Origin: Accumulibacter sp.
Lineage (GTDB): Bacteria; Pseudomonadota; Gammaproteobacteria; Burkholderiales; Rhodocyclaceae
Length of the DNA stretch: 64,000 nucleotides
Direction of reading: 5' to 3'
Assembly (NCBI RefSeq): GCF_023806635.1
Contig: NZ_JAMTDQ010000046.1
Location: forward strand, 56,757 to 120,756
Each line of letters opens with the position of its first letter. The first letter of the stretch is position 1. Below, in pieces: positions 1 to 64,000 of the stretch. A program made the translations under genes and the position numbers. The notes beneath the pieces were generated by a model. It searched no databases. It was not told the DNA's origin and saw only the letters and a program-made list of their open reading frames with translations.

Positions 1-614
1 CCGACGGCGACCCGGCGCAGGGCGCCGAGATGCGCGCCGCAGCCGAGAACGGCGCCCAGATCCATCGCCAGGCTGCGGACGTAGGTGCCCTTGCTGCAGC
101 GAACCAGCAAGCGACAACGGTCACCGGAGAAATCGCGCAGCCGCAATTCATGGATGCTCACCGCGCGCGGCGGGCGCTCGACCTCGATCCCCTGCCGCGC
201 CAGCTCATGCAATGGCCTTCCTGCCCTCTTCAGGGCCGAGTACATCGGCGGCACCTGAAGCATCGGGCCACGAAACGCCTGCAGGGCGAGCTCGAGTTCA
301 CCGGCTGAAAAGCCCACCGGGGACCGCGCCAGGATGCGGCCATCGGCGTCGCCGGTGTCGGTCGTGACGCCGAAGACGAACTCGCACTCGTAGCTCTTGT
401 CTGCCGTCAACAGGTCCGCCGAGAACTTGGTCGCCTCACCGAAGCACAACGGCAACAGGCCGCTGGCGAGCGGGTCGAGGGTCCCGGTATGCCCGGCCTT
501 GGCTGCCGAATAGAGGCGGCGGGCAGCCTGCAGCGCCGAATTCGAAGTCATGCCGCCGGGCTTGTCGAGCAGCAGCACGCCGTCGACGCGACGCCAGCTC
601 TTCCTTGCCGTCAC
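1..614 (-). CDS. truB: tRNA pseudouridine(55) synthase TruB (3' end outside window)
   Basis: This is the enzyme that makes pseudouridine 55 in the T-loop of tRNAs. The visible N-terminal ~204 residues carry the TruB signatures: an early [12 protein letters not shown] segment and [12 protein letters not shown], which contains the catalytic aspartate. The likely start is a GTG whose first base lies two bases past the rbfA stop, so the two genes are tightly coupled. It is the last visible gene of the rimP-nusA-infB-rbfA-truB operon. The stop codon lies beyond base 1, so the C-terminal PUA-like part cannot be judged. The identification is firm; the GTG start is my choice from spacing. Confidence 0.93.
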
Positions 615-615
615 T

Positions 616-1011
616 TCAGGATCGCTCTGGATGCCCGGGCTGGTCGCCGTGATCGGAGATCGCCGCAGCCTCGCTGATCAGGCGCGAGAGCTGCGCGCCG
701 CGTTCGAGCGACTGATCGAAAACGAAATGCAGTTGCGGCGTCATGTGCAGGCTGATCCGCTTGCCCAGCTCGGTGCGCAGAAAGCCGGCCGCATGCTCGA
801 GGCCGGCCATCACCGAATCGAGATGGTCGCTGCCGCCAAGGCTGCTGAAGAAGACCTTGGCATGCGCGTAATCGGGGCTGACCGCGACCTCGGTCAGGCT
901 GATCATGCCGACCCGCGGATCGCGCAGCTCGCTGTGGATCAGGTCGGCGAGTTCGCGCCGAATCTGCTCGGCAACCCGCTCACGACGGGAGAAACTCCTG
1001 TTGCCTGCCAC
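616..1011 (-). CDS. rbfA: 30S ribosome-binding factor RbfA
   Basis: RbfA is a small KH-like protein that binds the 30S subunit and assists late maturation of 16S rRNA and cold adaptation. The 131-residue product has the usual length and the conserved opening [17 protein letters not shown] followed by [14 protein letters not shown], which is characteristic of the family. It starts at an ATG immediately after the infB stop codon and is followed by truB after one base, so it is cotranscribed and probably translationally coupled. No unusual features are seen. Confidence 0.95.
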
Positions 1012-3807
1012 TCAGAGCGTCCTCGCGACTTCCGTCACGTCGTAGACTTCGACCTGGTCGCCCTCGACGTAGCCGTTGAAGTTCTTCAACGACAGACCGC
1101 ACTCGAAACCGCTGCGCACCTCCTTGACATCCTCCTTGAAGCGCTTCAGCGACTCGATCTCGCCGTCCCAGAGGACGATGTGATTGCGCAGGAGGCGGGC
1201 ACGCGAAGTCCGCTTGACGACGCCCTCGAGAACATAGCAACCGGCGATGGTACCGATCCGGGTGGCGCGGAACACTTGCCTGATCTCTATCAGGCCGGTG
1301 ATGTCCTCCCTCTTCTCCGGCGCCAGCATGCCCGACAGCGCCGCCTTCACCTCGTCCACCGCATCGTAGATGATGTTGTAGTAGCGGATATCGACCCCGG
1401 CCGCTTCTGCCGCCTTGCGGGCACCAGCGTCGGCGCGTGTGTTGAAGCCGATGATCACCGCCTTCGAGGCCTGCGCCAGATGGACGTCGGACTCGCTGAT
1501 GGCGCCGACTGCGGCGTGGATGACGTTGACCTTGACTTCGCCGGTCGACAGCTTCTGCAGCGACTGCACCAGCGCCTCCTGCGAACCCTGGACATCGGCC
1601 TTGATGATCAGCGCCAGGACCTTCGCTTCGGCCTCGGTCATCTGCTCGAGAATGCTCTCGAGGCTCGCTGCCTGCTTCGTCGCCAGCTTGACGTCGCGAT
1701 ACTTGCCCTGTCGGAACAGAGCGATCTCCCGCGCCTTGCGCTCATCCGCCAGAACGACCGCTTCCTGCCCGGCAGCCGGAACGTCGGAGAGCCCGAGGAT
1801 CTCGACCGGGATCGACGGACCCGCCTCCTTGATCACCTTGCCGTTCTCGTCGAGCATCGCCCGCACGCGTCCGAAGACCTGTCCGGCAAGCAGGACATCG
1901 CCCTGGTGCAGGGTTCCCGACAGCACCAGCATCGTCGCCACCGGACCACGACCACGATCCAGGCGGGCCTCGATGATCAGCCCCTTGGCCGGCGCCTGTC
2001 GGGGAGCCTTGAGTTCCAGAACTTCCGCCTGCAGCAACACGTTCTCGAGCAGTTCGTCGATGCCGGCACCGGTCTTCGCGGATACCGCGACGAAGGGCGC
2101 GTCACCGCCGTACTCCTCGGGCACCACCTGCTCGCCGACGAGTTCCTGTTTCACCCGCTCCGGCTGGGCAGCCGGCTTGTCGATCTTGTTCACCGCGACG
2201 ACGATCGGTACGCCCGCAGCCTTGGCATGGTGGATGGCCTCGCGAGTCTGCGGCATCACACCATCGTCGGCCGCCACGACCAGGATCACCAGATCGGTGG
2301 CCTTGGCGCCGCGCGCCCGCATGGCGGTGAAGGCCTCGTGACCCGGTGTATCGAGGAAGGTCACCATGCCGCGATCCGTCTGCACGTGATAAGCGCCGAT
2401 GTGCTGCGTGATGCCTCCTGCCTCGCCGCTGGCGACGCGGGTGCGACGGATGTGGTCGAGCAGCGACGTCTTGCCGTGGTCCACATGGCCCATGACGGTG
2501 ACCACCGGCGCGCGCGGCTCGAGCACGACGTCCTTCTGATCGGCCGCGCTCTCGTCGAGGAACGCATCCGGGTCGTCGAGCTTGGCGGCAAGCGCCTTGT
2601 GCCCCATCTCCTCGACGATGATCATCGCCGTTTCCTGATCCAGAACCTGGTTGATGGTCACCATCGTGCCCATCTTCATCAGCGCCTTGATGACCTCCGT
2701 CGCCTTGATCGCCATCTTGTGGGCCAGATCGGCAACGGAAATCGTCTCGGGCACGTAGACCTGATGGATCACCGGCTCGACCGGCAGCTGGAAGGAGGAA
2801 TGCTGCTCGTCCTCGTCGCTGCCGCCACGCGGCCGCTTGCCGTGCTTGGTGTCGCGCCATCCCGTGGCACCGGTGGCGCCACGCGTCTTCAGCCCCGGGC
2901 GCTTGCTCGCGCCTTCGCTCTTCCACGTGCCCTTCTTGTCCGCTACCTTCTTGTCCGGAGTCTTCTTGTCGGCCGCCTTCTTGTCGGTCGTCGCCGTCTT
3001 GCCAGCTGGCTTGTGCAGGGTCTTGTCCTCGGGCGGCCGATCGCTTGCCGTCTGCGCTGCGGCGACCTTGGCCGCACCAGCTGCCTTCGCCGCCACCGCC
3101 TTTTCTTCGGCTTCCTGCTTCAGTCGCAGCAGGTCGGCGCTGCGCTGCTGCTTGCTCTTGAACTCGGCTTCCTGCCGCGCCCGCAACTCGGCATGGCGGC
3201 GCTCTTCCTCGGCGCGCAGCCGCTGCTGCTCCTCGCCAATGATCGAAGCGCGCGTGACGACCTTCTTCGCGCCCGGTTTGGCTTCGACCGCCACGGGCTC
3301 GGCCTTCGGCTGCTCGACGAGTGGCGCTGCCGCCTCCACCGGCGGCGCCTGCTCCGGCTCGGCAATGGACACCGGCGGCAGGGGCTCGGCCACCACCTCG
3401 ACGACGGGCTCCGGCGCCAGCGTGACGACCGGCTCGAGCACCGGCTCGACGGCCGCCACGGCGGCCTCGGCTACCACTGCCGGAACCTGCCTGGCAGCCG
3501 CATCGGCGACGTCACGCTTGACCAGTACACGCTTCTTGCGCACCTCGACCTGCACCGTGTGCGACTTGCCGTGCGAGTCCTGCTGCCGAATCTCGGAGGT
3601 CTCCCGGCGCGTCAGGGTGATCTTGGTCTTGGCCTCGACCGGCCCGTGCGAGCGTCGCAAGTACTCGAGCAACCGCGACTTGTCCTGCTCCGACAGCAGG
3701 TCATCGACCTGTTTCTTGGCAACGCCCGCCTTCTGCAACTGCTCCAGCAGCGACCCAGCCGGCATTCGCAGCTGACTGGCGAATTGGGAAACACTTGTCT
3801 GCGCCAT
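1012..3807 (-). CDS. infB: Translation initiation factor IF-2
   Basis: IF-2 is the GTPase that delivers initiator tRNA to the 30S subunit and promotes subunit joining. The 931-residue protein has an N-terminal IF2N module (residues ~1-50), a long Ala/Pro/Glu/Lys-rich linker with heptad-like charged stretches (~100-340), a second IF2N module (~350-400), and the G domain beginning with GHVDHGKT at 440-447, followed by DTPGHEAF and NKID. The C-terminal part matches domains II-IV. The linker contains repeated DKK units (~275-292). It lies 2 bp after nusA in the same operon. Length and order are normal for betaproteobacteria. Confidence 0.97.
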
Positions 3808-3809
3808 TC

Positions 3810-5300
3810 TTACCCCTCTTTTCCCGCTTGCTCGAACCAGTGCGCACGCGCCGTGGTGATCAGTTGTGTGGCCTGCGGCACGTCGATGGCGGTGATCTCG
3901 ACGAGTTCATCGACCGACAGGTCGGCCAAATCGTCGCGCGTCTTGATCCCGCCACCTGCCAGCTTGCCGGCCAGCGCCTTGTCCATCCCGTCAAGGCTGA
4001 GCAGATCGTCGGCGACCTCGGCCAGCGTCTCCTCGGTGGCGATCGCCTCGGTCAGCAGGACGTTGCGCGCCCGCTCGCGCAGTTCCTGCACGGTTTCCTC
4101 GTCGAAAGCCTCGATCTCGAGCATCTCGTGCAACGGCACATAGGCAACCTCCTCAAGGGTCGAGAAACCTTCCTCGATGAGGATGTTTGCCACCTCCTCA
4201 TCGACATCGAGTTTCTCCATGAAAAGGACGCGAATCGCTGCCGCCTCGGCTTCGACGAGTGTCTTCGACTCTTCCTCGGTCATCAGGTTGATCGACCAGC
4301 CGGTCATCTCGGAGGCGAGGCGAACGTTCTGGCCGCCGCGACCGATCGCGATCGCCAGGTTCTGCTCGTCGACCACCACGTCCATGCTGTGTCGTTCCTC
4401 ATCGACGACGATCGAGCTGACCTCGGCCGGCGCCAGCGCGCCAACCACGAACTGCGCCGGATCCGCCGACCAGAGGACGATGTCGACCCGCTCGCCGGCG
4501 AGCTCGTTGGTCACCGCGGTCACCCGCGAGCCGCGCATCCCGACACAGGTGCCGATCGGATCGATGCGCTGATCGTTGGACTTGACGGCGATCTTGGCGC
4601 GCATGCCGGGGTCGCGCGCCGCTGCCTTGATCTCCAGCAGCCCGTCATCGACTTCCGGAACCTCGAGCGCAAAGAGCTGGATGATGAACTCCGGAGCCGT
4701 GCGCGAGAGGATCAACTGCGGCCCGCGCGCCGAACGGTCGATGCGCAACAGGAAAGCCTTGACGCGATCGCCGATGCGCAGGTTCTCGCGCGGAATCATC
4801 TGGTCGCGCGGCAGCAGTGCTTCCATCTTGCCGGTCTCGACGATCGCGTTGCCCCGCTCCATGCGCTTGATCGTGCCGGAGACGAGGTGCTCCTTGCGCG
4901 CCAGGAAGTCGCTCAGGATCTGTTCCCGCTCGGCGTCGCGAATCTTCTGCAGGATCACCTGCTTCGCCGCCTGCGCGCCGATGCGGCCGAAGTCGATCGG
5001 CTCCAGCGCCTCCTCGAGGTAGTCGCCGACCTCGACATCGGGATCCTGGGTCTGCGCCTCCGACAGGGGGACCTGCTGCTCCTCGTCGAGAAAATCGGCA
5101 TCGGCCACCACTTCCCAGCGACGAAAGGTCTCGAAATCACCCGTCTCGCGGTCGACCGCCACTCGCACGTTGGCATCGTCGTGCACACGCTTCTTGGTCG
5201 CCGACGCCAGCGCCAGTTCGAGGGCGCCGAAAACGATCTCCCGCGTCACGTTCTTTTCGCGCGCCAGTACATCGACCAGCAGCAAGATCTCGCGGCTCAT
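3810..5300 (-). CDS. nusA: Transcription termination/antitermination protein NusA
   Basis: NusA binds RNA polymerase and modulates pausing, intrinsic termination and rRNA antitermination. The 496-residue product has the N-terminal RNAP-binding domain ([16 protein letters not shown]), an S1 domain (~135-200), tandem KH domains with [11 protein letters not shown] and [12 protein letters not shown], and two C-terminal acidic helix-hairpin repeats (~350-420 and ~430-490). The two repeats are the proteobacterial form. The ATG overlaps the rimP stop codon. Because an intrinsic-terminator-like hairpin sits in the operon leader, NusA may feed back on its own operon as in Escherichia coli; that is inference. 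Confidence 0.97.
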
Positions 5301-5782
5301 TTCCTCATTACCTCCTGGACCGGCTTCCCGCCCGATTTCCCTGTTTCAAATCTGGGCACCAGACGTGCCCGGTCGATGTTGTCCAGCTCGACATCCATGT
5401 CACCCGCGTCGATCCGCAGGCGCACCTTGCCGTCGATGACGCCGCCCAGGACGCCGCTGAAGTTGCGCCTGCCAGCCGCCGGCAGCCGGAGCTTGAGCGT
5501 GATCTCGCAGCCGGCGAAGCGCGCGAAATCGGACTCCTTCTTCAGCAGCCGGTCGAGCCCCGGCGAGGAGACCTCCAGGCGCTCGTAGTCCACGTCCTCG
5601 ACCGCCAGCACGCGCGAGAGATGGTTGCTGACCAGCGCACAGTCGTCGACATCGATGCCGCGCGGCTTCTCCGGCTTGTCGATGAAGACGCGCAGGACGC
5701 GCCCACGCGGGCTGCGCTCGAAATCGACCAGCTCGTATCCGAGACCGGTCAGCGTCTTCTCAAGTAGTTCGTGTACATCCAT
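5297..5782 (-). CDS. rimP: Ribosome maturation factor RimP
   Basis: RimP is needed for 30S subunit maturation. I place the start at the ATG giving MDVHELLEK (161 residues); an upstream TTG giving four more residues overlaps the T-tract of the leader hairpin and is unlikely. The segments VRVFIDKP-like [19 protein letters not shown] and [15 protein letters not shown] match the family's two conserved blocks. It is the first gene of the nusA operon, with its promoter and a terminator-like hairpin immediately upstream. The ribosome binding site is weak, which suits control at the level of the leader. Confidence 0.94.
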
Positions 5783-5792
5783 GGCTGCAAAC

Positions 5793-5814
5793 AAAAAATG
5801 GGCAAAAAGCCCAT
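5793..5814 (-). terminator. Intrinsic terminator/attenuator hairpin in the rimP leader
   Basis: Read on the minus strand, the leader forms ATGGGC, a TTTTT loop and GCCCAT, followed by a run of T residues ending 10 bases before the rimP ATG. A second hairpin (GCCCC, TTGC loop, GGGGC; plus-strand 5827-5840) lies just upstream. The terminator-like hairpin is downstream of the predicted promoter, so it should act as an attenuator on the operon. It could also stop read-through from rluB, but the position inside the operon's own leader favours attenuation. Confidence 0.6.
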
Positions 5815-5857
5815 CCCCGGTTGGATGCCCCGCAAGGGGCGAGCGGAAAACCGTTGG

Positions 5858-5886
5858 ATTATAACGAAAAAACCGGCGCGGGTAAA
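5858..5886 (-). promoter_or_regulatory. Sigma-70 promoter of the rimP-nusA-infB operon
   Basis: On the minus strand the sequence has TTTACC (plus-strand 5881-5886), a 17-bp spacer and a perfect TATAAT (plus-strand 5858-5863). The predicted start of transcription is near 5850, leaving a ~70-nt leader before the rimP ATG at 5782. It sits between the rluB stop and rimP. Confidence 0.75.
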
Positions 5887-5921
5887 TCGGCCCGCGGTCG
5901 CAACAGAACGGCGGCGGCCGA

Positions 5922-6896
5922 TCAACCGGGCCGCGGACGCGGCGGCGGGCGCCTCGGCGCCGACGGTGCCATGCCGAAATCGATCAGCAATCGCCGCACT
6001 TCGGGCTCGGCCAGTTCCTGCACCCTGCCGCGCTTGAGGCCCGGCGGCAGCACGAAAGGGCCGTAGCGAATGCGGATCAGGCGACTGACCACCACCCCGA
6101 CGGCCTCGAAGAGCCGCCTCACCTCGCGGTTGCGGCCCTCGAACAGGGACACGCGGTACCAGCGGTTGGCGCCCTCACCGCCGGCATCCTGGAAGGTGCC
6201 GAAGCTTGCCAGCCCATCCTCGAGCTCGATGCCGTCGAGCAGGCGCTGCCGTGCCTCGTCGGGCAGATCGCCGAGGATGCGGACGGCGTACTCGCGCAGC
6301 AACTGGTAACGCGGGTGCATCAGGCGGTTGGCGAGATCGCCGGAAGTGGTCAGCAACAGCAAGCCGCTGGTGTTGAAGTCGAGACGGCCGACGGCCACCC
6401 AGCGGCCTGCCGCCATTCGCGGCAGCGAAGTGAAGACGCTCGGGCGGTGCTGCGGGTCGTCGCGCGAAACGATCTCGCCTTCCGGCTTGTGATAGAGGAG
6501 CACCCGCGGCAGGCGGTCGGCAGAACGCAGTCGCACCAGCTTGCCGTTGATCTTGACGCGGTCGTCCGGGTTGACCGACTGTCCGATCTGCGCCGGTTCG
6601 CCGTTGACCGTGATGCGACCGGCAGCGATCAGCGCCTCCATCTCGCGCCGCGATCCCAGGCCGCTGTTGGCCAGCAGCTTGTGCAGCCGCTCAGGCTTGC
6701 CCGCAGGCTCGGTGCTGAAGCGGCGGTGCGGCGCGTCGGTCGGGCGCGCGCCGCGCCCCGACGGACGGCTGCCGGCAGCCGGCACGAGCGGTGCTTCCGG
6801 GCTCGCCACGGGCCGACGCCGCGTTGCTGCCACGCCGGGGGATGAGCGCGATGGGCGAGCGGAATCAGCCGGCGGACGGCGCTTGTGGTTGGGCAT
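5922..6896 (-). CDS. rluB: 23S rRNA pseudouridine synthase RluB-type
   Basis: This is an RsuA/RluB/RluE/RluF-family pseudouridine synthase; RluB modifies U2605 of 23S rRNA. After a poorly conserved basic/proline-rich N-terminus (~65 residues) there is an S4 RNA-binding domain ([21 protein letters not shown]) and the catalytic domain with [15 protein letters not shown], which carries the catalytic aspartate. The C-terminus is a Pro/Arg-rich tail. The ATG at 6896 overlaps the 3' end of scpB by 32 bp, and the scpA-scpB-rluB order is common in proteobacteria. The specific RluB identity, rather than another family member, rests on this neighbourhood. Confidence 0.88.
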
Positions 6897-7473
6897 CGGA
6901 GAGGTCCAGAGTCGGGTTGATCTGTTCGAGTGTCGGCAACTCGGCGAGGCTGCGCAGACCGAGGTCGTCGAGGAACTTCTTCGTCGTCGCCAGCAGCGCC
7001 GGCCGCCCCGGGGTGTCGCGATGGCCGACGACGTCGACCCAGCCACGTTCCTCGAGGACCCGGACCACCTGCGTGGCAACCGTGACGCCGCGGATGTCCT
7101 CGATGTCGCCACGGGTCACCGGCTGCCGGTAGGCGATGATCGCCAGCGTCTCGAGGACGGCACGCGAGTAGCGCGGCGGCTTGTCGGGGTGAAGACGTTC
7201 GAGATAGGGCATGTACTCGGCGCGCGTGCGGAAGCGCCAGCCACTCGCCACGGGCAGCAACTCGAGCGGGCGCCCCTGCCACTCACTGCGCAGCGCCTCG
7301 AGCAACGGACGCAGCACGTCGGCGGTGATTTCATCATTGAACACCTTGCGCAATTCGGGCAGAGAGAGCGGCTCCCGCGCACTCAGCAGCACCGCTTCGA
7401 GCACTCGCTTGAGTTCATCCGGAGTGGCCGGCAGCTCGGCACTGGCGGAATTATCGGACGGCACCGTGTTCAT
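6865..7473 (-). CDS. scpB: Segregation and condensation protein ScpB
   Basis: ScpB is the winged-helix partner of the kleisin ScpA in the SMC-ScpAB condensin. The 202-residue protein contains the family's characteristic [23 protein letters not shown] segment at about residues 108-130. The ATG start lies inside the 3' end of scpA (23-bp overlap), as expected for a coupled pair. No smc gene is in the window. Confidence 0.94.
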
Positions 7474-8296
7474 CGACCAGTCTCAGGTAGATCGGGGCAA
7501 ATGCCTCGGCCTGCGTCATTTCCAGCAGATGTTCGCGCGCCAGTTCGAGCAGGGCGAGAAAATGGACGACCAGCACCGGCGCGCCGAGACCGACGTCGAA
7601 AAGATCGACGAAATCGACGAACCCTCCGGCGGCCCGCAGGCGGCGCAGGATGACGCCCATGTGCTCGCGCACCGACAGTTCCTCGCGCTGCACCAGGTGG
7701 TGCGTGTGCAGTCTCGCCTGTTGCAGGATGCCACGCCAGGCACTCTGCAGGTCGGCCACGCTGACCTCAGGCAGGCGCCGCAACAGGGCCTTCTCGACCC
7801 AGACCTCGACCCAGTCGAAATCGCGTTCTGCCTGCGGCAGCTCGTTGATGGCATGCGCCGCGCGCTTCATCTGCTCGTACTCGATCAGGCGCCGCACCAG
7901 TTCGGCGCGCGGATCCTCGACCTCCTCGCCCGCTGGCGCCTTCGGCCGCGGCAGCAGCATGCGCGACTTGATCTCGATCAGCATCGCCGCCATGACCAGA
8001 TAGTCGGCGGCCAGTTCGAGATTTCGTGACCGCATCGCCTCGACGTAGAGCAGGTACTGGTCGGTCAGCGGCGCCATCGGGATATCGAGGACGTCCACGT
8101 TGGCCCGGCGGATCAGGTACAGCAGCAGGTCGAGCGGCCCCTCGAAGGCGTCGAGCATGACCGCCATCGCGTCCGGCGGGATGTAGAGGTCGTGCGGCAA
8201 CTCCGCCAGCGGTTCACCGTAGATCCGTGCCAACGGCCCGGCCGCATCCTCCGCCAGCGAAGGGCCGTCCTCGGGGACGGCAGCAATGTCGCCCAT
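7451..8296 (-). CDS. scpA: Segregation and condensation protein ScpA
   Basis: ScpA is the kleisin subunit that bridges SMC heads. The protein shows the conserved [19 protein letters not shown] block near its N-terminus, then [23 protein letters not shown] prefer the ATG at 8296 (281 residues), which has GGAG seven bases upstream. A TTG ten codons earlier overlaps the trpS stop and is the alternative. It is followed by scpB with overlap. Confidence 0.92.
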
Positions 8297-8322
8297 CACT
8301 GCTCCGGAACTGGCGACACCGC

Positions 8323-9537
8323 TCAAGCGTAATCCAGCCCGATCGCCTGCCGGACCTCGCGCATCGTTTCACGGGCCAGGTGTCGCGCGCGACCGCTGCC
8401 GTCGGCAATGATCTCGTCGACCAGTCGCGGGTCGTCGAGGTAGGGTTGCGCCCGCTCGCGCATCGGTTCCTGCTCGCGCAGGATGCCGTCGATTACCGGC
8501 TGCTTGCACTCGAGGCAACCAATGCCGGCGCTGCGACAGCCCTGCTGCACCCAGGCACGGCAGCCCTCATCCGAGTACACCTGATGCAACTGCCAGACCG
8601 GGCAGTTGTCCGGTTCGCCGGGATCACTGCGCCGGACGCGCGCGGGATCGGTCGGCATGCGGCGCAGCTTGTTCGTCACCGACGCCGCATCCTCGCGCAG
8701 CGTGATGGTGTTGCCGTAGGACTTGGACATCTTCTGGCCATCCAGCCCGGGCATGCGCGCCGCCGCCGTCAGCAGGGCGCCTGGCTCGACGAGGATCATC
8801 TTGCCAGTCCCCTCGAGATGGCCGCACAGCCGCTCGCGATCGGCATGCGAGAGATCGTGCACCTCGGCGAGCAGACGCTGCGCCGCCTCGATCGCCGCCT
8901 GCTCGCCGCGCTCCTGATAGTGCGTGCGCAGTTCCTCGTAAAGCCGCGCGCGTTTCGCGCCGAGCTTCTGCAGCGCCTCGCGCACCTTGTCCGCGAAACC
9001 GGGCTCGCGACCGTACAGGTGGTTGAAGCGGCGCGCGATCTCGCGCGAGAACTCGATGTGCGGCACCTGATCCTCGCCGACCGGCACCTTGCCGGCACGA
9101 TAGATGAGAATGTCGGCCGCCTGCAGGAGCGGGTAGCCAAGGAAGCCGTAGGTCGAGAGATCCTTGTGCTCGAGCTTTTCCTGCTGATCCTTGTAGGTCG
9201 GCACGCGCTCGAGCCAGCCGAGCGGCGTCATCATCGACAGCAGCAGATGCAGCTCGGCGTGCTCGGGTACCTTCGACTGCACGAACAGGGTCGCCCGCCG
9301 CGGGTCGACGCCTGCCGCCAGCCAGTCGATGACCATGTCGCGGGCGGCGCCGACTATCCCGTGCGGATCATCGTACTGGGTCGTCAGCGCGTGCCAGTCG
9401 GCAACGAAGAAGAGGCAGGGATACTCGTGCTGCAGCCGGACCCAGTTCTTCAACACGCCGTGGTAGTGACCGAGATGCAGGCTGCCCGTCGGGCGCATCC
9501 CGGAGAGGACTCTTTCTGCGTACATTCTGTCTGCCAT
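8323..9537 (-). CDS. trpS: Tryptophanyl-tRNA synthetase with a four-cysteine insertion
   Basis: The enzyme charges tRNA-Trp. At 404 residues it is longer than the ~330-residue common bacterial form. The class I signatures are present: GSLHLGHYHG near the N-terminus and QKMSKSYGN in the middle. Past the KMSKS loop lies an inserted segment with cysteines spaced C-x21-C-x6-C-x2-C, ending GIGCLECKQ. This is close to the C-x22-C-x6-C-x2-C iron-sulfur motif described for Thermotoga TrpRS, so a 4Fe-4S cluster near the anticodon-binding region is plausible. The gene starts 3 bp after the upstream protease stop; a second ATG four codons in is an alternative start. Confidence 0.94.
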   Translation of the reverse strand: MADRMYAERVLSGMRPTGSLHLGHYHGVLKNWVRLQHEYPCLFFVADWHALTTQYDDPHGIVGAARDMVIDWLAAGVDPRRATLFVQSKVPEHAELHLLLSMMTPLGWLERVPTYKDQQEKLEHKDLSTYGFLGYPLLQAADILIYRAGKVPVGEDQVPHIEFSREIARRFNHLYGREPGFADKVREALQKLGAKRARLYEELRTHYQERGEQAAIEAAQRLLAEVHDLSHADRERLCGHLEGTGKMILVEPGALLTAAARMPGLDGQKMSKSYGNTITLREDAASVTNKLRRMPTDPARVRRSDPGEPDNCPVWQLHQVYSDEGCRAWVQQGCRSAGIGCLECKQPVIDGILREQEPMRERAQPYLDDPRLVDEIIADGSGRARHLARETMREVRQAIGLDYA

Positions 9538-9540
9538 CGC

Positions 9541-10194
9541 TCAGGAGGGAAGTTGGAAAAGGAATCCAACGAGTCCGCCGACGAGTTGCATCACCGGCGT
9601 CAGCAACGAACTGAGGATGCCGGTGAACAGCAACAGCAGCAGGATCGGGAAACCGAAGCGCTCGATCTGCGCGAAGCGCCAGGCGGCCGCCGGCGGCAAC
9701 AGGCTGACGGCGATGCGACCACCATCGAGCGGCGGCAGCGGAAACAGGTTGAGCACCATCAGCACGAGGTTGATCGTCATGCCGACCTCCGCCATGCGCG
9801 ACATCGGCAGGCTGAAGAAGTTGAGCGGCAGAAGCCAGGCGAGCTTGAGCAGCGCCGCCCAGAAGAGCAGCATGGCGAGGTTGGCCCCCGGCCCGGCGGC
9901 CGCCACCCACAGCATGTCGCGCTTCGGGTGCCGCAGGCGCCCGAAGTTGACCGGCACCGGCTTCGCCCAGCCGAACAGGATACCGCCAGTAGACAGCAGG
10001 AGGATGATCGCCGGCACCAGGATCGTTCCCACCGGATCGATGTGCTTCAGGGGATTGGCGGTGATGCGGCCCTCCTGCCACGCAGTCGGATCGCCGAAAT
10101 GCAGCGCGGCGTAACCGTATGCCGCCTCGTGCAGGGTGATCGCCAGGATTACCGGCAAGGCAGCGATGGCGATCGTCTGGATCAGGGAATCCAT
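9541..10194 (-). CDS. Site-2 protease family (M50) membrane metalloprotease
   Basis: This 217-residue polytopic membrane protein belongs to the small FrtA-like branch of peptidase family M50. The zinc-binding motif appears as LHEAAYGYAAL (HExxY rather than HExxH with the usual following helix) around residue 22, and the second metal motif as NLFPLPPLDGGRI around residue 150. Five to six hydrophobic segments are visible. It has no PDZ domain, unlike RseP, so its substrate cannot be guessed. It lies between yciO and trpS on the same strand. Confidence 0.87.
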   Translation of the reverse strand: MDSLIQTIAIAALPVILAITLHEAAYGYAALHFGDPTAWQEGRITANPLKHIDPVGTILVPAIILLLSTGGILFGWAKPVPVNFGRLRHPKRDMLWVAAAGPGANLAMLLFWAALLKLAWLLPLNFFSLPMSRMAEVGMTINLVLMVLNLFPLPPLDGGRIAVSLLPPAAAWRFAQIERFGFPILLLLLFTGILSSLLTPVMQLVGGLVGFLFQLPS

Positions 10195-10204
10195 GCGGCT
10201 CCTC

Positions 10205-10831
10205 TCAGTCGAGACCGAACGGCGCCAGCGCGCCGCGGCCTGCGCGAACCAGCAGCGGCAGCGCCGCGGTCAGATCGATGACGGTCGTCGGCTCGATGCC
10301 ACAGCGACCGCCATCGAGGATCAGCTCGATCTGCGCATCCAGCCGGTCCTGGATCTCCCAGCCCTCGGTCAGCGGACCCTCGTCGCCGGCGATGATCAGC
10401 GTCGAGGTCAGCAGCGGCTCACCGAGTTCCTCGAGCAGTGCCAGGGTGACCGTGTGCGCCGGCACGCGCAGACCAATCGTCTTGCGCTTCGGGTGCAGGA
10501 CGCGCCGTGGCAGCTCGCGCGTTCCTTCGAGAATGAAGGTGTAGCTGCCGGGAGTCGTCGCCTTGAGCAGGCGGTAACGGGCGTTGTCGACCCGCGCGAA
10601 CTGGCCGATCTGTGACAGGTCGCGGCACATCAGCGTCAGGTGGTGGCGTTCGTCGACGCCGCGCAGACTGCGGATGCGCTCGACTGCCGCCTTGTCGCCG
10701 AGATGGCAGCCAAGTGCATAGCTCGAATCGGTCGGCAGCGCGATAACGCCGCCCCGACGGACGGCCTCGGCCGCCATGTGCAGCAGGCGCGGCTGCGGGT
10801 TGTCGGGGTGAATCGTGATGTACTGGGCCAT
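10205..10831 (-). CDS. yciO: YciO, Sua5/YciO/YrdC family protein
   Basis: The 208-residue protein has the YrdC-like nucleotide and RNA binding fold: GGVIALPTDSSYALGCHLGDKAAVERI near the N-terminus and KRKTIGLRVPAHTV in the middle. The family includes the threonylcarbamoyl-AMP synthase TsaC/Sua5. This shorter branch (E. coli YciO) lies next to rnm in E. coli too, and the same pairing here supports the YciO assignment. It ends 10 bp before the site-2 protease gene. The physiological substrate of YciO is not settled. Confidence 0.87.
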   Translation of the reverse strand: MAQYITIHPDNPQPRLLHMAAEAVRRGGVIALPTDSSYALGCHLGDKAAVERIRSLRGVDERHHLTLMCRDLSQIGQFARVDNARYRLLKATTPGSYTFILEGTRELPRRVLHPKRKTIGLRVPAHTVTLALLEELGEPLLTSTLIIAGDEGPLTEGWEIQDRLDAQIELILDGGRCGIEPTTVIDLTAALPLLVRAGRGALAPFGLD

Positions 10832-10848
10832 TGCCGCATCCTGCCCGT

Positions 10849-11679
10849 TCAGAACAGTTGCCAGACGGGCCGCAGTCCATCGGGCAGCGGCGGCAGCCGC
10901 CCGAGATCGACGTAGCTCTCACCCGGGCCATGGAAATCCGACCCCCGCGAGGCGGCGAAGCCGTATTCCCTCGCCAGCCGCGAATAGAGGTCGACGTGCT
11001 CCGGCGTGTGACTGCCCGACATGACCTCGATCGCCTGCCCACCGAGGTCGCGGAACTCGCCGAGGAAGCGCCGCATGTCGCTGCGCGACAGTTTGTAGCG
11101 CCCCGGATGCGCCACCGTCGCGACGCCGCCGGCACCATGAATCCAGCGCAGCGAGTCGGCCAGGGTCGCCCAGCGATGATCGACATAGCCCGGCCGCCCG
11201 GGAACCAGGTACGACTCGAAGACGCTGCGCAGATCCTTGCACACCCCGCGCTCGACCAGATGACGGCCGAAATGCGCCCGACTGACTAGGTTCGGATTGG
11301 CGGCCAAGCGCATCGCGCCGTCGAAAGAGCCGTCGATACCGACCTTCTCCAGCTCGGCCGCCATCCGCCGCGCGCGCTCGATGCGGCCGCAGCGAACCGT
11401 CTGCAGGCCGGCGTTGAGCGCGGCATCGGCGGCGTCGAAGGCGAAGCCGAGGACGTGGATCTGCAGGCCCTCCCACTCGATCGAGATCTCGACCCCGTTG
11501 ACCAGACTCAGGCCAACCTCGCACGCCGCCGCGCGGGCCAACGGCAACCCGGCGATGTCATCGTGATCGGTCAGGGCCAGCATGTCGACGCCATTCTCCG
11601 CTGCCCGACGCACCACTTCCGCCGGCGCCAGGAGGCCGTCCGAACAGGTGGAATGGCAGTGCAGGTCGCAGTTGGGCAC
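10849..11679 (-). CDS. rnm: PHP-domain 5'-3' exonuclease RNase AM (TrpH/YciV)
   Basis: A PHP-fold metal-dependent phosphoesterase. The N-terminal metal motif DLHCHSTCSDG and the later LTDHDDIAG and TVAHPGRYKLSR segments hold the histidine and aspartate ligands. E. coli RNase AM trims the 5' ends of rRNA and degrades short RNA. I choose the GTG at 11679 (276 residues), which is preceded by AAGGACC and opens directly into the metal motif; longer starts add unrelated sequence. It pairs with yciO and is the last core gene before the island. Confidence 0.88.
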   Translation of the reverse strand: MPNCDLHCHSTCSDGLLAPAEVVRRAAENGVDMLALTDHDDIAGLPLARAAACEVGLSLVNGVEISIEWEGLQIHVLGFAFDAADAALNAGLQTVRCGRIERARRMAAELEKVGIDGSFDGAMRLAANPNLVSRAHFGRHLVERGVCKDLRSVFESYLVPGRPGYVDHRWATLADSLRWIHGAGGVATVAHPGRYKLSRSDMRRFLGEFRDLGGQAIEVMSGSHTPEHVDLYSRLAREYGFAASRGSDFHGPGESYVDLGRLPPLPDGLRPVWQLF

Positions 11680-11715
11680 GGCGGGAAAGGTCCTTGGGGC
11701 ACGGCAGGACTGCGC

Positions 11716-11721
11716 ATGATA
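11716..11721 (-). promoter_or_regulatory. Probable -10 element for the rnm operon
   Basis: TATCAT (5/6 to consensus) lies on the minus strand 36 bp before the rnm GTG. No convincing -35 hexamer is seen at 16-18 bp upstream, so the call is tentative. Confidence 0.35.
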
Positions 11722-11829
11722 GCACAGCCGCCGCCGCGCCCCGGCGGCAGGCGCGCCCGGTGGGCGATCGGCCGCGCCCGATGGCAAGCCGATGCGTCGG
11801 CGAAAGCGGCTCTTGCCCAGCCAGGCTGG

Positions 11830-11860
11830 TTGACCTCGCGCCAACGCGACCGGCTACGAT
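11830..11860 (+). promoter_or_regulatory. Possible promoter of the defence-type island operon
   Basis: TTGACC (11830-11835) and TACGAT (11855-11860) are separated by 19 bp, 35 bp upstream of the first island gene. The -35 box is good (5/6), but the -10 is 4/6 and the spacer is long. The 11680-11895 interval holds no gene and contains the left boundary of the island. Confidence 0.35.
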
Positions 11861-11895
11861 CCTGAGGAAACGAACATCAAGAATGGGGAAATGCC

Positions 11896-14800
11896 ATGAC
11901 GACATCCAGCTTCCGACATGTCCCCTGCGGAGTGCCGGTCAATGCGAGCGAGGCACTCGCCATCGCGAAAGTCAAGGGCAGGCTGCAAGGCATTCCGGGT
12001 CCGTGGGTGCTGTTGTCGAATATCAGCCATTCCAGCCATTCGACGCGGCTTTCCGATGAGATCGACCAAGTCATCATCGGCCCACAGGGAGTCTTTGTGG
12101 TCGAGGTCAAGCATTGGGACGCGGCGTGGATGAAGCAGAACGCAGCGGTCGTCGACAACGAGGCCGAACGCATCAACGACAAGGCCAAGCGTGTCGCCGG
12201 AAAGTTGAAGACCGCCTTCGACCCCGGTTTCGTCGCGCCACGTCTTCTGCTCACGCGCGGCGGAACAGGCGTCCAGGCGGGGAAGCGCATGCAGAGTCGC
12301 GGCGTCCCGATATTCGGACCTGGCGAGTGCCGCGACTTGGTCGACGCGGAAGGTGCCGTGTGCTTGTCTGCCGCTCAGGTCGAGCGCGCCGCCTTGTTGC
12401 TGGAACCGGCGGCCCGGACCACACTGACCTGCGACTTGCGCAGCTTCGCCGGGCTGATCAATCTCGAGCGAATGCCGACGCCCGATGCACCCTTTCACCG
12501 AGCCTATCGCGGTCAGCATCCGACGCGGCGCGACAAGGTCGTTCTGCATCTCTACGATCTTTCCGCCACTGACGAGAAGGATGGAGGGAACCGTGCCAGG
12601 CGCGAATACGAAGTCATGCAGCGCTGGCAGAAGTCACCGTATCTGCCCAACCTGCTCGACTCCTTCCAGGAAGCCGAGCGGTATCCGGGCGAGCTGTACT
12701 GGTTCTCCCTGGTCGACCCTGGCGCGCCAACGCTCGCCGAACGTGTCAAGGACGCCAACTGGGGTCTGGACGACCGCCTGCGCTACGCGCGCCAGGCGCT
12801 CCTGGCGCTGGCGGAATTTCATCAGCCGCACGAGCCAGGATTGCAGCGCATCGTTCACCGTCACATCACGCCGCATACCCTGCGGGTTCGCCACAACGGA
12901 TGCCCGCTGTTCCCCGACTTCAGCCTGGCCCGCCTGGACCAGGCGCTGACGATTTCGCTTGCCCCCACGGATTTCGGGCAGGACTCCCCTTATGTTGCCC
13001 CGGAGGTTCGTCAAGATGGCTTGGCGGCTGCGGATACGCGGTCGGACGTGTATGCCCTGTGCGCCAGCCTGGTCACCGTTTTCCCTGGGGACGAACCGCG
13101 CGCCCGCGAAGCGCGCCAGTTCCTGGAACAAGGTTGCGCCCATAATCCGGAGGGGCGTGAGTCGCTTGCCGAACTGGCCGCCGTTCTGGAGCGGAACACC
13201 GCGCCGCTTGCCAGGCCGACGCTCGACCTTCCGGCGCCGGAGTACTGGGACGAAGACACCGTAGTGCCCTTCCAGCGGGCGCACTTCAAGATCATCAGCC
13301 GCCTCGGCCGTGGCGGCGTCGGCCAGACCTTCAAGGTCGTCGAAGTCGATGCGCGCTCCGATGAAGTCTTCGGCAGCTACGTTGCGAAACTGATCCACCA
13401 CCAGAGCGACGCCGACGTCGCGCTGCGCGCCTATCGTCGGGTGCGCGCCTACACGATCCACCCGCACCTTTCGGCGATCCACGAAATTGCCCCCGAGTGG
13501 CAGGCGGATCGCTTCGTCGCCCTGATGAAATGGGTCGAGGGAACCCCCGTGTCGGACCTGACCGGCGTGCTTGCCTTGCAGGCAGATGATTTGGGCGAGG
13601 CCAGCCTGCAGGACCTCTTGTTGCGCTGGCTGCGAGACCTGAGCGACGCGCTCTGGGCCTTGCATCAGGTTGGCCTGGTACATGGCGATGTCAGCCCGCG
13701 CAACATCATCGTCCAGGGCGGGGAAGTGGTTCTGACCGATTACGATACGGTGACCGAAGCCGGCAAGCCGGTACGCAACCGCAACCCGCTGTACGCGAGC
13801 CATGGCGTCGACAACGGTGCGCCGATCCAGCCTGGCGATGATCTCTTCGCCCTGGCCGCCAGTTTGTTCCATGTGCTGTTCGACCGTTATCCCTTCGACT
13901 TCGCCGGGCAACGCAGCAAGAATCGTGGCTTGAATTGGCAAGGAGTGGAAGACAAGGGGCTCGAACGGGTGGTCGAATTCATGAAGCGTGCGACCTCGCC
14001 CGTCGACGGCGAACGGTTCGCGGATGCCCATGCGGCGTTCGCGTTCCTCAAGGCTGCGACGTTCGAAGGCGCAGCCGTTGGCGAGCCGGTCGTGTCGCCG
14101 CTTTCGGCCAACACCGCACCGCGGCTGACCGAACTGCTCTCGGCCTACCCGGGGTCGCGCCATGGCAACAGCGAAACCCGCGGCCTCGATTCACCGGTCG
14201 CCGCGACGACCTACGTGGAGACCCGCCTGGATGGTGTCTTGCGGCGGGAGGTTGAGGACGATCAGGTGCACCTGGCGATCCTGTTTGGCAATGCGGGCGA
14301 TGGGAAGACAGCCTTTCTGCAGCATCTACTGGCCGCGCTGGGGGTTCCCGATGTCCATTCTTCGCAGCGCGTGCAGGAGCGTCGCCTGGCCAACGGGCGC
14401 ATGTTGAAGGTCAATCTCGATGGGTCGGCAGCCTGGCGGGGCCAGTCGGCCAACACCCTGCTCGACCAGTTCTTCCAGCCTTGCCATGACCTCGATTTCG
14501 CCGGCGCCGCACCCCATCCGCGGATTCTCGCGATCAACAGCGGCAAGCTGCTCGAGTGGTTGGACGCGCAGGAAGATACCCCGCTCTGCGAAGGACTTTA
14601 TGCTGCCCTGTTCGACAGCGAAGGCGACGAGCAAACGGTGCTCGACCCGCGAATTCGCCTGATCGACCTCAACCGGCGTTCGCTGGTGGGAGGTCTTGCC
14701 GACGGCGAGCTTCGCACCGATTTTCTCAATGCGCTGCTGGACCGATTTCTCGGCATTGGCGACGAGACCGATCCATGGGCGGACTGCGCCACCTGCACCG

Positions 14801-15336
14801 CGCAGCACCGTTGCACCGCGTGGGGTTCGGTAAGCAGTTTGCGCGACCGGCATACCGGCCCGCGCCTGCGACTCCGGTTGTCCGATGCGCTGCAAGCCTG
14901 TCACCTGCGCGGCGAGATCCACATCACGGCGCGCGAACTGCGGGCAGCGCTGGTTTTCATCTTCTTTGGCGTGCATGACTGCGGCGAACTCCATGCCGAC
15001 CCGGAATTGATGCCAATCCGCTATTGGGATCGGGCGTTCGCCGCCGAGGCGCCGCAACGGCAGGGAGAGCTGCTGGCTGAACTGGCTCGTTTCGACCCGG
15101 CGCTGGACAGCAACCCCTCGTTGGACCGGCACCTGCTCCGAGACACCCCCCACCGCGCGGACGAGATCGGCGCCGCGCTGGCCTCTGCTCGCCGCCGCGC
15201 CTGGTTCGAGTGGGATGATGCTCGTTACGCGGCCCTGCAGCTTCCCACCGATGCCCTGCCGTTGTTCGGTGGCCGGCATCTCGATCGCTTCCGCCGCGTA
15301 CCGCTGATGAACCTAGATTCCTCTGTTAAGCCTTGA
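11896..15336 (+). CDS. PglW/MAD6-like NERD-kinase-kinase-ATPase protein, 5' part, truncated by a miniature element
   Basis: This huge defence-type protein is read for 1139 native residues before a miniature element adds a short foreign tail and a stop. Domains in order: a NERD nuclease-like domain (DEIDQVIIG at 54-62, EVK at 70-72); a degenerate kinase domain (~200-395) with HRH instead of HRD at 321 and DFS at 341; a second, intact-looking kinase (glycine loop at 471-476, K498, HGD at 596-598, N603, DYD at 615-617); and a P-loop ATPase region (GNAGDGKT at 798-805) with a CxxCx5C cluster at 964-973. NERD plus kinase architecture is typical of BREX PglW and of the MAD6 kinase of methylation-associated defence; this assignment is from memory of those families. 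Residues 1140-1146 (LDSSVKP region) come from the insertion. Confidence 0.8.
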   Translation: MTTSSFRHVPCGVPVNASEALAIAKVKGRLQGIPGPWVLLSNISHSSHSTRLSDEIDQVIIGPQGVFVVEVKHWDAAWMKQNAAVVDNEAERINDKAKRVAGKLKTAFDPGFVAPRLLLTRGGTGVQAGKRMQSRGVPIFGPGECRDLVDAEGAVCLSAAQVERAALLLEPAARTTLTCDLRSFAGLINLERMPTPDAPFHRAYRGQHPTRRDKVVLHLYDLSATDEKDGGNRARREYEVMQRWQKSPYLPNLLDSFQEAERYPGELYWFSLVDPGAPTLAERVKDANWGLDDRLRYARQALLALAEFHQPHEPGLQRIVHRHITPHTLRVRHNGCPLFPDFSLARLDQALTISLAPTDFGQDSPYVAPEVRQDGLAAADTRSDVYALCASLVTVFPGDEPRAREARQFLEQGCAHNPEGRESLAELAAVLERNTAPLARPTLDLPAPEYWDEDTVVPFQRAHFKIISRLGRGGVGQTFKVVEVDARSDEVFGSYVAKLIHHQSDADVALRAYRRVRAYTIHPHLSAIHEIAPEWQADRFVALMKWVEGTPVSDLTGVLALQADDLGEASLQDLLLRWLRDLSDALWALHQVGLVHGDVSPRNIIVQGGEVVLTDYDTVTEAGKPVRNRNPLYASHGVDNGAPIQPGDDLFALAASLFHVLFDRYPFDFAGQRSKNRGLNWQGVEDKGLERVVEFMKRATSPVDGERFADAHAAFAFLKAATFEGAAVGEPVVSPLSANTAPRLTELLSAYPGSRHGNSETRGLDSPVAATTYVETRLDGVLRREVEDDQVHLAILFGNAGDGKTAFLQHLLAALGVPDVHSSQRVQERRLANGRMLKVNLDGSAAWRGQSANTLLDQFFQPCHDLDFAGAAPHPRILAINSGKLLEWLDAQEDTPLCEGLYAALFDSEGDEQTVLDPRIRLIDLNRRSLVGGLADGELRTDFLNALLDRFLGIGDETDPWADCATCTAQHRCTAWGSVSSLRDRHTGPRLRLRLSDALQACHLRGEIHITARELRAALVFIFFGVHDCGELHADPELMPIRYWDRAFAAEAPQRQGELLAELARFDPALDSNPSLDRHLLRDTPHRADEIGAALASARRRAWFEWDDARYAALQLPTDALPLFGGRHLDRFRRVPLMNLDSSVKP

Positions 15337-15487
15337 CCGGATTTGATGAACGCCAGATTTGGCAAGGCTTTGCGGCCGATTTTGGCAACTGCGCCACAGT
15401 TCCTTTTGGGTGTCCCAGAGACATTCGAAAAATCCAATCTTCATAGCAACTTAGCTGCCATTCCTGGCTTCAACTGAGGAATCTAGG
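15312..15487. mobile_element. 176-bp miniature inverted-repeat element with IS1380-type ends
   Basis: The element begins CCTAGATTCCTC (15312-15323) and ends with the exact reverse complement (15476-15487). The inverted repeat continues imperfectly inward (GTT then AAGCC in both arms). It is flanked by a perfect 5-bp duplication ATGAA (15307-15311 and 15488-15492). It has no coding capacity. CCTAGATTC ends plus a 5-bp duplication are features of the IS1380 family (for example ISEcp1), so such a transposase probably moved it in trans. Removing the element and one ATGAA rejoins the flanking reading frames. Confidence 0.88.
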
Positions 15488-15991
15488 ATGAACGACGACG
15501 ATCGCGCCGTCCTGTGCCGTGACCTGTGCCTGGGTGTCGCCCGGCTGGAGGATCTGCCCGAAGCCGCGTTCTCGCGCGACTCGGGTCTGCCGCTGCGCAT
15601 CCAGCCACGAACCCCGACCGAAAGCACCTACTGGGTGGTCAAGCCCTGGCAGCGTTTTCGCCTCGAAGCACGCCTGCCACGGACCGCCGAAGGTCTGGAA
15701 GCGCTGCATACGCACTTGCTGCTGATCTATGCCTACGCGGCCGGTGGCGAAGAGCGGTTGCCAGTCGGCCTGGAACTGTTCCATCTGCTGCTGGGGCTGA
15801 AAGAGGGCGCCCAGCTTTCCGGCGCCGGCCAGGAAGGTGTGTTCGCGCATCTCGAAATCTTCACCCTGCGCCTGGCGCAGGAGGACGCCCGCGAGCTGTA
15901 CGGCTGGCATCCCGGTGATGAGGCCGGCGTGTTCAGGGTGTGCGTCGAAGCGCGGAGTGGGCGGCAGATTCTGGTCAGGGAGGCCGCATGA
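15488..15991 (+). CDS. Detached C-terminal 167 residues of the PglW/MAD6-like protein
   Basis: This reading frame starts at the ATG that is the right-hand copy of the 5-bp target duplication. It encodes 167 residues (MNDDDRAVLCRD...) with no recognised domain. Joined to the upstream gene without the insertion, the frame is continuous (PLMN|DDDRAV) and the ancestral protein is 1304 residues, a normal PglW-like size. The end of the miniature element supplies GAGGA seven bases before the ATG, so this piece may still be translated separately. It ends overlapping the next gene (GCATGA), showing the original operon coupling. Whether the two halves can assemble is unknown. Confidence 0.8.
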   Translation: MNDDDRAVLCRDLCLGVARLEDLPEAAFSRDSGLPLRIQPRTPTESTYWVVKPWQRFRLEARLPRTAEGLEALHTHLLLIYAYAAGGEERLPVGLELFHLLLGLKEGAQLSGAGQEGVFAHLEIFTLRLAQEDARELYGWHPGDEAGVFRVCVEARSGRQILVREAA

Positions 15992-16944
15992 ACGCCCGAA
16001 CCATCGTCGAGAATGTGCTGACGCCAGCGCGCGCCAAGGCTTTGTGGACTGCCAACTATTTGCCGGCCCTCCCTTTCACGCCGCAGGACTTCCAGGTGGG
16101 CAGCCTGCTGCCGGCGATGCTGTACATGGCGCGCTGGGGCCACCGGCGCGGAAAGGGGCGTTTTGTCGAGACCTTCGGCCGACCAGACTCCAAGGGAAGA
16201 ATTCAGCCGCCTTGGCTGATCGATGTGGCGAGGGGATTGCTGACTCGCTGTAGCGGCGATTTTTGTGGCTTTTCCGACGAGCATGGCCCTGCCATGCTGG
16301 CCGATCTGCTCCTGACCTATTGCCTGGAGAACAGGCAGCATGAGTTGGGGCATCATGAGGTGGTGCAGCGGGTTTTCCCAACCCATTACTTTGCGAGCTG
16401 GATCGATCTACCTGATGTGGTGGTCAACTTGCGCGGTGTTCCGGAACTGCTGACCACCGTGCTCGCTTGGCAGGACATGGGCGAAGCGCTGGTGCCCGAG
16501 GCCGGTCGCAGCCGTTTTCCGGTCGGCGTCGGCTTCGCCGAAAACCACTTGCTGAAGCAGTTTGCCCGGCACATGTCGGTACGTGGTCCTGCTGCCAATC
16601 TGGGCTCCGACCAGTTCCAAGAGGAGAGCGCCGACGACCTCGGGGTAGACGAACTGCTCGCCGTGCGCCTGGCGGAGAGCTGCGGCCACGCACCCGACCG
16701 ACTGAGGGGCAGGGAACAGGCACTGATCGCCAATCGCTGGCCCATCGCCAAGGCTGCCGCCAGAAGACTGCGCGACGATCTGGCGACCTTCATCGAAGTC
16801 TATGGCACGGCACTGCCGCGTCAAGCCTTCCTGCCGATGCTCGAAGCAGGGATTGGCCTTGGCATGGTCAACCTGCTGTTGTCTACCGCGGTCTGCCTGT
16901 TGGGTGCAATTGAAAGTGCGACTGGCGCCGGCGCGAGGCGCTAG
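15988..16944 (+). pseudogene. Second island gene (MAD7-like position), 5' fragment, interrupted by a miniature element
   Basis: The ATG overlaps the previous stop codon (ATGA). The first 305 codons (to 16901) are native; the remaining codons to the TAG at 16942 are element sequence. I recognise no domain. The protein is mostly helical, with an RWGHRRGKGRFVETFG basic stretch near residue 50 and a hydrophobic stretch (LGMVNLLLSTAVCL) just before the break. Splicing out the element gives a continuous 592-residue product. Its place between the NERD-kinase gene and the third large gene fits a conserved partner of that system, for which MAD7 is the nearest name I can offer, without sequence proof. 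Confidence 0.7.
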
Positions 16945-17073
16945 TGGCCACGGTAGACTTGTTCTGGCGCCAACGCATGGGGCTACCGTCATTCCGGCGC
17001 AGGCCGGAATCCAGCTCGTTCGTCAAGCTTCTCTCTTAGCAGTCGGTCGACAGTCGCACTTTCGATTGCACTC
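16902..17073. mobile_element. 172-bp miniature inverted-repeat element with 9-bp target duplication
   Basis: The ends form a 23-bp terminal inverted repeat with two mismatches: the left arm starts GGGTGCAATTGAAAGTGCGA and the right arm, reverse complemented, starts GAGTGCAATCGAAAGTGCGA. The flanks carry a perfect 9-bp duplication CTGCCTGTT (16893-16901 and 17074-17082). Inside is a strong palindrome ATTCCGGC-GCAG-GCCGGAAT (16991-17010). It carries no gene. A 9-bp duplication differs from the neighbouring IS1380-type element, so a different transposase family was responsible; I cannot name it. Confidence 0.86.
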
Positions 17074-17082
17074 CTGCCTGTT

Positions 17083-17947
17083 CGAATGGGAACGAACCGG
17101 CGGCATACCGGAAGACCGGAAGCCGATGCCCTTGTTGGTGGACTGTTCGCACGGCATGGACACGAAGCTGCGCAACGCTTCTGAAGCCGCAATGAGCGAA
17201 TGCCGGGCCCGCTACGAGCGGCTACCGGTGCTCATGATGCTGGCGCGACTGCTGGATGACCGTATCAGCCACCACCCGAGGCTGCACCGCGAACTGCCTC
17301 CACGGCAGCCTGATCCGACAGTCTGGTTCAATCTGCTGGGCGATATCTACCACGAACGGCATCCTCGGGCGGAGTCGATCAGGGAGCGACTCGACGAAGA
17401 TTCCCTGCGTCTGGCCGATGATCTGGAGCAGGCGGGTGAGGCGCTGGAAGTCGCACGAGCGTTGCGAAACGACCACAACAATCCGGCGTTGCGCCTGGCG
17501 GAAGCACTGGTCGAGTTGCACGGGCATCAGCAACAGGGCGGCCAGTTCGCGAGGGCATTGGACAGCAGCCTGATGCCCAACCGCCCCAACGGCCTCGCCT
17601 TCAAACGCCGCGTTACCCGGAGCGAGGCCGGCATCAGGAGGGCGGCGGACCTGCGATCGATCGTGCTCTCGCACGCCCTGCTCGACTTTCTCGTCCATCG
17701 CCACCTGCGCAAGGACGGCGAAGGCAAAGCCGCGCGTCCACTCACCCTGCGCAGCTTCCTCGACATTCTGCGCGCGCACTATGGCCTTTACGTGGACCGT
17801 GAGCCACCGGGAATGTCCGTTCCCCAGGACCTGCTGCGTGCCAACAAACAGTGGCTCGAACGGCGCCTGCGCGACCTCGGGTTGCTCGTCGGGGTGAGCG
17901 ACGCGGAATCGATGAAACAACTGCGCGCACGCTTTGATGTAGCATGA
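17083..17947 (+). pseudogene. Second island gene, 3' fragment
   Basis: This is the remaining 287 codons of the 592-residue gene, starting CLFEWERTGGIPEDRK in the restored frame and ending RARFDVA. It has no native start; an ATG at 17126 could give a 273-residue product. The segment is charged and helical, with a basic C-terminal third (HRHLRKDGEGKAARPL) but no motif I can name. Intact codon use and absence of internal stops suggest the insertion is recent. It is followed 33 bp later by the nucleotidyltransferase gene. Confidence 0.7.
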
Positions 17948-17980
17948 TCGGCTTCGATCGTATCGCAGACGGCTACGACC

Positions 17981-18589
17981 ATGCTCGCATCACTCCTCTT
18001 CGGCGATTACCGCCAGAAAGTCCTCGCCCGCTTGCTGCTGCACCCGGAACAGAGCTATCACGTCCGCGAAATCGCCCGCCTGACCGGCACCAGTGCCGGT
18101 ACCTTGCACAGGGAACTGGCGCGGCTCGCCCAGGCGGGCGTGCTGACACGCGAGGAGATTGGCAACCAGGTTCGTTACGGCGCCAATCGGCGGTGCCCGA
18201 TCTACCCGGAGCTGGCCGGCATCCTGCGCAAGACGTCCGGCCTCGCCGATGTGTTGACGGAAGCCTTGTCCACCTTGCGCGAACGCCTCACGCTGGCACT
18301 GGTGTTCGGTTCCGTCGCGCGCGGGGACGAGGGGCCAGGCAGCGATGTCGACGTCCTGCTGGTGGGGGATATTGGCTTCGCCGAGGTGGTGCGGGCCCTT
18401 CACGAAGCGCAGCCGAGCATTGGCCGGGAGATCAACCCGGTGGTCCTGTCGTCTGCCGAGTTCGACGACAAGCTGAAGGGCGGCGACACCTTTCTCGCCG
18501 CGATCCTGAGCGGAAAGAAGATACTCCTGATCGGAAACGAGGATGAGTCTGGAAAACCTGCTGGCAATCCAGCGCCTGGTTCGGCATGA
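17981..18589 (+). CDS. HTH plus MNT-type nucleotidyltransferase (antitoxin of an MNT-HEPN pair)
   Basis: The 202-residue protein has an N-terminal winged-helix domain (YHVREIARLTGTSAGTLHRE, ~25-45) and a C-terminal minimal nucleotidyltransferase domain with GSVARGDEGPGSDVDVLLV (~108-126), i.e. the GS...GSDxD catalytic signature. MNT proteins of this kind act as antitoxins that modify their HEPN RNase partner, and the adjacent overlapping gene is a HEPN gene. The pair sits between the second and third genes of the broken defence operon, so it may be a passenger or a built-in module. No clear ribosome binding site precedes the ATG. Confidence 0.85.
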   Translation: MLASLLFGDYRQKVLARLLLHPEQSYHVREIARLTGTSAGTLHRELARLAQAGVLTREEIGNQVRYGANRRCPIYPELAGILRKTSGLADVLTEALSTLRERLTLALVFGSVARGDEGPGSDVDVLLVGDIGFAEVVRALHEAQPSIGREINPVVLSSAEFDDKLKGGDTFLAAILSGKKILLIGNEDESGKPAGNPAPGSA

Positions 18590-18969
18590 GGCGGGGCGCT
18601 CCGTCGTCCTGAAGCTGCTCGCGGCGGCGGAACGGAACCTCGCCGATGCCAGGGTCACGGCGATCAGCGCGGAGAACCGCTTCGATGCCGCCTACAAAGC
18701 CATCCTGCAATGCGCGCTGGCGGCCCTCGCGGCCAGAGGCTATCGCAACCTCGACCAGCCAACCCGGGCACCACCAGACCGCCATCCAGACGCTCCCGCT
18801 GACCCTGGCCGTGGACAACGGCACCGTGATCGTCCTTGACGCGCTGCGCAAGCAACGCCATCTGACCGACTACACAGGCGACGGTGTCAGCGAAGCGCTG
18901 CTGGCGGAATGCATCGCCCAGGCCGAGTCCCTGTTGCGCCACGCTCGAGCCGCCCTCGGAGATCCCTGA
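18543..18969 (+). pseudogene. HEPN-domain toxin gene with a +1 frameshift
   Basis: The frame opens MSLENLLAIQRLV and proceeds normally to GYR (codon ending 18746). One extra A at 18747/18748 then shifts it; the native continuation TSTSQPGHHQTAIQTLP is found in the +1 frame and runs to the stop at 18967-18969. Correcting one base gives 141 residues, the family's usual length, with the conserved LRKQRHLTDYTGD tail. As it stands, translation ends in a 98-residue frameshifted product. The ATG overlaps the end of the MNT gene. A sequencing or assembly error at this AA cannot be excluded. Confidence 0.8.
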
Positions 18970-18970
18970 C

Positions 18971-19817
18971 ATGCCTCTCACCGAAAACGCCGCGCCGATC
19001 CTGTCGCTTGCCCTGAGCGATCTGTTGGGACCGGCACTTCCCGGCAGCATGGCGTTCATTCGCTGCCTGCCGGGCGAGGTCGCGCGCGAACTGGCTGCCG
19101 ACGAACGCTTCGCGGTTCGCGGCTGGCAGATTGCCGTGGTCAGCCAGGCTGCCGACGCGGCCATCCGTTCGATCACCGCCGACCAGGCCGTGGAGTGGCG
19201 CGAGGACAAGGCGGGGGCGGTGCTTCTGCTGGTGGATACCGTCCACGCCGGCGCCGGCATGGACGGCATCTACAGTGCGGCACGCGAGATCGCCGAGGCG
19301 GAGCTGTTCGCCACGGCAAGATCTCGGGCGCGTGACAAACTGCCGCACGGCGGCAAGAGTTTCGCCGACAAGGCGCTGTCCAAGGCACGCCGACTGGCGC
19401 GCAACAAGGCGCAGTCGCCCTGGCGTGAATTCGCCTATCTGTGCCGCGCGGCTCGGGGTCTGCAGGCTCTGGGCGCGGCGCTGCCCGAAATCGGGCTGTG
19501 GCCCGTGGCGGTGGACGACAGGCCGGACGACGGCGACCTCGAGAAGTCCGCCCTTCTGGTCGAACGTCTGCTGGCCCGCCAGGGTAACCGAAAGTCGGCC
19601 GAAGCACGGGTCGTCAGTCTGCAACTGCCGGAAGCGGATGCGGCGGTCGAGCGCACTCTGGCAGAATTCCTGCGGGCAGCGGAGAGTGTGTCACGGCTGG
19701 ATGCACTGGCGCGCCTCGAAGGACAGGAATCGCTCTGGGTCAATCGTCTGCGCCCTGGTCTGTTCGATAGCCAGGCCTTGCAGGCGATTCGGTGGGTCAA
19801 TTGGCGCCAAAAAAACA
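18971..19817 (+). pseudogene. Third large island gene (DptH/MAD8-like), N-terminal fragment cut by IS1634-type element
   Basis: The frame starts one base after the HEPN stop (MPLTENAAPILSLALSDLL) and gives 282 native residues before the insertion sequence. Recognisable features are weak: a segment VLLLVDTVHAGAGMDGIYSA (~78-97) and a basic stretch around ADKALSKARRLARNK. From memory this opening resembles the large ATP-binding DptH/MAD8-type proteins, but I cannot prove it. The predicted ATPase domain would lie downstream and is not present in the window. The apparent reading frame continues 21 residues into the element before its stop. Confidence 0.6.
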
Positions 19818-21925
19818 CTAGCCCATCTTTAACATCCCATACGCATGTTTTGAGCTTTCTGGGCAGGGCTCAATCGTAAGCTGTTGATTTTGCGTAGGGT
19901 GAATTTTTCTTGCGTTGTGTAGTGCCATAATAGTTCTCGCTTGGTGGGTCGACCTCTTGCTTTTGCGGTACGATCGGGTGCATGTTCATCCGACAAACGA
20001 GAACCGGCAACAAGGCGACGGGCGAAAGCTACGTCACCTACCGACTGGTGCGCACCGAGCGGATTGGGGGCAAGGTCCGTCAGATCACGGTGTTGAACCT
20101 CGGCCGCCACTTTCCGATCAAGCAGGAAGACTGGCCGATCCTGTGCAGCCGCATCGAGCAGTTGCTGAATCCGCAGGCGTTGCTCCTGCCGCTGCAGTGC
20201 TCGGAGCATGTCGAACGTGCAGCGCAGCGTTACCATGCGCAGCTGGTTGCGCGCGCACCGGTTGTCGCGTCGGCGACGGAGGGGGGTACGGCCGGATTGG
20301 CCGGCAAACCTTGCTCGCCTGCGGACTTCCAGGAAGTCGACGTGGACTCGCTGCAGATGACGCAGCCGCGGTCGGTGGGCGTCGAACACGTCGGTCTGCA
20401 TGCGGCAAACGAACTGGGTTTGATCGAGACGCTGAATGAACTGGGCGTCAATGGGGTGATGCGGGCATCGATCCTGGGCAATCTGATCGGGAGAATGGGG
20501 CAGCCGGGGTCGGAACTGGCGACCTGGAGCTGGCTGCAGCGGCAGAGCGCGCTGGGCGAGTTGATTGACGTCGACTTCTTGTCGATGTGGCACATGAGCC
20601 TGTATCGCGCCTCGGACGTCTTGATGAAACATCGGGAGGTGATCGAGACGCGTTTGTTCAGTACCGCCCGGACGCTCTTTGATCTGCAGGAGACGGTCAC
20701 GCTGTACGACCTGAGCAACACCTATTTCGAAGGCGAAGCCAAGGGGAATGGCAAGGCTAGGCGAGGGCGTTCGAAGGAGAGGCGCAGCGACTGCCCGTTG
20801 GTGACGCTCGGATTGGTTCTGGACGGCAGCGGCTTCGTGCGGCGCTCACAGACCTTCGCCGGCAACGTTTCCGAGCCCGGCACGCTGGCGTCCATGCTCG
20901 CCGGACTGGGGACCCCGGCGGGCGCGCTGGTGGTGATGGATGCCGGCATTGCCACCGAGACCAACGTCGCCTGGCTGGTCGAGCACGGCTATCGCTATCT
21001 GGTCGTGCGTCGCGGGGGGGTGCGCCAGTTTGATGAGACCCGCGCCGTGACCATCGAGACCGCTGGCGAGGAGTGGCTGCATCTGCAGAAGGAACTGAGC
21101 CCGGATGGCCAGGAGCTTTGCCTGTATTGCCACTCACCGAGTCGGCAACTCAAGGAAGAGGCGATGCTCGCGCAATCCTGTGGGCGTTTCGAAGCCGGCC
21201 TGCAGCAAATGAGTGCCGGCCTGCAAAAGCCCAGGAGTGAAAAGAACCACGACAAGCTGCTGGAACGTCTCGGCCGACTCAAGCAGAAGAACCGCGGCGC
21301 CAGCCAGCACTACCAGGTCCATCTCGTCACCGAGGAGAGTGGCAAAACGGTGACGGCGATCACTTGGCAGAAGGTGCCGGTTCCCGGCACGATGGCCACG
21401 CATCCCGGCGTCTATTGCCTGCGAACCAACGAACTCGCCTGGGATGAAGAGAAGCTCTGGCGTACCTACACGATGCTGACCGACCTGGAGAGTGTGTTTC
21501 GCAGTCTGAAAAGCGAACTCGGCTTGCGACCCATCCATCACCACAAGGAGCTTCGCTCGGACGGACACCTGTTCATCACGGTAATCGCCTACCAGTGCGT
21601 TCAGTTCCTGCGCGTGAAACTCAAGGCCGCGGGAATCACCGACAGCTGGGCGACCCTGCGGGACACCCTCTCCGTACAACGCCGGGTGACCGCCACTTTC
21701 AATCAGCGTGACGGCCGCTCCCTGCATGTGCGCAAAGCCACCGTCGCCGAGCCCGACCTGCTGGCGATCTATCGCGCGCTGGGCATCACCGCCGCACCCG
21801 GAGGAACCAGAAAACTGATCAGCTGAATCAGAAATTGCGGGCCTGTAGTGCCACTGGAGATTTTCTTGGCGCGCAAGCAATTGATTCGGATGAAGGTTTT
21901 TCTTGGCGTGTTAAACTTGGGCTAG
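19818..21925. mobile_element. IS1634-family insertion sequence, about 2.1 kb
   Basis: The element is bounded by imperfect inverted repeats: the left end reads CTAGCCCATCTTTAACATCC and the right end, reverse complemented, CTAGCCCAAGTTTAACACGC. It contains one transposase gene in its own plus orientation. I found no target duplication: the bases just outside are AAACA on the left and GCCTT on the right. Dropping 5 bp in addition to the element would bring the flanking frames of the host gene together, so the insertion is probably in the host gene but one flank has since changed, or the boundary is off by a few bases. Confidence 0.8.
19982..21826 (+). CDS. IS1634-family transposase
   Basis: A 614-residue DDE transposase of the IS4 superfamily, IS1634 group. 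The N-terminus (MFIRQTRTGNKATGESYVTYRLV) is typical. The catalytic residues lie in LYDLSNTYFEGEA (first D), LVVMDAGIATETN (second D) and YTMLTDLESVFRSLKSELG (E), the last matching the group's Y-(2)-R-(3)-E-like region. The length is within the family range and no stop or frameshift is visible, so it may still be active. It lies fully inside the element that splits the third island gene. Confidence 0.93.
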   Translation: MFIRQTRTGNKATGESYVTYRLVRTERIGGKVRQITVLNLGRHFPIKQEDWPILCSRIEQLLNPQALLLPLQCSEHVERAAQRYHAQLVARAPVVASATEGGTAGLAGKPCSPADFQEVDVDSLQMTQPRSVGVEHVGLHAANELGLIETLNELGVNGVMRASILGNLIGRMGQPGSELATWSWLQRQSALGELIDVDFLSMWHMSLYRASDVLMKHREVIETRLFSTARTLFDLQETVTLYDLSNTYFEGEAKGNGKARRGRSKERRSDCPLVTLGLVLDGSGFVRRSQTFAGNVSEPGTLASMLAGLGTPAGALVVMDAGIATETNVAWLVEHGYRYLVVRRGGVRQFDETRAVTIETAGEEWLHLQKELSPDGQELCLYCHSPSRQLKEEAMLAQSCGRFEAGLQQMSAGLQKPRSEKNHDKLLERLGRLKQKNRGASQHYQVHLVTEESGKTVTAITWQKVPVPGTMATHPGVYCLRTNELAWDEEKLWRTYTMLTDLESVFRSLKSELGLRPIHHHKELRSDGHLFITVIAYQCVQFLRVKLKAAGITDSWATLRDTLSVQRRVTATFNQRDGRSLHVRKATVAEPDLLAIYRALGITAAPGGTRKLIS

Positions 21926-22550
21926 GCCTTACCAATGGTCCGGCTTGGCTGTGGATACCGACAACCGCCTGACATTCAAGCTGGCGCTCGAAGACAACCC
22001 GCAGCAGCGAGTCAGGCTGGAAGTGCGGTGGGATGCCGAGCCGGCCACCTTGGCCAAGGGCGCCGTCGACTACATCGTTGAAGTCCGCGCCGGTGGCGAC
22101 GCGCTGGCGGAGAAGACCGTCACGCATGTCGCCCGAGGGCCGCAGAAGTGCGTGTTTACCCAGGATGACTTCGGCGATCTCGAAGGAAACGAGCGCTTCG
22201 AGGCGGAGGTCGTCATTCGAGCGCTGACGGAGGAAACCCTGCCGGACAGCGATGCTGCGGGCAGCACGCACCACGCGGTCAGCGAGGACTTCATCCTGTG
22301 CTTCGGGGTCAACGAGCAGCCGGCCAGGTCGAGCGCCGGCAACGTCTTCCCCAGCCTCGCGTTGGCCGCGATTCAGGTGGCGAGAGACGCCGAAACGTTC
22401 GACCGGCTGGCAGACAACCCGGGCAACCGACAGGCCTTCAGCGCCGACAAGAGGGGCTATATCGCCTGTCGCGTGGAGGGCAAGGCGGCGCGCGTGCTCT
22501 GCCCCAACCTGCTGCTCGACTTGGCGGCCGATTGGGCAGTGCATCAGGGC
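21926..22550 (+). pseudogene. Third large island gene, internal/C-terminal fragment
   Basis: After the insertion sequence an open frame resumes with PYQWSGLAVDTDNRLTFKLALED and stays protein-like for about 205 residues (GNERFEAEVVIRALTEE, FGVNEQPARSSAGNVFPSLAL). From about 22550 to the frame's end at 22721 the translation turns into low-complexity Arg/Pro/Gly sequence that looks like non-coding DNA, so the gene is also cut at its 3' end. The frame overlaps the tail of convergent pssA. No start codon of its own is convincing (a TTG at 21945 is possible). The exact junction near 22550 is my estimate. Confidence 0.55.
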
Positions 22551-22704
22551 GACCCGGGCGGCCACGGCCGCCCTGCACCCTGTCTGCCAGAGTCGGAACG
22601 GCGGCGGGATGGTTGCGCCGGCGCCGACCGCGGCCAAGGGAAATCATCGGCCTTGTGGCTACCCGCGCGCGGCGAGCTGCAGGTGTCCTGGTTCCGCAGG
22701 CGAC

Positions 22705-24096
22705 TCACAGCACCTGGTTGAGCAGCCGGTCAGCGCGCGTGCGCGCCAGGCGTGCCAGAATGCGCTGCACCGGCTCAGGGTAGCTGGCGGTCGAGTCGAG
22801 AGAACGGTGATGGTCGAGGCGGCGGCAATGCTGCAGGATGCGCTCGATCTCCTGCCGGTGCTGGCCGACCAGGCTGCCCCGCGGATCATGGATCAGTAGC
22901 CCGTTTTCGAGGTCGAGACGCCAGGCACGCGGGTTGAGGTTGCTGCCGGTGAGCAGCGCGTAGTCGTCGTCGACGAGCAGCCCCTTGAGGTGGTAGCTGT
23001 GCCGGTCGTGCCGCCAGAGGTGCAGGTCGAGCAGGCCGCGGTCAACGGCCTGCTGGTGCTGCTTGCAGAAACGACGCAGGTTGGCCTCGTAGAGGTAAGG
23101 CAGTGCGCCGATCGTCGTGAAGGGTTCTTCGGGCGGGATGTAGAAATCGTTGGCCGTCTTGTCGCCGACGATGATCGTCACCCGGCAACCCTGTCCGATC
23201 TTGGCCTCGATCGCCCGGCGCAGCGGGCCCGGGAGATTGAAATAGGGAGTGAACAGCAGCAGCTCCCGCCGCGCCCGCTGCACGAGTTGCAGGATCGTGC
23301 GATTGAGTTCGTTGTCGCGGGCGCCGAAGCCGAGCAGCGGCGTGACGCGCAGCTCGTCATCGGCCGCCGCCGGAGCGCCGATGCTGTAGCGGGCTTTCGC
23401 CAGCACGCGACGAAAGCGGCCGATCGCCGGACGCAGCGCAGCAGTCTTCTGTCGCGGCTCGCAATCGAGGGGCGACACCGCCGAGCTGCCGCCGAGGACG
23501 CGCGTCATCAGCGCCGCCATGCTGTCGGCCAGAGCGCGGCTGCTGATCAGGTGGTAACGATCGAGCCGGTAGCGCTCGCCCCGCTGCAGGTAGACGTCGT
23601 TGAGACTGGCGCCGCTGTAGAGCACGCAGTCGTCGATGACGAAGCCCTTCAGGTGCATGACGCCCATCCACTCGCGCGTCTGCACCGGAACGCCATGGAT
23701 CGGCACCCCCGGCCCATGCCGGCGCGCCATTTCGGCATACAGGGCGGCGTTGCCGGCACTGGCCACCTTGCCGATCAGTCCGCGCTGGGCCCGATGCCAA
23801 TCGACGAAGACGGCGACCTGCAACTCGGGGTGCGCCGCCCTGGCGGCGTGGAGGGCCGCGAGCACCTCGCGCCCGGCTGCATCATCCTGCAGGTAGAGGG
23901 CTGCGAGGACGATCCGCCGCCGTGCCAGCGCGATGTGATCGAGCAGCGCGCTGCGGAACTCGGCCGCACCGGCCAGGGTGCGCACGTCTGCCGCCGCCAC
24001 CGCGAAACCAGGCAGACCGGTGAGCGCCAGCGGGCGGTGCCTGCCGCGCAGGCGCTGCATGGCGGACGCGAGCGTCGATCGCACGGCCAATTGCAT
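22705..24096 (-). CDS. pssA: CDP-diacylglycerol--serine O-phosphatidyltransferase PssA (phospholipase D type)
   Basis: This enzyme makes phosphatidylserine from CDP-diacylglycerol and serine, the first step to phosphatidylethanolamine. The 463-residue protein is of the E. coli class I type, with two HKD motifs: MHLKGFVIDDCVLYSGASLN and YHLKGLLVDDDYALLTGSNL, followed by NPRAWRLDLENGLLIHDP and a C-terminal RILARLARTRADRLLNQVL that closely parallels E. coli PssA. Class I enzymes associate with ribosomes and membranes. It is the first intact core gene right of the island. Confidence 0.94.
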   Translation of the reverse strand: MQLAVRSTLASAMQRLRGRHRPLALTGLPGFAVAAADVRTLAGAAEFRSALLDHIALARRRIVLAALYLQDDAAGREVLAALHAARAAHPELQVAVFVDWHRAQRGLIGKVASAGNAALYAEMARRHGPGVPIHGVPVQTREWMGVMHLKGFVIDDCVLYSGASLNDVYLQRGERYRLDRYHLISSRALADSMAALMTRVLGGSSAVSPLDCEPRQKTAALRPAIGRFRRVLAKARYSIGAPAAADDELRVTPLLGFGARDNELNRTILQLVQRARRELLLFTPYFNLPGPLRRAIEAKIGQGCRVTIIVGDKTANDFYIPPEEPFTTIGALPYLYEANLRRFCKQHQQAVDRGLLDLHLWRHDRHSYHLKGLLVDDDYALLTGSNLNPRAWRLDLENGLLIHDPRGSLVGQHRQEIERILQHCRRLDHHRSLDSTASYPEPVQRILARLARTRADRLLNQVL

Positions 24097-24185
24097 GCTG
24101 ACGGCTCAGCCCGGCGACAGCGGCAATGGCAACGACGCCTGCGCACCGCTGGTGGTGCCGCGGCCGCCCTGCGCCCGTCGCGCCA

Positions 24186-24374
24186 CTAGCGCTGCCCTCG
24201 GCCGCGATCGCTGGTCCCCGGGGCGAGAAACATGCCGACCCCCAGCAGGATCAGCAGCAGGGGCCACCAAGTGCTCAGCAGGCGAGCGAAATCGACCTGC
24301 AACAGACCAAGATTGATCGCCAGGGCGAGTACGCCGATCAGGATCAGTGCGATGGCGCCAAGGTTTCCTCTCAT
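24186..24374 (-). CDS. Small two-helix membrane protein, LiaI/DUF5668-like
   Basis: A 62-residue protein made of two hydrophobic helices (GAIALILIGVLALAINLGLL and WWPLLLILLGVGMFL) separated by a short turn. The pattern LIGxxxLxxNLG...WWPLxLIxxG matches the LiaI/LiaF-like transmembrane region domain often found in envelope-stress proteins. Function is unknown. It lies alone between pssA and prpD on the same strand. Confidence 0.75.
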   Translation of the reverse strand: MRGNLGAIALILIGVLALAINLGLLQVDFARLLSTWWPLLLILLGVGMFLAPGTSDRGRGQR

Positions 24375-24458
24375 CTTCGATTCTCCGGTAGCAATCAGAC
24401 GGCCACTGCCGCATGCACGACCAGGCCGTTCATTCGCCAGCGACGCCGCGACGGCCGC

Positions 24459-25901
24459 TCAGCGCACATACTGGTCGAGGTAAGCGTTGACCGCCATCTC
24501 CCCAAGTTGCCGAACATCCCGCGAGGACTCCTCGATGCGCGCCTGCTGCGCAGCCGGGAAACGGCGGGCGAGGTTAGTCCTGAACTTCTCGACGAGCACC
24601 GGAATGCCTTCCGTACGCCGGCGGCAGTGGCCGAGCGGGTATTCGATCGTCACTTCCGGCGTCCGGCTGCCGTCGGTGAAAAAGACCTGCAGCGCGTTGG
24701 CAATCGAACGTTTGCCCGGGTCGAGATAGTCGGCTGAAAACCTCGGCTCCTCGCTCACGACCATTCTGGCCCGCAACGGGTCGATGCGTGGATCAGCGGC
24801 CGCGTCGTCCTCGTAATCGGCGGCCGTCAGGCGGCCCCTGAGCAGGGCGACGGCGACCATGTACTGCAGGCAGTGGTCGCGGTCGGCGGGATTGTGCAAT
24901 GGGCCCTGCTTGTCGATGATGCGCAGCGCCGACTCGTGCGTGCGGATGAACACGCGCTCGATGGTCTGCCAACGCCCCGCGACCTGCGGGTGCAGCTCGA
25001 GCGCACATTCGACCGCCGTCTGCGCATGAAACTCGGCCGGGAAGCTGATCTTGAAGAGGATGTTCTCGATCACGTAACTGCCGTATGGGCGCAGCAGGCG
25101 AAACGCCTGGCCACGGAACAGCACGTCATAGAAGCCCCATTTCGGCGCCGTCAGGACCGCCGGGTAGCCCATCTCGCCCTGGCACGACAGCAGGGCGAGG
25201 AAGACGCCGCGGGCGGTCGCGTCGCCGGCCGCCCAGGACTTGCGTGAACCGGTATTCGGCGCGTGGCGGTAGCTGCGCAGCGGCTGGCCATCGACAAAGG
25301 CCTGCGAGAGCGCATTGATGACCTGCCCGCGATCGCCCCCGAGCAGCCAGGCACAAACGGCCGCCGTCGCCAGCTTGACCAGCACCACGTGATCGAGCCC
25401 GACGCGATTGAAGCTGTTCTCGAGTGCCAGGATACCCTGGATCTCGTAGGCCTTGACCATCGCCTCGAGCACCTGCCGCATCAGCAGCGGCGCCTCGCCC
25501 TGCGCCACGCGGCTGCGCGACAGCCAGTCGGCGACGGCGAGGATGCCGCCGAGGTTGTCGGAAGGGTGGCCCCATTCGGCTGCCAGCCAGGTATCGTTGA
25601 AATCGAGCCAGCGGATCATGGTGCCGATGTTGAAAGCCGCCCGCACCGGATCGAGCCGGTAATCCGTACCGGGGACGCAGGCGCCGTTCGGCACCACGGT
25701 GCCGGCAACCAGCGGTCCGAGCAGCCTGCTGCAGGCTGCATACTCGAGTGCTTCGAGTGCGCAGCCGAGGGCATCGATCAGGCAGTAGCGCGCCGTCTCG
25801 AGGGCAGCGCGCGAGTCGACCCGGTAGTCGAGGACGTAGTCGGCGATGTCCACCAGAACGCGATCTGGATCGGGTCGGCTGGCGGAAACTCGCGTGCTCA
25901 T
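24459..25901 (-). CDS. prpD: 2-methylcitrate dehydratase PrpD
   Basis: PrpD dehydrates 2-methylcitrate to 2-methyl-cis-aconitate in the methylcitrate cycle that consumes propionyl-CoA. The 480-residue MmgE/PrpD-fold protein has the canonical length and the conserved [21 protein letters not shown]-type segment (LDFNDTW, GHPSDN) and [13 protein letters not shown]. It lies 33 bp after prpC, so the pair is an operon. prpB, acnD and prpF are absent from the window. In PHA-accumulating relatives this cycle handles propionate; that link is inference. Confidence 0.93.
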
Positions 25902-25934
25902 GGCGCGGCCTCGTCGGGTCCGGGTCGCTGGCGC

Positions 25935-27092
25935 TCAACCACGCCGGGCGAGGGGGACGAAGTCCTGCACCTCCGGCCCGACGTAGTTGGCCGACGGCCG
26001 GATGAGCTTGCCGTCGATCCGCTGCTCGATGACGTGCGCCGCCCAGCCGCTGGTGCGGGCAACGACGAAGAGCGGCGTGAACATCGGCGTCGGCACGGCC
26101 AGCATGTGGTAGGCCACCGCAGAAAACCAGTCGACGTTCGGAAAGATCCGCTTCTGCTCCCACATCACCGCTTCGATGCGGCTGGCGATGTCGAACAGGA
26201 CGAGGTTGTCACCATCGGTGCAGAGCTGCTGCGCCACCGAACGGATGACCCTGCTGCGCGGGTCGGCGATGGTGTAGAGCGGATGACCGAAGCCGGTGAT
26301 GATCTCCCGGTTGTCGAGACGGCGACGGATGTCCTGTTCGGCCTGTGCGGCGTCGTCGTAACGACTCTGGATCTCGAACGCCACCTCGTTGGCACCGCCG
26401 TGCCGGCGGCCGCTCAGCGCGCCGATGGCGCCGCTGATCGCCGCATAGAGGTCGGCGCCGGTACCGGTGATCGTACGCGCGGTGAAGGTCGATGCGTTGA
26501 ACTCGTGTTCGGCGTACAGCACCAGCGAGGTGTCGAGGCTGCGGGCATGCAGCGGTGGTGGCGCCTTGCCGCGCAGGAGGTGGAGAAAATGGGCGGCAAT
26601 CGAGTCGTCATCGGTCTCGGTATCGATGCGCCGGCCGTTGTGCGACCAGTGATACCAATAGAGCAGCATCGATGCGAAGCTGGCGATCAGCCGGTTGGCG
26701 ATCTCGCGTGCCGCTCCCGGGTTGTGATCCTGCGCCTCGGGCAGGATGGTTCCCAGGGCCGAACAGCCACTGCGCAGGACATCCATCGGATGCGCGGAAG
26801 CGGGCAGACTCTCGAGCATCGGTCGCAGCATCACCGGCAGACCGCGCAGCGTCTTCAGTTTCCTGCGGTACTGGTTGAGCTGCGTCGGACTCGGCAGGCG
26901 CCCGTAGAGCAGAAGGTAGGCGACTTCCTCGAAACCCGCGTCTTCGGCGAGGGCAATGACGTCGTAACCACGGTAGTGGAGGTCGTTGCCCGTGCGTCCG
27001 ACCGAACAGATGGCGGTATTGCCGGCCACCACACCCGACAGCGCGACCGACTTCTTGGCTTTGGGAAGGTCCGCCTGCAGCGCCTGGTCCAT
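25935..27092 (-). CDS. prpC: 2-methylcitrate synthase PrpC
   Basis: A citrate-synthase-fold enzyme condensing propionyl-CoA with oxaloacetate. The 385-residue protein starts [20 protein letters not shown], then [16 protein letters not shown], typical of PrpC. Active-site segments include GRRHGGANE and [15 protein letters not shown] choose the ATG at 27092, which has AAAGGGG about ten bases upstream; an ATG six codons earlier lacks a ribosome binding site. It forms an operon with prpD. Confidence 0.93.
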
Positions 27093-27256
27093 CGTCTTCG
27101 CCCCTTTCATCGACCGCGGCACCAAGAAGTGCCGACCGTCCGCGCGAGTATTCCCGACTTTGCCAAGTCAGGTCAACTGCACGGCTGCCCGCGCCACGGC
27201 GCCGCAGCCTCGCCGATCCCGAGCTTCGCACGCCCTCATCAACGGCACCGCTCGTC

Positions 27257-27745
27257 TCACTTCCCGGGAGCCCGCAGGCCCGCGCCGTCCACCGCCTGCA
27301 GGTGCGCCGGCGGCTGGAACGCCAGCAGGCAGGCGTGCTCATGACCAACGAGGTACTTCGGCAGGGGAGTCACCTCGACGTCGACCACGCCGGCATCGAT
27401 CATCCCGAGCGCGACCGCCGCCTCGCGCGAGAGGTCGATCACCCGCTTGCGGTGCCCCATCCGGTCGTTGATCCGCACGACGACGCAGCGCGCCGACGGC
27501 ACCCGGCGCACGGCCACCAGTGTTCCCATGGGAAAGCGGTTGCTCGCCGCCGTGATGACATGATGCTCGTAGGTCTCGCCCGACGCCGTGCGGCGGCCAT
27601 GGAAGGCGGTGGAATAGAAGCTCGCGCGGCCGGAGACGATCGGCGCCGCCTCGACGACCCGGCTGTGCGGCCCGAGCGAAGGAAAGTCCTCCGCCATCGC
27701 GACAGCCGGGAGCAGCAGAAGCAGGGCAGCGAACGGCAGCCTCAC
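27257..27745 (-). CDS. Small RlpA-like DPBB-domain secreted protein
   Basis: A short RlpA-family protein. From the GTG at 27745 it begins VRLPFAALLLLLPAVAMAE, a clear signal peptide; the longer frame from 27817 adds a non-signal-like extension. The double-psi beta-barrel is recognised by GRASFYSTAFHGRRTASGE and RINDRMGHRKRVIDLSREA. It lacks a lipobox and a SPOR domain, unlike the full RlpA gene at 32.7 kb. The aspartate of the catalytic-type motif (INDR) is retained. Function is probably in peptidoglycan modification, unproven. Confidence 0.82.
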   Translation of the reverse strand: MRLPFAALLLLLPAVAMAEDFPSLGPHSRVVEAAPIVSGRASFYSTAFHGRRTASGETYEHHVITAASNRFPMGTLVAVRRVPSARCVVVRINDRMGHRKRVIDLSREAAVALGMIDAGVVDVEVTPLPKYLVGHEHACLLAFQPPAHLQAVDGAGLRAPGK

Positions 27746-27979
27746 GATTGCCTGCTTCGCGCCACTGCCGACCCGGGCGCCAACCTGCGGCGGCGCACGG
27801 GAAGCGTGGCAGGACACCGCATTCGGCCTACAATTCCCGTCGTCGGTGACTCGGTATGCATGATTGATGAAGATGGACCCAGCGGACAGTCGGCGAGGCG
27901 TCGCGCCTCATTGGCGCAAGAATAGCGTGCCTGTGGCCACGCGCACAAGCCAGCGGCAAAGAGGCCGCTTGAACCCCGG

Positions 27980-28498
27980 ATGAAGACGCATGTCCTGCCA
28001 GACTGGCTGCGCCGGCTGCTGCTGCGCAGCGTCAGCCATCGCTACTACACGGCGGTGGTGGCGGCGATCGCCTTCGGCGCGACGGTGACCTTCGCATTTC
28101 CCTTCGTCGCCGTGCTGATCCCGGCCGTCATGCTCTCACCCCGCCGCTGGCGGACTCTCGGTCTCAGCTGTGGCGTTGCCAGCGGCTTCGGCGCCGCGGT
28201 ACTGGTCGAGATCTTCAGCTTTCTCGGCTCGGAACTCGTTCTCTCGCGCTACCCTGACCTGGTTGCGAGCGCCGCCTGGCAGACCGCCAGCGAATGGATA
28301 CAGCAATGGGGCCTGTTGGCGATGATCGTGATTTCCGGTGGGCCACTCCCGCAGACACCGGCATTGCTTTTCTGTGCCCTTGCTCAGGTGCCGACACTCG
28401 GCATCCTGGTCGCCGTCGCCATCGGCAAGACGACGAAATACCTCTTTCTGGCCTGGGCGACTGCCCTCTACCCGGCGCGCTTCGTGCGCTACAACTGA
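27980..28498 (+). CDS. Polytopic membrane protein of unknown function (small VTT/DedA-like)
   Basis: The 172-residue protein has four to five hydrophobic segments (YTAVVAAIAFGATVTFAFPF, LSCGVASGFGAAVLVEIF, WGLLAMIVISGGPLPQTPALL, LGILVAVAIGKTTKYLFLAW). The GPLPQTPALL and AIGKTTKYLFLA segments resemble small SNARE-associated/VTT-type (YqaA-like) membrane proteins, which is a weak assignment. It is divergent from the small rlpA-like gene and convergent with lipA. The ATG is preceded by a GC-rich region with no clear promoter. Confidence 0.72.
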   Translation: MKTHVLPDWLRRLLLRSVSHRYYTAVVAAIAFGATVTFAFPFVAVLIPAVMLSPRRWRTLGLSCGVASGFGAAVLVEIFSFLGSELVLSRYPDLVASAAWQTASEWIQQWGLLAMIVISGGPLPQTPALLFCALAQVPTLGILVAVAIGKTTKYLFLAWATALYPARFVRYN

Positions 28499-28526
28499 GG
28501 CCTCGCCGATCTCGCTGCGGCGGCGC

Positions 28527-29507
28527 TCAGGCGACCCCGGCGGAGTGCGCCTGCTGGTCCGCCCAGTAACTCGAGCGCACCATCGGTCCACAGGCGGCGC
28601 CGCTGAACCCCATGGCCAGTGCCGCCTCCTCGTAGCTCCTGAAAACGTCCGGGGGAACGTAGCGCTGCACAGGCAGGTGGTGCAGCGATGGCGCCAGATA
28701 CTGACCGATGGTCAGCATCTCGACATCATGGGCGCGCAGGTCGCGCAGGACCTCGATGATCTCGTCGTCGGTCTCGCCGAGGCCGACCATCAGGCCCGAC
28801 TTGGTCGGCACCTGCGGATGGCGCGCCTTGAACGCCTTGAGGAAGGCCAGCGAGTGCGCATAATCGGCGCCGGGCCTGGCTTGCCGATAGAGCCGCGGGA
28901 CAGTCTCCAGGTTGTGGTTGAGGACGTCGGGCAGCGACTCGCCGAGAATTGCCAGCGCGATCTCCATGCGACCGCGGAAATCGGGCACCAGGGTTTCGAT
29001 GACGGTTGCCGGCGAGCGCCGACGGACGGCGGCGATGACCTCGACGAAATGCCGTGCGCCGCCGTCGCGCAGGTCATCACGGTCGACGCTGGTGATCACG
29101 ACGTAGCGCAACTGCAGCCGCGCGACGCTGTCGGCGAGACTGTCCGGTTCGCCGGCATCGGGCGGCAATGGCTTGCCATGACCGACGTCACAGAAGGGAC
29201 AACGGCGGGTGCAGATGTCGCCGAGGATCATGAAGGTCGCCGTACCACGACCGAAACATTCGCCGATGTTCGGGCAGGCTGCTTCCTCGCACACGGTATG
29301 CAGCTTCTGCTCGCGCAGCATCCGCTTGATCTCGCCGAAGCGACCGCTGTCGTTGCCGGCCTTGACCCGGATCCAGGCGGGCTTGCGCTGTGGCGCCTGG
29401 GAAACGATCTTGATCGGGATGCGGGCGGTCTTCAGTTCGCCCTTTTCCTTGACGCCGGCGACCGCCGTCGATCCGTTGCCGGCCTGTCCGGCGTTGCCTG
29501 TGCTCAT
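28527..29507 (-). CDS. lipA: Lipoyl synthase
   Basis: A radical SAM enzyme inserting two sulfurs into octanoyl-protein to make lipoate. The auxiliary cluster cysteines appear as [12 protein letters not shown] and the radical SAM cluster as CTRRCPFC. The length (326 residues) is normal. The ATG at 29507 overlaps the lipB stop (4 bp), and ybeD-lipB-lipA is the standard proteobacterial order. A Ser-x-x-Ser-type C-terminal region ([12 protein letters not shown]) carries the auxiliary-cluster serine ligand. Confidence 0.97.
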
Positions 29508-30160
29508 TGCTTGCCCTCCAGTTGTCTCGCGAGGTGGCCCGCCAGAGCCGTCGCCGCCTGCGCAGGGGTCAGCGCGATGCCGAGATCGCTGGTCTGCGTC
29601 ACCGGCAAGCCCGGGAAGCCGCAGGGGTTGATCGCCGCAAAGGGCGACAGATCCATGTCGACGTTGAGACTGACGCCGTGGTAGCAGCAGTTCCGTCGCA
29701 CGCGCAGACCGAGCGCGGCGACCTTGGCCGCGCCGACGTAGACTCCGGGGGCGCCGGCATGACGTCTGGCGGCGACGCCATTCTCCGCCAGCAGTTCGAT
29801 CACCGCCTGCTCGATCATGACCACCAGCGCACGCACCTTCAGCCGGCGTCTTGCAAGGTCGAGCAGGAGGTAGATCACGACTTGGCCGGGACCATGATAG
29901 GTGATCTGCCCGCCGCGATCGGTTCGCAGCAGCGGGATCCCGGGGTCGAACAGGAGGTGCTCGGGCCGGCCGGCCTGGCCCAGAGTGAAAACCGGAGGGT
30001 GTTCGCAGGACCAGAGCTCGTCGCCGGTCGCCTCGTCGCGCGCGGCCGTGAACGCCACCATCTCCTGCCATGTCCGCGGGTAACTGCGGCACCCGAGGTG
30101 ACGCAGCAGCAGCGGCATCTGACCGACCGCTGAAAGCTGCCGCGCTTCGCCGTCGCTCAC
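29504..30160 (-). CDS. lipB: Octanoyl-ACP:protein transferase LipB
   Basis: LipB moves octanoate from acyl carrier protein to lipoyl domains. Family motifs: [40 protein letters not shown] and the active-site cysteine in [10 protein letters not shown] choose the GTG at 30160 (218 residues), which overlaps the ybeD stop as GTGA; an internal ATG at 30118 is an alternative, and upstream in-frame sequence is non-family. It is translationally coupled to ybeD and lipA. Confidence 0.93.
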
Positions 30161-30432
30161 AACACCAGCTTTACCAGCGGATGCGCACCCAGTTCGCGAT
30201 ACAGCAAGTCCAGCTGTTCGCGGCTGATGGCGTTGATCGTGCACGTCAGGCCCAGGTACGTGCCGGCGTTCGAGGCGCGCATCTCCATTGTCGCCGCGTC
30301 GAAATCCGGTGCATGCCGCAGCACCATGTCCAACACCGCCTGGGCGAATCCGTCCTCGGACCGGCCCATGATCTTGATCGGAAAGGCACAGGGAAACTCG
30401 AGCAGGCTCTGGCGTTCCTCAGGCATCGGCAC
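30157..30432 (-). CDS. ybeD: YbeD-like DUF493 family protein
   Basis: A 91-residue ACT-like domain protein that usually precedes lipB. It opens [23 protein letters not shown] and ends [15 protein letters not shown], the conserved DUF493 pattern. It may be an allosteric regulator of the lipoylation genes, but its role is unproven. It lies 42 bp after dacC and overlaps lipB. Confidence 0.92.
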
Positions 30433-30474
30433 CTGCCTCGCGGCGACGGCGCGTGCCCTGACGACCGATGCCCA

Positions 30475-31608
30475 TCAGTTCAACCACAGGCGGATCGTAT
30501 CGACCATTCGCCCGATGATACCCGCCGCCGGGACGGCTTCGAGCGCCAGCACCGGGTACTCGCCAAAGGGTTTGTCGTCGAGGCTCAGCTTTAGGGTGCC
30601 AAGTGCCTGCCCGGCGGCAATCGGTGCGATCAGGGTCTGCGGCGAGACGAGTTCACTGCGAATCCGCGGCCCGAAGCCCTTCGGGACGGTCAGCACGAGA
30701 TCGCTGGTGAATCCGACCTTGACCGTGCTCTGCTGGCCCTTCCAGACCTTCAAGGTGGCGACGGCCTCGTTCCTGGCATAAAGCTGCACCGCGTCGTAGA
30801 ACTGGAAGCCGTAGTTGAGCAGCTTCAGCGACTCCTGGGTGCGCGTGCTGTCGGATGCGGCACCCAGAACGACCGACAACAGTCGCCGGGGGCCCCGTTT
30901 GGCCGACGACACGAGGCAATAGCCAGCGGCCTCGGTATGGCCGGTCTTCAGGCCGTCGACGCTCGGATCGATATGCAGCAGCCGGTTGCGATTCGGTTGC
31001 GTGATGTTGTTGTAGCGAAACTCCCTGAGCGAGTAGTACCTGGCGTAATCCTCGGGAAAGTCGCGAATCAGTGCGGCAGCCAGGAGCGCCAGGTCGCCCG
31101 CCGTGGTGAAGTGTTGTGGGTCGGGCAGGCCGCTGGCGTTGCGAAAGTTCGAATTCTTCATGCCAAGCCGTTGCGCCTCGCGATTCATCATCTGCGCGAA
31201 GTTCTCCTCGTCACCGGCAATCGCCTCGGCGAGTGCGACACAGGCGTCATTGCCCGACTGAACGATCATCCCCTTGAGCAGGTCGTCCACCTTCACCTGC
31301 GTCCCGACCTGGATGAACATCTTCGAACCACCGGTCTTCCAGGCCTTCTGCGATACCGGGACGGTCTGCTCCAGTTTCAGCGTACCCTGTCTGATCGCGG
31401 CGAAAGTCAGGTAGGCAGTCATCAGCTTGGTCAGCGAAGCCGGTTCCAGGCGCAGGTCCGGTGCCTGCGCGGTGAGCGTCTGACCGGATGCGACGTCGAC
31501 CAGCAGCCAGGACCGGGCAGCGAGCGAAGGCGGCGTCGGCAGTTGCTCGGCAACCGCCAGCAGCGGCAGACAGAGGATCAGCAGAAGCAACGAGCGAAGC
31601 TTGCACAT
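30475..31608 (-). CDS. dacC: D-alanyl-D-alanine carboxypeptidase (PBP5/6 type)
   Basis: A periplasmic low-molecular-mass penicillin-binding protein trimming peptidoglycan pentapeptides. The ATG at 31608 gives MCKLRSLLLLILCLPLLAVAE, a signal peptide; upstream codons are not part of the gene. Active-site motifs: SLTK (SxxK), SGN in VQSGNDACVA, and KTGH. The C-terminus ends with an amphipathic helix-like IIGRMVDTIRLWLN that would anchor it to the membrane. A -10 element TATAAT lies 25 bp upstream. It heads the dacC-ybeD-lipB-lipA cluster. Confidence 0.95.
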   Translation of the reverse strand: MCKLRSLLLLILCLPLLAVAEQLPTPPSLAARSWLLVDVASGQTLTAQAPDLRLEPASLTKLMTAYLTFAAIRQGTLKLEQTVPVSQKAWKTGGSKMFIQVGTQVKVDDLLKGMIVQSGNDACVALAEAIAGDEENFAQMMNREAQRLGMKNSNFRNASGLPDPQHFTTAGDLALLAAALIRDFPEDYARYYSLREFRYNNITQPNRNRLLHIDPSVDGLKTGHTEAAGYCLVSSAKRGPRRLLSVVLGAASDSTRTQESLKLLNYGFQFYDAVQLYARNEAVATLKVWKGQQSTVKVGFTSDLVLTVPKGFGPRIRSELVSPQTLIAPIAAGQALGTLKLSLDDKPFGEYPVLALEAVPAAGIIGRMVDTIRLWLN

Positions 31609-31632
31609 GGCTTGGTCCGGGAAAAAGCCGCG

Positions 31633-31638
31633 ATTATA
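31633..31638 (-). promoter_or_regulatory. -10 element of the dacC promoter
   Basis: A perfect TATAAT on the minus strand lies 25 bp before the dacC ATG, predicting a leader of about 18 nt. No good -35 is visible at 16-18 bp. Confidence 0.55.
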
Positions 31639-31744
31639 GCAACGCCGTCGCAACCGCCTGTACGCCTTTTGTAAGCGACCGCCGTCGCTCGATGCGGGCT
31701 GCCGTGACTTACTCCACAGCCCGCGTGATGGCCCGGGACGTACG

Positions 31745-32725
31745 ATGGCGGCACTTTTCCAGCCGCGCCCGGCAGGACCGACCGCCACCAGTTCGACATT
31801 GATGCAACCCCCCTTTCAACCGCTAGCGAGCCCACTTGACCTGCAAGGTGTCTTCGCTCAATTGGCAAGGCGCGGGTTTCAGGACAACCGTCTCGACGAA
31901 GTGTTGCGCCAGCTCACCGCCACCACCGCCCAGACCCTGAACATCGAACGCGTCAGCCTCTGGGGACTGTGCGAGCAGCGGCAGCAGCTGGAGTGCATCG
32001 ACCTCTACGAGCTGTCGCACGACCGCCACAGCAACGGCTTCAAGCTGCAGGCCAGACACTACCCAGAGTATTTCCGGGCACTCAGCCGTGGGGAACCGAT
32101 CGTCGCCGACGACGCACTGAAGCATCCGTCGACGCAGGAATTCCTGCGCGATCATCTGCTGATGCATGGCATCAGTGCCCTCATCAACTCGCCCATTCAC
32201 GCCGATGGCGAGTTGCAGGGCGTCCTCTCGATCGAGCGCGTCGGCGAGCATTCGGCCTGGACTTCCGTGCAGAGGTTGTTCGTGCACGCCGTCGCCAGCC
32301 TGGTCAGCCTCGCCCTGCTGCAGCACGAGCTGCTTTCACGCGAAGAGGAACTCCGTGATGCGCTCAACCTGCGAGAGGCCCTGTTCAACGGCGCCCGCGA
32401 CGCCATCCTGATTGCCGACGCGCGCACCGGCGAGATCATCGACGCCAACCCGCAGGCGGAGAAACTGTTCGGGCGGCGCTGCCAGGAACTCCTCGGTGCC
32501 CTGCACGGCGAGCTCTGGCGGCGCCACGAGGCAGTCGAGCTACGCGACCTCTGCCGCCAAATCGGCAGCAAGGGCGAGATCGAGGTGCTGCGCAGCGCGG
32601 TGGTCGCCGACGACGGCACGCTGGTACCGGTGGAGATCAGCAGCCGGCTCGTCCAGCTCGGACGGGGCCAGGAGATCGTACAGGGGATGTTCCGGCCGCT
32701 CGGTCGCGGAAGCGACGAAGGCTGA
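31745..32725 (+). CDS. GAF-PAS sensory protein without an output domain
   Basis: The 326-residue product has a GAF domain (~45-190, LNIERVSLWGL to SLALLQHELL) and a PAS domain (~215-320, LFNGARDAILIADARTGEIIDANPQAEKLFG). It ends about there, with no kinase, GGDEF or HTH output visible. The start is uncertain: ATG at 31745 or 31802; neither has a strong ribosome binding site, and the first ~19 residues are low complexity. Oriented divergently from dacC. It could be a partner for a separate signalling protein. Confidence 0.82.
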   Translation: MAALFQPRPAGPTATSSTLMQPPFQPLASPLDLQGVFAQLARRGFQDNRLDEVLRQLTATTAQTLNIERVSLWGLCEQRQQLECIDLYELSHDRHSNGFKLQARHYPEYFRALSRGEPIVADDALKHPSTQEFLRDHLLMHGISALINSPIHADGELQGVLSIERVGEHSAWTSVQRLFVHAVASLVSLALLQHELLSREEELRDALNLREALFNGARDAILIADARTGEIIDANPQAEKLFGRRCQELLGALHGELWRRHEAVELRDLCRQIGSKGEIEVLRSAVVADDGTLVPVEISSRLVQLGRGQEIVQGMFRPLGRGSDEG

Positions 32726-32728
32726 TGC

Positions 32729-33793
32729 TCAGCGAACGACGAAGGTGGGTTTGTAGCCCAGGGCGAGACGAATCCTTTCGGCGACCTTGTCAGCGTCTAC
32801 CCGACTGGGGTATGGTCCAAGATGGACGCGGTGCAGGCCACCCGCGGAGCTGACCTGAACACTCTCGGTGAGCCAGTCGAGTTCGCGCAGCAGGTGCAGG
32901 CGCAGGCTGTCGGCATTGTCGGCGCTGGCGAAGGCGCCGAGCTGGAGAAAGATGCCGCCGCCTGGGGGAGCTGCGGCCGGAGTCACCGCCACTGCCGCCG
33001 GCGCCGCCGGCCGCTGCATCTCGCGCGCCGGCGCCCGGGTGGTATCGAAGCCGAGGCGAACCGCGAGCAACTCGATCTCGTCGCGCTCGGCGGCACCACC
33101 GGTGGCAGCGGCCGGCGCTGGCGCCGCCATCACCTGCGCATAGCTCATCGTCGTCGCGCCCTCGGGCAGGATCGCCTCGACCTGCACCAGGGTGCTGCCA
33201 TCATCGACGTAGCCGAGACGGTGCGCGGCGGCGTAGGAAAGATCGATCACCCGGTCGGCGTGGAAGGGTCCGCGGTCGGTGACGCGCACGACCACCGACT
33301 TGCCGTTGCCGATCCGTGTCACCCGGACATAGGAGGGGATCGCCAGTGTCGGATGCGCCGCCGTCATCGCGAACATGTCGTACGGCTCGCCGATCGACGT
33401 TTTCAGGCCATGGAACTTCTTGCCATACCAGCTGGCAACGCCGCGCTCCTGGTGCGGTCGCAGGCTGACATGCGGCTCGTAGGCCTTGCCGAGAACCACG
33501 TACGGCCGGTTGGCGAAACGGTGCAGTGGCTCGAGGCGCGGCTCGGCATCGGGAATGTCGTCGAGATTGTCCGGAATCTCCTCACCCGGGCCGTCGTCCT
33601 TGTAGTAGGCGCCGCCACGCTTGTGGACGACGTTCGACTTGCGCAGAACCTTCGCCGGCGGCCTTGTCTGCTCCGGGGGGCGGGCGACCTGCTCGGGCGG
33701 CCGTGCCGGTTGCCCGCCGCAGGCAGCCAGCAGCAGCGCCAGCGAGCAGCCAATCACCGGCCAGCACAGCGACCTGAAGATGCCGCGCTTCAT
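32729..33793 (-). CDS. rlpA: Septal ring lytic transglycosylase RlpA (lipoprotein with SPOR domain)
   Basis: RlpA cleaves denuded glycan strands at division or the sidewall. The 354-residue protein has a lipoprotein signal with LLLAACGG (lipobox), a proline-rich linker, the DPBB domain (GVASWYGKKFHGLKTSIGE, VRVTDRGPFHADRVIDLSYAA) and a C-terminal SPOR domain (IFLQLGAFASADNADSLR...RVHLGPYPSRVDADK). The ATG overlaps the rodA stop by 4 bp. The rodA-rlpA order is standard. Confidence 0.95.
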   Translation of the reverse strand: MKRGIFRSLCWPVIGCSLALLLAACGGQPARPPEQVARPPEQTRPPAKVLRKSNVVHKRGGAYYKDDGPGEEIPDNLDDIPDAEPRLEPLHRFANRPYVVLGKAYEPHVSLRPHQERGVASWYGKKFHGLKTSIGEPYDMFAMTAAHPTLAIPSYVRVTRIGNGKSVVVRVTDRGPFHADRVIDLSYAAAHRLGYVDDGSTLVQVEAILPEGATTMSYAQVMAAPAPAAATGGAAERDEIELLAVRLGFDTTRAPAREMQRPAAPAAVAVTPAAAPPGGGIFLQLGAFASADNADSLRLHLLRELDWLTESVQVSSAGGLHRVHLGPYPSRVDADKVAERIRLALGYKPTFVVR

Positions 33794-34893
33794 GGCCGCA
33801 CCAGCATCCGGTGCGTGTGGATGCTCATCAGGATGCCGATCCCCACCGACAGGGTGACGAGCGCCGTCCCTCCGTAGCTCATGTACGGGAGCGGCACCCC
33901 GACCACCGGCAGGATGCCGCTGACCATGCCGACGTTCACGAAGACGTAGGTAAACAGGCTGAGCGTGATCGAGCCGGCGAGAACGCGCGCAAAGAGCGTC
34001 GAGGCATTGGCGGCGATCATCAGCCCGCGTCCGATCAGCAGCAGGTAGAGCAGCAACAGTACGGTGTTGCCGAGCAAACCACGCTCCTCGGCATAGACGG
34101 CGAAAATGAAATCCGTGTGGCGTTCCGGAATGAACTCGAGGTGGGTCTGTGTCCCCTCCAGCCAGCCCTTGCCGAAGCTGCCACCGGAACCGATGGCGAT
34201 GGTCGACTGGATGATGTGATAGCCGGCTCCGAGCGGGTCGCTGCTCGGATCGATCAGCGTCAGGATGCGCTTGCGCTGGTAGTCGTGCAGCATCGTCCAG
34301 GCGAACGGTGCCGCCGCCGCGCCGGCCGCCAGCAGGCCGAAGATCACCCTCCAGGGCAGACCGGCGAAGAAGATGACGTAGAAGCCGGCGGCACCGACCA
34401 GGATCGCCGTCCCCAGATCGGGCTGCTTGGCGATCAGTGCGAAGGGAAGCAGCAGCAGCAGGCAGGCGACTGCGTAGTGACGCGCCTTCAGTGCCGCCTC
34501 GTGCTTGTGGAAGTACCAGGCGAGCATCAGCGGCACGGCGATCTTCAGCACCTCCGCCGGCTGGATGCGCGTGAAACCAAGCGACAGCCAGCGCCTGGCA
34601 CCGTTCACCTTGATGCCGAAGAAGAAGACGAGGATCAGCAGGACGACGCCGGCAAGGTAGAGCGGAACACCGAAGCGCATCAGCTTCTGCGGTGGCAACT
34701 GTGCCACGGTCCACATCACGGCCACGCCAACACTCATGTTCAACGCTTGCGCGAGAAGGCGGCTGCCGCTGTCGGCCGTGGCGCTGTAGACCGTCGCCAG
34801 ACCGGTTGCCATCAGCGCCAGCGTCAGCAGCAGGAGCGGTCCGTCGACGCGCGCGACGAGGCGTACCCAGGCGCGCTGCAGCAGCTGCGACAT
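33790..34893 (-). CDS. rodA: Rod shape-determining SEDS glycosyltransferase RodA
   Basis: RodA polymerises glycan in the elongasome with PBP2. The 367-residue protein has about ten transmembrane segments and family signatures: KQPDLGTAILVGAAG, FIPERHTDFIFAVYAEERG and PLPYMSYGGTALV at the C-terminus. It starts 3 bp after the mrdA stop. The acidic residue of the periplasmic loop (PERHTD) is present. Confidence 0.96.
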   Translation of the reverse strand: MSQLLQRAWVRLVARVDGPLLLLTLALMATGLATVYSATADSGSRLLAQALNMSVGVAVMWTVAQLPPQKLMRFGVPLYLAGVVLLILVFFFGIKVNGARRWLSLGFTRIQPAEVLKIAVPLMLAWYFHKHEAALKARHYAVACLLLLLPFALIAKQPDLGTAILVGAAGFYVIFFAGLPWRVIFGLLAAGAAAAPFAWTMLHDYQRKRILTLIDPSSDPLGAGYHIIQSTIAIGSGGSFGKGWLEGTQTHLEFIPERHTDFIFAVYAEERGLLGNTVLLLLYLLLIGRGLMIAANASTLFARVLAGSITLSLFTYVFVNVGMVSGILPVVGVPLPYMSYGGTALVTLSVGIGILMSIHTHRMLVRP

Positions 34894-34896
34894 CAG

Positions 34897-36792
34897 TCAG
34901 TCTCCCTCGACATCGTCTTCCCTCGCCGCCCCCTTCGGCAGCTTGCCCAGCAGATAGTAGTCGAAAACCATGCGCGCGATCGGTGCCGCCGACTGCGCGC
35001 CAAAGCCGCCATTCTCGACCAGCACGGCGACGGCGATCTTCGGTTGCTCGGCGGGCGCGTAGGCGATGAACAGGGCATGGTCGCGCAGTTCCTTCTTCAC
35101 CCGCGAGGCCTTGTAGTCGGCGCCCTTGAGGCTGAAGACCTGCGCCGTTCCCGTCTTGCCGGCCGAGGTGTAGCCGGCGCCGGCAAAGGCACGCGCGCTG
35201 GTGCCAGCGATGTTGACCCCGACCATCGCCCGCTTGATGACCTCGACGTTCTGTCGCTTCCACGGCAGCACGCGCAGCGGCTCGGGCTCGATCATCGTCT
35301 TCTCGCCGGTGCGGCTGTCGGTGATGTACTTGACCAGATGCGGACGGTACATGATGCCATTGTTGGCGATCGTCGCGGTGGCCTGCGCCAGCTGGATCGG
35401 CGTATAGGAATTGTAACCCTGGCCGATGCCGATCGAGATCGTTTCACCGGCAAACCACTTCTGCTGCTCCGGCCGTCGGAAGCGGCGCTTCTTCCACTCG
35501 GGTGAAGGCAGGACTCCCGGCGACTCGCCCTCGATGTCGACGCCCGTCCTCTGCCCGAAACCGAGCTGGCCCATGAAACGGGCGATCGCGTCGATACCCA
35601 TGTCATTGGCAAGAAGATAGTAGTAGGTATCGCAGGAAACGACGATCGACTTGTGCATATCGACCATGCCGTGCCCGCCCTTCTTGTCGTCACGGAACTG
35701 GTGCCCGCCGAAGTTGAAGAAGCCCGGATCGGCGATCGCCTGCCCGGGCGTCCGCTTGCCGGTCTCCAGCGCCGCCAGCGCCATGAACGGCTTGAAGGTC
35801 GAACCCGGCGGATAGGCGCCATTCAGTGCGCGATTGAGCAAGGGCTTGTCGGGAGAGTTGTTGAGCTGATCCCAGTCGTCGCTGCGAATGCCGTCGATGA
35901 ACAGGTTGGGGTCGAAGGTCGGCACCGACACCAGCGCGAGGATGCCGCCGGTCGCCGGCTCGATCGCCACCAGCGCGCCACGGCGGTCGCCGAAAGCCTT
36001 CTCGGCCATTTCCTGCAACCTGATGTCCAGCGTCAAGGTCAGGTTGTTGCCTTGCACCGGAGCACTGCGCGACAGGCTGCGCACGGCGCGACCGCCAGCG
36101 TCGATCTCGACCTGTTCGTAACCGGTCTCTCCGTGCAGCTGGAACTCGTACTTCTGCTCCACCCCCGACTTGCCGATGTGGTCGGTTCCCTTGTAATTGT
36201 TCGTCTGTTCGTTATCCTCGATGACCTCCAGGTCGCGCCTGTTGATCCGGCTGATGTAGCCGATGGCATGGGCACCAACCGAACCCTCGGGATAGTGGCG
36301 GAAAAGACGCGCCTTGACCTCGACGCCGGGAAAGAGGTAGCGATTGGCGGCAAAGCGCGCCACTTCCTCCTCGCTCAGCCGCGAGCGGATCGGCAGGCTC
36401 TCGAAAGTCTTGCTCTCCTCGAGCAGTCGGCGGAAGCGCTTGCGGTCCTTCGGCAGGATTTCGATCAGCTTGCCCAGGCCGTCGATGGTGGCATCGAGAT
36501 CGTCGACCCGCGACGGCGTGATCTCCAGGGTGAAAGCCGAGTAGTTGCGCGCCAGAACGATCCCGTTGCGATCGACGATGACCCCACGGTTCGGAACGAT
36601 CGGCACCAGCGAGATGCGGTTGTCCTCGGCGCGGGTGGAGTAGTAGTCGTGCTGCACCACCTGCAGGTGGAAGAGACGTGCGGCGAGGAGGGCGAAGGCG
36701 GCGAAGACGGCAAATCCCGCGAGGCTGACGCGAAAGCGGAAGCGCTCGAGTTCGCGATCGGGAGCAACGAGCTGCGACTGACGAGCGAGCAC
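34897..36792 (-). CDS. mrdA: Penicillin-binding protein 2
   Basis: The transpeptidase of the elongasome, partner of RodA. The 631-residue protein has a short cytoplasmic tail and one transmembrane helix (VSLAGFAVFAAFALLAARLF), a non-catalytic domain, then active-site motifs: PPGSTFKPF (SxxK), VVSCDTYYY (SxD variant at the SxN position, usual for PBP2), and AGKTGTAQV. It is followed by rodA. The 81-bp gap to mreD has no terminator-like hairpin, so one transcript is plausible. Confidence 0.96.
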   Translation of the reverse strand: MLARQSQLVAPDRELERFRFRVSLAGFAVFAAFALLAARLFHLQVVQHDYYSTRAEDNRISLVPIVPNRGVIVDRNGIVLARNYSAFTLEITPSRVDDLDATIDGLGKLIEILPKDRKRFRRLLEESKTFESLPIRSRLSEEEVARFAANRYLFPGVEVKARLFRHYPEGSVGAHAIGYISRINRRDLEVIEDNEQTNNYKGTDHIGKSGVEQKYEFQLHGETGYEQVEIDAGGRAVRSLSRSAPVQGNNLTLTLDIRLQEMAEKAFGDRRGALVAIEPATGGILALVSVPTFDPNLFIDGIRSDDWDQLNNSPDKPLLNRALNGAYPPGSTFKPFMALAALETGKRTPGQAIADPGFFNFGGHQFRDDKKGGHGMVDMHKSIVVSCDTYYYLLANDMGIDAIARFMGQLGFGQRTGVDIEGESPGVLPSPEWKKRRFRRPEQQKWFAGETISIGIGQGYNSYTPIQLAQATATIANNGIMYRPHLVKYITDSRTGEKTMIEPEPLRVLPWKRQNVEVIKRAMVGVNIAGTSARAFAGAGYTSAGKTGTAQVFSLKGADYKASRVKKELRDHALFIAYAPAEQPKIAVAVLVENGGFGAQSAAPIARMVFDYYLLGKLPKGAAREDDVEGD

Positions 36793-36873
36793 GCCTGGCC
36801 CCTTCAGCGCAGCGGCAACGCCGGTACCGCGGACGTTCCCCGTGGCGACCGCAGCAGAACTTCGAGCCCTTGC

Positions 36874-37398
36874 TCAGAGCGGGCGATTGGCATCATGGTC
36901 GACCGGCTGATGTTGTGGCAACAGGAGGACAAAAGTCAGCACAGGCCAGAGCAGGGTCGCCAGCAGCGGCCCCAGGAGGTAGCCGATGCCGGGGAATTCC
37001 CCGCCAGCGACGGTACGGACGGCAACCTGCACCAACGGCACCAGCAGCAACAGTGGCAGGACATGCAGCGCCTGCTGCGCGAGCGGGAACCAGAGGATCC
37101 GTCGCGACAGTGAGCCGCCACCATAGACCGCCAGGACATAAGCCAGTGCGTGCTGTCCCAGCAGTCCGGCATCGGCCACGTCCATCGCAATGCCACAGAG
37201 AAAGGCGAGCCCCATCCCGACGCGGCGCGGCTCGCGGACGCTCCAGAAGACCAGGACGAGTGCCAGCCAGTCAGGCAGACCGGGCGAGGGAGCGGTTGGC
37301 AGCAGGTTCAACAGCAGCGCCGCGGCGAGACTGCAGGCGATGAACCACGGACGAACCGGCAGAAGGATGCGGGCGGACGAACGATAGCTGGTCTGCAT
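36874..37398 (-). CDS. mreD: Rod shape-determining membrane protein MreD
   Basis: The 174-residue protein has five hydrophobic segments and the MreD signatures LVLVFWSVREPRRVGMGLAFLCGIAMDV and GLLGQHALAYVL. ATG at 37398, 4 bp after mreC; a longer upstream frame is Arg-rich and rejected. It forms part of the elongasome scaffold in the inner membrane. Confidence 0.93.
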   Translation of the reverse strand: MQTSYRSSARILLPVRPWFIACSLAAALLLNLLPTAPSPGLPDWLALVLVFWSVREPRRVGMGLAFLCGIAMDVADAGLLGQHALAYVLAVYGGGSLSRRILWFPLAQQALHVLPLLLLVPLVQVAVRTVAGGEFPGIGYLLGPLLATLLWPVLTFVLLLPQHQPVDHDANRPL

Positions 37399-37402
37399 GC
37401 GC

Positions 37403-38326
37403 CTACTCCCTCCTGAATCGCTTCTTGCGTGCCGACGGCGACTTGAGCGCCTTCGCCTCACGGCCCGGCTGCGCAAGTTCCGCGGGCAGGGCAACCGGCG
37501 GCCGCTGCTCGAGAACCATCACCTCGCTGAAGTTCTCGACGCCCGCCAGCGGCATGCAGAAGATGCGGGCGAAGGAATACGAGGTGTCACGCTCGACATG
37601 CACCACCCGGGCAACGGGAAAGCCCGGCAGAAAGATGCCGTCGAGACCGGAAGTCACAAGTTCGTCGCCGTTCTGCACGTCGGCGTTGGCCGGCAGGAAG
37701 CGCAGCTCGAGCTGTCCGTTGCCAAGCCCGAAGACGACAGAGCGCTGACCGGTACGAACGATCTGCACCGGTACCGCCTGCTCCTTGTCGGTGATCAGTG
37801 TCACCTCGGCGACGAAGGGGAAGACCCGTGTCACCTGACCGACAACGCCGGCGTCGTCGATCACCGGCAGGCCGGCGACAACCTGATCCTGTTGTCCCCT
37901 GTCGATGACGATGCGTCGCGTGTAGGGATCCCGCGCCGTATACAGGATCTGGGCCACCTGGCCCCTGGCGTGCTGCCGCTCCTTGACGCCAAGCAGCTTG
38001 CGCAGACGTTCGTTCTCGGCCTCCAGTTGCTGCGTGCGCAGCACGGTCGTCGCCTTTTCCATGCGAGCCTGCTGCAGGCGGGCATTCTCCTCGCGCAGGT
38101 GGGTCAGGCTGACGAAGTAATCGCCGGCGCTGGCAACGGAATGCGCCGGCAGGTGCGCCAGTTGCTGCAGCGGCTGCGTGAACAGGGACAACGCCTGGCG
38201 AACGACCTCCAACGCCTGCAGGCGCGCATCGACGACCAGAAGGGCGAGCGCAAGCGCGACGTAGAACGAAAGCAGCGCCAACGGTGCCGGGCCGCGCTTG
38301 AAAAAGGGTGGCGGCTGGTTTTCCAT
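37403..38326 (-). CDS. mreC: Rod shape-determining protein MreC
   Basis: The 307-residue protein has one N-terminal transmembrane helix (LALLSFYVALALALLVVDA), a coiled coil (~70-110, LREENARLQQARMEKATTVLRTQQLEAENERLRKLL-like heptads) and the periplasmic beta-barrel domain. The C-terminus is basic. MreC activates PBP2/RodA. It lies 48 bp after mreB. Confidence 0.94.
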   Translation of the reverse strand: MENQPPPFFKRGPAPLALLSFYVALALALLVVDARLQALEVVRQALSLFTQPLQQLAHLPAHSVASAGDYFVSLTHLREENARLQQARMEKATTVLRTQQLEAENERLRKLLGVKERQHARGQVAQILYTARDPYTRRIVIDRGQQDQVVAGLPVIDDAGVVGQVTRVFPFVAEVTLITDKEQAVPVQIVRTGQRSVVFGLGNGQLELRFLPANADVQNGDELVTSGLDGIFLPGFPVARVVHVERDTSYSFARIFCMPLAGVENFSEVMVLEQRPPVALPAELAQPGREAKALKSPSARKKRFRRE

Positions 38327-38374
38327 CGCTCAGGCCTGGCAACTGGCAGCGCACGGCAGGGCCGCCGCCACGGA

Positions 38375-39469
<1,095 letters not shown>

Positions 39470-39521
39470 TTATGATACCTTATATGGCTCGCCCTTTTGC
39501 CACCTTAGTGATTTCGTAACC

Positions 39522-39818
39522 ATGTCGCTCACCCTCGACCAGGTCCACCGCATTGCCCACCTGGCCCGCATCGAAGTCGACGAGACCGAGGCGCGCCGCA
39601 CCCTTGGCCAGCTCAACGGGATCTTCGGCCTGATCGAGACGATGCAGGCAGTCGACACGCAAGGCGTCGAACCGATGGCGCACGCCCAGGACCTGGCGCA
39701 GCGCCTGCGGCCCGACTGCGTGACCGAGAACGATCAGCTGGCCTGGCGCTCTGCCTTCCAGGCAATCGCGCCGGAAGCCGAGGCTGGCCTCTACCTCGTG
39801 CCAAAGGTCATCGAATGA
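39522..39818 (+). CDS. gatC: Asp/Glu-tRNA amidotransferase subunit C
   Basis: The 98-residue GatC stabilises the GatCAB amidotransferase that converts misacylated Glu-tRNA-Gln or Asp-tRNA-Asn. It opens [21 protein letters not shown], the conserved helix, and ends ATG-overlapping gatA. First gene of gatCAB. Confidence 0.95.
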
Positions 39819-41284
39819 TCGAACACAGTCTCGCCGACATTGCGCAGGCCCTCGCCAACCGACGAATATCGAGCGTCGAACTGACGGCGCTCTACCTCGA
39901 TCGCATCGCCCGTCACGACCCGCAGCTGAACGCCTTCATCACCGTCGACCCCGAGCGCAGCCTGGCCCAGGCGCGGGCCGCCGACGAGCGGCTGGCGCGA
40001 GGCGACACGCAGCCGCTGACCGGGATTCCGATCGCGCACAAGGATATCTTCTGCGCCAGGGACTGGCTGACGACCTGCGGCTCGAAGATGCTGGGCAACT
40101 TCGTCAGCCCCTACGATGCGACGGTGATCAGCCGCTTCCAGCAGGCCGGCGCGGTGCTGCTGGGCAAGACCAACATGGACGAGTTCGCCATGGGCTCGTC
40201 GACCGAAACCTCGTTCCATGGTCCAACGGCCAATCCCTGGGCACTCGATCGCGTTCCCGGTGGATCGTCCGGTGGCTCGGCAGCGGCGGTGGCGGCCCGT
40301 CTGGCGCCAGCGGCAACCGGCACCGACACCGGTGGATCGATTCGTCAGCCTGCCGCCCTGTGCAACCTTTCCGGGATGAAGCCGACCTATGGCGTCGTCT
40401 CGCGCTACGGCATGATCGCCTTCGCCTCGTCGCTCGACCAGGCGGGCCCGCTCGCCCGTTCCGCAGCCGACTGCGCCTTGCTGCTCAACTGCATGGCCGG
40501 CTTCGACGAACGCGACTCGACGAGTCTCGACCGCCCACGCGAGGACTTCGCCCGCGAACTCACGGCTACCACCGCTGACAGGCCACTGGCCGGACTGCGC
40601 ATCGGCCTGCCAGAGCAGTTCTTCGGTGAAGGCTGCAGCCCGGAAGTCATGCACTTGGTCGAAGCCGCCATTGCCGAATACCGCCAGCTCGGCGCCGAGA
40701 CCGTGCCCGTCAGCCTGCCGAGCATGAGTCTCTCGGTCGCCGCGTACTATGTGATCGCACCGGCAGAGGCGAGCTCGAATCTGGCACGATTCGACGGCGT
40801 GCGCTACGGCTACCGCGCACCCGCCTACGACGACCTGACCGACATGTACTGCAAGACCCGTGCGCAGGGCTTCGGCGCCGAGGTCAAGCGGCGCATCCTG
40901 ATCGGCACCTATGTCCTCTCGCACGGCTACTACGACGCTTACTACCTGCAGGCGCAGCGTATCCGCCGGCTGATCGCCGACGACTTTGCCGAGGCGTTCC
41001 GGCAGTGCGACGTCGTCCTCGGGCCGACCAGCCCGAGCACCGCCTTCAGGCTGGGCGAGAAGGCTGCCGATCCGGTTCAGATGTATCTCTCCGACATCTA
41101 CACCATCGCCGTCAATCTGGCGGGACTGCCAGCGATCTCGATCCCCTGTGGCTTTGCCGGTGGCCTGCCGGCCGGCCTGCAGTTGATCGGCAACTACTTC
41201 ACCGAGGCTCGGCTGCTCAATGTCGCCCACCGCTATCAGCAGGTGACCGACTGGCACCGGCAGTGCCCGCCCGGTCATGCCTGA
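39815..41284 (+). CDS. gatA: Asp/Glu-tRNA amidotransferase subunit A
   Basis: The amidase subunit that releases ammonia from glutamine. The 489-residue protein shows the catalytic Lys-cisSer-Ser set: IAHKDIF (K), [11 protein letters not shown] (cis-Ser) and [13 protein letters not shown] (nucleophile region). Length and order are usual. The ATG overlaps the gatC stop by 4 bp. Confidence 0.97.
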
Positions 41285-41393
41285 GAGGTCAAAGCTTTCG
41301 CTCGGGCAGGCTGCCGGCCCGGCGACCCCGTTCCGCCCGGTCGTGACCGTCGCCGCCCGGCGGCTGCGGCCCTTGTAGAGTGAGCAAGCAGAG

Positions 41394-42848
41394 ATGAAAC
41401 ACTGGGAAGTCGTCATCGGCATTGAAACGCATGTACAGCTGTCAACCGCGTCGAAGATCTTCTCCGGCAGTTCAACCGCCTTCGGTTCCGCCCCCAACCT
41501 GCAGGCCAATGCCGTGGACATCGCTCTGCCCGGAGTGCTGCCGGTACTCAACAGGGCAGCGGTCGAATGCGCCATCCGCTTCGGCCTCGCGGTGGGCGGC
41601 GAGGTCGCCGCGAGATCGGTCTTTGCGCGCAAGAACTACTTCTACCCAGACCTGCCCAAGGGCTACCAGATCAGCCAGTACGAGCTGCCCGTGGTGTGCG
41701 GCGGCAGCCTGCCGATCCAGTGCGGCGAGAACGAGAAGCTCATCTCCCTGACTCGTGCCCACCTCGAGGAGGATGCCGGCAAGTCGCTGCACGAAGGACT
41801 CGGCCCAACCGCCCAGGGCAGATCGGGAATCGACCTCAACCGGGCTGGCACACCGCTGCTCGAAATCGTCAGCGAGCCCGACATGCGCTCCGCCGCGGAG
41901 GCTGTCGCCTATGCCCGCGCGCTGCACGCCCTGGTTCGCTGGATCGGTATCTGCGACGGCAACATGCAGGAAGGCTCGTTCCGCTGCGATGCCAACGTTT
42001 CGGTCAGGCCGGCCGGCGAAGTGCGTCTGGGCACCCGGCGCGAGATCAAGAACCTCAATTCCTTCCGCTTCCTGCAGCAGGCGATCGACTACGAGGTGCA
42101 GTGGCAGATCGCCACCATTGAGGATGGCGGCAGCATCGAGCAGTCGACGGTGCTGTTCGACCCCGCCAGCGGCGAGACGCGGGCCATGCGTTCGAAGGAG
42201 GACGCGCACGATTACCGCTACTTTCCCGACCCGGACCTGCTGCCCCTGATCGTCGACCGGCAATGGGTCGAGCAGGTACGCGCCGAATTGCCCGAACTGC
42301 CGGCCGCCAGGCGCGCGCGGCTGATCGCCGACTGCGGGCTGTCCGCTTACGACGCCGGCGTGCTGACCGCTTCACTCGATCTGGCGAACTACTACGAAGC
42401 GACGCTTGCCACAGCGGGCAAGGAGAACGCCAAGATCTGTGCCAACTGGGTCATGGTCGACCTGGCGGCGCGACTGAACCGGGAAGACCGAGAGATTGGC
42501 CAATCGCCGGTGTCGGCGACGCAGCTCGGGGGGCTGATTGCCCGCATCGCCGACGGGACGATCTCGACCAGCATGGCCCGCAAGGTCTTCGATGAACTCT
42601 GCAACAGCGGACACACCAGCTCTGCCGACGAGATCATCGCCCGCCAGGGTTTGCAGCAGATCAGTGACGACAGCGCCCTGACGGCGTTGATCGACGACTT
42701 GCTGGCCGCCAATCCGGGAATGGTTGCCGAGTTCAGGTCGGGCAAGGAGAAGGCTTTCAACGCCCTGGTTGGCCAGGTGATGAAGGCAACGCGCGGCCAG
42801 GCCAACCCGCAGCGGGTCAGCGAACTGCTGCGTCGCAGGCTCGGCTGA
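41394..42848 (+). CDS. gatB: Asp/Glu-tRNA amidotransferase subunit B
   Basis: The 484-residue subunit binds the misacylated tRNA and transfers ammonia. It begins [16 protein letters not shown], with [21 protein letters not shown] and [19 protein letters not shown]-type blocks and a C-terminal YqeY-like helical domain. A ribosome binding site (AAGCAGAG) precedes the ATG. A 109-bp gap separates it from gatA, with no terminator-like hairpin seen. Confidence 0.97.
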
Positions 42849-42883
42849 CCGGGGCCGCCCGCAGCCGCCTTGCGGAGCGATCG

Positions 42884-43522
42884 TCACGGCCGTCCAGAAG
42901 GCGGCCGCTTCGACAGCTCGACGAAGCGCCGCAGATCGTCGTCGTACTTCAGACGGATCGTTTCGCGATCCTTCCTCTTCGATTCGATAACCGACTCCTG
43001 CGCCCTGATCTCCTGGTCTGCATCGCGCAATCCCTTGGCCACCTCGACCGGCAACTGCCGATTCTTGTAGAACTCGGCCTCGTCCTCGAAGCGCTTGCGC
43101 TGACGCCGTATCTCGGCAATCCGCTCCTCGGCCGCCTTGATGGCGGCGGCGACGTCCCTTTCGGCGCGCGCCCGCATCAGCTCGATGTCCTTCTCGCTGC
43201 CGTAGGTGTTGAGCAAGGCCTGGTCCTTGCGTCTCTGCTCATTCAGCACGCGCTCCTGTTCGCGGCGGCGCTGCTCGTCGGCCGCCCTCTGGGCACGTTG
43301 CTCGGGAGTCAGTGGCGCCTCGACCGTACGTACCGGCCGCCCCGAGACGCCGATCTCGCGATACGCGCGACCAACGCAAACCGGCGGCAGGATATCGCCG
43401 CAAACCTGTTTGCCGGAGTCATCATGACAACAGAAGATCGTCACGCCGGCCAGTACCGGTTGGCTACCGGCCAGCGCCGCCAGCAAGAAGAGACTGCTTC
43501 TAGGCAGCACGTGCAATGCCAT
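42884..43522 (-). CDS. Secreted coiled-coil protein of unknown function
   Basis: The 212-residue protein has a signal peptide ([16 protein letters not shown]) followed by a cysteine-containing segment [20 protein letters not shown], then a long charged coiled coil (~70-210, rich in E, R, Q). The Cys segment recalls DUF4124-type periplasmic proteins. Its start overlaps the pyrE stop by 23 bp, so it is probably coexpressed. No function can be assigned. It is convergent with gatB. Confidence 0.75.
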
Positions 43523-44147
43523 ACTGGCGCCGATAGACAGCGACCGCCGCCTCGTTGCGTTGCAGTTGCGGACTGTTGCGGAGGAAACCCATCAGGTCAT
43601 CGAGTGTCGCAACGGCGACCACCGGCATTCCGTAATCGCGCTCGACCTCCTGCACGGCGGACAACTCGCCCTGGCCCCGCTCCATCCGGTCGAGTGCGAT
43701 GACGACACCGCACGGCGAAGCACCCGCGGCGCGGATCAGTTCGACCGACTCGCGAATCGAGGTTCCGGCAGTGATCACATCGTCGACGATCAGGACGCGA
43801 CCGGCGAGGGGCGCACCGACGATGCTGCCGCCCTCGCCATGATCCTTGACCTCCTTGCGATTGAAGGAGAACGGCAGGTTGCGCCCGCCCAGCGCCAGCG
43901 CCACCGCCGTCACTGCGACCAGCGGAATACCCTTGTAGGCCGGGCCAAACAGGCCGTCGGCAGCGATCCCGCTGGCAATGATCGCCTTGGCGTAGAATTC
44001 GCCCAGTCGACCGAGGGCAGCGCCATCGTTGAACAGGCCGGCATTGAAGAAGTAGGGCGACAGCCGGCCCGCTTTGGTCCTGAACTCGCCGAAACTGAGC
44101 ACATTCTGCGCCACCGCGAATTCCATGAACTGCTGTCGGAAATCCAT
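43500..44147 (-). CDS. pyrE: Orotate phosphoribosyltransferase
   Basis: PyrE makes orotidine 5'-phosphate in pyrimidine synthesis. The 215-residue protein has the PRPP motif [17 protein letters not shown] and the [13 protein letters not shown] flexible loop. ATG at 44147 gives [17 protein letters not shown]. It diverges from xthA across 42 bp. Confidence 0.95.
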
Positions 44148-44189
44148 TTGCGTTGCTTCACTGAAAGCCGGTCCCGGCGCCGGACAGCT

Positions 44190-44990
44190 ATGTTACGCAT
44201 CATTACGCTGAACCTCAACGGCATTCGCTCGGCCTGGCGGCGAGGTCTCCTGCCCTGGCTCGACCGGCAGGACGCCGATGTCGTCTGCGTCCAGGAACTG
44301 CGAGCCGACGCGGCGGACCTCGACGAGCAGATGCGGTCACCCGCCGGCCTGCATGCTTACTACCGCCATGCGGCGAGGAAGGGCTACAGTGGCGTCGGCC
44401 TGTGGTGCCGCACGAAACCCGACCGGGTGGTCGATCACCTCGGCAGCACCGAGTTCGATGCAGAAGGCCGCTACCTGCGCGCCGATTTCGCCCGACTGTC
44501 GGTGGTATGCCTCTACCAGCCATCCGGGTCGAGCTCGGCTGAACGGCAGCAAGCCAAGTACCGATTCATGGCGCTGATCGGTCCACACCTGAAAGGCCTC
44601 GCCGGCAGCGACCGCGAGATCATCGTCTGCGGCGACTGGAACATCGCACACCAGGAAATCGATCTCAGGAACTGGCGCGGCAACCGTGGCAACTCGGGCT
44701 TCCTCCCCGAGGAGCGAGCCTGGGTCAGCGGCCTCCTGAACGAGGACGGTTGGTGCGACGTCTACCGCCGACTGCACCCGCAGGCCACCGGTGAGGCATA
44801 CACCTGGTGGTCAAACCGCGGACAGGCATGGGCAAAGAACGTCGGCTGGCGACTGGACTACCAACTGGCAACGGCAAACATCGCCGCTACCGCGCGACGC
44901 GCCGCGATCTACAGGGAGGAGCGCTTCAGCGATCATGCTCCTCTGACGATCGACTACGAGTACACGCTGGCCACTGCGGACAAAGATTGA
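44190..44990 (+). CDS. xthA: Exodeoxyribonuclease III / AP endonuclease
   Basis: A 266-residue EEP-fold nuclease for abasic-site and 3'-end repair. It opens [19 protein letters not shown] and has CVQELRAD (metal-binding Glu), [14 protein letters not shown] and the catalytic [10 protein letters not shown]. The start at 44190 is the first in-frame ATG before the family's opening. It divergently pairs with pyrE. Confidence 0.93.
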
Positions 44991-45007
44991 TCTTCGCCGG
45001 CGTTTTC

Positions 45008-45013
45008 TATAAT
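45008..45013 (+). promoter_or_regulatory. -10 element of the ElaB/YqjD-type operon promoter
   Basis: A perfect TATAAT at 45008-45013, 72 bp before the ATG of the ElaB/YqjD-like gene. The best upstream match is TTGATC at 15 bp, which is short for a -35 spacer. Confidence 0.5.
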
Positions 45014-45085
45014 GTGAAGGTCTCGCCGAGAGGTCCCCTAGCAGTTGTGTCCTTCCTGTCACCACCTTCCACCGTGAGGCCCACA

Positions 45086-45406
45086 ATGTCCGAAGTCACC
45101 GATCTTTCCACCGCCAACAAACAGAAACTCGTCTCCGACATGAAGGTCGTCGTCGCAGACGCAGAGGAGATCCTGCGCGCCACCGCCGGCGTTGCGGGCG
45201 ACAAGATGGGCGATCTGCGCGAGCGCTTCGGCGAACGGCTGCGCGACGCCCGCATCCGTCTGGCCGACGCCGAAGCTGCCCTGGTCGACCGTACCAAGGC
45301 AGCCGCACGCGCCACCGACGACTACGTCCATGAGAACCCCTGGCGCGCGGTCGGCCTGGCTGCAGCCGTCGGTCTGCTGCTCGGCGTGATCATCGGCCGT
45401 CGCTGA
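45086..45406 (+). CDS. ElaB/YqjD/DUF883 family membrane-anchored protein
   Basis: A 106-residue protein with a long amphipathic helix and a C-terminal membrane anchor (AVGLAAAVGLLLGVIIGRR). E. coli homologues ElaB and YqjD bind ribosomes at the membrane in stationary phase. The conserved ENPWRAVGLAAAVG motif precedes the anchor. It heads a three-gene set with YqjE- and YqjK-like proteins. Confidence 0.9.
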   Translation: MSEVTDLSTANKQKLVSDMKVVVADAEEILRATAGVAGDKMGDLRERFGERLRDARIRLADAEAALVDRTKAAARATDDYVHENPWRAVGLAAAVGLLLGVIIGRR

Positions 45407-45420
45407 CCAGCGCGGACGCG

Positions 45421-45831
45421 ATGAGCGACCGCTCCAGCGGTGTCAGCGGCGGCATCCTGGCGGCGACGAAGAACGGCGCCGCGACACTGCTGGCAACCGG
45501 CCGCACACGCCTCGAGCTGCTCGCCAACGAGTTCGCCGAGGAGAAGCTGCGCGCACTCCGTCTGCTGTTTCTTGCGCAGGTGGCGGCCTTCTGCCTGATC
45601 GTCGGCACGATCCTCGTTCTTGCCGTGTTGACCGTTCTCTTCTGGGAGCAACGGCTGCTGCTGCTGAGCATCCTCAGCGTCGGCTTCCTGCTCGCCGGTG
45701 GCGCGGCGTTGCTGGCACTGCGCCGCGGCGCGCTTGGTCGCCGGCACCTGTTCACCACCAGCATCGCCGAGCTCGAACACGACATCAGCCTGCTGCAAGG
45801 CGCTGCGCGTGGTGAATCAAGAGCTGATTGA
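45421..45831 (+). CDS. YqjE-like phage-holin-family membrane protein
   Basis: A 136-residue protein with two transmembrane helices (LFLAQVAAFCLIVGTILVLAV and LLLLSILSVGFLLAGGAALLA) and a preceding amphipathic region ELLANEFAEEKLR. It matches the Actino-Holin/YqjE family (DUF1469). It follows the DUF883 gene by 14 bp and overlaps the next by 20 bp. Function unknown, possibly envelope stress. Confidence 0.87.
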   Translation: MSDRSSGVSGGILAATKNGAATLLATGRTRLELLANEFAEEKLRALRLLFLAQVAAFCLIVGTILVLAVLTVLFWEQRLLLLSILSVGFLLAGGAALLALRRGALGRRHLFTTSIAELEHDISLLQGAARGESRAD

Positions 45832-46132
45832 CCTCGCTGTCGAGCGCGGCCGGCTGCTCGAGCGCATCAGCAGCCAGCGCCAGCTGCTCGCGCAACAATT
45901 GCAACCGCTGGGCGCGGCGATGGGGACGGCCGACCGGGTCGTCGCCGGCGCACGGCAGTGCGGCGACTACCTCAAGCGGCATCCGGAGTGGGTCGCGACG
46001 GGTGTCGTCGTGCTCGTCATCCTGCGGCCGAGCCGCATCTGGCGGTGGAGCAGCCGCGCCTTCCTTGCCTGGCGTACCTGGCGCATGCTGCGCCGGGAGC
46101 TGTCGGACCTCGGCATCGTCGACCGCGAGTGA
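45812..46132 (+). CDS. YqjK-like membrane protein
   Basis: A ~106-residue protein from a GTG at 45812 (45809 GTG is equivalent) with a charged helix VNQELIDLAVERGRLLERI and a hydrophobic segment WVATGVVVLVILRPSRIW followed by basic residues. It is in the position of E. coli yqjK, so it is assigned by context and general shape. It overlaps the YqjE-like gene. Confidence 0.75.
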   Translation: MNQELIDLAVERGRLLERISSQRQLLAQQLQPLGAAMGTADRVVAGARQCGDYLKRHPEWVATGVVVLVILRPSRIWRWSSRAFLAWRTWRMLRRELSDLGIVDRE

Positions 46133-46208
46133 GTGGCGCGGCAGCCAGCCTCGACACACCCCCGGCAAGTCGCCGCAACAGCCAGAGCAACGGGGGAATC
46201 GCGCACAG

Positions 46209-46940
46209 TCAGCTCCAGACTCCGAGTGCCTGCATCTGCCGCGTCGCCGCTGCCGCCCAGCCACGATTGGCGGCCGGACTCGCGGGGCTCGGATGCAGTA
46301 CCCGACCGCTTCGCACCGACATCCCGGCGAGAGCCGCGACTGCCTGCTGCCCGGCGAAGGCGCCGATGCCGATTACCCAGGCAGGCTGCAGGACCGAGAC
46401 CAGCAGCCTGAGGTGATCGTCGCAGGCGGCCAACAGCGGCGCCGCCTCAGCTGCCGGCAGCTTGTCGGGCGTCAGGTTGCGGCCACGATCGAAAAAGGCG
46501 AGTGGGCAGTAGTTGGCGACGAAATGCTCGGCGAAGAAAGACTCCGGACTGCCGAAGCGCTCGCGGAACAAGCCCCACAACCGTCGCCCGCTGACCTCCG
46601 AGCGGGCACAGGCGAAGCCTTCGATCGGTCGCCACGGATTCTCCCGTACGGGTTTCGCGACGTCCACGCTGATCCCGAGCCAGTCCCGCACCGCCGCCAC
46701 CTCGCCGAACGGAACGCCCGTCTGCACCATCCCGAAAGGCCCCGGGTTCATGCCGAGAAAAAGGATCCTGCGGGCGCTTGCCGCATAGCGGAGCAGGTAG
46801 CACTCGTAGCCGGACCAGGCATAGGTCAACGGGTCGTAGACGTGGCTGACCGGCGGCCCGAAGCTGAGCCGCGACAGCCGTAGCGACAGCTCCCGGGCGG
46901 CTGCGATCAGCGCCGTGGCGACGGCGGCGTCTCGTTCCAC
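46209..46940 (-). CDS. SMUG1-type single-strand-selective uracil-DNA glycosylase
   Basis: A base-excision repair glycosylase removing uracil and related bases. The SMUG1 motifs are clear: LGMNPGPFGMVQTGVPFGE (motif 1) and HPSPASPAANRGW (motif 2). The GTG at 46940, preceded by AAGG, gives 243 residues, a normal size. It overlaps the end of ampG by 34 bp and is the last gene of the ptsI-metX-metW-ampG run. SMUG1 is mainly known from animals and occurs patchily in bacteria. Confidence 0.88.
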   Translation of the reverse strand: MERDAAVATALIAAARELSLRLSRLSFGPPVSHVYDPLTYAWSGYECYLLRYAASARRILFLGMNPGPFGMVQTGVPFGEVAAVRDWLGISVDVAKPVRENPWRPIEGFACARSEVSGRRLWGLFRERFGSPESFFAEHFVANYCPLAFFDRGRNLTPDKLPAAEAAPLLAACDDHLRLLVSVLQPAWVIGIGAFAGQQAVAALAGMSVRSGRVLHPSPASPAANRGWAAAATRQMQALGVWS

Positions 46941-48172
46941 GGCGCGACCTTGAGCAGCAGGGCCATGCCCGGTGCGGCAAGCACGAAGCAGATGATGAAG
47001 AAGCTGAACCACCCCACTGCCTCGACGAGCACCCCGGCACCGGCATTGATGAAGGTGCGCGGTACGGCGGCCAGGCTGGTGAACAAAGCGAACTGGGTGG
47101 CGGTGAAGGCCGGGTTGGTGGCGCGCGCGATGAAGGCGGTGAAGGCTGCCGTCCCGAGCCCGACGCCGAGGTACTCGGCGGCGATGACACCCGCCAGAGC
47201 GGCCCGGTCGACGCCGTCGATGCTCGTCTGCACTCCACGCCAGGCGAGCCAGGCGAAGCCCAGGATGGTGACCCACTGCACGACGCCAAACAGCCAGAGG
47301 GCGCGGTTGATGCCCAGTCGCACCATCCACAGTCCGCCGAGCAGGCCGCCGAAGACTGCCGGCCAGAGCCCGGCGTGCTTGGCGATGACGCCGATGTCGG
47401 TCTTGCTGTAACCGAGATCGAGGTAGAAGGGCGTCGACAGCGCCGTCGCCAGCGAATCGCCGAGCTTGTAAAGGAAGATGAAGCCAAGCACCAGCAGCGC
47501 ACCCGACCAGCCCTTGCGGCCGATGAACTCGTGGAAGGGTTCGACCACCGCCTGGCGCAGGGTCTTCGGCGCACCGGAGACAGCCGGCTCGGCAACCAGC
47601 AGCGCCATGATCATTCCCGGCAGCATGAAGGCGGCAGTGATCCAGAAGACCTGCGCCCAGGGCAGCAGGTCGGCAAGAATCAGCGACAGGGACCCCGGCA
47701 CCAGACCGGCGACGCGATAGGCATTGACATGCACCGAGTTGCCGAGGCCGAGTTCCTCGTCACTCAGGATCTCGCGGCGAAACGCATCGAGGGCGATATC
47801 CTGGGTTGCCGACAGAAAGGCCAGAGCCACCGACAGCCAGACGATCGCCGTCAGGTTGGCCGCCGGCGACAGCCCGCCCAGCAGACCGATCGACAACAGC
47901 AGGCCGATCTGCGACAGCAACATCCAGCCGCGCCGGCGACCGAGTGGCAAGCGGTAGCGGTCGAGCAGCGGCGCCCAGACGAACTTCCAGGTGTACGGAA
48001 ACTGAATCAGCGCAAACAGGCCAATGGTCTTCAGGTCGACACTCTCGCTGCGCAACCATGCCGGCAGCAGGTTGAGGAGCAGGTAGAGCGGCATCCCGGA
48101 ACTGAAGCCGGTCAGCACACAGATCAGCATCCGCCGCGTGAGCAGCAGGCGCAGCCAGCCGGGCAGCATCAA
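46907..48172 (-). CDS. ampG: AmpG-family muropeptide/MFS transporter
   Basis: The 421-residue transporter has 12 hydrophobic segments and the AmpG opening LRLLLTRRMLICVLTGFSSGMPLYLLLNLLPAWLR. It would import anhydromuropeptides for cell-wall recycling. DRYRLPLGRRRGWMLLSQ is the MFS loop 2-3 signature. The ATG overlaps the metW stop by 4 bp. Confidence 0.92.
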   Translation of the reverse strand: MMLPGWLRLLLTRRMLICVLTGFSSGMPLYLLLNLLPAWLRSESVDLKTIGLFALIQFPYTWKFVWAPLLDRYRLPLGRRRGWMLLSQIGLLLSIGLLGGLSPAANLTAIVWLSVALAFLSATQDIALDAFRREILSDEELGLGNSVHVNAYRVAGLVPGSLSLILADLLPWAQVFWITAAFMLPGMIMALLVAEPAVSGAPKTLRQAVVEPFHEFIGRKGWSGALLVLGFIFLYKLGDSLATALSTPFYLDLGYSKTDIGVIAKHAGLWPAVFGGLLGGLWMVRLGINRALWLFGVVQWVTILGFAWLAWRGVQTSIDGVDRAALAGVIAAEYLGVGLGTAAFTAFIARATNPAFTATQFALFTSLAAVPRTFINAGAGVLVEAVGWFSFFIICFVLAAPGMALLLKVAPWNETPPSPRR

Positions 48173-48792
48173 GCGACGCGTCCGAGACGGTAGAAAGCCA
48201 GGCTGCCGTTGAGGTTGGGATCGTCGCTGACCGCGCGACCTGCCTCATCGAAGGCCAGGCGCTCGCGAATCTGGATGCCAAGCCGTGCACACAGATCCTC
48301 GAAATCGGCGATGGTGAAGAAGCGTACGTTCGGCGTATCGAACCAGTCGTATGGCAAGTCCTCGGAAACCGGCATCCGCCCGGCAGCGATGGCAGCGCGA
48401 TTGCTCCGGTAGGCGAAGTTGGGGAAGCTGACCACCGCCTCGTCGGCGACACGCAGCATCTCGTTGAGGATGCCTTCCGTGGCATGCATCGTCTGCAGCG
48501 CCTGCGAGATGATGACGTGATCGAAGGACCTGTCCTCGAAACCGGACAGCCCGCACTCGATGTCCATCTGGATGACGTCGACGCCGTTGCGGATGCAACC
48601 GAGCACGCTGTCACCATCGATCTCGACCCCGTAACCGCTGACGTCGCGCGTCTCGCTGAGGTAGCGCAGCAGCCTGCCGTCACCACAACCGAGATCGAGC
48701 ACACGCTCGCCCGACGGGATCCAGCCGGCAATGACGGCGAAGTCGAACCGCTCCCGCTGTTCCGCCTTGACCCTTCTCTCGTGCTCGGTCAT
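48169..48792 (-). CDS. metW: MetW, methionine biosynthesis protein
   Basis: A Rossmann SAM-methyltransferase-fold protein ([22 protein letters not shown]) of 207 residues; with MetX it is needed for homoserine acylation. ATG at 48792 gives [13 protein letters not shown]. It overlaps metX by 4 bp. The metXW pair is the standard betaproteobacterial arrangement. Confidence 0.95.
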
Positions 48793-49916
48793 ACGGTGAT
48801 GTTCTCCAGATAGGCGCGCAGCAGGGAATGATAATGCGGATCGTCGAGCAGGAACGAGTCGTGTCCGGCGTCGCATTCGATCTCGGCATAGGCCACGCGG
48901 AGTCGATTGTGCAGCAGTGCGAAGACGATCTCCCGTGAGCGCGCCGGCGCGAAGCGCCAGTCGGTCGAGAAACTGGCGACGAAGAAGCTGGCTTGCGCAC
49001 GCGCCAGGGCAGCCGCCAGATTCCCGTCGTACTCATAGGCGGGGTCGAAATAATCGAGCGCCTTGGTCATCATCAGATAGGTGTTGGCGTCGAAGAAACG
49101 TGCGAACTTGTCGCCCTGGTAACGCAGGTAGGACTCGACCTCGAAGTCGACGTCGTAGCTGAAGTTGTGCGCTCCATGGCGCAACTGGCGACCGAATTTC
49201 TCGCCCATCTGGCTGTCCGACAGGTACGTGATGTGGCCCACCATGCGCGCCAGGCGCAGTCCACGCGTCGGAATGACGCCATTCTCGGCGTAGTGACCGG
49301 CGTGAAAGTCGGGGTCGGAGACGATCGCCTGCCGCGCCACCTCGTTGAAGGCGATGTTCTGTGCCGACAGCTTCGGCGCCGAGGCGATCACCAGGGCATG
49401 CCGGATGCGTTGCGGAAGCTGCATCGACCACGCCAGTGCCTGCATTCCACCCAGGCTGCCGCCGACGACGGCGGCCCAGGTTGCGATGCCGAGGTGATCG
49501 GCGAGGCGTGCCTGTGCCGCGACCCAGTCCTCGACCGTCACCATCGGAAAGTCGGCGCCGTAACGCCTGCCCGTTGCGGGATTGACCGACAGCGGTCCGG
49601 TGGAGCCATAGCAACCGCCCAGGTTGTTGACGCCAACGACGAAGAATTTCCGCGTGTCGAGCGGCTTCCCCGGACCGACCAGATTGTCCCACCAGCCGAC
49701 GTTTTCCGGATCGTCGGCGTAGTGGCCGGCGATATGGTGACTGCCGGAAAGCGCATGGCAGACCAGGACCGCGTTCGAATGCTCGGCGTTGAGCGTGCCA
49801 TAGGTCTCGAAGACCAGTTCGAAGCCAGGCAGTTCGGCACCGCTCTTGAGCAGCAAGGGCGAGGCGAAGCGTACGCGTTGCGCGGCGACGACGCCGACGG
49901 AATTCTCTGAGGACAT
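48789..49916 (-). CDS. metX: Homoserine O-acyltransferase MetX
   Basis: MetX acylates homoserine (succinyl in many proteobacteria, acetyl elsewhere; the acyl donor cannot be read from the sequence here). The alpha/beta-hydrolase nucleophile is in [14 protein letters not shown], and the acid/histidine in [15 protein letters not shown]. 375 residues from ATG 49916. It starts 13 bp after ptsI. Confidence 0.94.
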
Positions 49917-49929
49917 CACTGTTTGATCG

Positions 49930-51672
49930 CTACCCGTTGAGCTTCGCCAGCTGCTCCCGAATCTTCGCCGGCTCCTCATGGCGCAGCAGGCGGCGGACAA
50001 TCGGTGCCAGCTCGGTACAGTTGCTTTGCATGATCGTCTGCTTGACCGCGAGAATCTGCGCCGGATGCATCGAGAACTGCCGCAGCCCCATGCCCAGCAG
50101 CAGGCGTGTCAGCGACGGGTCCCCCGCCAACTCACCACAGATCGAAACCGGGATGTTGACCTTCTCGGCACTGGCGATGGTGTGCGCGAGCAGCATCAGC
50201 ACGGCCGGATGCAGTGGATCGTAGAGCGGCGCAACCTGTTCGTCACTGCGATCGATGGCCAGCGTGTATTGGATCAGGTCGTTGGTACCAATCGACAGGA
50301 AGTGCATGCGGCGCAGGAACAGGCCAACGGCCAGAGCCGCCGCCGGAATCTCGATCATCGCGCCAACCTCGATCGCCTCGTCAAAAGCGGCCCGTTCGCC
50401 GCGCAGGCTCGACTTCGCGCGCTCGATCGCCGCCAGCGTATGGTCGATCTCGTGGGCCTGCGAGAGCATTGGAATCAACAGCCTGATCCTGCCGTACTTC
50501 GACGCGCGCAGGATGGCACGCAACTGCGTCTGGAACATCTTTGGTTCGGCCAGCGACAGGCGGATCGCGCGCAGGCCGAGCGCCGGGTTGCTCTGCAGGC
50601 GTTCGCCGAGAACCTTCTCCGGATGCAGGTCCTTGTCGTAGCCGAGATCGAAGGTGCGAATGGTCACCGGCCGTCCCCCCATCCCCTTGACGACCGTGCT
50701 GTAGGCCTCGAACTGCTCTTCTTCGGTCGGCATGTCGCCCCGGTCGAGGAAGAGAAATTCGGTGCGGAACAGGCCGATGCCCTCGGCACCACCATCGAGT
50801 GCGTTCGCCACATCGCCGGGCAGCTCGATGTTGGCGTGCAGATCGATGTCGACGCCGTCGAGCGTCACCGAGCGCGCCGTCTTCAGACGCCTCAGCTTCG
50901 AGCGCTCGAGTTCGATCTGCGTCTTGCGCAACCGGTATTCGTCGAGTATCCGCGCATCGGGATTGACGATCAGCACGCCACGCGTGCCGTCGACGATCAA
51001 CACTTCCTTGTCGCGAATCAGCTGCCGGGCATTGTGCAGGCCGAGAACTGCGGGGATGCGCAGGCTGCGGGCGAGAATCGCGGTGTGCGAGGTCGAGCCG
51101 CCGACGTCGGTGACGAAGGCGGCAAAGTGATGCTCCTTGTAGGCGATGACGTCGGCCGGCGAGAGATCGTGCGCGACGACGATCAGGTTCTCCTCCTTCA
51201 ACCCCTTGCTCGACTTCAGCGCCATGCGACCCGGTTGACCGACGAGTTCCTTGATCACCCTTTCAACTACCTGGCGGACGTCGTAGCTGCGCTCGCGCAG
51301 GTACTGATCGTCGAACTTCTCGAACTGGTCGACCAGCACCTCCATCTGCTGCACCAGCGCCCACTCGGCGTTGCAGCGACGCTCGCGGATCAGATCCTTC
51401 GGTACCTCGGCCAGCTCGGGGTCGGACAGGATCATCGAGTGCAGGTCGATGAAAGCGCCAAACTCCGCCGAGCTGTGCTGCGTGCGGCCCTTGAGTGCCG
51501 CGAACTCATCGCGCACGCGCGCCAGCGCTGCTTCGAAGCGGGCAACCTCCTTGTCCACCATGCGTGGCGAGATCACCAGATGCGAAACCTCGAGCGTCGC
51601 GTGCGACATCAGGTGCGCCTGGCCGATCGCGATACCGGCCGACACCGGCAGGCCATGCAGGGTAAAACTCAT
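49930..51672 (-). CDS. ptsI: PTS enzyme I (PEP-protein phosphotransferase)
   Basis: EI takes phosphate from PEP and passes it to HPr. The 580-residue protein has the phospho-histidine in [19 protein letters not shown], the PEP-binding region [10 protein letters not shown] and C-terminal [10 protein letters not shown]. It follows the HPr gene by 7 bp. No sugar permease EIIB/C is nearby, indicating a regulatory or partial PTS. Confidence 0.95.
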
Positions 51673-51679
51673 GCCACGT

Positions 51680-51949
51680 TCACTCCGCCTCTCCGAAGCG
51701 GCTGGCGATCAGATCGAGAATCGCCTCGTTCGCCGCCTGTTCATCCGCACCATCGGTCTCGACGATCACCGTGGAACCCTTGCCGGCCGCCAGCATCATC
51801 ACGCCCATGATGCTCTTGGCGTTGATCCGGCGACTCCCCTTCTCCATCCAGACCTCGCTGGCAAACCCACCCGCAAGCTGAGTCAGCTTGGCTGAAGCGC
51901 GCGCGTGCAACCCGAGCTTGTTGCGGATTTCGGCTTCGGCTCGTACCAT
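51680..51949 (-). CDS. ptsH: HPr
   Basis: The 89-residue phosphocarrier has GLHARASAKL with the active-site histidine at ~16 and NAKSIMGVMMLAA with the regulatory serine position (~47). It starts one base after the EIIA stop. It transfers phosphate from EI to EIIA. Confidence 0.95.
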   Translation of the reverse strand: MVRAEAEIRNKLGLHARASAKLTQLAGGFASEVWMEKGSRRINAKSIMGVMMLAAGKGSTVIVETDGADEQAANEAILDLIASRFGEAE

Positions 51950-52363
51950 TCAACCCTCCTCCACACCACTGCCCAGCGCCGGCGGCAACCTGACCACGCC
52001 GTCACGGGCGCCGCTGATCGCCTTCTGGACCATGGTGTCCATCCCGCGCTCGCGATAGGTCAGTGCCCGCAGCAACATCGGCAGGCTGAGCCCGGAGACC
52101 CCTTCGACACGACCCGGCGCGAGCAGCTTGAGGGCCAGGTTGCCGGGCGTCGCTCCGAAGACATCGGTCATCACGAGAACACCCTCGCCACCATCGACCT
52201 CCTGCAGCAACAGGCGCGCCAGTGGCAGGATGTCGAGCGGGTCGTCCTGCGCCGCAACACCGAGCTGCGCGATCAGTGGCGGCCGCTTGTTGAGCACGTG
52301 ACAGACGTTCTGGATGAGGCTCTCGCCGAAGGTCCCGTGCGTCACGAGAAATATACCGATCAT
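51950..52363 (-). CDS. PTS EIIA of the mannose/fructose family
   Basis: A 137-residue EIIA-Man-type domain protein opening MIGIFLVTHGTFGESLIQNV, with the active histidine in VTHG, and VLVMTDVFGATPGNLAL. It stands alone, with HPr and EI downstream and no EIIB/C, so it is likely a regulatory phosphoacceptor. A ~75-bp gap separates it from apbE upstream. Confidence 0.92.
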   Translation of the reverse strand: MIGIFLVTHGTFGESLIQNVCHVLNKRPPLIAQLGVAAQDDPLDILPLARLLLQEVDGGEGVLVMTDVFGATPGNLALKLLAPGRVEGVSGLSLPMLLRALTYRERGMDTMVQKAISGARDGVVRLPPALGSGVEEG

Positions 52364-52438
52364 TGCAGCATCCTTTGCGACAGGCCGCCATTCTAAGCCA
52401 TTCCGCCGCGCTCTCGACGGCGATCGCAGCGAGGGGCC

Positions 52439-53479
52439 TCAGGGCACGACTTCGAGCGCCCGCGGCCGCTCACCGACGAACTCCAGGCGACCCAGCATCG
52501 CCTTGCTGACCTGCCAGCGCCCGTCGCCGTCGACACGCAGGACATGCGCCACCTGCAACCGGCGGGCGAGGGCCGGCCAGTCGCTACCGGCTATGAACAA
52601 AGGCTTCGAAGCAGCGTCGGAAAGCGCTCCGGCCGCCGGGCGCGCCGTGATCAGCACCGTCAGGGCCTGCGTACCGGACGCCGGCCGCCCGCTGCGCGGA
52701 TCGAGGAGATGCGCGTAACGCGTGCCCGCGACCTCGAAGTAGCGCTGGTAATCACCCGAGGTGCCGACCGCCTCGCCATCGTCGAGTTCGACCGTCGCCA
52801 TCGGCCCGGGCTGCCGCGGGTGCTGGATTCCCACCCGCCAGCGCTGGCCATTGCGGCTACCGAGCACCATGACGTTGCCGCCAATGTTCACCAACGCATT
52901 GCCAACCCCCTGCGCGCGCAGGATGCCCGTCGCGCGATCGAGCGCAACCCCCTTGAGGTAACCGCCGAAATCGATTGCCAGCTCGCGCTGCCGGCTGCTC
53001 GCCTGCAGCCCGGTGAGGCGCAGATCGGCAATGCCCGGCTGCACGCTGCACCAGGCCGCCAGCGCCGCCCCATCCGGCAGGCCAGCCGGCAGCTCGTCCG
53101 ACTGAAACCCCCAGAGTTCGATCAGGCGACCGATGCCGGGGTCGAACAGCCCATCGCCGAGCCGCGCCAGACGCTGCGCATCGGCCAGCAGTTCTGCCAT
53201 CTCCTCGCTCACCGTCTGCACGCTGCCAGCCGCCAGGGCGGCGTTGAGCGCACTCAGCTCGGATGGCTTCCACGCGTGGTAGGTGCGGTGCAGGCGATCG
53301 AACTCGCGCAACACCGCGGCCGCTGCCGGCCGTGCCTGCGCTTCGGGCAGACCGGCGATCAGCACTTCGACGCGGGTGCCGAAGACGAAGGATTCCTGCT
53401 GGTACATCGGCGCCCTGTTGCAGGCGGCAGCGAGAACCCAGAGCAGAACGCCGGCGAAGACTAGGCAGCGGCCACGCAC
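52439..53479 (-). CDS. apbE: FAD:protein FMN transferase
   Basis: ApbE attaches FMN covalently to redox subunits such as those of NQR/RNF. From a GTG at 53479 the protein (346 residues) starts with a lipoprotein signal ending LAAAC. The ApbE core has FGTRVEV, AIDFGGYLKGVALDRA and LLDPRSGRPASG. The start overlaps the gshB stop by 19 bp. Metal-dependent; periplasmic lipoprotein by the signal. Confidence 0.9.
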   Translation of the reverse strand: MRGRCLVFAGVLLWVLAAACNRAPMYQQESFVFGTRVEVLIAGLPEAQARPAAAAVLREFDRLHRTYHAWKPSELSALNAALAAGSVQTVSEEMAELLADAQRLARLGDGLFDPGIGRLIELWGFQSDELPAGLPDGAALAAWCSVQPGIADLRLTGLQASSRQRELAIDFGGYLKGVALDRATGILRAQGVGNALVNIGGNVMVLGSRNGQRWRVGIQHPRQPGPMATVELDDGEAVGTSGDYQRYFEVAGTRYAHLLDPRSGRPASGTQALTVLITARPAAGALSDAASKPLFIAGSDWPALARRLQVAHVLRVDGDGRWQVSKAMLGRLEFVGERPRALEVVP

Positions 53480-54414
53480 CGACGCTCCAGCGCGGCGACG
53501 AACAGGGCCGCGGCGTCGAAACCTGTCTGCTCGGCGATCTCCACCATGCACGTCGGGCTGGTGACGTTGATCTCGGTCAACCAGTCGCCGATGACGTCGA
53601 GGCCGACCAGCAGCAGACCACGGGCGGCGAGTACCGGCGCCAGCGCGCCCGCGATCTCGAGGTCACGCGAAGTCAGAGGCCGCGCCACGCCCTTGCCGCC
53701 GGCAGCCAGGTTGCCACGTGTCTCGCCGGCCTTCGGGATCCGCGCCAGACAGTAGGGAACCACCTCGCCGGCGACGAGCAGGATACGCTTGTCACCGTCC
53801 GCGATCTCGGGAATGTAGCGCTGCGCCATGATCGTTCGCGCACCAGAGTGCGTCAGCGCCTCGACGATCACGTTGCGGTTGGGGTCGTCGTGGCGCACGT
53901 GAAAGACCTCGCTACCGCCCATGCCGCCGAGCGGCTTCAGGATCACGTCGCGCTCGGCATCGATGAAGGAGTGGATGATGCCGCTCTCCCGGGCGACCGT
54001 CGTCGGTACCGCGAAGCGGGCGAACTCGGTGATCGACAGTTTTTCCGGGTGATCGCGCAGGGCACGTGGCCGGTTGAAGATGCGCGCACCCTCGGCTTCA
54101 GCCCGCTCGAGCAACCAGGTGGTGGTGACGTACTCGATATCGAAGGGCGGATCCTTGCGCATCAGCACGGCGCGAAAATCACGCAGGGCGACGACGTGCC
54201 GATCGACCTCGACGAACCACTCGGTGTCGTCGGCGAGCATTTCAAGGTGCACCGCTTCCGCACACACGCCATGCAGCGCCGACCAGTGGATCGCCTCCTG
54301 CTGGATCGTCCACACGGCGTGTCCCGCCGCCTGGGCGGCACGCATGATGGCGATGCTCGTATCCTTGTAGGCCCGCAGCGACTGCAGGCGGTCGACGATG
54401 AATGCTAGGCGCAC
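53461..54414 (-). CDS. gshB: Glutathione synthetase
   Basis: An ATP-grasp enzyme joining glycine to gamma-glutamylcysteine. From GTG 54414 (317 residues) it has MRKDPPFDIEYVTTTWLLE, VILKPLGGMGGSEVFHV and LDVIGDWLTEINVTSPT. The GTG overlaps the gshA stop by 10 bp. Length is standard. Confidence 0.95.
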   Translation of the reverse strand: MRLAFIVDRLQSLRAYKDTSIAIMRAAQAAGHAVWTIQQEAIHWSALHGVCAEAVHLEMLADDTEWFVEVDRHVVALRDFRAVLMRKDPPFDIEYVTTTWLLERAEAEGARIFNRPRALRDHPEKLSITEFARFAVPTTVARESGIIHSFIDAERDVILKPLGGMGGSEVFHVRHDDPNRNVIVEALTHSGARTIMAQRYIPEIADGDKRILLVAGEVVPYCLARIPKAGETRGNLAAGGKGVARPLTSRDLEIAGALAPVLAARGLLLVGLDVIGDWLTEINVTSPTCMVEIAEQTGFDAAALFVAALERRCVAAA

Positions 54415-55715
54415 GGCAGCGGCTCCTTGATGGGGGCAGTACGTTCGAGCTCGACGGAGGCAGCCAGCTGCGCCAGGCGGGCGACGACGCCGTAGGCATA
54501 GAAGCGGTTTGGCGCCGCGTCCGGGTTCTGGCAATGGTCGGGCAGCGAGCAGCTGGTCGCGAAGGCGAGAGGCTGGAAATGCATTCCCGGCGCATTCAGG
54601 TTCTCGTCCGGACCCCGCCCGCTGTGCACCCGGTAGAAGCCGCCGACGACGAAGCGGTCGATCATGTAGACCACCGGTTCGGCGACCCCCTCCTCGCTGC
54701 CGCTGCCGACCCGTTCGAAGCTGTGCACACCTTCCTGGATGATCACCTGGGACACCGCCAGGCCCTCCTTGATCACCGACATCTTGTTGCGCTGCCGGCG
54801 GCTGAGGCCCGTCACCTGCGCCGCATCCTTGACCGTCATCACCCCCATGCCGTAGGTTCCGGCGTCCGCCTTGACCACGACGTACGGCGTTTCCTCGATC
54901 CCGTACTGGCGGTACTTCTCGCGAATCAGTTCGAGCACCGCGTCCACATTCGCAGCGAGACACTCTTCCCCCTGCCGCTGATGAAAGTTGACACTGCTGC
55001 AGACCGAAAAGTAGGGATTGATCCGCCACGCGTCGATGCCCGTCAGCCGCGCGAAGTCGCTCGCCACCGTGTCGTAGGCGGCGAAGTGGTTCGACTTCCG
55101 GCGCAGCGCCCAACCGGCGTGCAGCGGTGGCAGGACGAACTGCTCGTCGAGGTCGCGCAGCACCTCCGGAATCCCCGCCGAAAGGTCGTTGTTGAGCAGA
55201 ATGGCGCAGGGCTCGAAGCCGCCCAGCCCAAGCCGCGACCCGTTGCGCTGCAGCGGCTCGAGCAGCAGCGTCGTGCCATCGGCAAGCTCCACCGGCGTCG
55301 GCCGCTCGATCCCGGGCAGCAACGATCCGAGACGAACCTCCAGTCCGGTCAGGCGCAGGAACTTCGCGATCTGGGCGACGTTCTGCAAGTAGAAAAGGTT
55401 GCGCGTGTGGTTTTCCGGGATCAGCAGCAGGCGCTTGGCGTCCGGGCAGATGCGGTCCACAGCCGTCATCGCTGCCTGGACGCAGAGCGGCAGGAAGGTC
55501 GCTTCGAGGTTGTTGAAGCCGCCGGGAAACAGGTTCATGTCCACCGGCGCCAGCTTGAAACCCGCATTGCGCAGGTCGACCGAGCCATAGAAAGGCGGCG
55601 TGTGCTCCTGCCATTGGGCGCGGAACCAGCGCTCGATCTCGGGCATCAGGTCGAGGAAACGCCTTTCGATCTCGAGCAGCGGACCATCAAGTGCGGTTTT
55701 CAGATGTGGGACCAT
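54405..55715 (-). CDS. gshA: Glutamate--cysteine ligase (Acidithiobacillus-type)
   Basis: The 436-residue enzyme is the proteobacterial form related to the T. ferrooxidans GshA, not the E. coli one. It opens MVPHLKTALDGPLLEIERRF and has VVVKADAGTYGMGVMTVKDA and VYMIDRFVVGGFYRVHSG. It makes gamma-glutamylcysteine and is followed by gshB. It starts 50 bp after the methyltransferase gene. Confidence 0.93.
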   Translation of the reverse strand: MVPHLKTALDGPLLEIERRFLDLMPEIERWFRAQWQEHTPPFYGSVDLRNAGFKLAPVDMNLFPGGFNNLEATFLPLCVQAAMTAVDRICPDAKRLLLIPENHTRNLFYLQNVAQIAKFLRLTGLEVRLGSLLPGIERPTPVELADGTTLLLEPLQRNGSRLGLGGFEPCAILLNNDLSAGIPEVLRDLDEQFVLPPLHAGWALRRKSNHFAAYDTVASDFARLTGIDAWRINPYFSVCSSVNFHQRQGEECLAANVDAVLELIREKYRQYGIEETPYVVVKADAGTYGMGVMTVKDAAQVTGLSRRQRNKMSVIKEGLAVSQVIIQEGVHSFERVGSGSEEGVAEPVVYMIDRFVVGGFYRVHSGRGPDENLNAPGMHFQPLAFATSCSLPDHCQNPDAAPNRFYAYGVVARLAQLAASVELERTAPIKEPLPCA

Positions 55716-55765
55716 GGGCTCCAGTTTTCCTCGCCGATGCGCTCATCCGGCTGCGCGGCAATCTT

Positions 55766-57001
55766 TCATTCTACACCGCGAGCCGGCAGCAGGTCTCGCA
55801 GCGGGCCGGGAAGCGGAGTCTGCTCGAGGCTGCGTTGGGTGAACAGGAAGCGGCCATCGCAGACGAAACCGAGATCCAGCCAGTCGACGGTGTTCAGCGC
55901 ATCCGCCAGTTGCTGCACGGGAAGTAGCGGATCGTGCGGAAAGATTGCCAGCACCGCCCCATCATAATGCGTACACGAATGGCAGAAGAACGGGCGCGGG
56001 CTGCGCGTCTTGCCGTTGACATAGACACGCGGCAAGGCCGACTGATGATAGCCGCGCCCCCAGTGCCACCAGTTGGACTCGTCGAAGGACCGGATGCGGC
56101 GCGTGATCAGGCGTTCCTTGTGCGGCAGCAGGACCGCTGGCGGCGGTTCGCCGGCTTCACACCACAGCATGCGCCGCGTCCTGCCGCTGCGCACCGTCGC
56201 CGAGCAGACGAAGTCGCGATTGCCGTACACCTCGCTGGCGTAAAGCTCGTCGGCGCCGGAGACCGCGCCAACCTTGACGAAGGCGATGTCGGCCAGGTGC
56301 AGGTCGTAATCGCCGCGCGTGAACAGAAGGTGGCCGCCGCTCTCGACGAAATGGCGCTCGTCCCACTGCAGCCGCGCCAGGCCTGCCAGCCCGTAGGCGA
56401 CGCCCTGCGCCGCATGGCGCGTCCGGCGCGAAAAATTCCCGCGCTCGAAACGCCAGATGGCGCAATTCGGCGTTGCATCGTCGAACAACCGGGAATCGCC
56501 GAGTTCGACGAAGTCGGTGATGGTCCCCGCCGTGTACAGCAGACGGTTGAGCGGCACCGCCGACGTTGCCTTGAGGAAATCGCGCGGGGTGATGAAGACG
56601 AGTTCGCCACCGGGGGCGAGATGCCGCAGGCACTTCTCGATGAAGAACAGATAGAGATTGGCACGTCCATCGAGCACGCTTCGTCGGACGAGGCGGCGGG
56701 TCTCGACGGCGATGTCCTGGTAGCGCACATAGGGCGGATTGCCGATCACCGTGGCGAACGACTCTTCGGCCGGCAGGGCAAAGAAATCCATGACGCGAGC
56801 GCCCGGCGGCGCGTGGCGCGGATCGATCTCGATGCCGACGGCGAACGGGAAGTGCTGCAGGAAGGCGCCGTCGCCGCAGGCGGGCTCGAGGACGCGACCA
56901 CGATTGCGCACCAGCGAGAGCATCAGTTCGACGATCGCCGGCGGCGTGAACACCTGCCCGAGACGGCTGACGTCCAGTTCGGGCTGCGCGGCCACCATCA
57001 C
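55766..57001 (-). CDS. Orphan Eco57I/TaqI-type N6-adenine DNA methyltransferase
   Basis: The 411-residue protein has the SAM motif LEPACGDGAFLQHF and the catalytic NPPYVRYQDI (motif IV, adenine N6 type), placing it with gamma-type Eco57I/M.TaqI enzymes. It begins MMVAAQPELDVSRLGQVFTPP. No restriction endonuclease is adjacent; neighbours are creA and gshA. It could be a lone regulatory methyltransferase or a fragmentary restriction-modification remnant; I see no reason to link it to the broken island at 11.9-22.7 kb. Confidence 0.88.
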   Translation of the reverse strand: MMVAAQPELDVSRLGQVFTPPAIVELMLSLVRNRGRVLEPACGDGAFLQHFPFAVGIEIDPRHAPPGARVMDFFALPAEESFATVIGNPPYVRYQDIAVETRRLVRRSVLDGRANLYLFFIEKCLRHLAPGGELVFITPRDFLKATSAVPLNRLLYTAGTITDFVELGDSRLFDDATPNCAIWRFERGNFSRRTRHAAQGVAYGLAGLARLQWDERHFVESGGHLLFTRGDYDLHLADIAFVKVGAVSGADELYASEVYGNRDFVCSATVRSGRTRRMLWCEAGEPPPAVLLPHKERLITRRIRSFDESNWWHWGRGYHQSALPRVYVNGKTRSPRPFFCHSCTHYDGAVLAIFPHDPLLPVQQLADALNTVDWLDLGFVCDGRFLFTQRSLEQTPLPGPLRDLLPARGVE

Positions 57002-57083
57002 GGCCTCCGCTGCTGCGTCACCGGCACACCGGGCAGCCGTTCGACAAGGCTTTGGCGACCGCTGGCGAGCCGCAGGTGCAGCA

Positions 57084-57563
57084 TCAGCGCCCGCCCCACG
57101 GCATCAGCGGCACGGTTGAAATACTGTTCGCCGGCGCGCCGTCGATCAGCTTGCGACTGATCGCGAGATAGATCAGTGTCCGGTTCGCTTCGTCCCACAT
57201 CCGGACGACACGCGTTTCCTTGAACAGCACCGACGTATCGCCCGAGAACACCGTCGCCTCCTTCGGCAGCTTGTCCGGCAGGCTGATCGGACCGGTCTGC
57301 CGACAGGCAAGCGAAAACTGCGACGGGTCCTCGGCCAGGCCGAGCGAACCGCTGACACCACCGGTACGCGCCTGGCTGACGTGACAGGTGACACCGGGTA
57401 CCTTCGGGTCGGGGAAACTCTCGACGCAGACGCGGTGGTTCGCACCGACCAGCTTCCACTCGGTCGTCACGCATCCCACCTGCTCCGCCTGCACGGCCAC
57501 GGCCACGACGAAGCACGCGCTACCGGCGGCAACGACGCGGAAAGGGTTGTTCCAGCTGCGCAT
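57084..57563 (-). CDS. creA: CreA family protein
   Basis: A 159-residue secreted protein with signal peptide (VVAAGSACFVVAVAVQAEQ). CreA-family features include TEWKLVGANHRVCVESFPDP and CHVSQARTGGVSGSLGLAEDP. The function of CreA is unknown. It lies 40 bp after parC. Confidence 0.9.
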   Translation of the reverse strand: MRSWNNPFRVVAAGSACFVVAVAVQAEQVGCVTTEWKLVGANHRVCVESFPDPKVPGVTCHVSQARTGGVSGSLGLAEDPSQFSLACRQTGPISLPDKLPKEATVFSGDTSVLFKETRVVRMWDEANRTLIYLAISRKLIDGAPANSISTVPLMPWGGR

Positions 57564-57603
57564 TGCTTGTCCTCCTTCATTGCCGGCCGCGGCTGGCCGC
57601 AGC

Positions 57604-59946
57604 TCAACCGAGCCAGTGGTCCAGCGTCATGTTGCCCAGTGGCCCGACCGGCGCGCCACGTCGGGCACGCTGACCGAGATGCCGCTCCTCCGACGGCAGC
57701 GTCTTTGGCCGGTTGCGCACGCTTCCCCTGATTGCCACCCGTGGCCCCCGGGTGGCAATCACCGCGCGCAGCGTTTCTCCTGCACGCAGGCCGATGATCT
57801 GGACCCCCTTGCCGCTGGCGAGGCGCTTCATCTGCTCGAGCGGAAAGATCAACAGGCGCCCGTCGCTGGACAACGCGCCGAGATGGTCTGCAGCGGCAAG
57901 CCGGATCGGTGGCAGGATGCTGGCACCGTCCTCGACGCTGACGACGGCCTTGCCGGCTCTCTGCCGTGACAACAGGTCGCCGTAGGTACAGATGAAACCA
58001 TAGCCCGAGGTCTTGGCGATCAGGATCGCTTCTTCTGTCTGGCCGGTGAGGACATGCGCAATCCGGCCGCTGCCGAGGTCGACGAACGAAGAGAGTGGCG
58101 CGCCCATGCCGCGACCGTCGGGCAGGCCGGCAATCGCGACGGTAAATGCCCGTCCCTCGCTCGAAACGATCACCAGCGAGTCGACCGAGCGGCACTCCAG
58201 CGCCGCCCCCGCCCGGTCGCCGTCCTTGTAGGCAACACCGGAGAGATCGAGTCCGTGCCCCTGCCGGACGCGCGCCCAGCCCTTCTCGGAAATGATCACG
58301 GTCACTGCTTCGTCGCTGACCGCAGCCACCTCCGAACGCGACGCCGTCGCTGCCGGTTCGATGACCGTCCGCCGCGCATCACCATACTTGTCCGCGTCGG
58401 CCTTGATCTCGCGCACCACCTGGCGCCGCAGCAGCGCATCGCTGCCGAGCAGTTTCAGCAGGCCCTCGCGCTCGCTGCGCAGCCGCTCGAGTTCCTGTTC
58501 GATGCGGATCCCCTCCAGGCGGGCGAGCTGCCGCAGGCGGATCTCGAGGATGTCTTCCGCCTGTCGATCGGAGAGCACGAAGCGGGCGATCAGTGCCGCC
58601 TTGGGATCGTCGGCTTCGCGGATGATCCGGATCACTTCGTCGATGTTGAGGAAGACGACGTGCCGGCCTTCGAGAATGTGAATCCGGTCATCGGCCTTCT
58701 GCAGACGATGAGCGGTCCGCCGGCGCACGGTCCGGATACGGAAGGTGCACCATTCGCCGAGCAGCTCGGGCAGCGACTTCTGGCACGGACGACCATCGAT
58801 GCCGACGGCGACGAGGTTGATCGCTGCCGACGTTTCGAGACTGGTATGCGCGAGCAGCAGCGCCACGAACTCGTTGCGGTCGATGCGCGAACTGCTCGGC
58901 TCGAAGACCAGCCGCACGTCGTCGTCCTTGCCCGACTCGTCGCGCGCACGGTCGAGCTGTGATGCCATCAGCGTCTTGAGCTGCGCCGCCGACTGGTCGA
59001 TGGTCTTCTTGCCCGGCTTGACCTGTGGGTTGATCAATGCGCCGATCTCGGCCAGCACCTTCGCCGACGAGACACCGGGCGGCAGCTCGCGAACCACCAG
59101 TTGCCAGGCCCCGCGTGCCATTTCCTCGAACTCGTAGCGCGCCCGCACGCGCAGCGTGCCGCGGCCGCTGCCGTAGGCGGCAGCAATGTCGGCCGGCGAG
59201 GAAATGATCTGCCCGCCGCCCGGGTAGTCCGGTCCGGGAACGTGCTGCAGCAGTTGCTCGAGGCCGGCCTGCGGCTGTTCGATCAGGTGGATCGCGGCTG
59301 CGGCGACCTCATGCAGATTGTGCGGCGGAATCTCGGTCGCCATGCCGACGGCGATGCCCGAGGATCCGTTGAGCAGGACGAAGGGCAGCCGGGCCGGCAG
59401 GCAGGCCGGTTCGTCGAAGGAGCCGTCATAGTTCGGCTGGAAATCGACCGTCCCCTCGCCGAGTTCGGCCAGCAGCAACTCGGCGATCGGCGTCAGGCGT
59501 GCCTCGGTATAGCGCATGGCTGCCGCATTGTCGCCATCGCGCGAACCAAAGTTGCCCTGCCCGTCGACCAGCGGGTAGCGCAGCATGAACGGCTGCGCGA
59601 CGCGCACCATGGCATCGTAGGCGGAGGTGTCGCCGTGCGGATGGTACTTGCCGATGACGTCGCCGACGACCCGTGCCGATTTGACCGGCTTCGCCGTCGC
59701 CGACAGACCGAGTTCGCGCATGGCGAAGAGGACACGCCTCTGTACGGGCTTCAGGCCGTCCTTGACGTCCGGCAGCGCGCGTCCCTTGACGACCGCCACC
59801 GCGTACTCGAGGTAGTCGCGCGCCGCCGACTCGTGCAGCAGGATGCTGTCGTCGTCCGACGCGGGCGGCGCGGGCGGTTGTGGCGGCACTGCCGGCGGCG
59901 CCGGGGGCAGGTCGTCGAACAGGTCGGGGGTCGGGTCTTTCCTCAC
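57604..59946 (-). CDS. parC: DNA topoisomerase IV subunit A
   Basis: ParC carries the DNA-cleaving tyrosine of topoisomerase IV. I choose a GTG at 59946 with AAGGTGA upstream, giving ~780 residues; an ATG at 59985 would overlap parE. After a short Pro-rich leader, [17 protein letters not shown] and the active-site region [17 protein letters not shown] (Tyr in AAMRYTE) are present, with the QRR-type [16 protein letters not shown] quinolone region. The C-terminal beta-propeller domain follows. It lies 25 bp after parE. Confidence 0.95.
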
Positions 59947-59971
59947 TTGCGGCTCACCTTCGCTCGTCCGG

Positions 59972-61921
59972 TCACAGCTCGGCACCGATCAGGGCACCGT
60001 TCTCTTCCATCCAGGCGCGCCGGCCTGCCGACTCGCCCTTGGCCATCAACATCGTCATCACCGGCCGCGCCACCTCGCTGCCCGGCATGCCGATGCGCAT
60101 CAGGCGACGCGTATCGGGCGCCATCGTCGTCTCCCACAGCTGCTCCGGATTCATCTCGCCCAGGCCCTTGAAGCGCGAGATCGCCACCGCTTCACGCTTG
60201 ACACCCTCGAGGCGCAGACGATCGAGTGACGCTTCGAGTTCGGCATTGTCGAGCGCGTAGATCTTGCGCGGTGGCCGCGCCTTGCCCTGCGCGGGCACAT
60301 CGAGACGGTACAGCGGTGGCTGCGCGAAGAACAGGTGTCCACCCGCGACCAGCCGCGGGAAATGGCGATAGAAAAGGGTGCACAGCAGAACGCGGATGTG
60401 CGAGCCATCGACATCGGCATCGGTCATGATGACGACCTTGCCATAGCGCAGGTTGGAGAGCACCGTGTCGGGAGCGTTCGCCGGATGCGGATCGATGCCC
60501 AGCGCGACGGCGATGTCGTGCACCTCCCGGTTGGCGAACAGGCTGCCCGCCTCGACCTCCCAGGTGTTCAGCACCTTGCCGCGCAAGGGCAGGATCGCCT
60601 GCACCTCCTTGTCACGCCCCGATTTGGCCGAACCGCCGGCCGAGTCCCCCTCGACGAGGAAGATCTCATTGCGACCGAGGTCCTCGCTCTGGCAATCCGA
60701 CAGCTTGCCCGGCAGGATCGCCACCCCCGACTGCTTGCGCTTCTCGACCTTCTGGCCGGCCCGCGTGCGCGCCTGCGCCGCCCGGATGGCCAGTTCGGTG
60801 ATCCGTTTGGCCGCCTCGGGATGCTCGTTCAGCCACAGTTCGAGGCTGTCGCGCACCATGCGCGCGACCAGCGCCACGGCATCGCGCGAGTTCAGCCGTT
60901 CCTTCGTCTGCCCTTGGAACGACGGGTCGAGCATGCGAACCGCGAGCACGAAACTGGTGCGCGCGAAGACATCCTCGGCGGCGAGCTTGACGCCCTTGGG
61001 CAGCAGCGCATGGTGTTCGGCGAAACTGCGGATGGCATCGAGCGTCGCCTGCCGCAGACCGGCTTCATGCGTGCCACCGGCAGGGGTCGGGATCAGATTG
61101 ACGTACGATTCGCGCGCCAGGCCACCCTCGGCCGTCCAGCAGAGCGCCCAGGCGGCACCCGCACCGACAGGAAAGTTCTCGTCGCCGCGGACAGCGTACT
61201 TCTCGCTGCTGAACACCGGCGCCACAGGCTCGCCGTCGAGTTGCTCGGCGAGGTACTGCACCATGCCGTTGGCGAAACACCATTCACGGGTCGCGCCATC
61301 CTCGACCGTCAGCGCCACCTGCAGGCCTGGCAGCAAGAGCGCCTTGCTGCGCAGCAGACGTTCGAGCTGTGGCGGCGGAATGACCGGCGAATCGAAGAAG
61401 GCCGGGTCCGGCCACGTGCGCACGCGCGTGCCGCTCATCCTTTTCGGTGCATCGGCCACGCGGACCAGCGGTTCGATCACTGCCCCGCCGGAAAAAGCCA
61501 TCTGATGCCGTGCCCCGTTGCGCACGACCTCGACCTCGAGGCGGGTCGACAGGGCATTGGTCACCGACACGCCAACTCCGTGCAGCCCGCCGGAGAAACG
61601 GTAGGCAGAAGCCCCGTCGTCCTTGTTGAACTTGCCGCCGGCATGCAGCCGGGTAAACACGACCTCGACGGTCGGCACCTTCTCGAGCGGATGCATCTCG
61701 ATCGGAATGCCGCGTCCATCGTCCTGCACGCTCACCGAGTGGTCGCGGTGCAGCGTGACGCCGATTCGCCGGCAATGGCCGCCGAGCGCCTCGTCGGCGG
61801 CGTTGTCGATCACTTCCTGGATGATGTGCAGCGGGCAGTCGGTGCGCGTGTACATTCCCGGCCGATGGCGTACGGGCTCGAGGCCCTTGAGGACGGCAAT
61901 CGATTCTGCGGTGTAGGTCAT
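59972..61921 (-). CDS. parE: DNA topoisomerase IV subunit B
   Basis: The GHKL ATPase partner of ParC. ATG 61921 gives 649 residues starting [17 protein letters not shown]. Motifs: [17 protein letters not shown] (ATP lid), [17 protein letters not shown] (TOPRIM) and [13 protein letters not shown]. It precedes parC. Confidence 0.96.
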
Positions 61922-62258
61922 GATGCTGAAGTATCCGGAGGTACTGGCCGTCGCGCCGCCAGGAAGCGGCGCACCTGGCGGGACTGTGCGGCAAACGGAC
62001 TGTCGGCGCCAGCAGCGACCGGGCTCGGGCCGTGTCGGGTGCATCGACCGTTGCTGCGTCGGCAAGGCTCACCGCACCCCGCCTCGCCGGCGGACACGCC
62101 GCCCGGTGGCCCTGTTCCCCGCGTCGGACGGCATCCGGCGGGCAAAACCCGGCGGCTACCCGCGGCGGCGGCTTCACTGCCGGCACTGCTGCAGAACCCG
62201 TTCCGCTGGCACCGGAGCGAAGCCGTTCCGCCGACTGGCGCTCTCTGTGTTGCGGAGG
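61922..62258. other. 337-bp gap between parE and dksA
   Basis: No reading frame that looks genuine is seen; the frames present are shadows. It contains GC-rich inverted repeats such as one at 62133-62153 without a T-run. A weak -10-like GATACT lies near the parE ATG. Promoter and 3' end of the dksA transcript are probably here but cannot be placed. Confidence 0.4.
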
Positions 62259-62684
62259 CTACTTGGCGATCTGTTTCTCGCGCACTTCCTCCAGCGTCTT
62301 GCAGTCGATGCAGAGCGTCGCTGTCGGGCGTGCCTCGAGCCGCTTGATGCCGATCTCGACGCCACAGGCGGCGCAGTACCCGTAATCCCCGCTGTCGATG
62401 CGCTGGATGGTCTCTTCGATCTTCTTGATCAGCTTGCGCTCGCGGTCACGGTTGCGCAGTTCGATCGCGATGTCGGTTTCCTGGCTGGCTCGGTCGTTGG
62501 GATCGGCAAACACCGTCGCCTCATCCTGCATGGTATGCACCGTCCGCTCGATGTCTTCCATCAACTGCAGCTTGACGGCCTCCAGGATGTCACGAAAGTG
62601 CGCCAGCTGATCGCTGTTCATGTACTCCTCGCCAGCGTGCTGTACGTAGGGAGTGAAATGCCTCTGGAGCAATTCTTCAGCCAT
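62259..62684 (-). CDS. dksA: RNA polymerase-binding transcription factor DksA
   Basis: DksA potentiates ppGpp control of rRNA and amino-acid genes. The 141-residue protein has the coiled coil ([19 protein letters not shown]) and zinc finger [10 protein letters not shown] ... [10 protein letters not shown]. The DxxDxA-type acidic tip (DPNDRASQE) is present. Normal length. Confidence 0.94.
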
Positions 62685-62989
62685 GTTCGAAGACCCCGTT
62701 CCCCAGTTGAAAAAAAGACGACTTGATATCAGAAAGCGAGTGCGCTTGCAAGCCGGCTTCGCTCGCTCGCCTCACCAGCCCTCTTGTCCCTGCCCTTCCT
62801 GGAAGCGCGGCCGCGTCGTTCCCATCGTGCCGCCGGAATGTACTCCAGACCCCGTCCTCGGCGATAATCGGTCGCCTCGGCAGAGCCGCCCGCAACCTCA
62901 CCGGACGGCTGCCGAGCGCCCACAGCCGCCTGGCCGCGCCGCACGTGTTGCCGCCGGCCGACGGCGGGCGAACCCTGCGAGCAAGGACG
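62685..62989. other. 305-bp intergenic gap between dksA and the ammonia-lyase gene
   Basis: The two genes diverge here. Apart from the possible dksA promoter near 62723-62751 I see no gene, terminator or repeat. GC is high throughout. Confidence 0.4.
62723..62751 (-). promoter_or_regulatory. Possible dksA promoter
   Basis: Minus strand TTGCAA (62746-62751) and TATCAA (62723-62728), spacer 17 bp, each 4/6 to consensus, 38 bp upstream of the dksA ATG. Confidence 0.4.
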
Positions 62990-63949
62990 ATGCCCCTGCA
63001 CATCGAAACGCCATTGATCGAGTCGCGCTGTCTCGGGCTGGCGAGCCACCGTTCGGTGTGGCTCAAGCTGGAAGCCCTGCAGCCGCCGGGCTCGTTCAAG
63101 ATTCGCGGTATCGGCGCTGCCTGCGAGGAGCACCGGCGCGCCGGTACGCGCCGCTTCGTGTCTTCCTCGGGCGGCAATGCCGGTCTCGCCGTGGCCTATG
63201 CCGGCCGGAAGCTGTCGCTGCCGGTCACCGTCGTCGTGCCGCAGAGCACCTCTCCCCGGGCGCGCGAGCTGCTGCGACAGGAAGGGGCCGAGGTCATCGT
63301 GCATGGTCCCTCCTGGCAGGAGGCGAACAGCCTGGCGCTGTCCTTGCTGACCGCAGGTGACGCCTTCATTCACCCCTTTGACGACCCGCTGCTGTGGCAG
63401 GGCCATGCCACCCTGGTCGACGAGATTGCCCGCAGCGGCCTGCTGCCGGACGCGATCGTGCTGGCGGTCGGCGGTGGCGGCCTGCTCGCCGGCGTGATCC
63501 AGGGGCTGCGCCGCAACGCTCTTGGCGAGATTCCGGTGATCGCCGTCGAAACGGCCGGTGCCGATTCGTTGCATCGCTCGCTGCACGCCGGCAGGATCGT
63601 CGCGCTCGAAGAGATCGGCAGTGTCGCCACCTCGCTCGGCGCCAAACGTGTCTGCGAACAGGCGTTCAACTGCTCGCTGACGCACCCGGTAAACAGCGTC
63701 GTCGTCTCCGATGCTGTGGCGCTCAACGCGTGTGAGCGCTTCCTTGCCGACCATCGACTGCTCGTGGAGCCCGCCTGCGGTGCCAGCCTGGCCTTGGGCT
63801 ACGCGCGATCGCCGGCGCTCGCCGGCCATTCGCGCGTGCTGTTCATCGTCTGTGGCGGTGCGACGGCAAGCCTCGCCGACATCCGCGCCTGGTCACGCCG
63901 GCTTCGCCGGACCGGCGGCGAACCGCGGTGGCAAGGCGACCCGCCCTAG
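62990..63949 (+). CDS. PLP-dependent serine/threonine ammonia-lyase-like protein
   Basis: A 319-residue fold-type II PLP enzyme. The PLP lysine is in PPGSFKIRG (Lys ~34), the phosphate-binding loop in VSSSGGNAGLAVAYAG, and VGGGGLLAGV is the second glycine-rich motif. The best description is L-serine (or threonine) dehydratase-like; substrate is not proved. The ATG at 62990, preceded by AAGGACG, is chosen over a much longer upstream frame that is a shadow. No regulatory ACT domain. Confidence 0.85.
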   Translation: MPLHIETPLIESRCLGLASHRSVWLKLEALQPPGSFKIRGIGAACEEHRRAGTRRFVSSSGGNAGLAVAYAGRKLSLPVTVVVPQSTSPRARELLRQEGAEVIVHGPSWQEANSLALSLLTAGDAFIHPFDDPLLWQGHATLVDEIARSGLLPDAIVLAVGGGGLLAGVIQGLRRNALGEIPVIAVETAGADSLHRSLHAGRIVALEEIGSVATSLGAKRVCEQAFNCSLTHPVNSVVVSDAVALNACERFLADHRLLVEPACGASLALGYARSPALAGHSRVLFIVCGGATASLADIRAWSRRLRRTGGEPRWQGDPP

Positions 63950-64000
63950 GCCTGCCCTTTACCCGCAAAATTAGGTCTGGACTTTTTTGGTCGAACCAGC

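Follow-up and report, generated by a model that had tools for sequence, protein, structure and literature searches.

Insertion elements are usually read either as knock-outs or as promoter donors. Within the IS1380 family, IS1247 is listed with an IR of 16/13 and a DR of 5 (Table 2, PMC3281130), and family members are described as carrying outward promoters that drive neighbour genes (PMC9330008). Among miniature elements, MITEAba12 of Acinetobacter is described as supplying, with some of its copies, the 5' ends of adjacent genes (MQQS) (PMC6382973). The names MADS and Ssp, used below for a cluster of defence-like genes, come from profile libraries. In this study we analysed a 64,000-nucleotide stretch of DNA from Accumulibacter sp. 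(the window), in which a miniature IS1380-type element splits a gene of a MADS/Ssp-like cluster. The window features described lie on the + strand, and their coordinates are positions of the window.

The element, MITE-A, is an IS1380-type MITE of 176 bp (15312..15487), assigned from its ends, its copies, its 5-bp duplications and an interior that resembles the C-terminus of an IS1380 transposase. It is bounded by a left terminal inverted repeat, CCTAGATTCCTC (15312..15323), and a right terminal inverted repeat, GAGGAATCTAGG (15476..15487), the latter containing the Shine-Dalgarno (SD)-like motif GAGGA plus a TAG one base before the flank. The ends form a perfect inverted repeat over 12 bp and are 94% complementary over 16 nt, and the GC content of the element is 48%, as compared with 66% for the window. 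A target site duplication, ATGAA, is present to the left (15307..15311) and to the right (15488..15492), the right copy being the source of a candidate restart ATG. When the flanks were joined by script minus one ATGAA, a single open frame of 1304 residues resulted, with PLMNDDDRAV at the junction. This frame, gene 1, is in its intact form a 1304-codon NERD-kinase-kinase-ATPase gene. Its 5' part (11896..15336) encodes 1139 native residues, comprising NERD, two kinase stretches and an SspF-like region, followed by LDSSVKP from MITE-A and a TGA stop at 15334-15336, while its 3' part (15488..15991) is an open frame of 167 codons. A first-pass annotation, made from the letters of the window, had described a 176-bp element with 12-bp perfect repeats and an ATGAA duplication, which was correct to the base, and its claim that removal of the element and one ATGAA restores a 1304-residue protein across PLMN/DDDRAV was confirmed by joining the flanks. 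It had also called the miniature element IS1380-type, which is supported by the comparisons that follow, and had proposed a search for further copies and for an IS1380 transposase.

The first 17 bp of MITE-A are identical (17/17) to the end, AACAGAGGAATCTAGG, of an IS1380-type element on contig C99 of the sister genome G022, which is 1730 bp long and carries a 538-codon transposase frame. The other end of the G022 element resembles that of the IS in MITE-A's own genome, and its flanks, ATTAA and ATCAA, are one base apart. The own-genome IS1380-type transposase gene lies on C118 in a 1744-bp element with the duplication TTTAC, a second, cut copy being found on C6, and the ends of this IS, CCTATTTTCCTC, are somewhat different from those of MITE-A. 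The best family for both transposases is NCBIfam NF033539, at 123.8 and 130.9 bits, which is under its cut-off of 180, and the own-genome transposase scores 43.3 bits against Pfam PF13701, over the cut-off of 34.7. With respect to the interior, the frame of a MITE-A relative in G013 aligns ungapped over 34 codons with the C-terminus of the G022 transposase at a score of 69, and 0/500 shuffles were as good. The correct frame of the own MITE-A scores 40 against the same protein (1/500 shuffles), its other frames reaching up to 37, and a G004 copy scores 35 (31/500 shuffles). Against the own-genome transposase, 113, 26 and 118 of 500 shuffles did as well as the own, G013 and G004 copies, respectively. 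At the DNA level, identity between the own MITE-A and the own-genome IS is 71% in a 56-bp match (E 2.4e-4), and identity between the G013 copy and the leftmost 62 bp of the IS in G022 is 74%. MITE-A thus combines IS1380-matching ends, a 5-bp duplication, short length and multiple copies without a transposase gene, and an IS1380-derived interior. Because of the ends, the 5-bp duplications and the transposase-like interior, it is most likely a non-autonomous IS1380-family element from which most of the interior was deleted, a reading that is well supported by these sequence comparisons.

The genome carrying the window (4.47 Mb, 119 contigs) holds five whole copies of MITE-A, all 100% identical and all with perfect 5-bp duplications (ATGAA, TTCAT, TTCAT, TTCAA and ATAAA). 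One more match, to positions 15-176, stands at the start of contig C48, with TTGAA at its C48 end. The start of contig C116 reads a repeat, then AACAGAGGAATCTAGG and TTCAA, which fits the reverse-complemented left end of the C48 copy with a TTGAA duplication, and the sixth copy would accordingly be split over the two contigs (C48 1-217 and C116 1-69), apparently interrupted around position 15 by a further repeat. That repeat, with the end CGGTATGA..ATCACCT, is recurrent in several sister genomes. Eleven of the 12 exact MITE-A end matches in the genome fall in the six listed copies and the 12th on C116; with all 12 accounted for, that of C116 by inference, no autonomous element with the 12-bp ends of MITE-A was seen in the own assembly. 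C116 had itself been considered as the site of an autonomous partner, a notion that was dropped since the C116 end agrees with the left terminus that the C48 copy lacks. In a set of 61 genomes (own and relatives), MITE-A matches occur in 6, own counted, all of one genus, those in G017 and G019 being partial. Among contigs of named genomes, the exact-end pattern was found in four stretches, from the Accumulibacter MAGs UW9-POB and UW12-POB, a Rhodoferax and a Chromatiaceae MAG; the junctions in UW9-POB and UW12-POB are the same as in G013 and G021, which are genomes of the window's genus. Viral contigs contained 0 stretches with this pattern, and plasmids gave no MITE-A match by blastn. One MITE-A copy (L001 1501-1676, on G000 C55) sits in a frame that by eye resembles an IS110-type transposase, where the empty site reads through. 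G681, a genome from the same order, carries 25 such ends in its 3.0 Mb and may be a site of spread.

The split gene had been called a giant defence protein. By profile it does resemble MAD6 (E 2.8e-52, 178.1 bits, cut-off 460; 184.7 bits for the uninterrupted G022 homologue), PglW (42.8 bits, cut-off 990) and SspF, although the MAD6 and PglW scores lie below the curated cut-offs. Gene 1 is therefore defence-like by similarity, with membership in MADS, Ssp or BREX not proven by these scores. A PDB profile search of the 167-residue tail gave three matches, the best at an E of only 0.088, and the AlphaFold2 model of the isolated tail, with a mean pLDDT of 40.2, was set aside.

Gene 1 belongs to a four-gene cluster that has taken up other insertions. 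Gene 2, which is MAD7/SspG-like, consists of a 5' part (15988..16899, 304 codons aligned) and a 3' part (17075..17947, 290 codons aligned), split by a second miniature element, MITE-B (16902..17073; 170-172 bp; ends GGGTGCAAT/ATTGCACTC). MITE-B has a 9-bp duplication, CTGCCTGTT, as read from the sequence, and three further genome copies with 97-100% identity over 170 bp. Gene 3, an HTH plus nucleotidyltransferase gene (PADLOC PDC-M05A), is uninterrupted (17981..18589). The 5' part of gene 4, whose start codon is uncertain (18884..19816), and its 3' part (21924..22559, 205 codons aligned from 21945) are separated by an IS1634-family element (19817..21923; transposase 19982-21826), the only full copy found in the own assembly, with approximate borders set by alignment to the empty site in G022 and G014. 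In G022 and G014 all four genes follow one another free of these insertions, the G024 cluster is without gene 3, and the clusters of G006 and G075 are truncated, either by the end of a contig or by the limits of the sequence compared. In the window, each fragment of genes 1, 2 and 4 retains an open frame. The uninterrupted gene 2 of G022 scores 106.6 bits against MAD7 (cut-off 410), such that MAD6 and MAD7, the components considered for MADS, both score under their equivalog cut-offs, as does the PglW of BREX type 2.

We consider it likely that MITE-A inserted recently into this MADS/Ssp-like cluster gene with a net loss of function and at most weak reinitiation. An IS1380-family MITE would have transposed into the codons of Met1138-Asn1139 of gene 1, duplicating ATGAA, and the protein would end after residue 1139 with seven residues added. 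The GAGGA-TC-TAG-G end of the element, together with NTNAN targets (often ATGAA, ATGAT or TTGAA), would then place an SD and a start codon ahead of the severed tail and in its frame. What the sequences show is the element itself, the other copies, the NTNAN preference and the disruption of gene 1. That the event is recent is suggested by the identity of the copies. Loss of function, with weak reinitiation at most, is inferred from the predicted sequestration of the SD, the distant upstream stop and the damage elsewhere in the cluster. A point against inactivation is that the tail has an open frame and shares 64-87% identity with the C-terminal ends of seven uninterrupted homologues, as expected if it were still used; this carries little weight, because the identical copies suggest too young an insertion. 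The open frames in the broken genes 1, 2 and 4 also fit recent events.

On the simplest reading, the MADS/Ssp-like cluster recently lost function and later insertions were then free to occur. A cause can be added to this account, i.e., that the cluster was costly and that the three insertions were retained because they switch it off. Such selection would suit the finding that three of the four genes were struck within 6.6 kb, for which the chance that a MITE-A, a MITE-B and the IS lie so close together is ~2e-4 under uniform random placement of 6 MITE-A, 4 MITE-B and one IS copy, a value computed after the pattern was seen, and it would also suit the frame-shifted pieces in which gene 1 is found in G014 and G024. 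However, insertions that follow a first inactivation are neutral, so that clustering is possible without selection, the frame shifts, coming from draft genomes, may reflect faulty assembly, and insertion hot spots are also possible, which leaves selected inactivation a doubtful addition to the loss of function that we favour.

The first-pass annotation had drawn attention to a Shine-Dalgarno sequence close to the duplicated ATG, and this arrangement is syntactically valid, with AGGA and GAGG ending 7 and 8 nt before the ATG, respectively. It is also ordinary rather than rare: counting both strands, the window has 1543 ATGs, of which 193 (12.5%) are preceded by a 4-base SD match at a spacing of 5-10, and 27% of the 1543 have an equal or better anti-SD pairing energy in the 20 nt upstream. 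Some initiation at the tail ATG may be possible, given that its predicted SD pairing is stronger than at 73% of the ATGs in the window. The upstream stop ends at 15336, which is 9 nt past the 16-nt left repeat, so the upstream frame covers this repeat, and 151 nt lie between the stop and the new ATG. In read-through RNA the terminal repeats pair, a 241-nt fold having a z-score of -3.5 with 0/200 shuffles as stable, and within a 401-nt read-through RNA the SD bases are predicted to be unpaired with a probability of only 0.00-0.01, held in the terminal-repeat stem. A ribosome footprint modelled at the upstream stop gives 0.10-0.54 unpaired for the SD bases, and blocking of the whole left repeat gives 0.07-0.36, i.e., they are still largely paired. 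In a 71-nt local fold without the left repeat, only the GG of GAGGA is paired, but the AUG is paired too. These models suggest that upstream translation may partly open the SD, and strong coupled synthesis would not be expected.

These results bear on the proposal, made in the first-pass annotation, that the insertion turned one polypeptide into two coupled ones with preserved function. For this to be so, the element end would have to give a working restart and the two polypeptides would have to reassemble, with upstream translation through the left repeat melting the stem and exposing the SD in the right repeat. The proposal draws on the SD-like GAGGA at 7-8 nt, the in-frame ATG, the open and conserved tail, and the position of the left repeat, which does lie within the upstream frame. 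We nevertheless find it improbable and do not uphold it, for stop and start are well separated, the SD stays largely paired even when the left repeat is blocked, two further cluster genes, 2 and 4, are interrupted as well, and the MITE-A copies are identical, leaving no time for selection to show.

Homologues of gene 1 speak to whether the two frames belong together. A search with the tail found matches in 6 genomes among 200 relatives and in 3 among 369 genomes of the class, the own genome being counted in both. In 7/7 homologous loci the tail is in one frame with residues like those before the insertion, and at the G022 site PLMNEDERAG is read straight through. The first-pass annotation had proposed a search for uninterrupted homologues aligned across the junction; the counterexample it had named, homologues that end at the first stop with the second frame separate, was not found among these genomes. 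The view that the two frames are separate genes by nature, the first ending near 15336, has on these alignments virtually no probability and is refuted within the 200 and 369 genomes searched, its sole point in favour being that the window shows two frames. Some homologous frames are broken further upstream, namely those of G014 (L030) and G024 (L031), where gene 1 is in frame-shifted pieces (2/5 clusters compared), representing either decay or assembly errors.

With MITE-A read as a disruptive insertion, the restart site can be placed in the context of the element's target preference. The right end reads GAGGA-TC-TAG-G and is followed by the target, and flanks of the form NTNAN (T at position 2, A at position 4) were found at 36 of 38 distinct ends, as compared with a base expectation of about 3%. 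Ends were considered distinct by their 12-nt flank, with both ends of an insertion counted; ends with changed repeats (one in G021, and the pair belonging to a single G013 copy) were excluded, the flank AGCCT at two G164 places was counted once, and 10 of the 25 G681 ends were taken in. Eight of the 38 are followed by ATG and eight by TTG (together 16/38). In nine genomes chosen for having such ends, ATG stands directly after 8 of 50 ends, where 0.8 would be expected at 1 in 64. It is because of this end sequence and this NTNAN preference that an SD-start precedes the severed tail, and the restart site is therefore not a one-off or special event.

The frames behind the eight ATG-flanked ends measure 407, 73, 105, 9, 162, 167, 84 and 290 codons. 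The 407-codon frame starts at the element edge and matches MacB/FtsX-type permease families; the 162-codon frame has no Pfam match and by eye looks like a secreted protein, and the 290-codon frame is antisense to a frame that is IS110-like by eye. This survey makes it less likely that the element targets the native starts of genes: by eye, the 407- and 162-codon frames look as if they began at native starts, and the window's 167-codon frame is internal. A 294-bp element with the same ends (L089 1223-1516, on G164 C91) adjoins the ATG of a MacB/FtsX-type permease frame; its flanks differ (AGGCT left, ATGAT right), and it may be part of a rearrangement.

A broader generalization, which we offer tentatively and on balance lean against, is that IS1380-type ends of the GAGGAATCTAGG class act as a portable stop-restart module, consisting of GAGGA, TAG, one base and a target-supplied start (ATGAA, ATGAT or TTGAA). 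By arithmetic, an element length of 2 modulo 3, a 5-bp duplication and an in-frame target start bring the upstream frame onto the TAG and the downstream copy into frame, unless the element has an earlier in-frame stop. Of eight copies examined, five are of such a length, and two of them (G013 and G004) have a frame that is open as far as the TAG, while in the window's MITE-A the TAG-directed frame is closed early by TGA. If the module were real, insertions into genes would often yield translationally coupled halves, or a new ribosome binding site at a gene's own start, and such insertions would be less damaging than ordinary ones.

A second split gene illustrates the arrangement. In Accumulibacter UW9-POB (L035 3508-4807), and with the same junction in G013 (L043), an 81%-identical relative of MITE-A splits another gene. 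The upstream frame of 271 codons in G013 continues across the entire element as far as the TAG in the right repeat, where it ends. One base past this TAG stands a TTG from which the other 160 codons can be read in frame, and at the empty site the frame is continuous. For neither piece did Pfam give a match above a cut-off, and by eye the protein looks membrane-bound. Judged by sequence, it is UW9-POB/G013, rather than the window, that appears to be the clearest stop-restart case.

Taken together, the end sequence of a transposon and the targets it prefers can add up to a putative ribosome binding site, stop and start, and the same class of ends repeatedly makes possible restarts. If translation from such sites is real, some 'interrupted' genes of draft genomes would be two-piece genes rather than pseudogenes. 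The titles and abstracts of the open-licence papers surveyed gave no description of a Shine-Dalgarno sequence, or of an SD-stop-start arrangement, in IS1380-family ends. In the window itself, mobile elements have interrupted a defence-like cluster at three points, which illustrates how such systems may disappear from an environmental bacterium.

Compared with described systems, MITE-A shares short terminal repeats and 5-bp duplications with the IS1380 family (IS1247, ISEcp1, ISPme1), and the elements of the IS1380 transposases in the own and sister genomes have ends similar or identical to its own; it differs from the family in being 176 bp long and without a transposase gene. Whereas outward promoters are described for IS1380 members, the end of MITE-A offers a putative translation start, and a consensus scan found no sigma-70-like promoter at 15280-15520. 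Like MITEAba12, as far as that element is described in the source cited above, and other bacterial MITEs, MITE-A is short and non-autonomous, has IS-like ends, occurs in several copies and inserts into genes. Its duplication is 5 bp in length as opposed to 9 bp in MITEAba12 and, unlike in the MITEAba12 copies described, the putative SD lies in the terminal repeat, the start comes from the duplicated target, and no element residues would be added to the tail. With regard to MADS, Ssp and BREX, gene 1 is similar to MAD6, PglW and, in its P-loop part, SspF, and gene 2 is similar to MAD7/SspG; the cluster differs from these systems in scores far under the curated cut-offs and in the kinase and ATPase-like regions, which are here joined in one chain.
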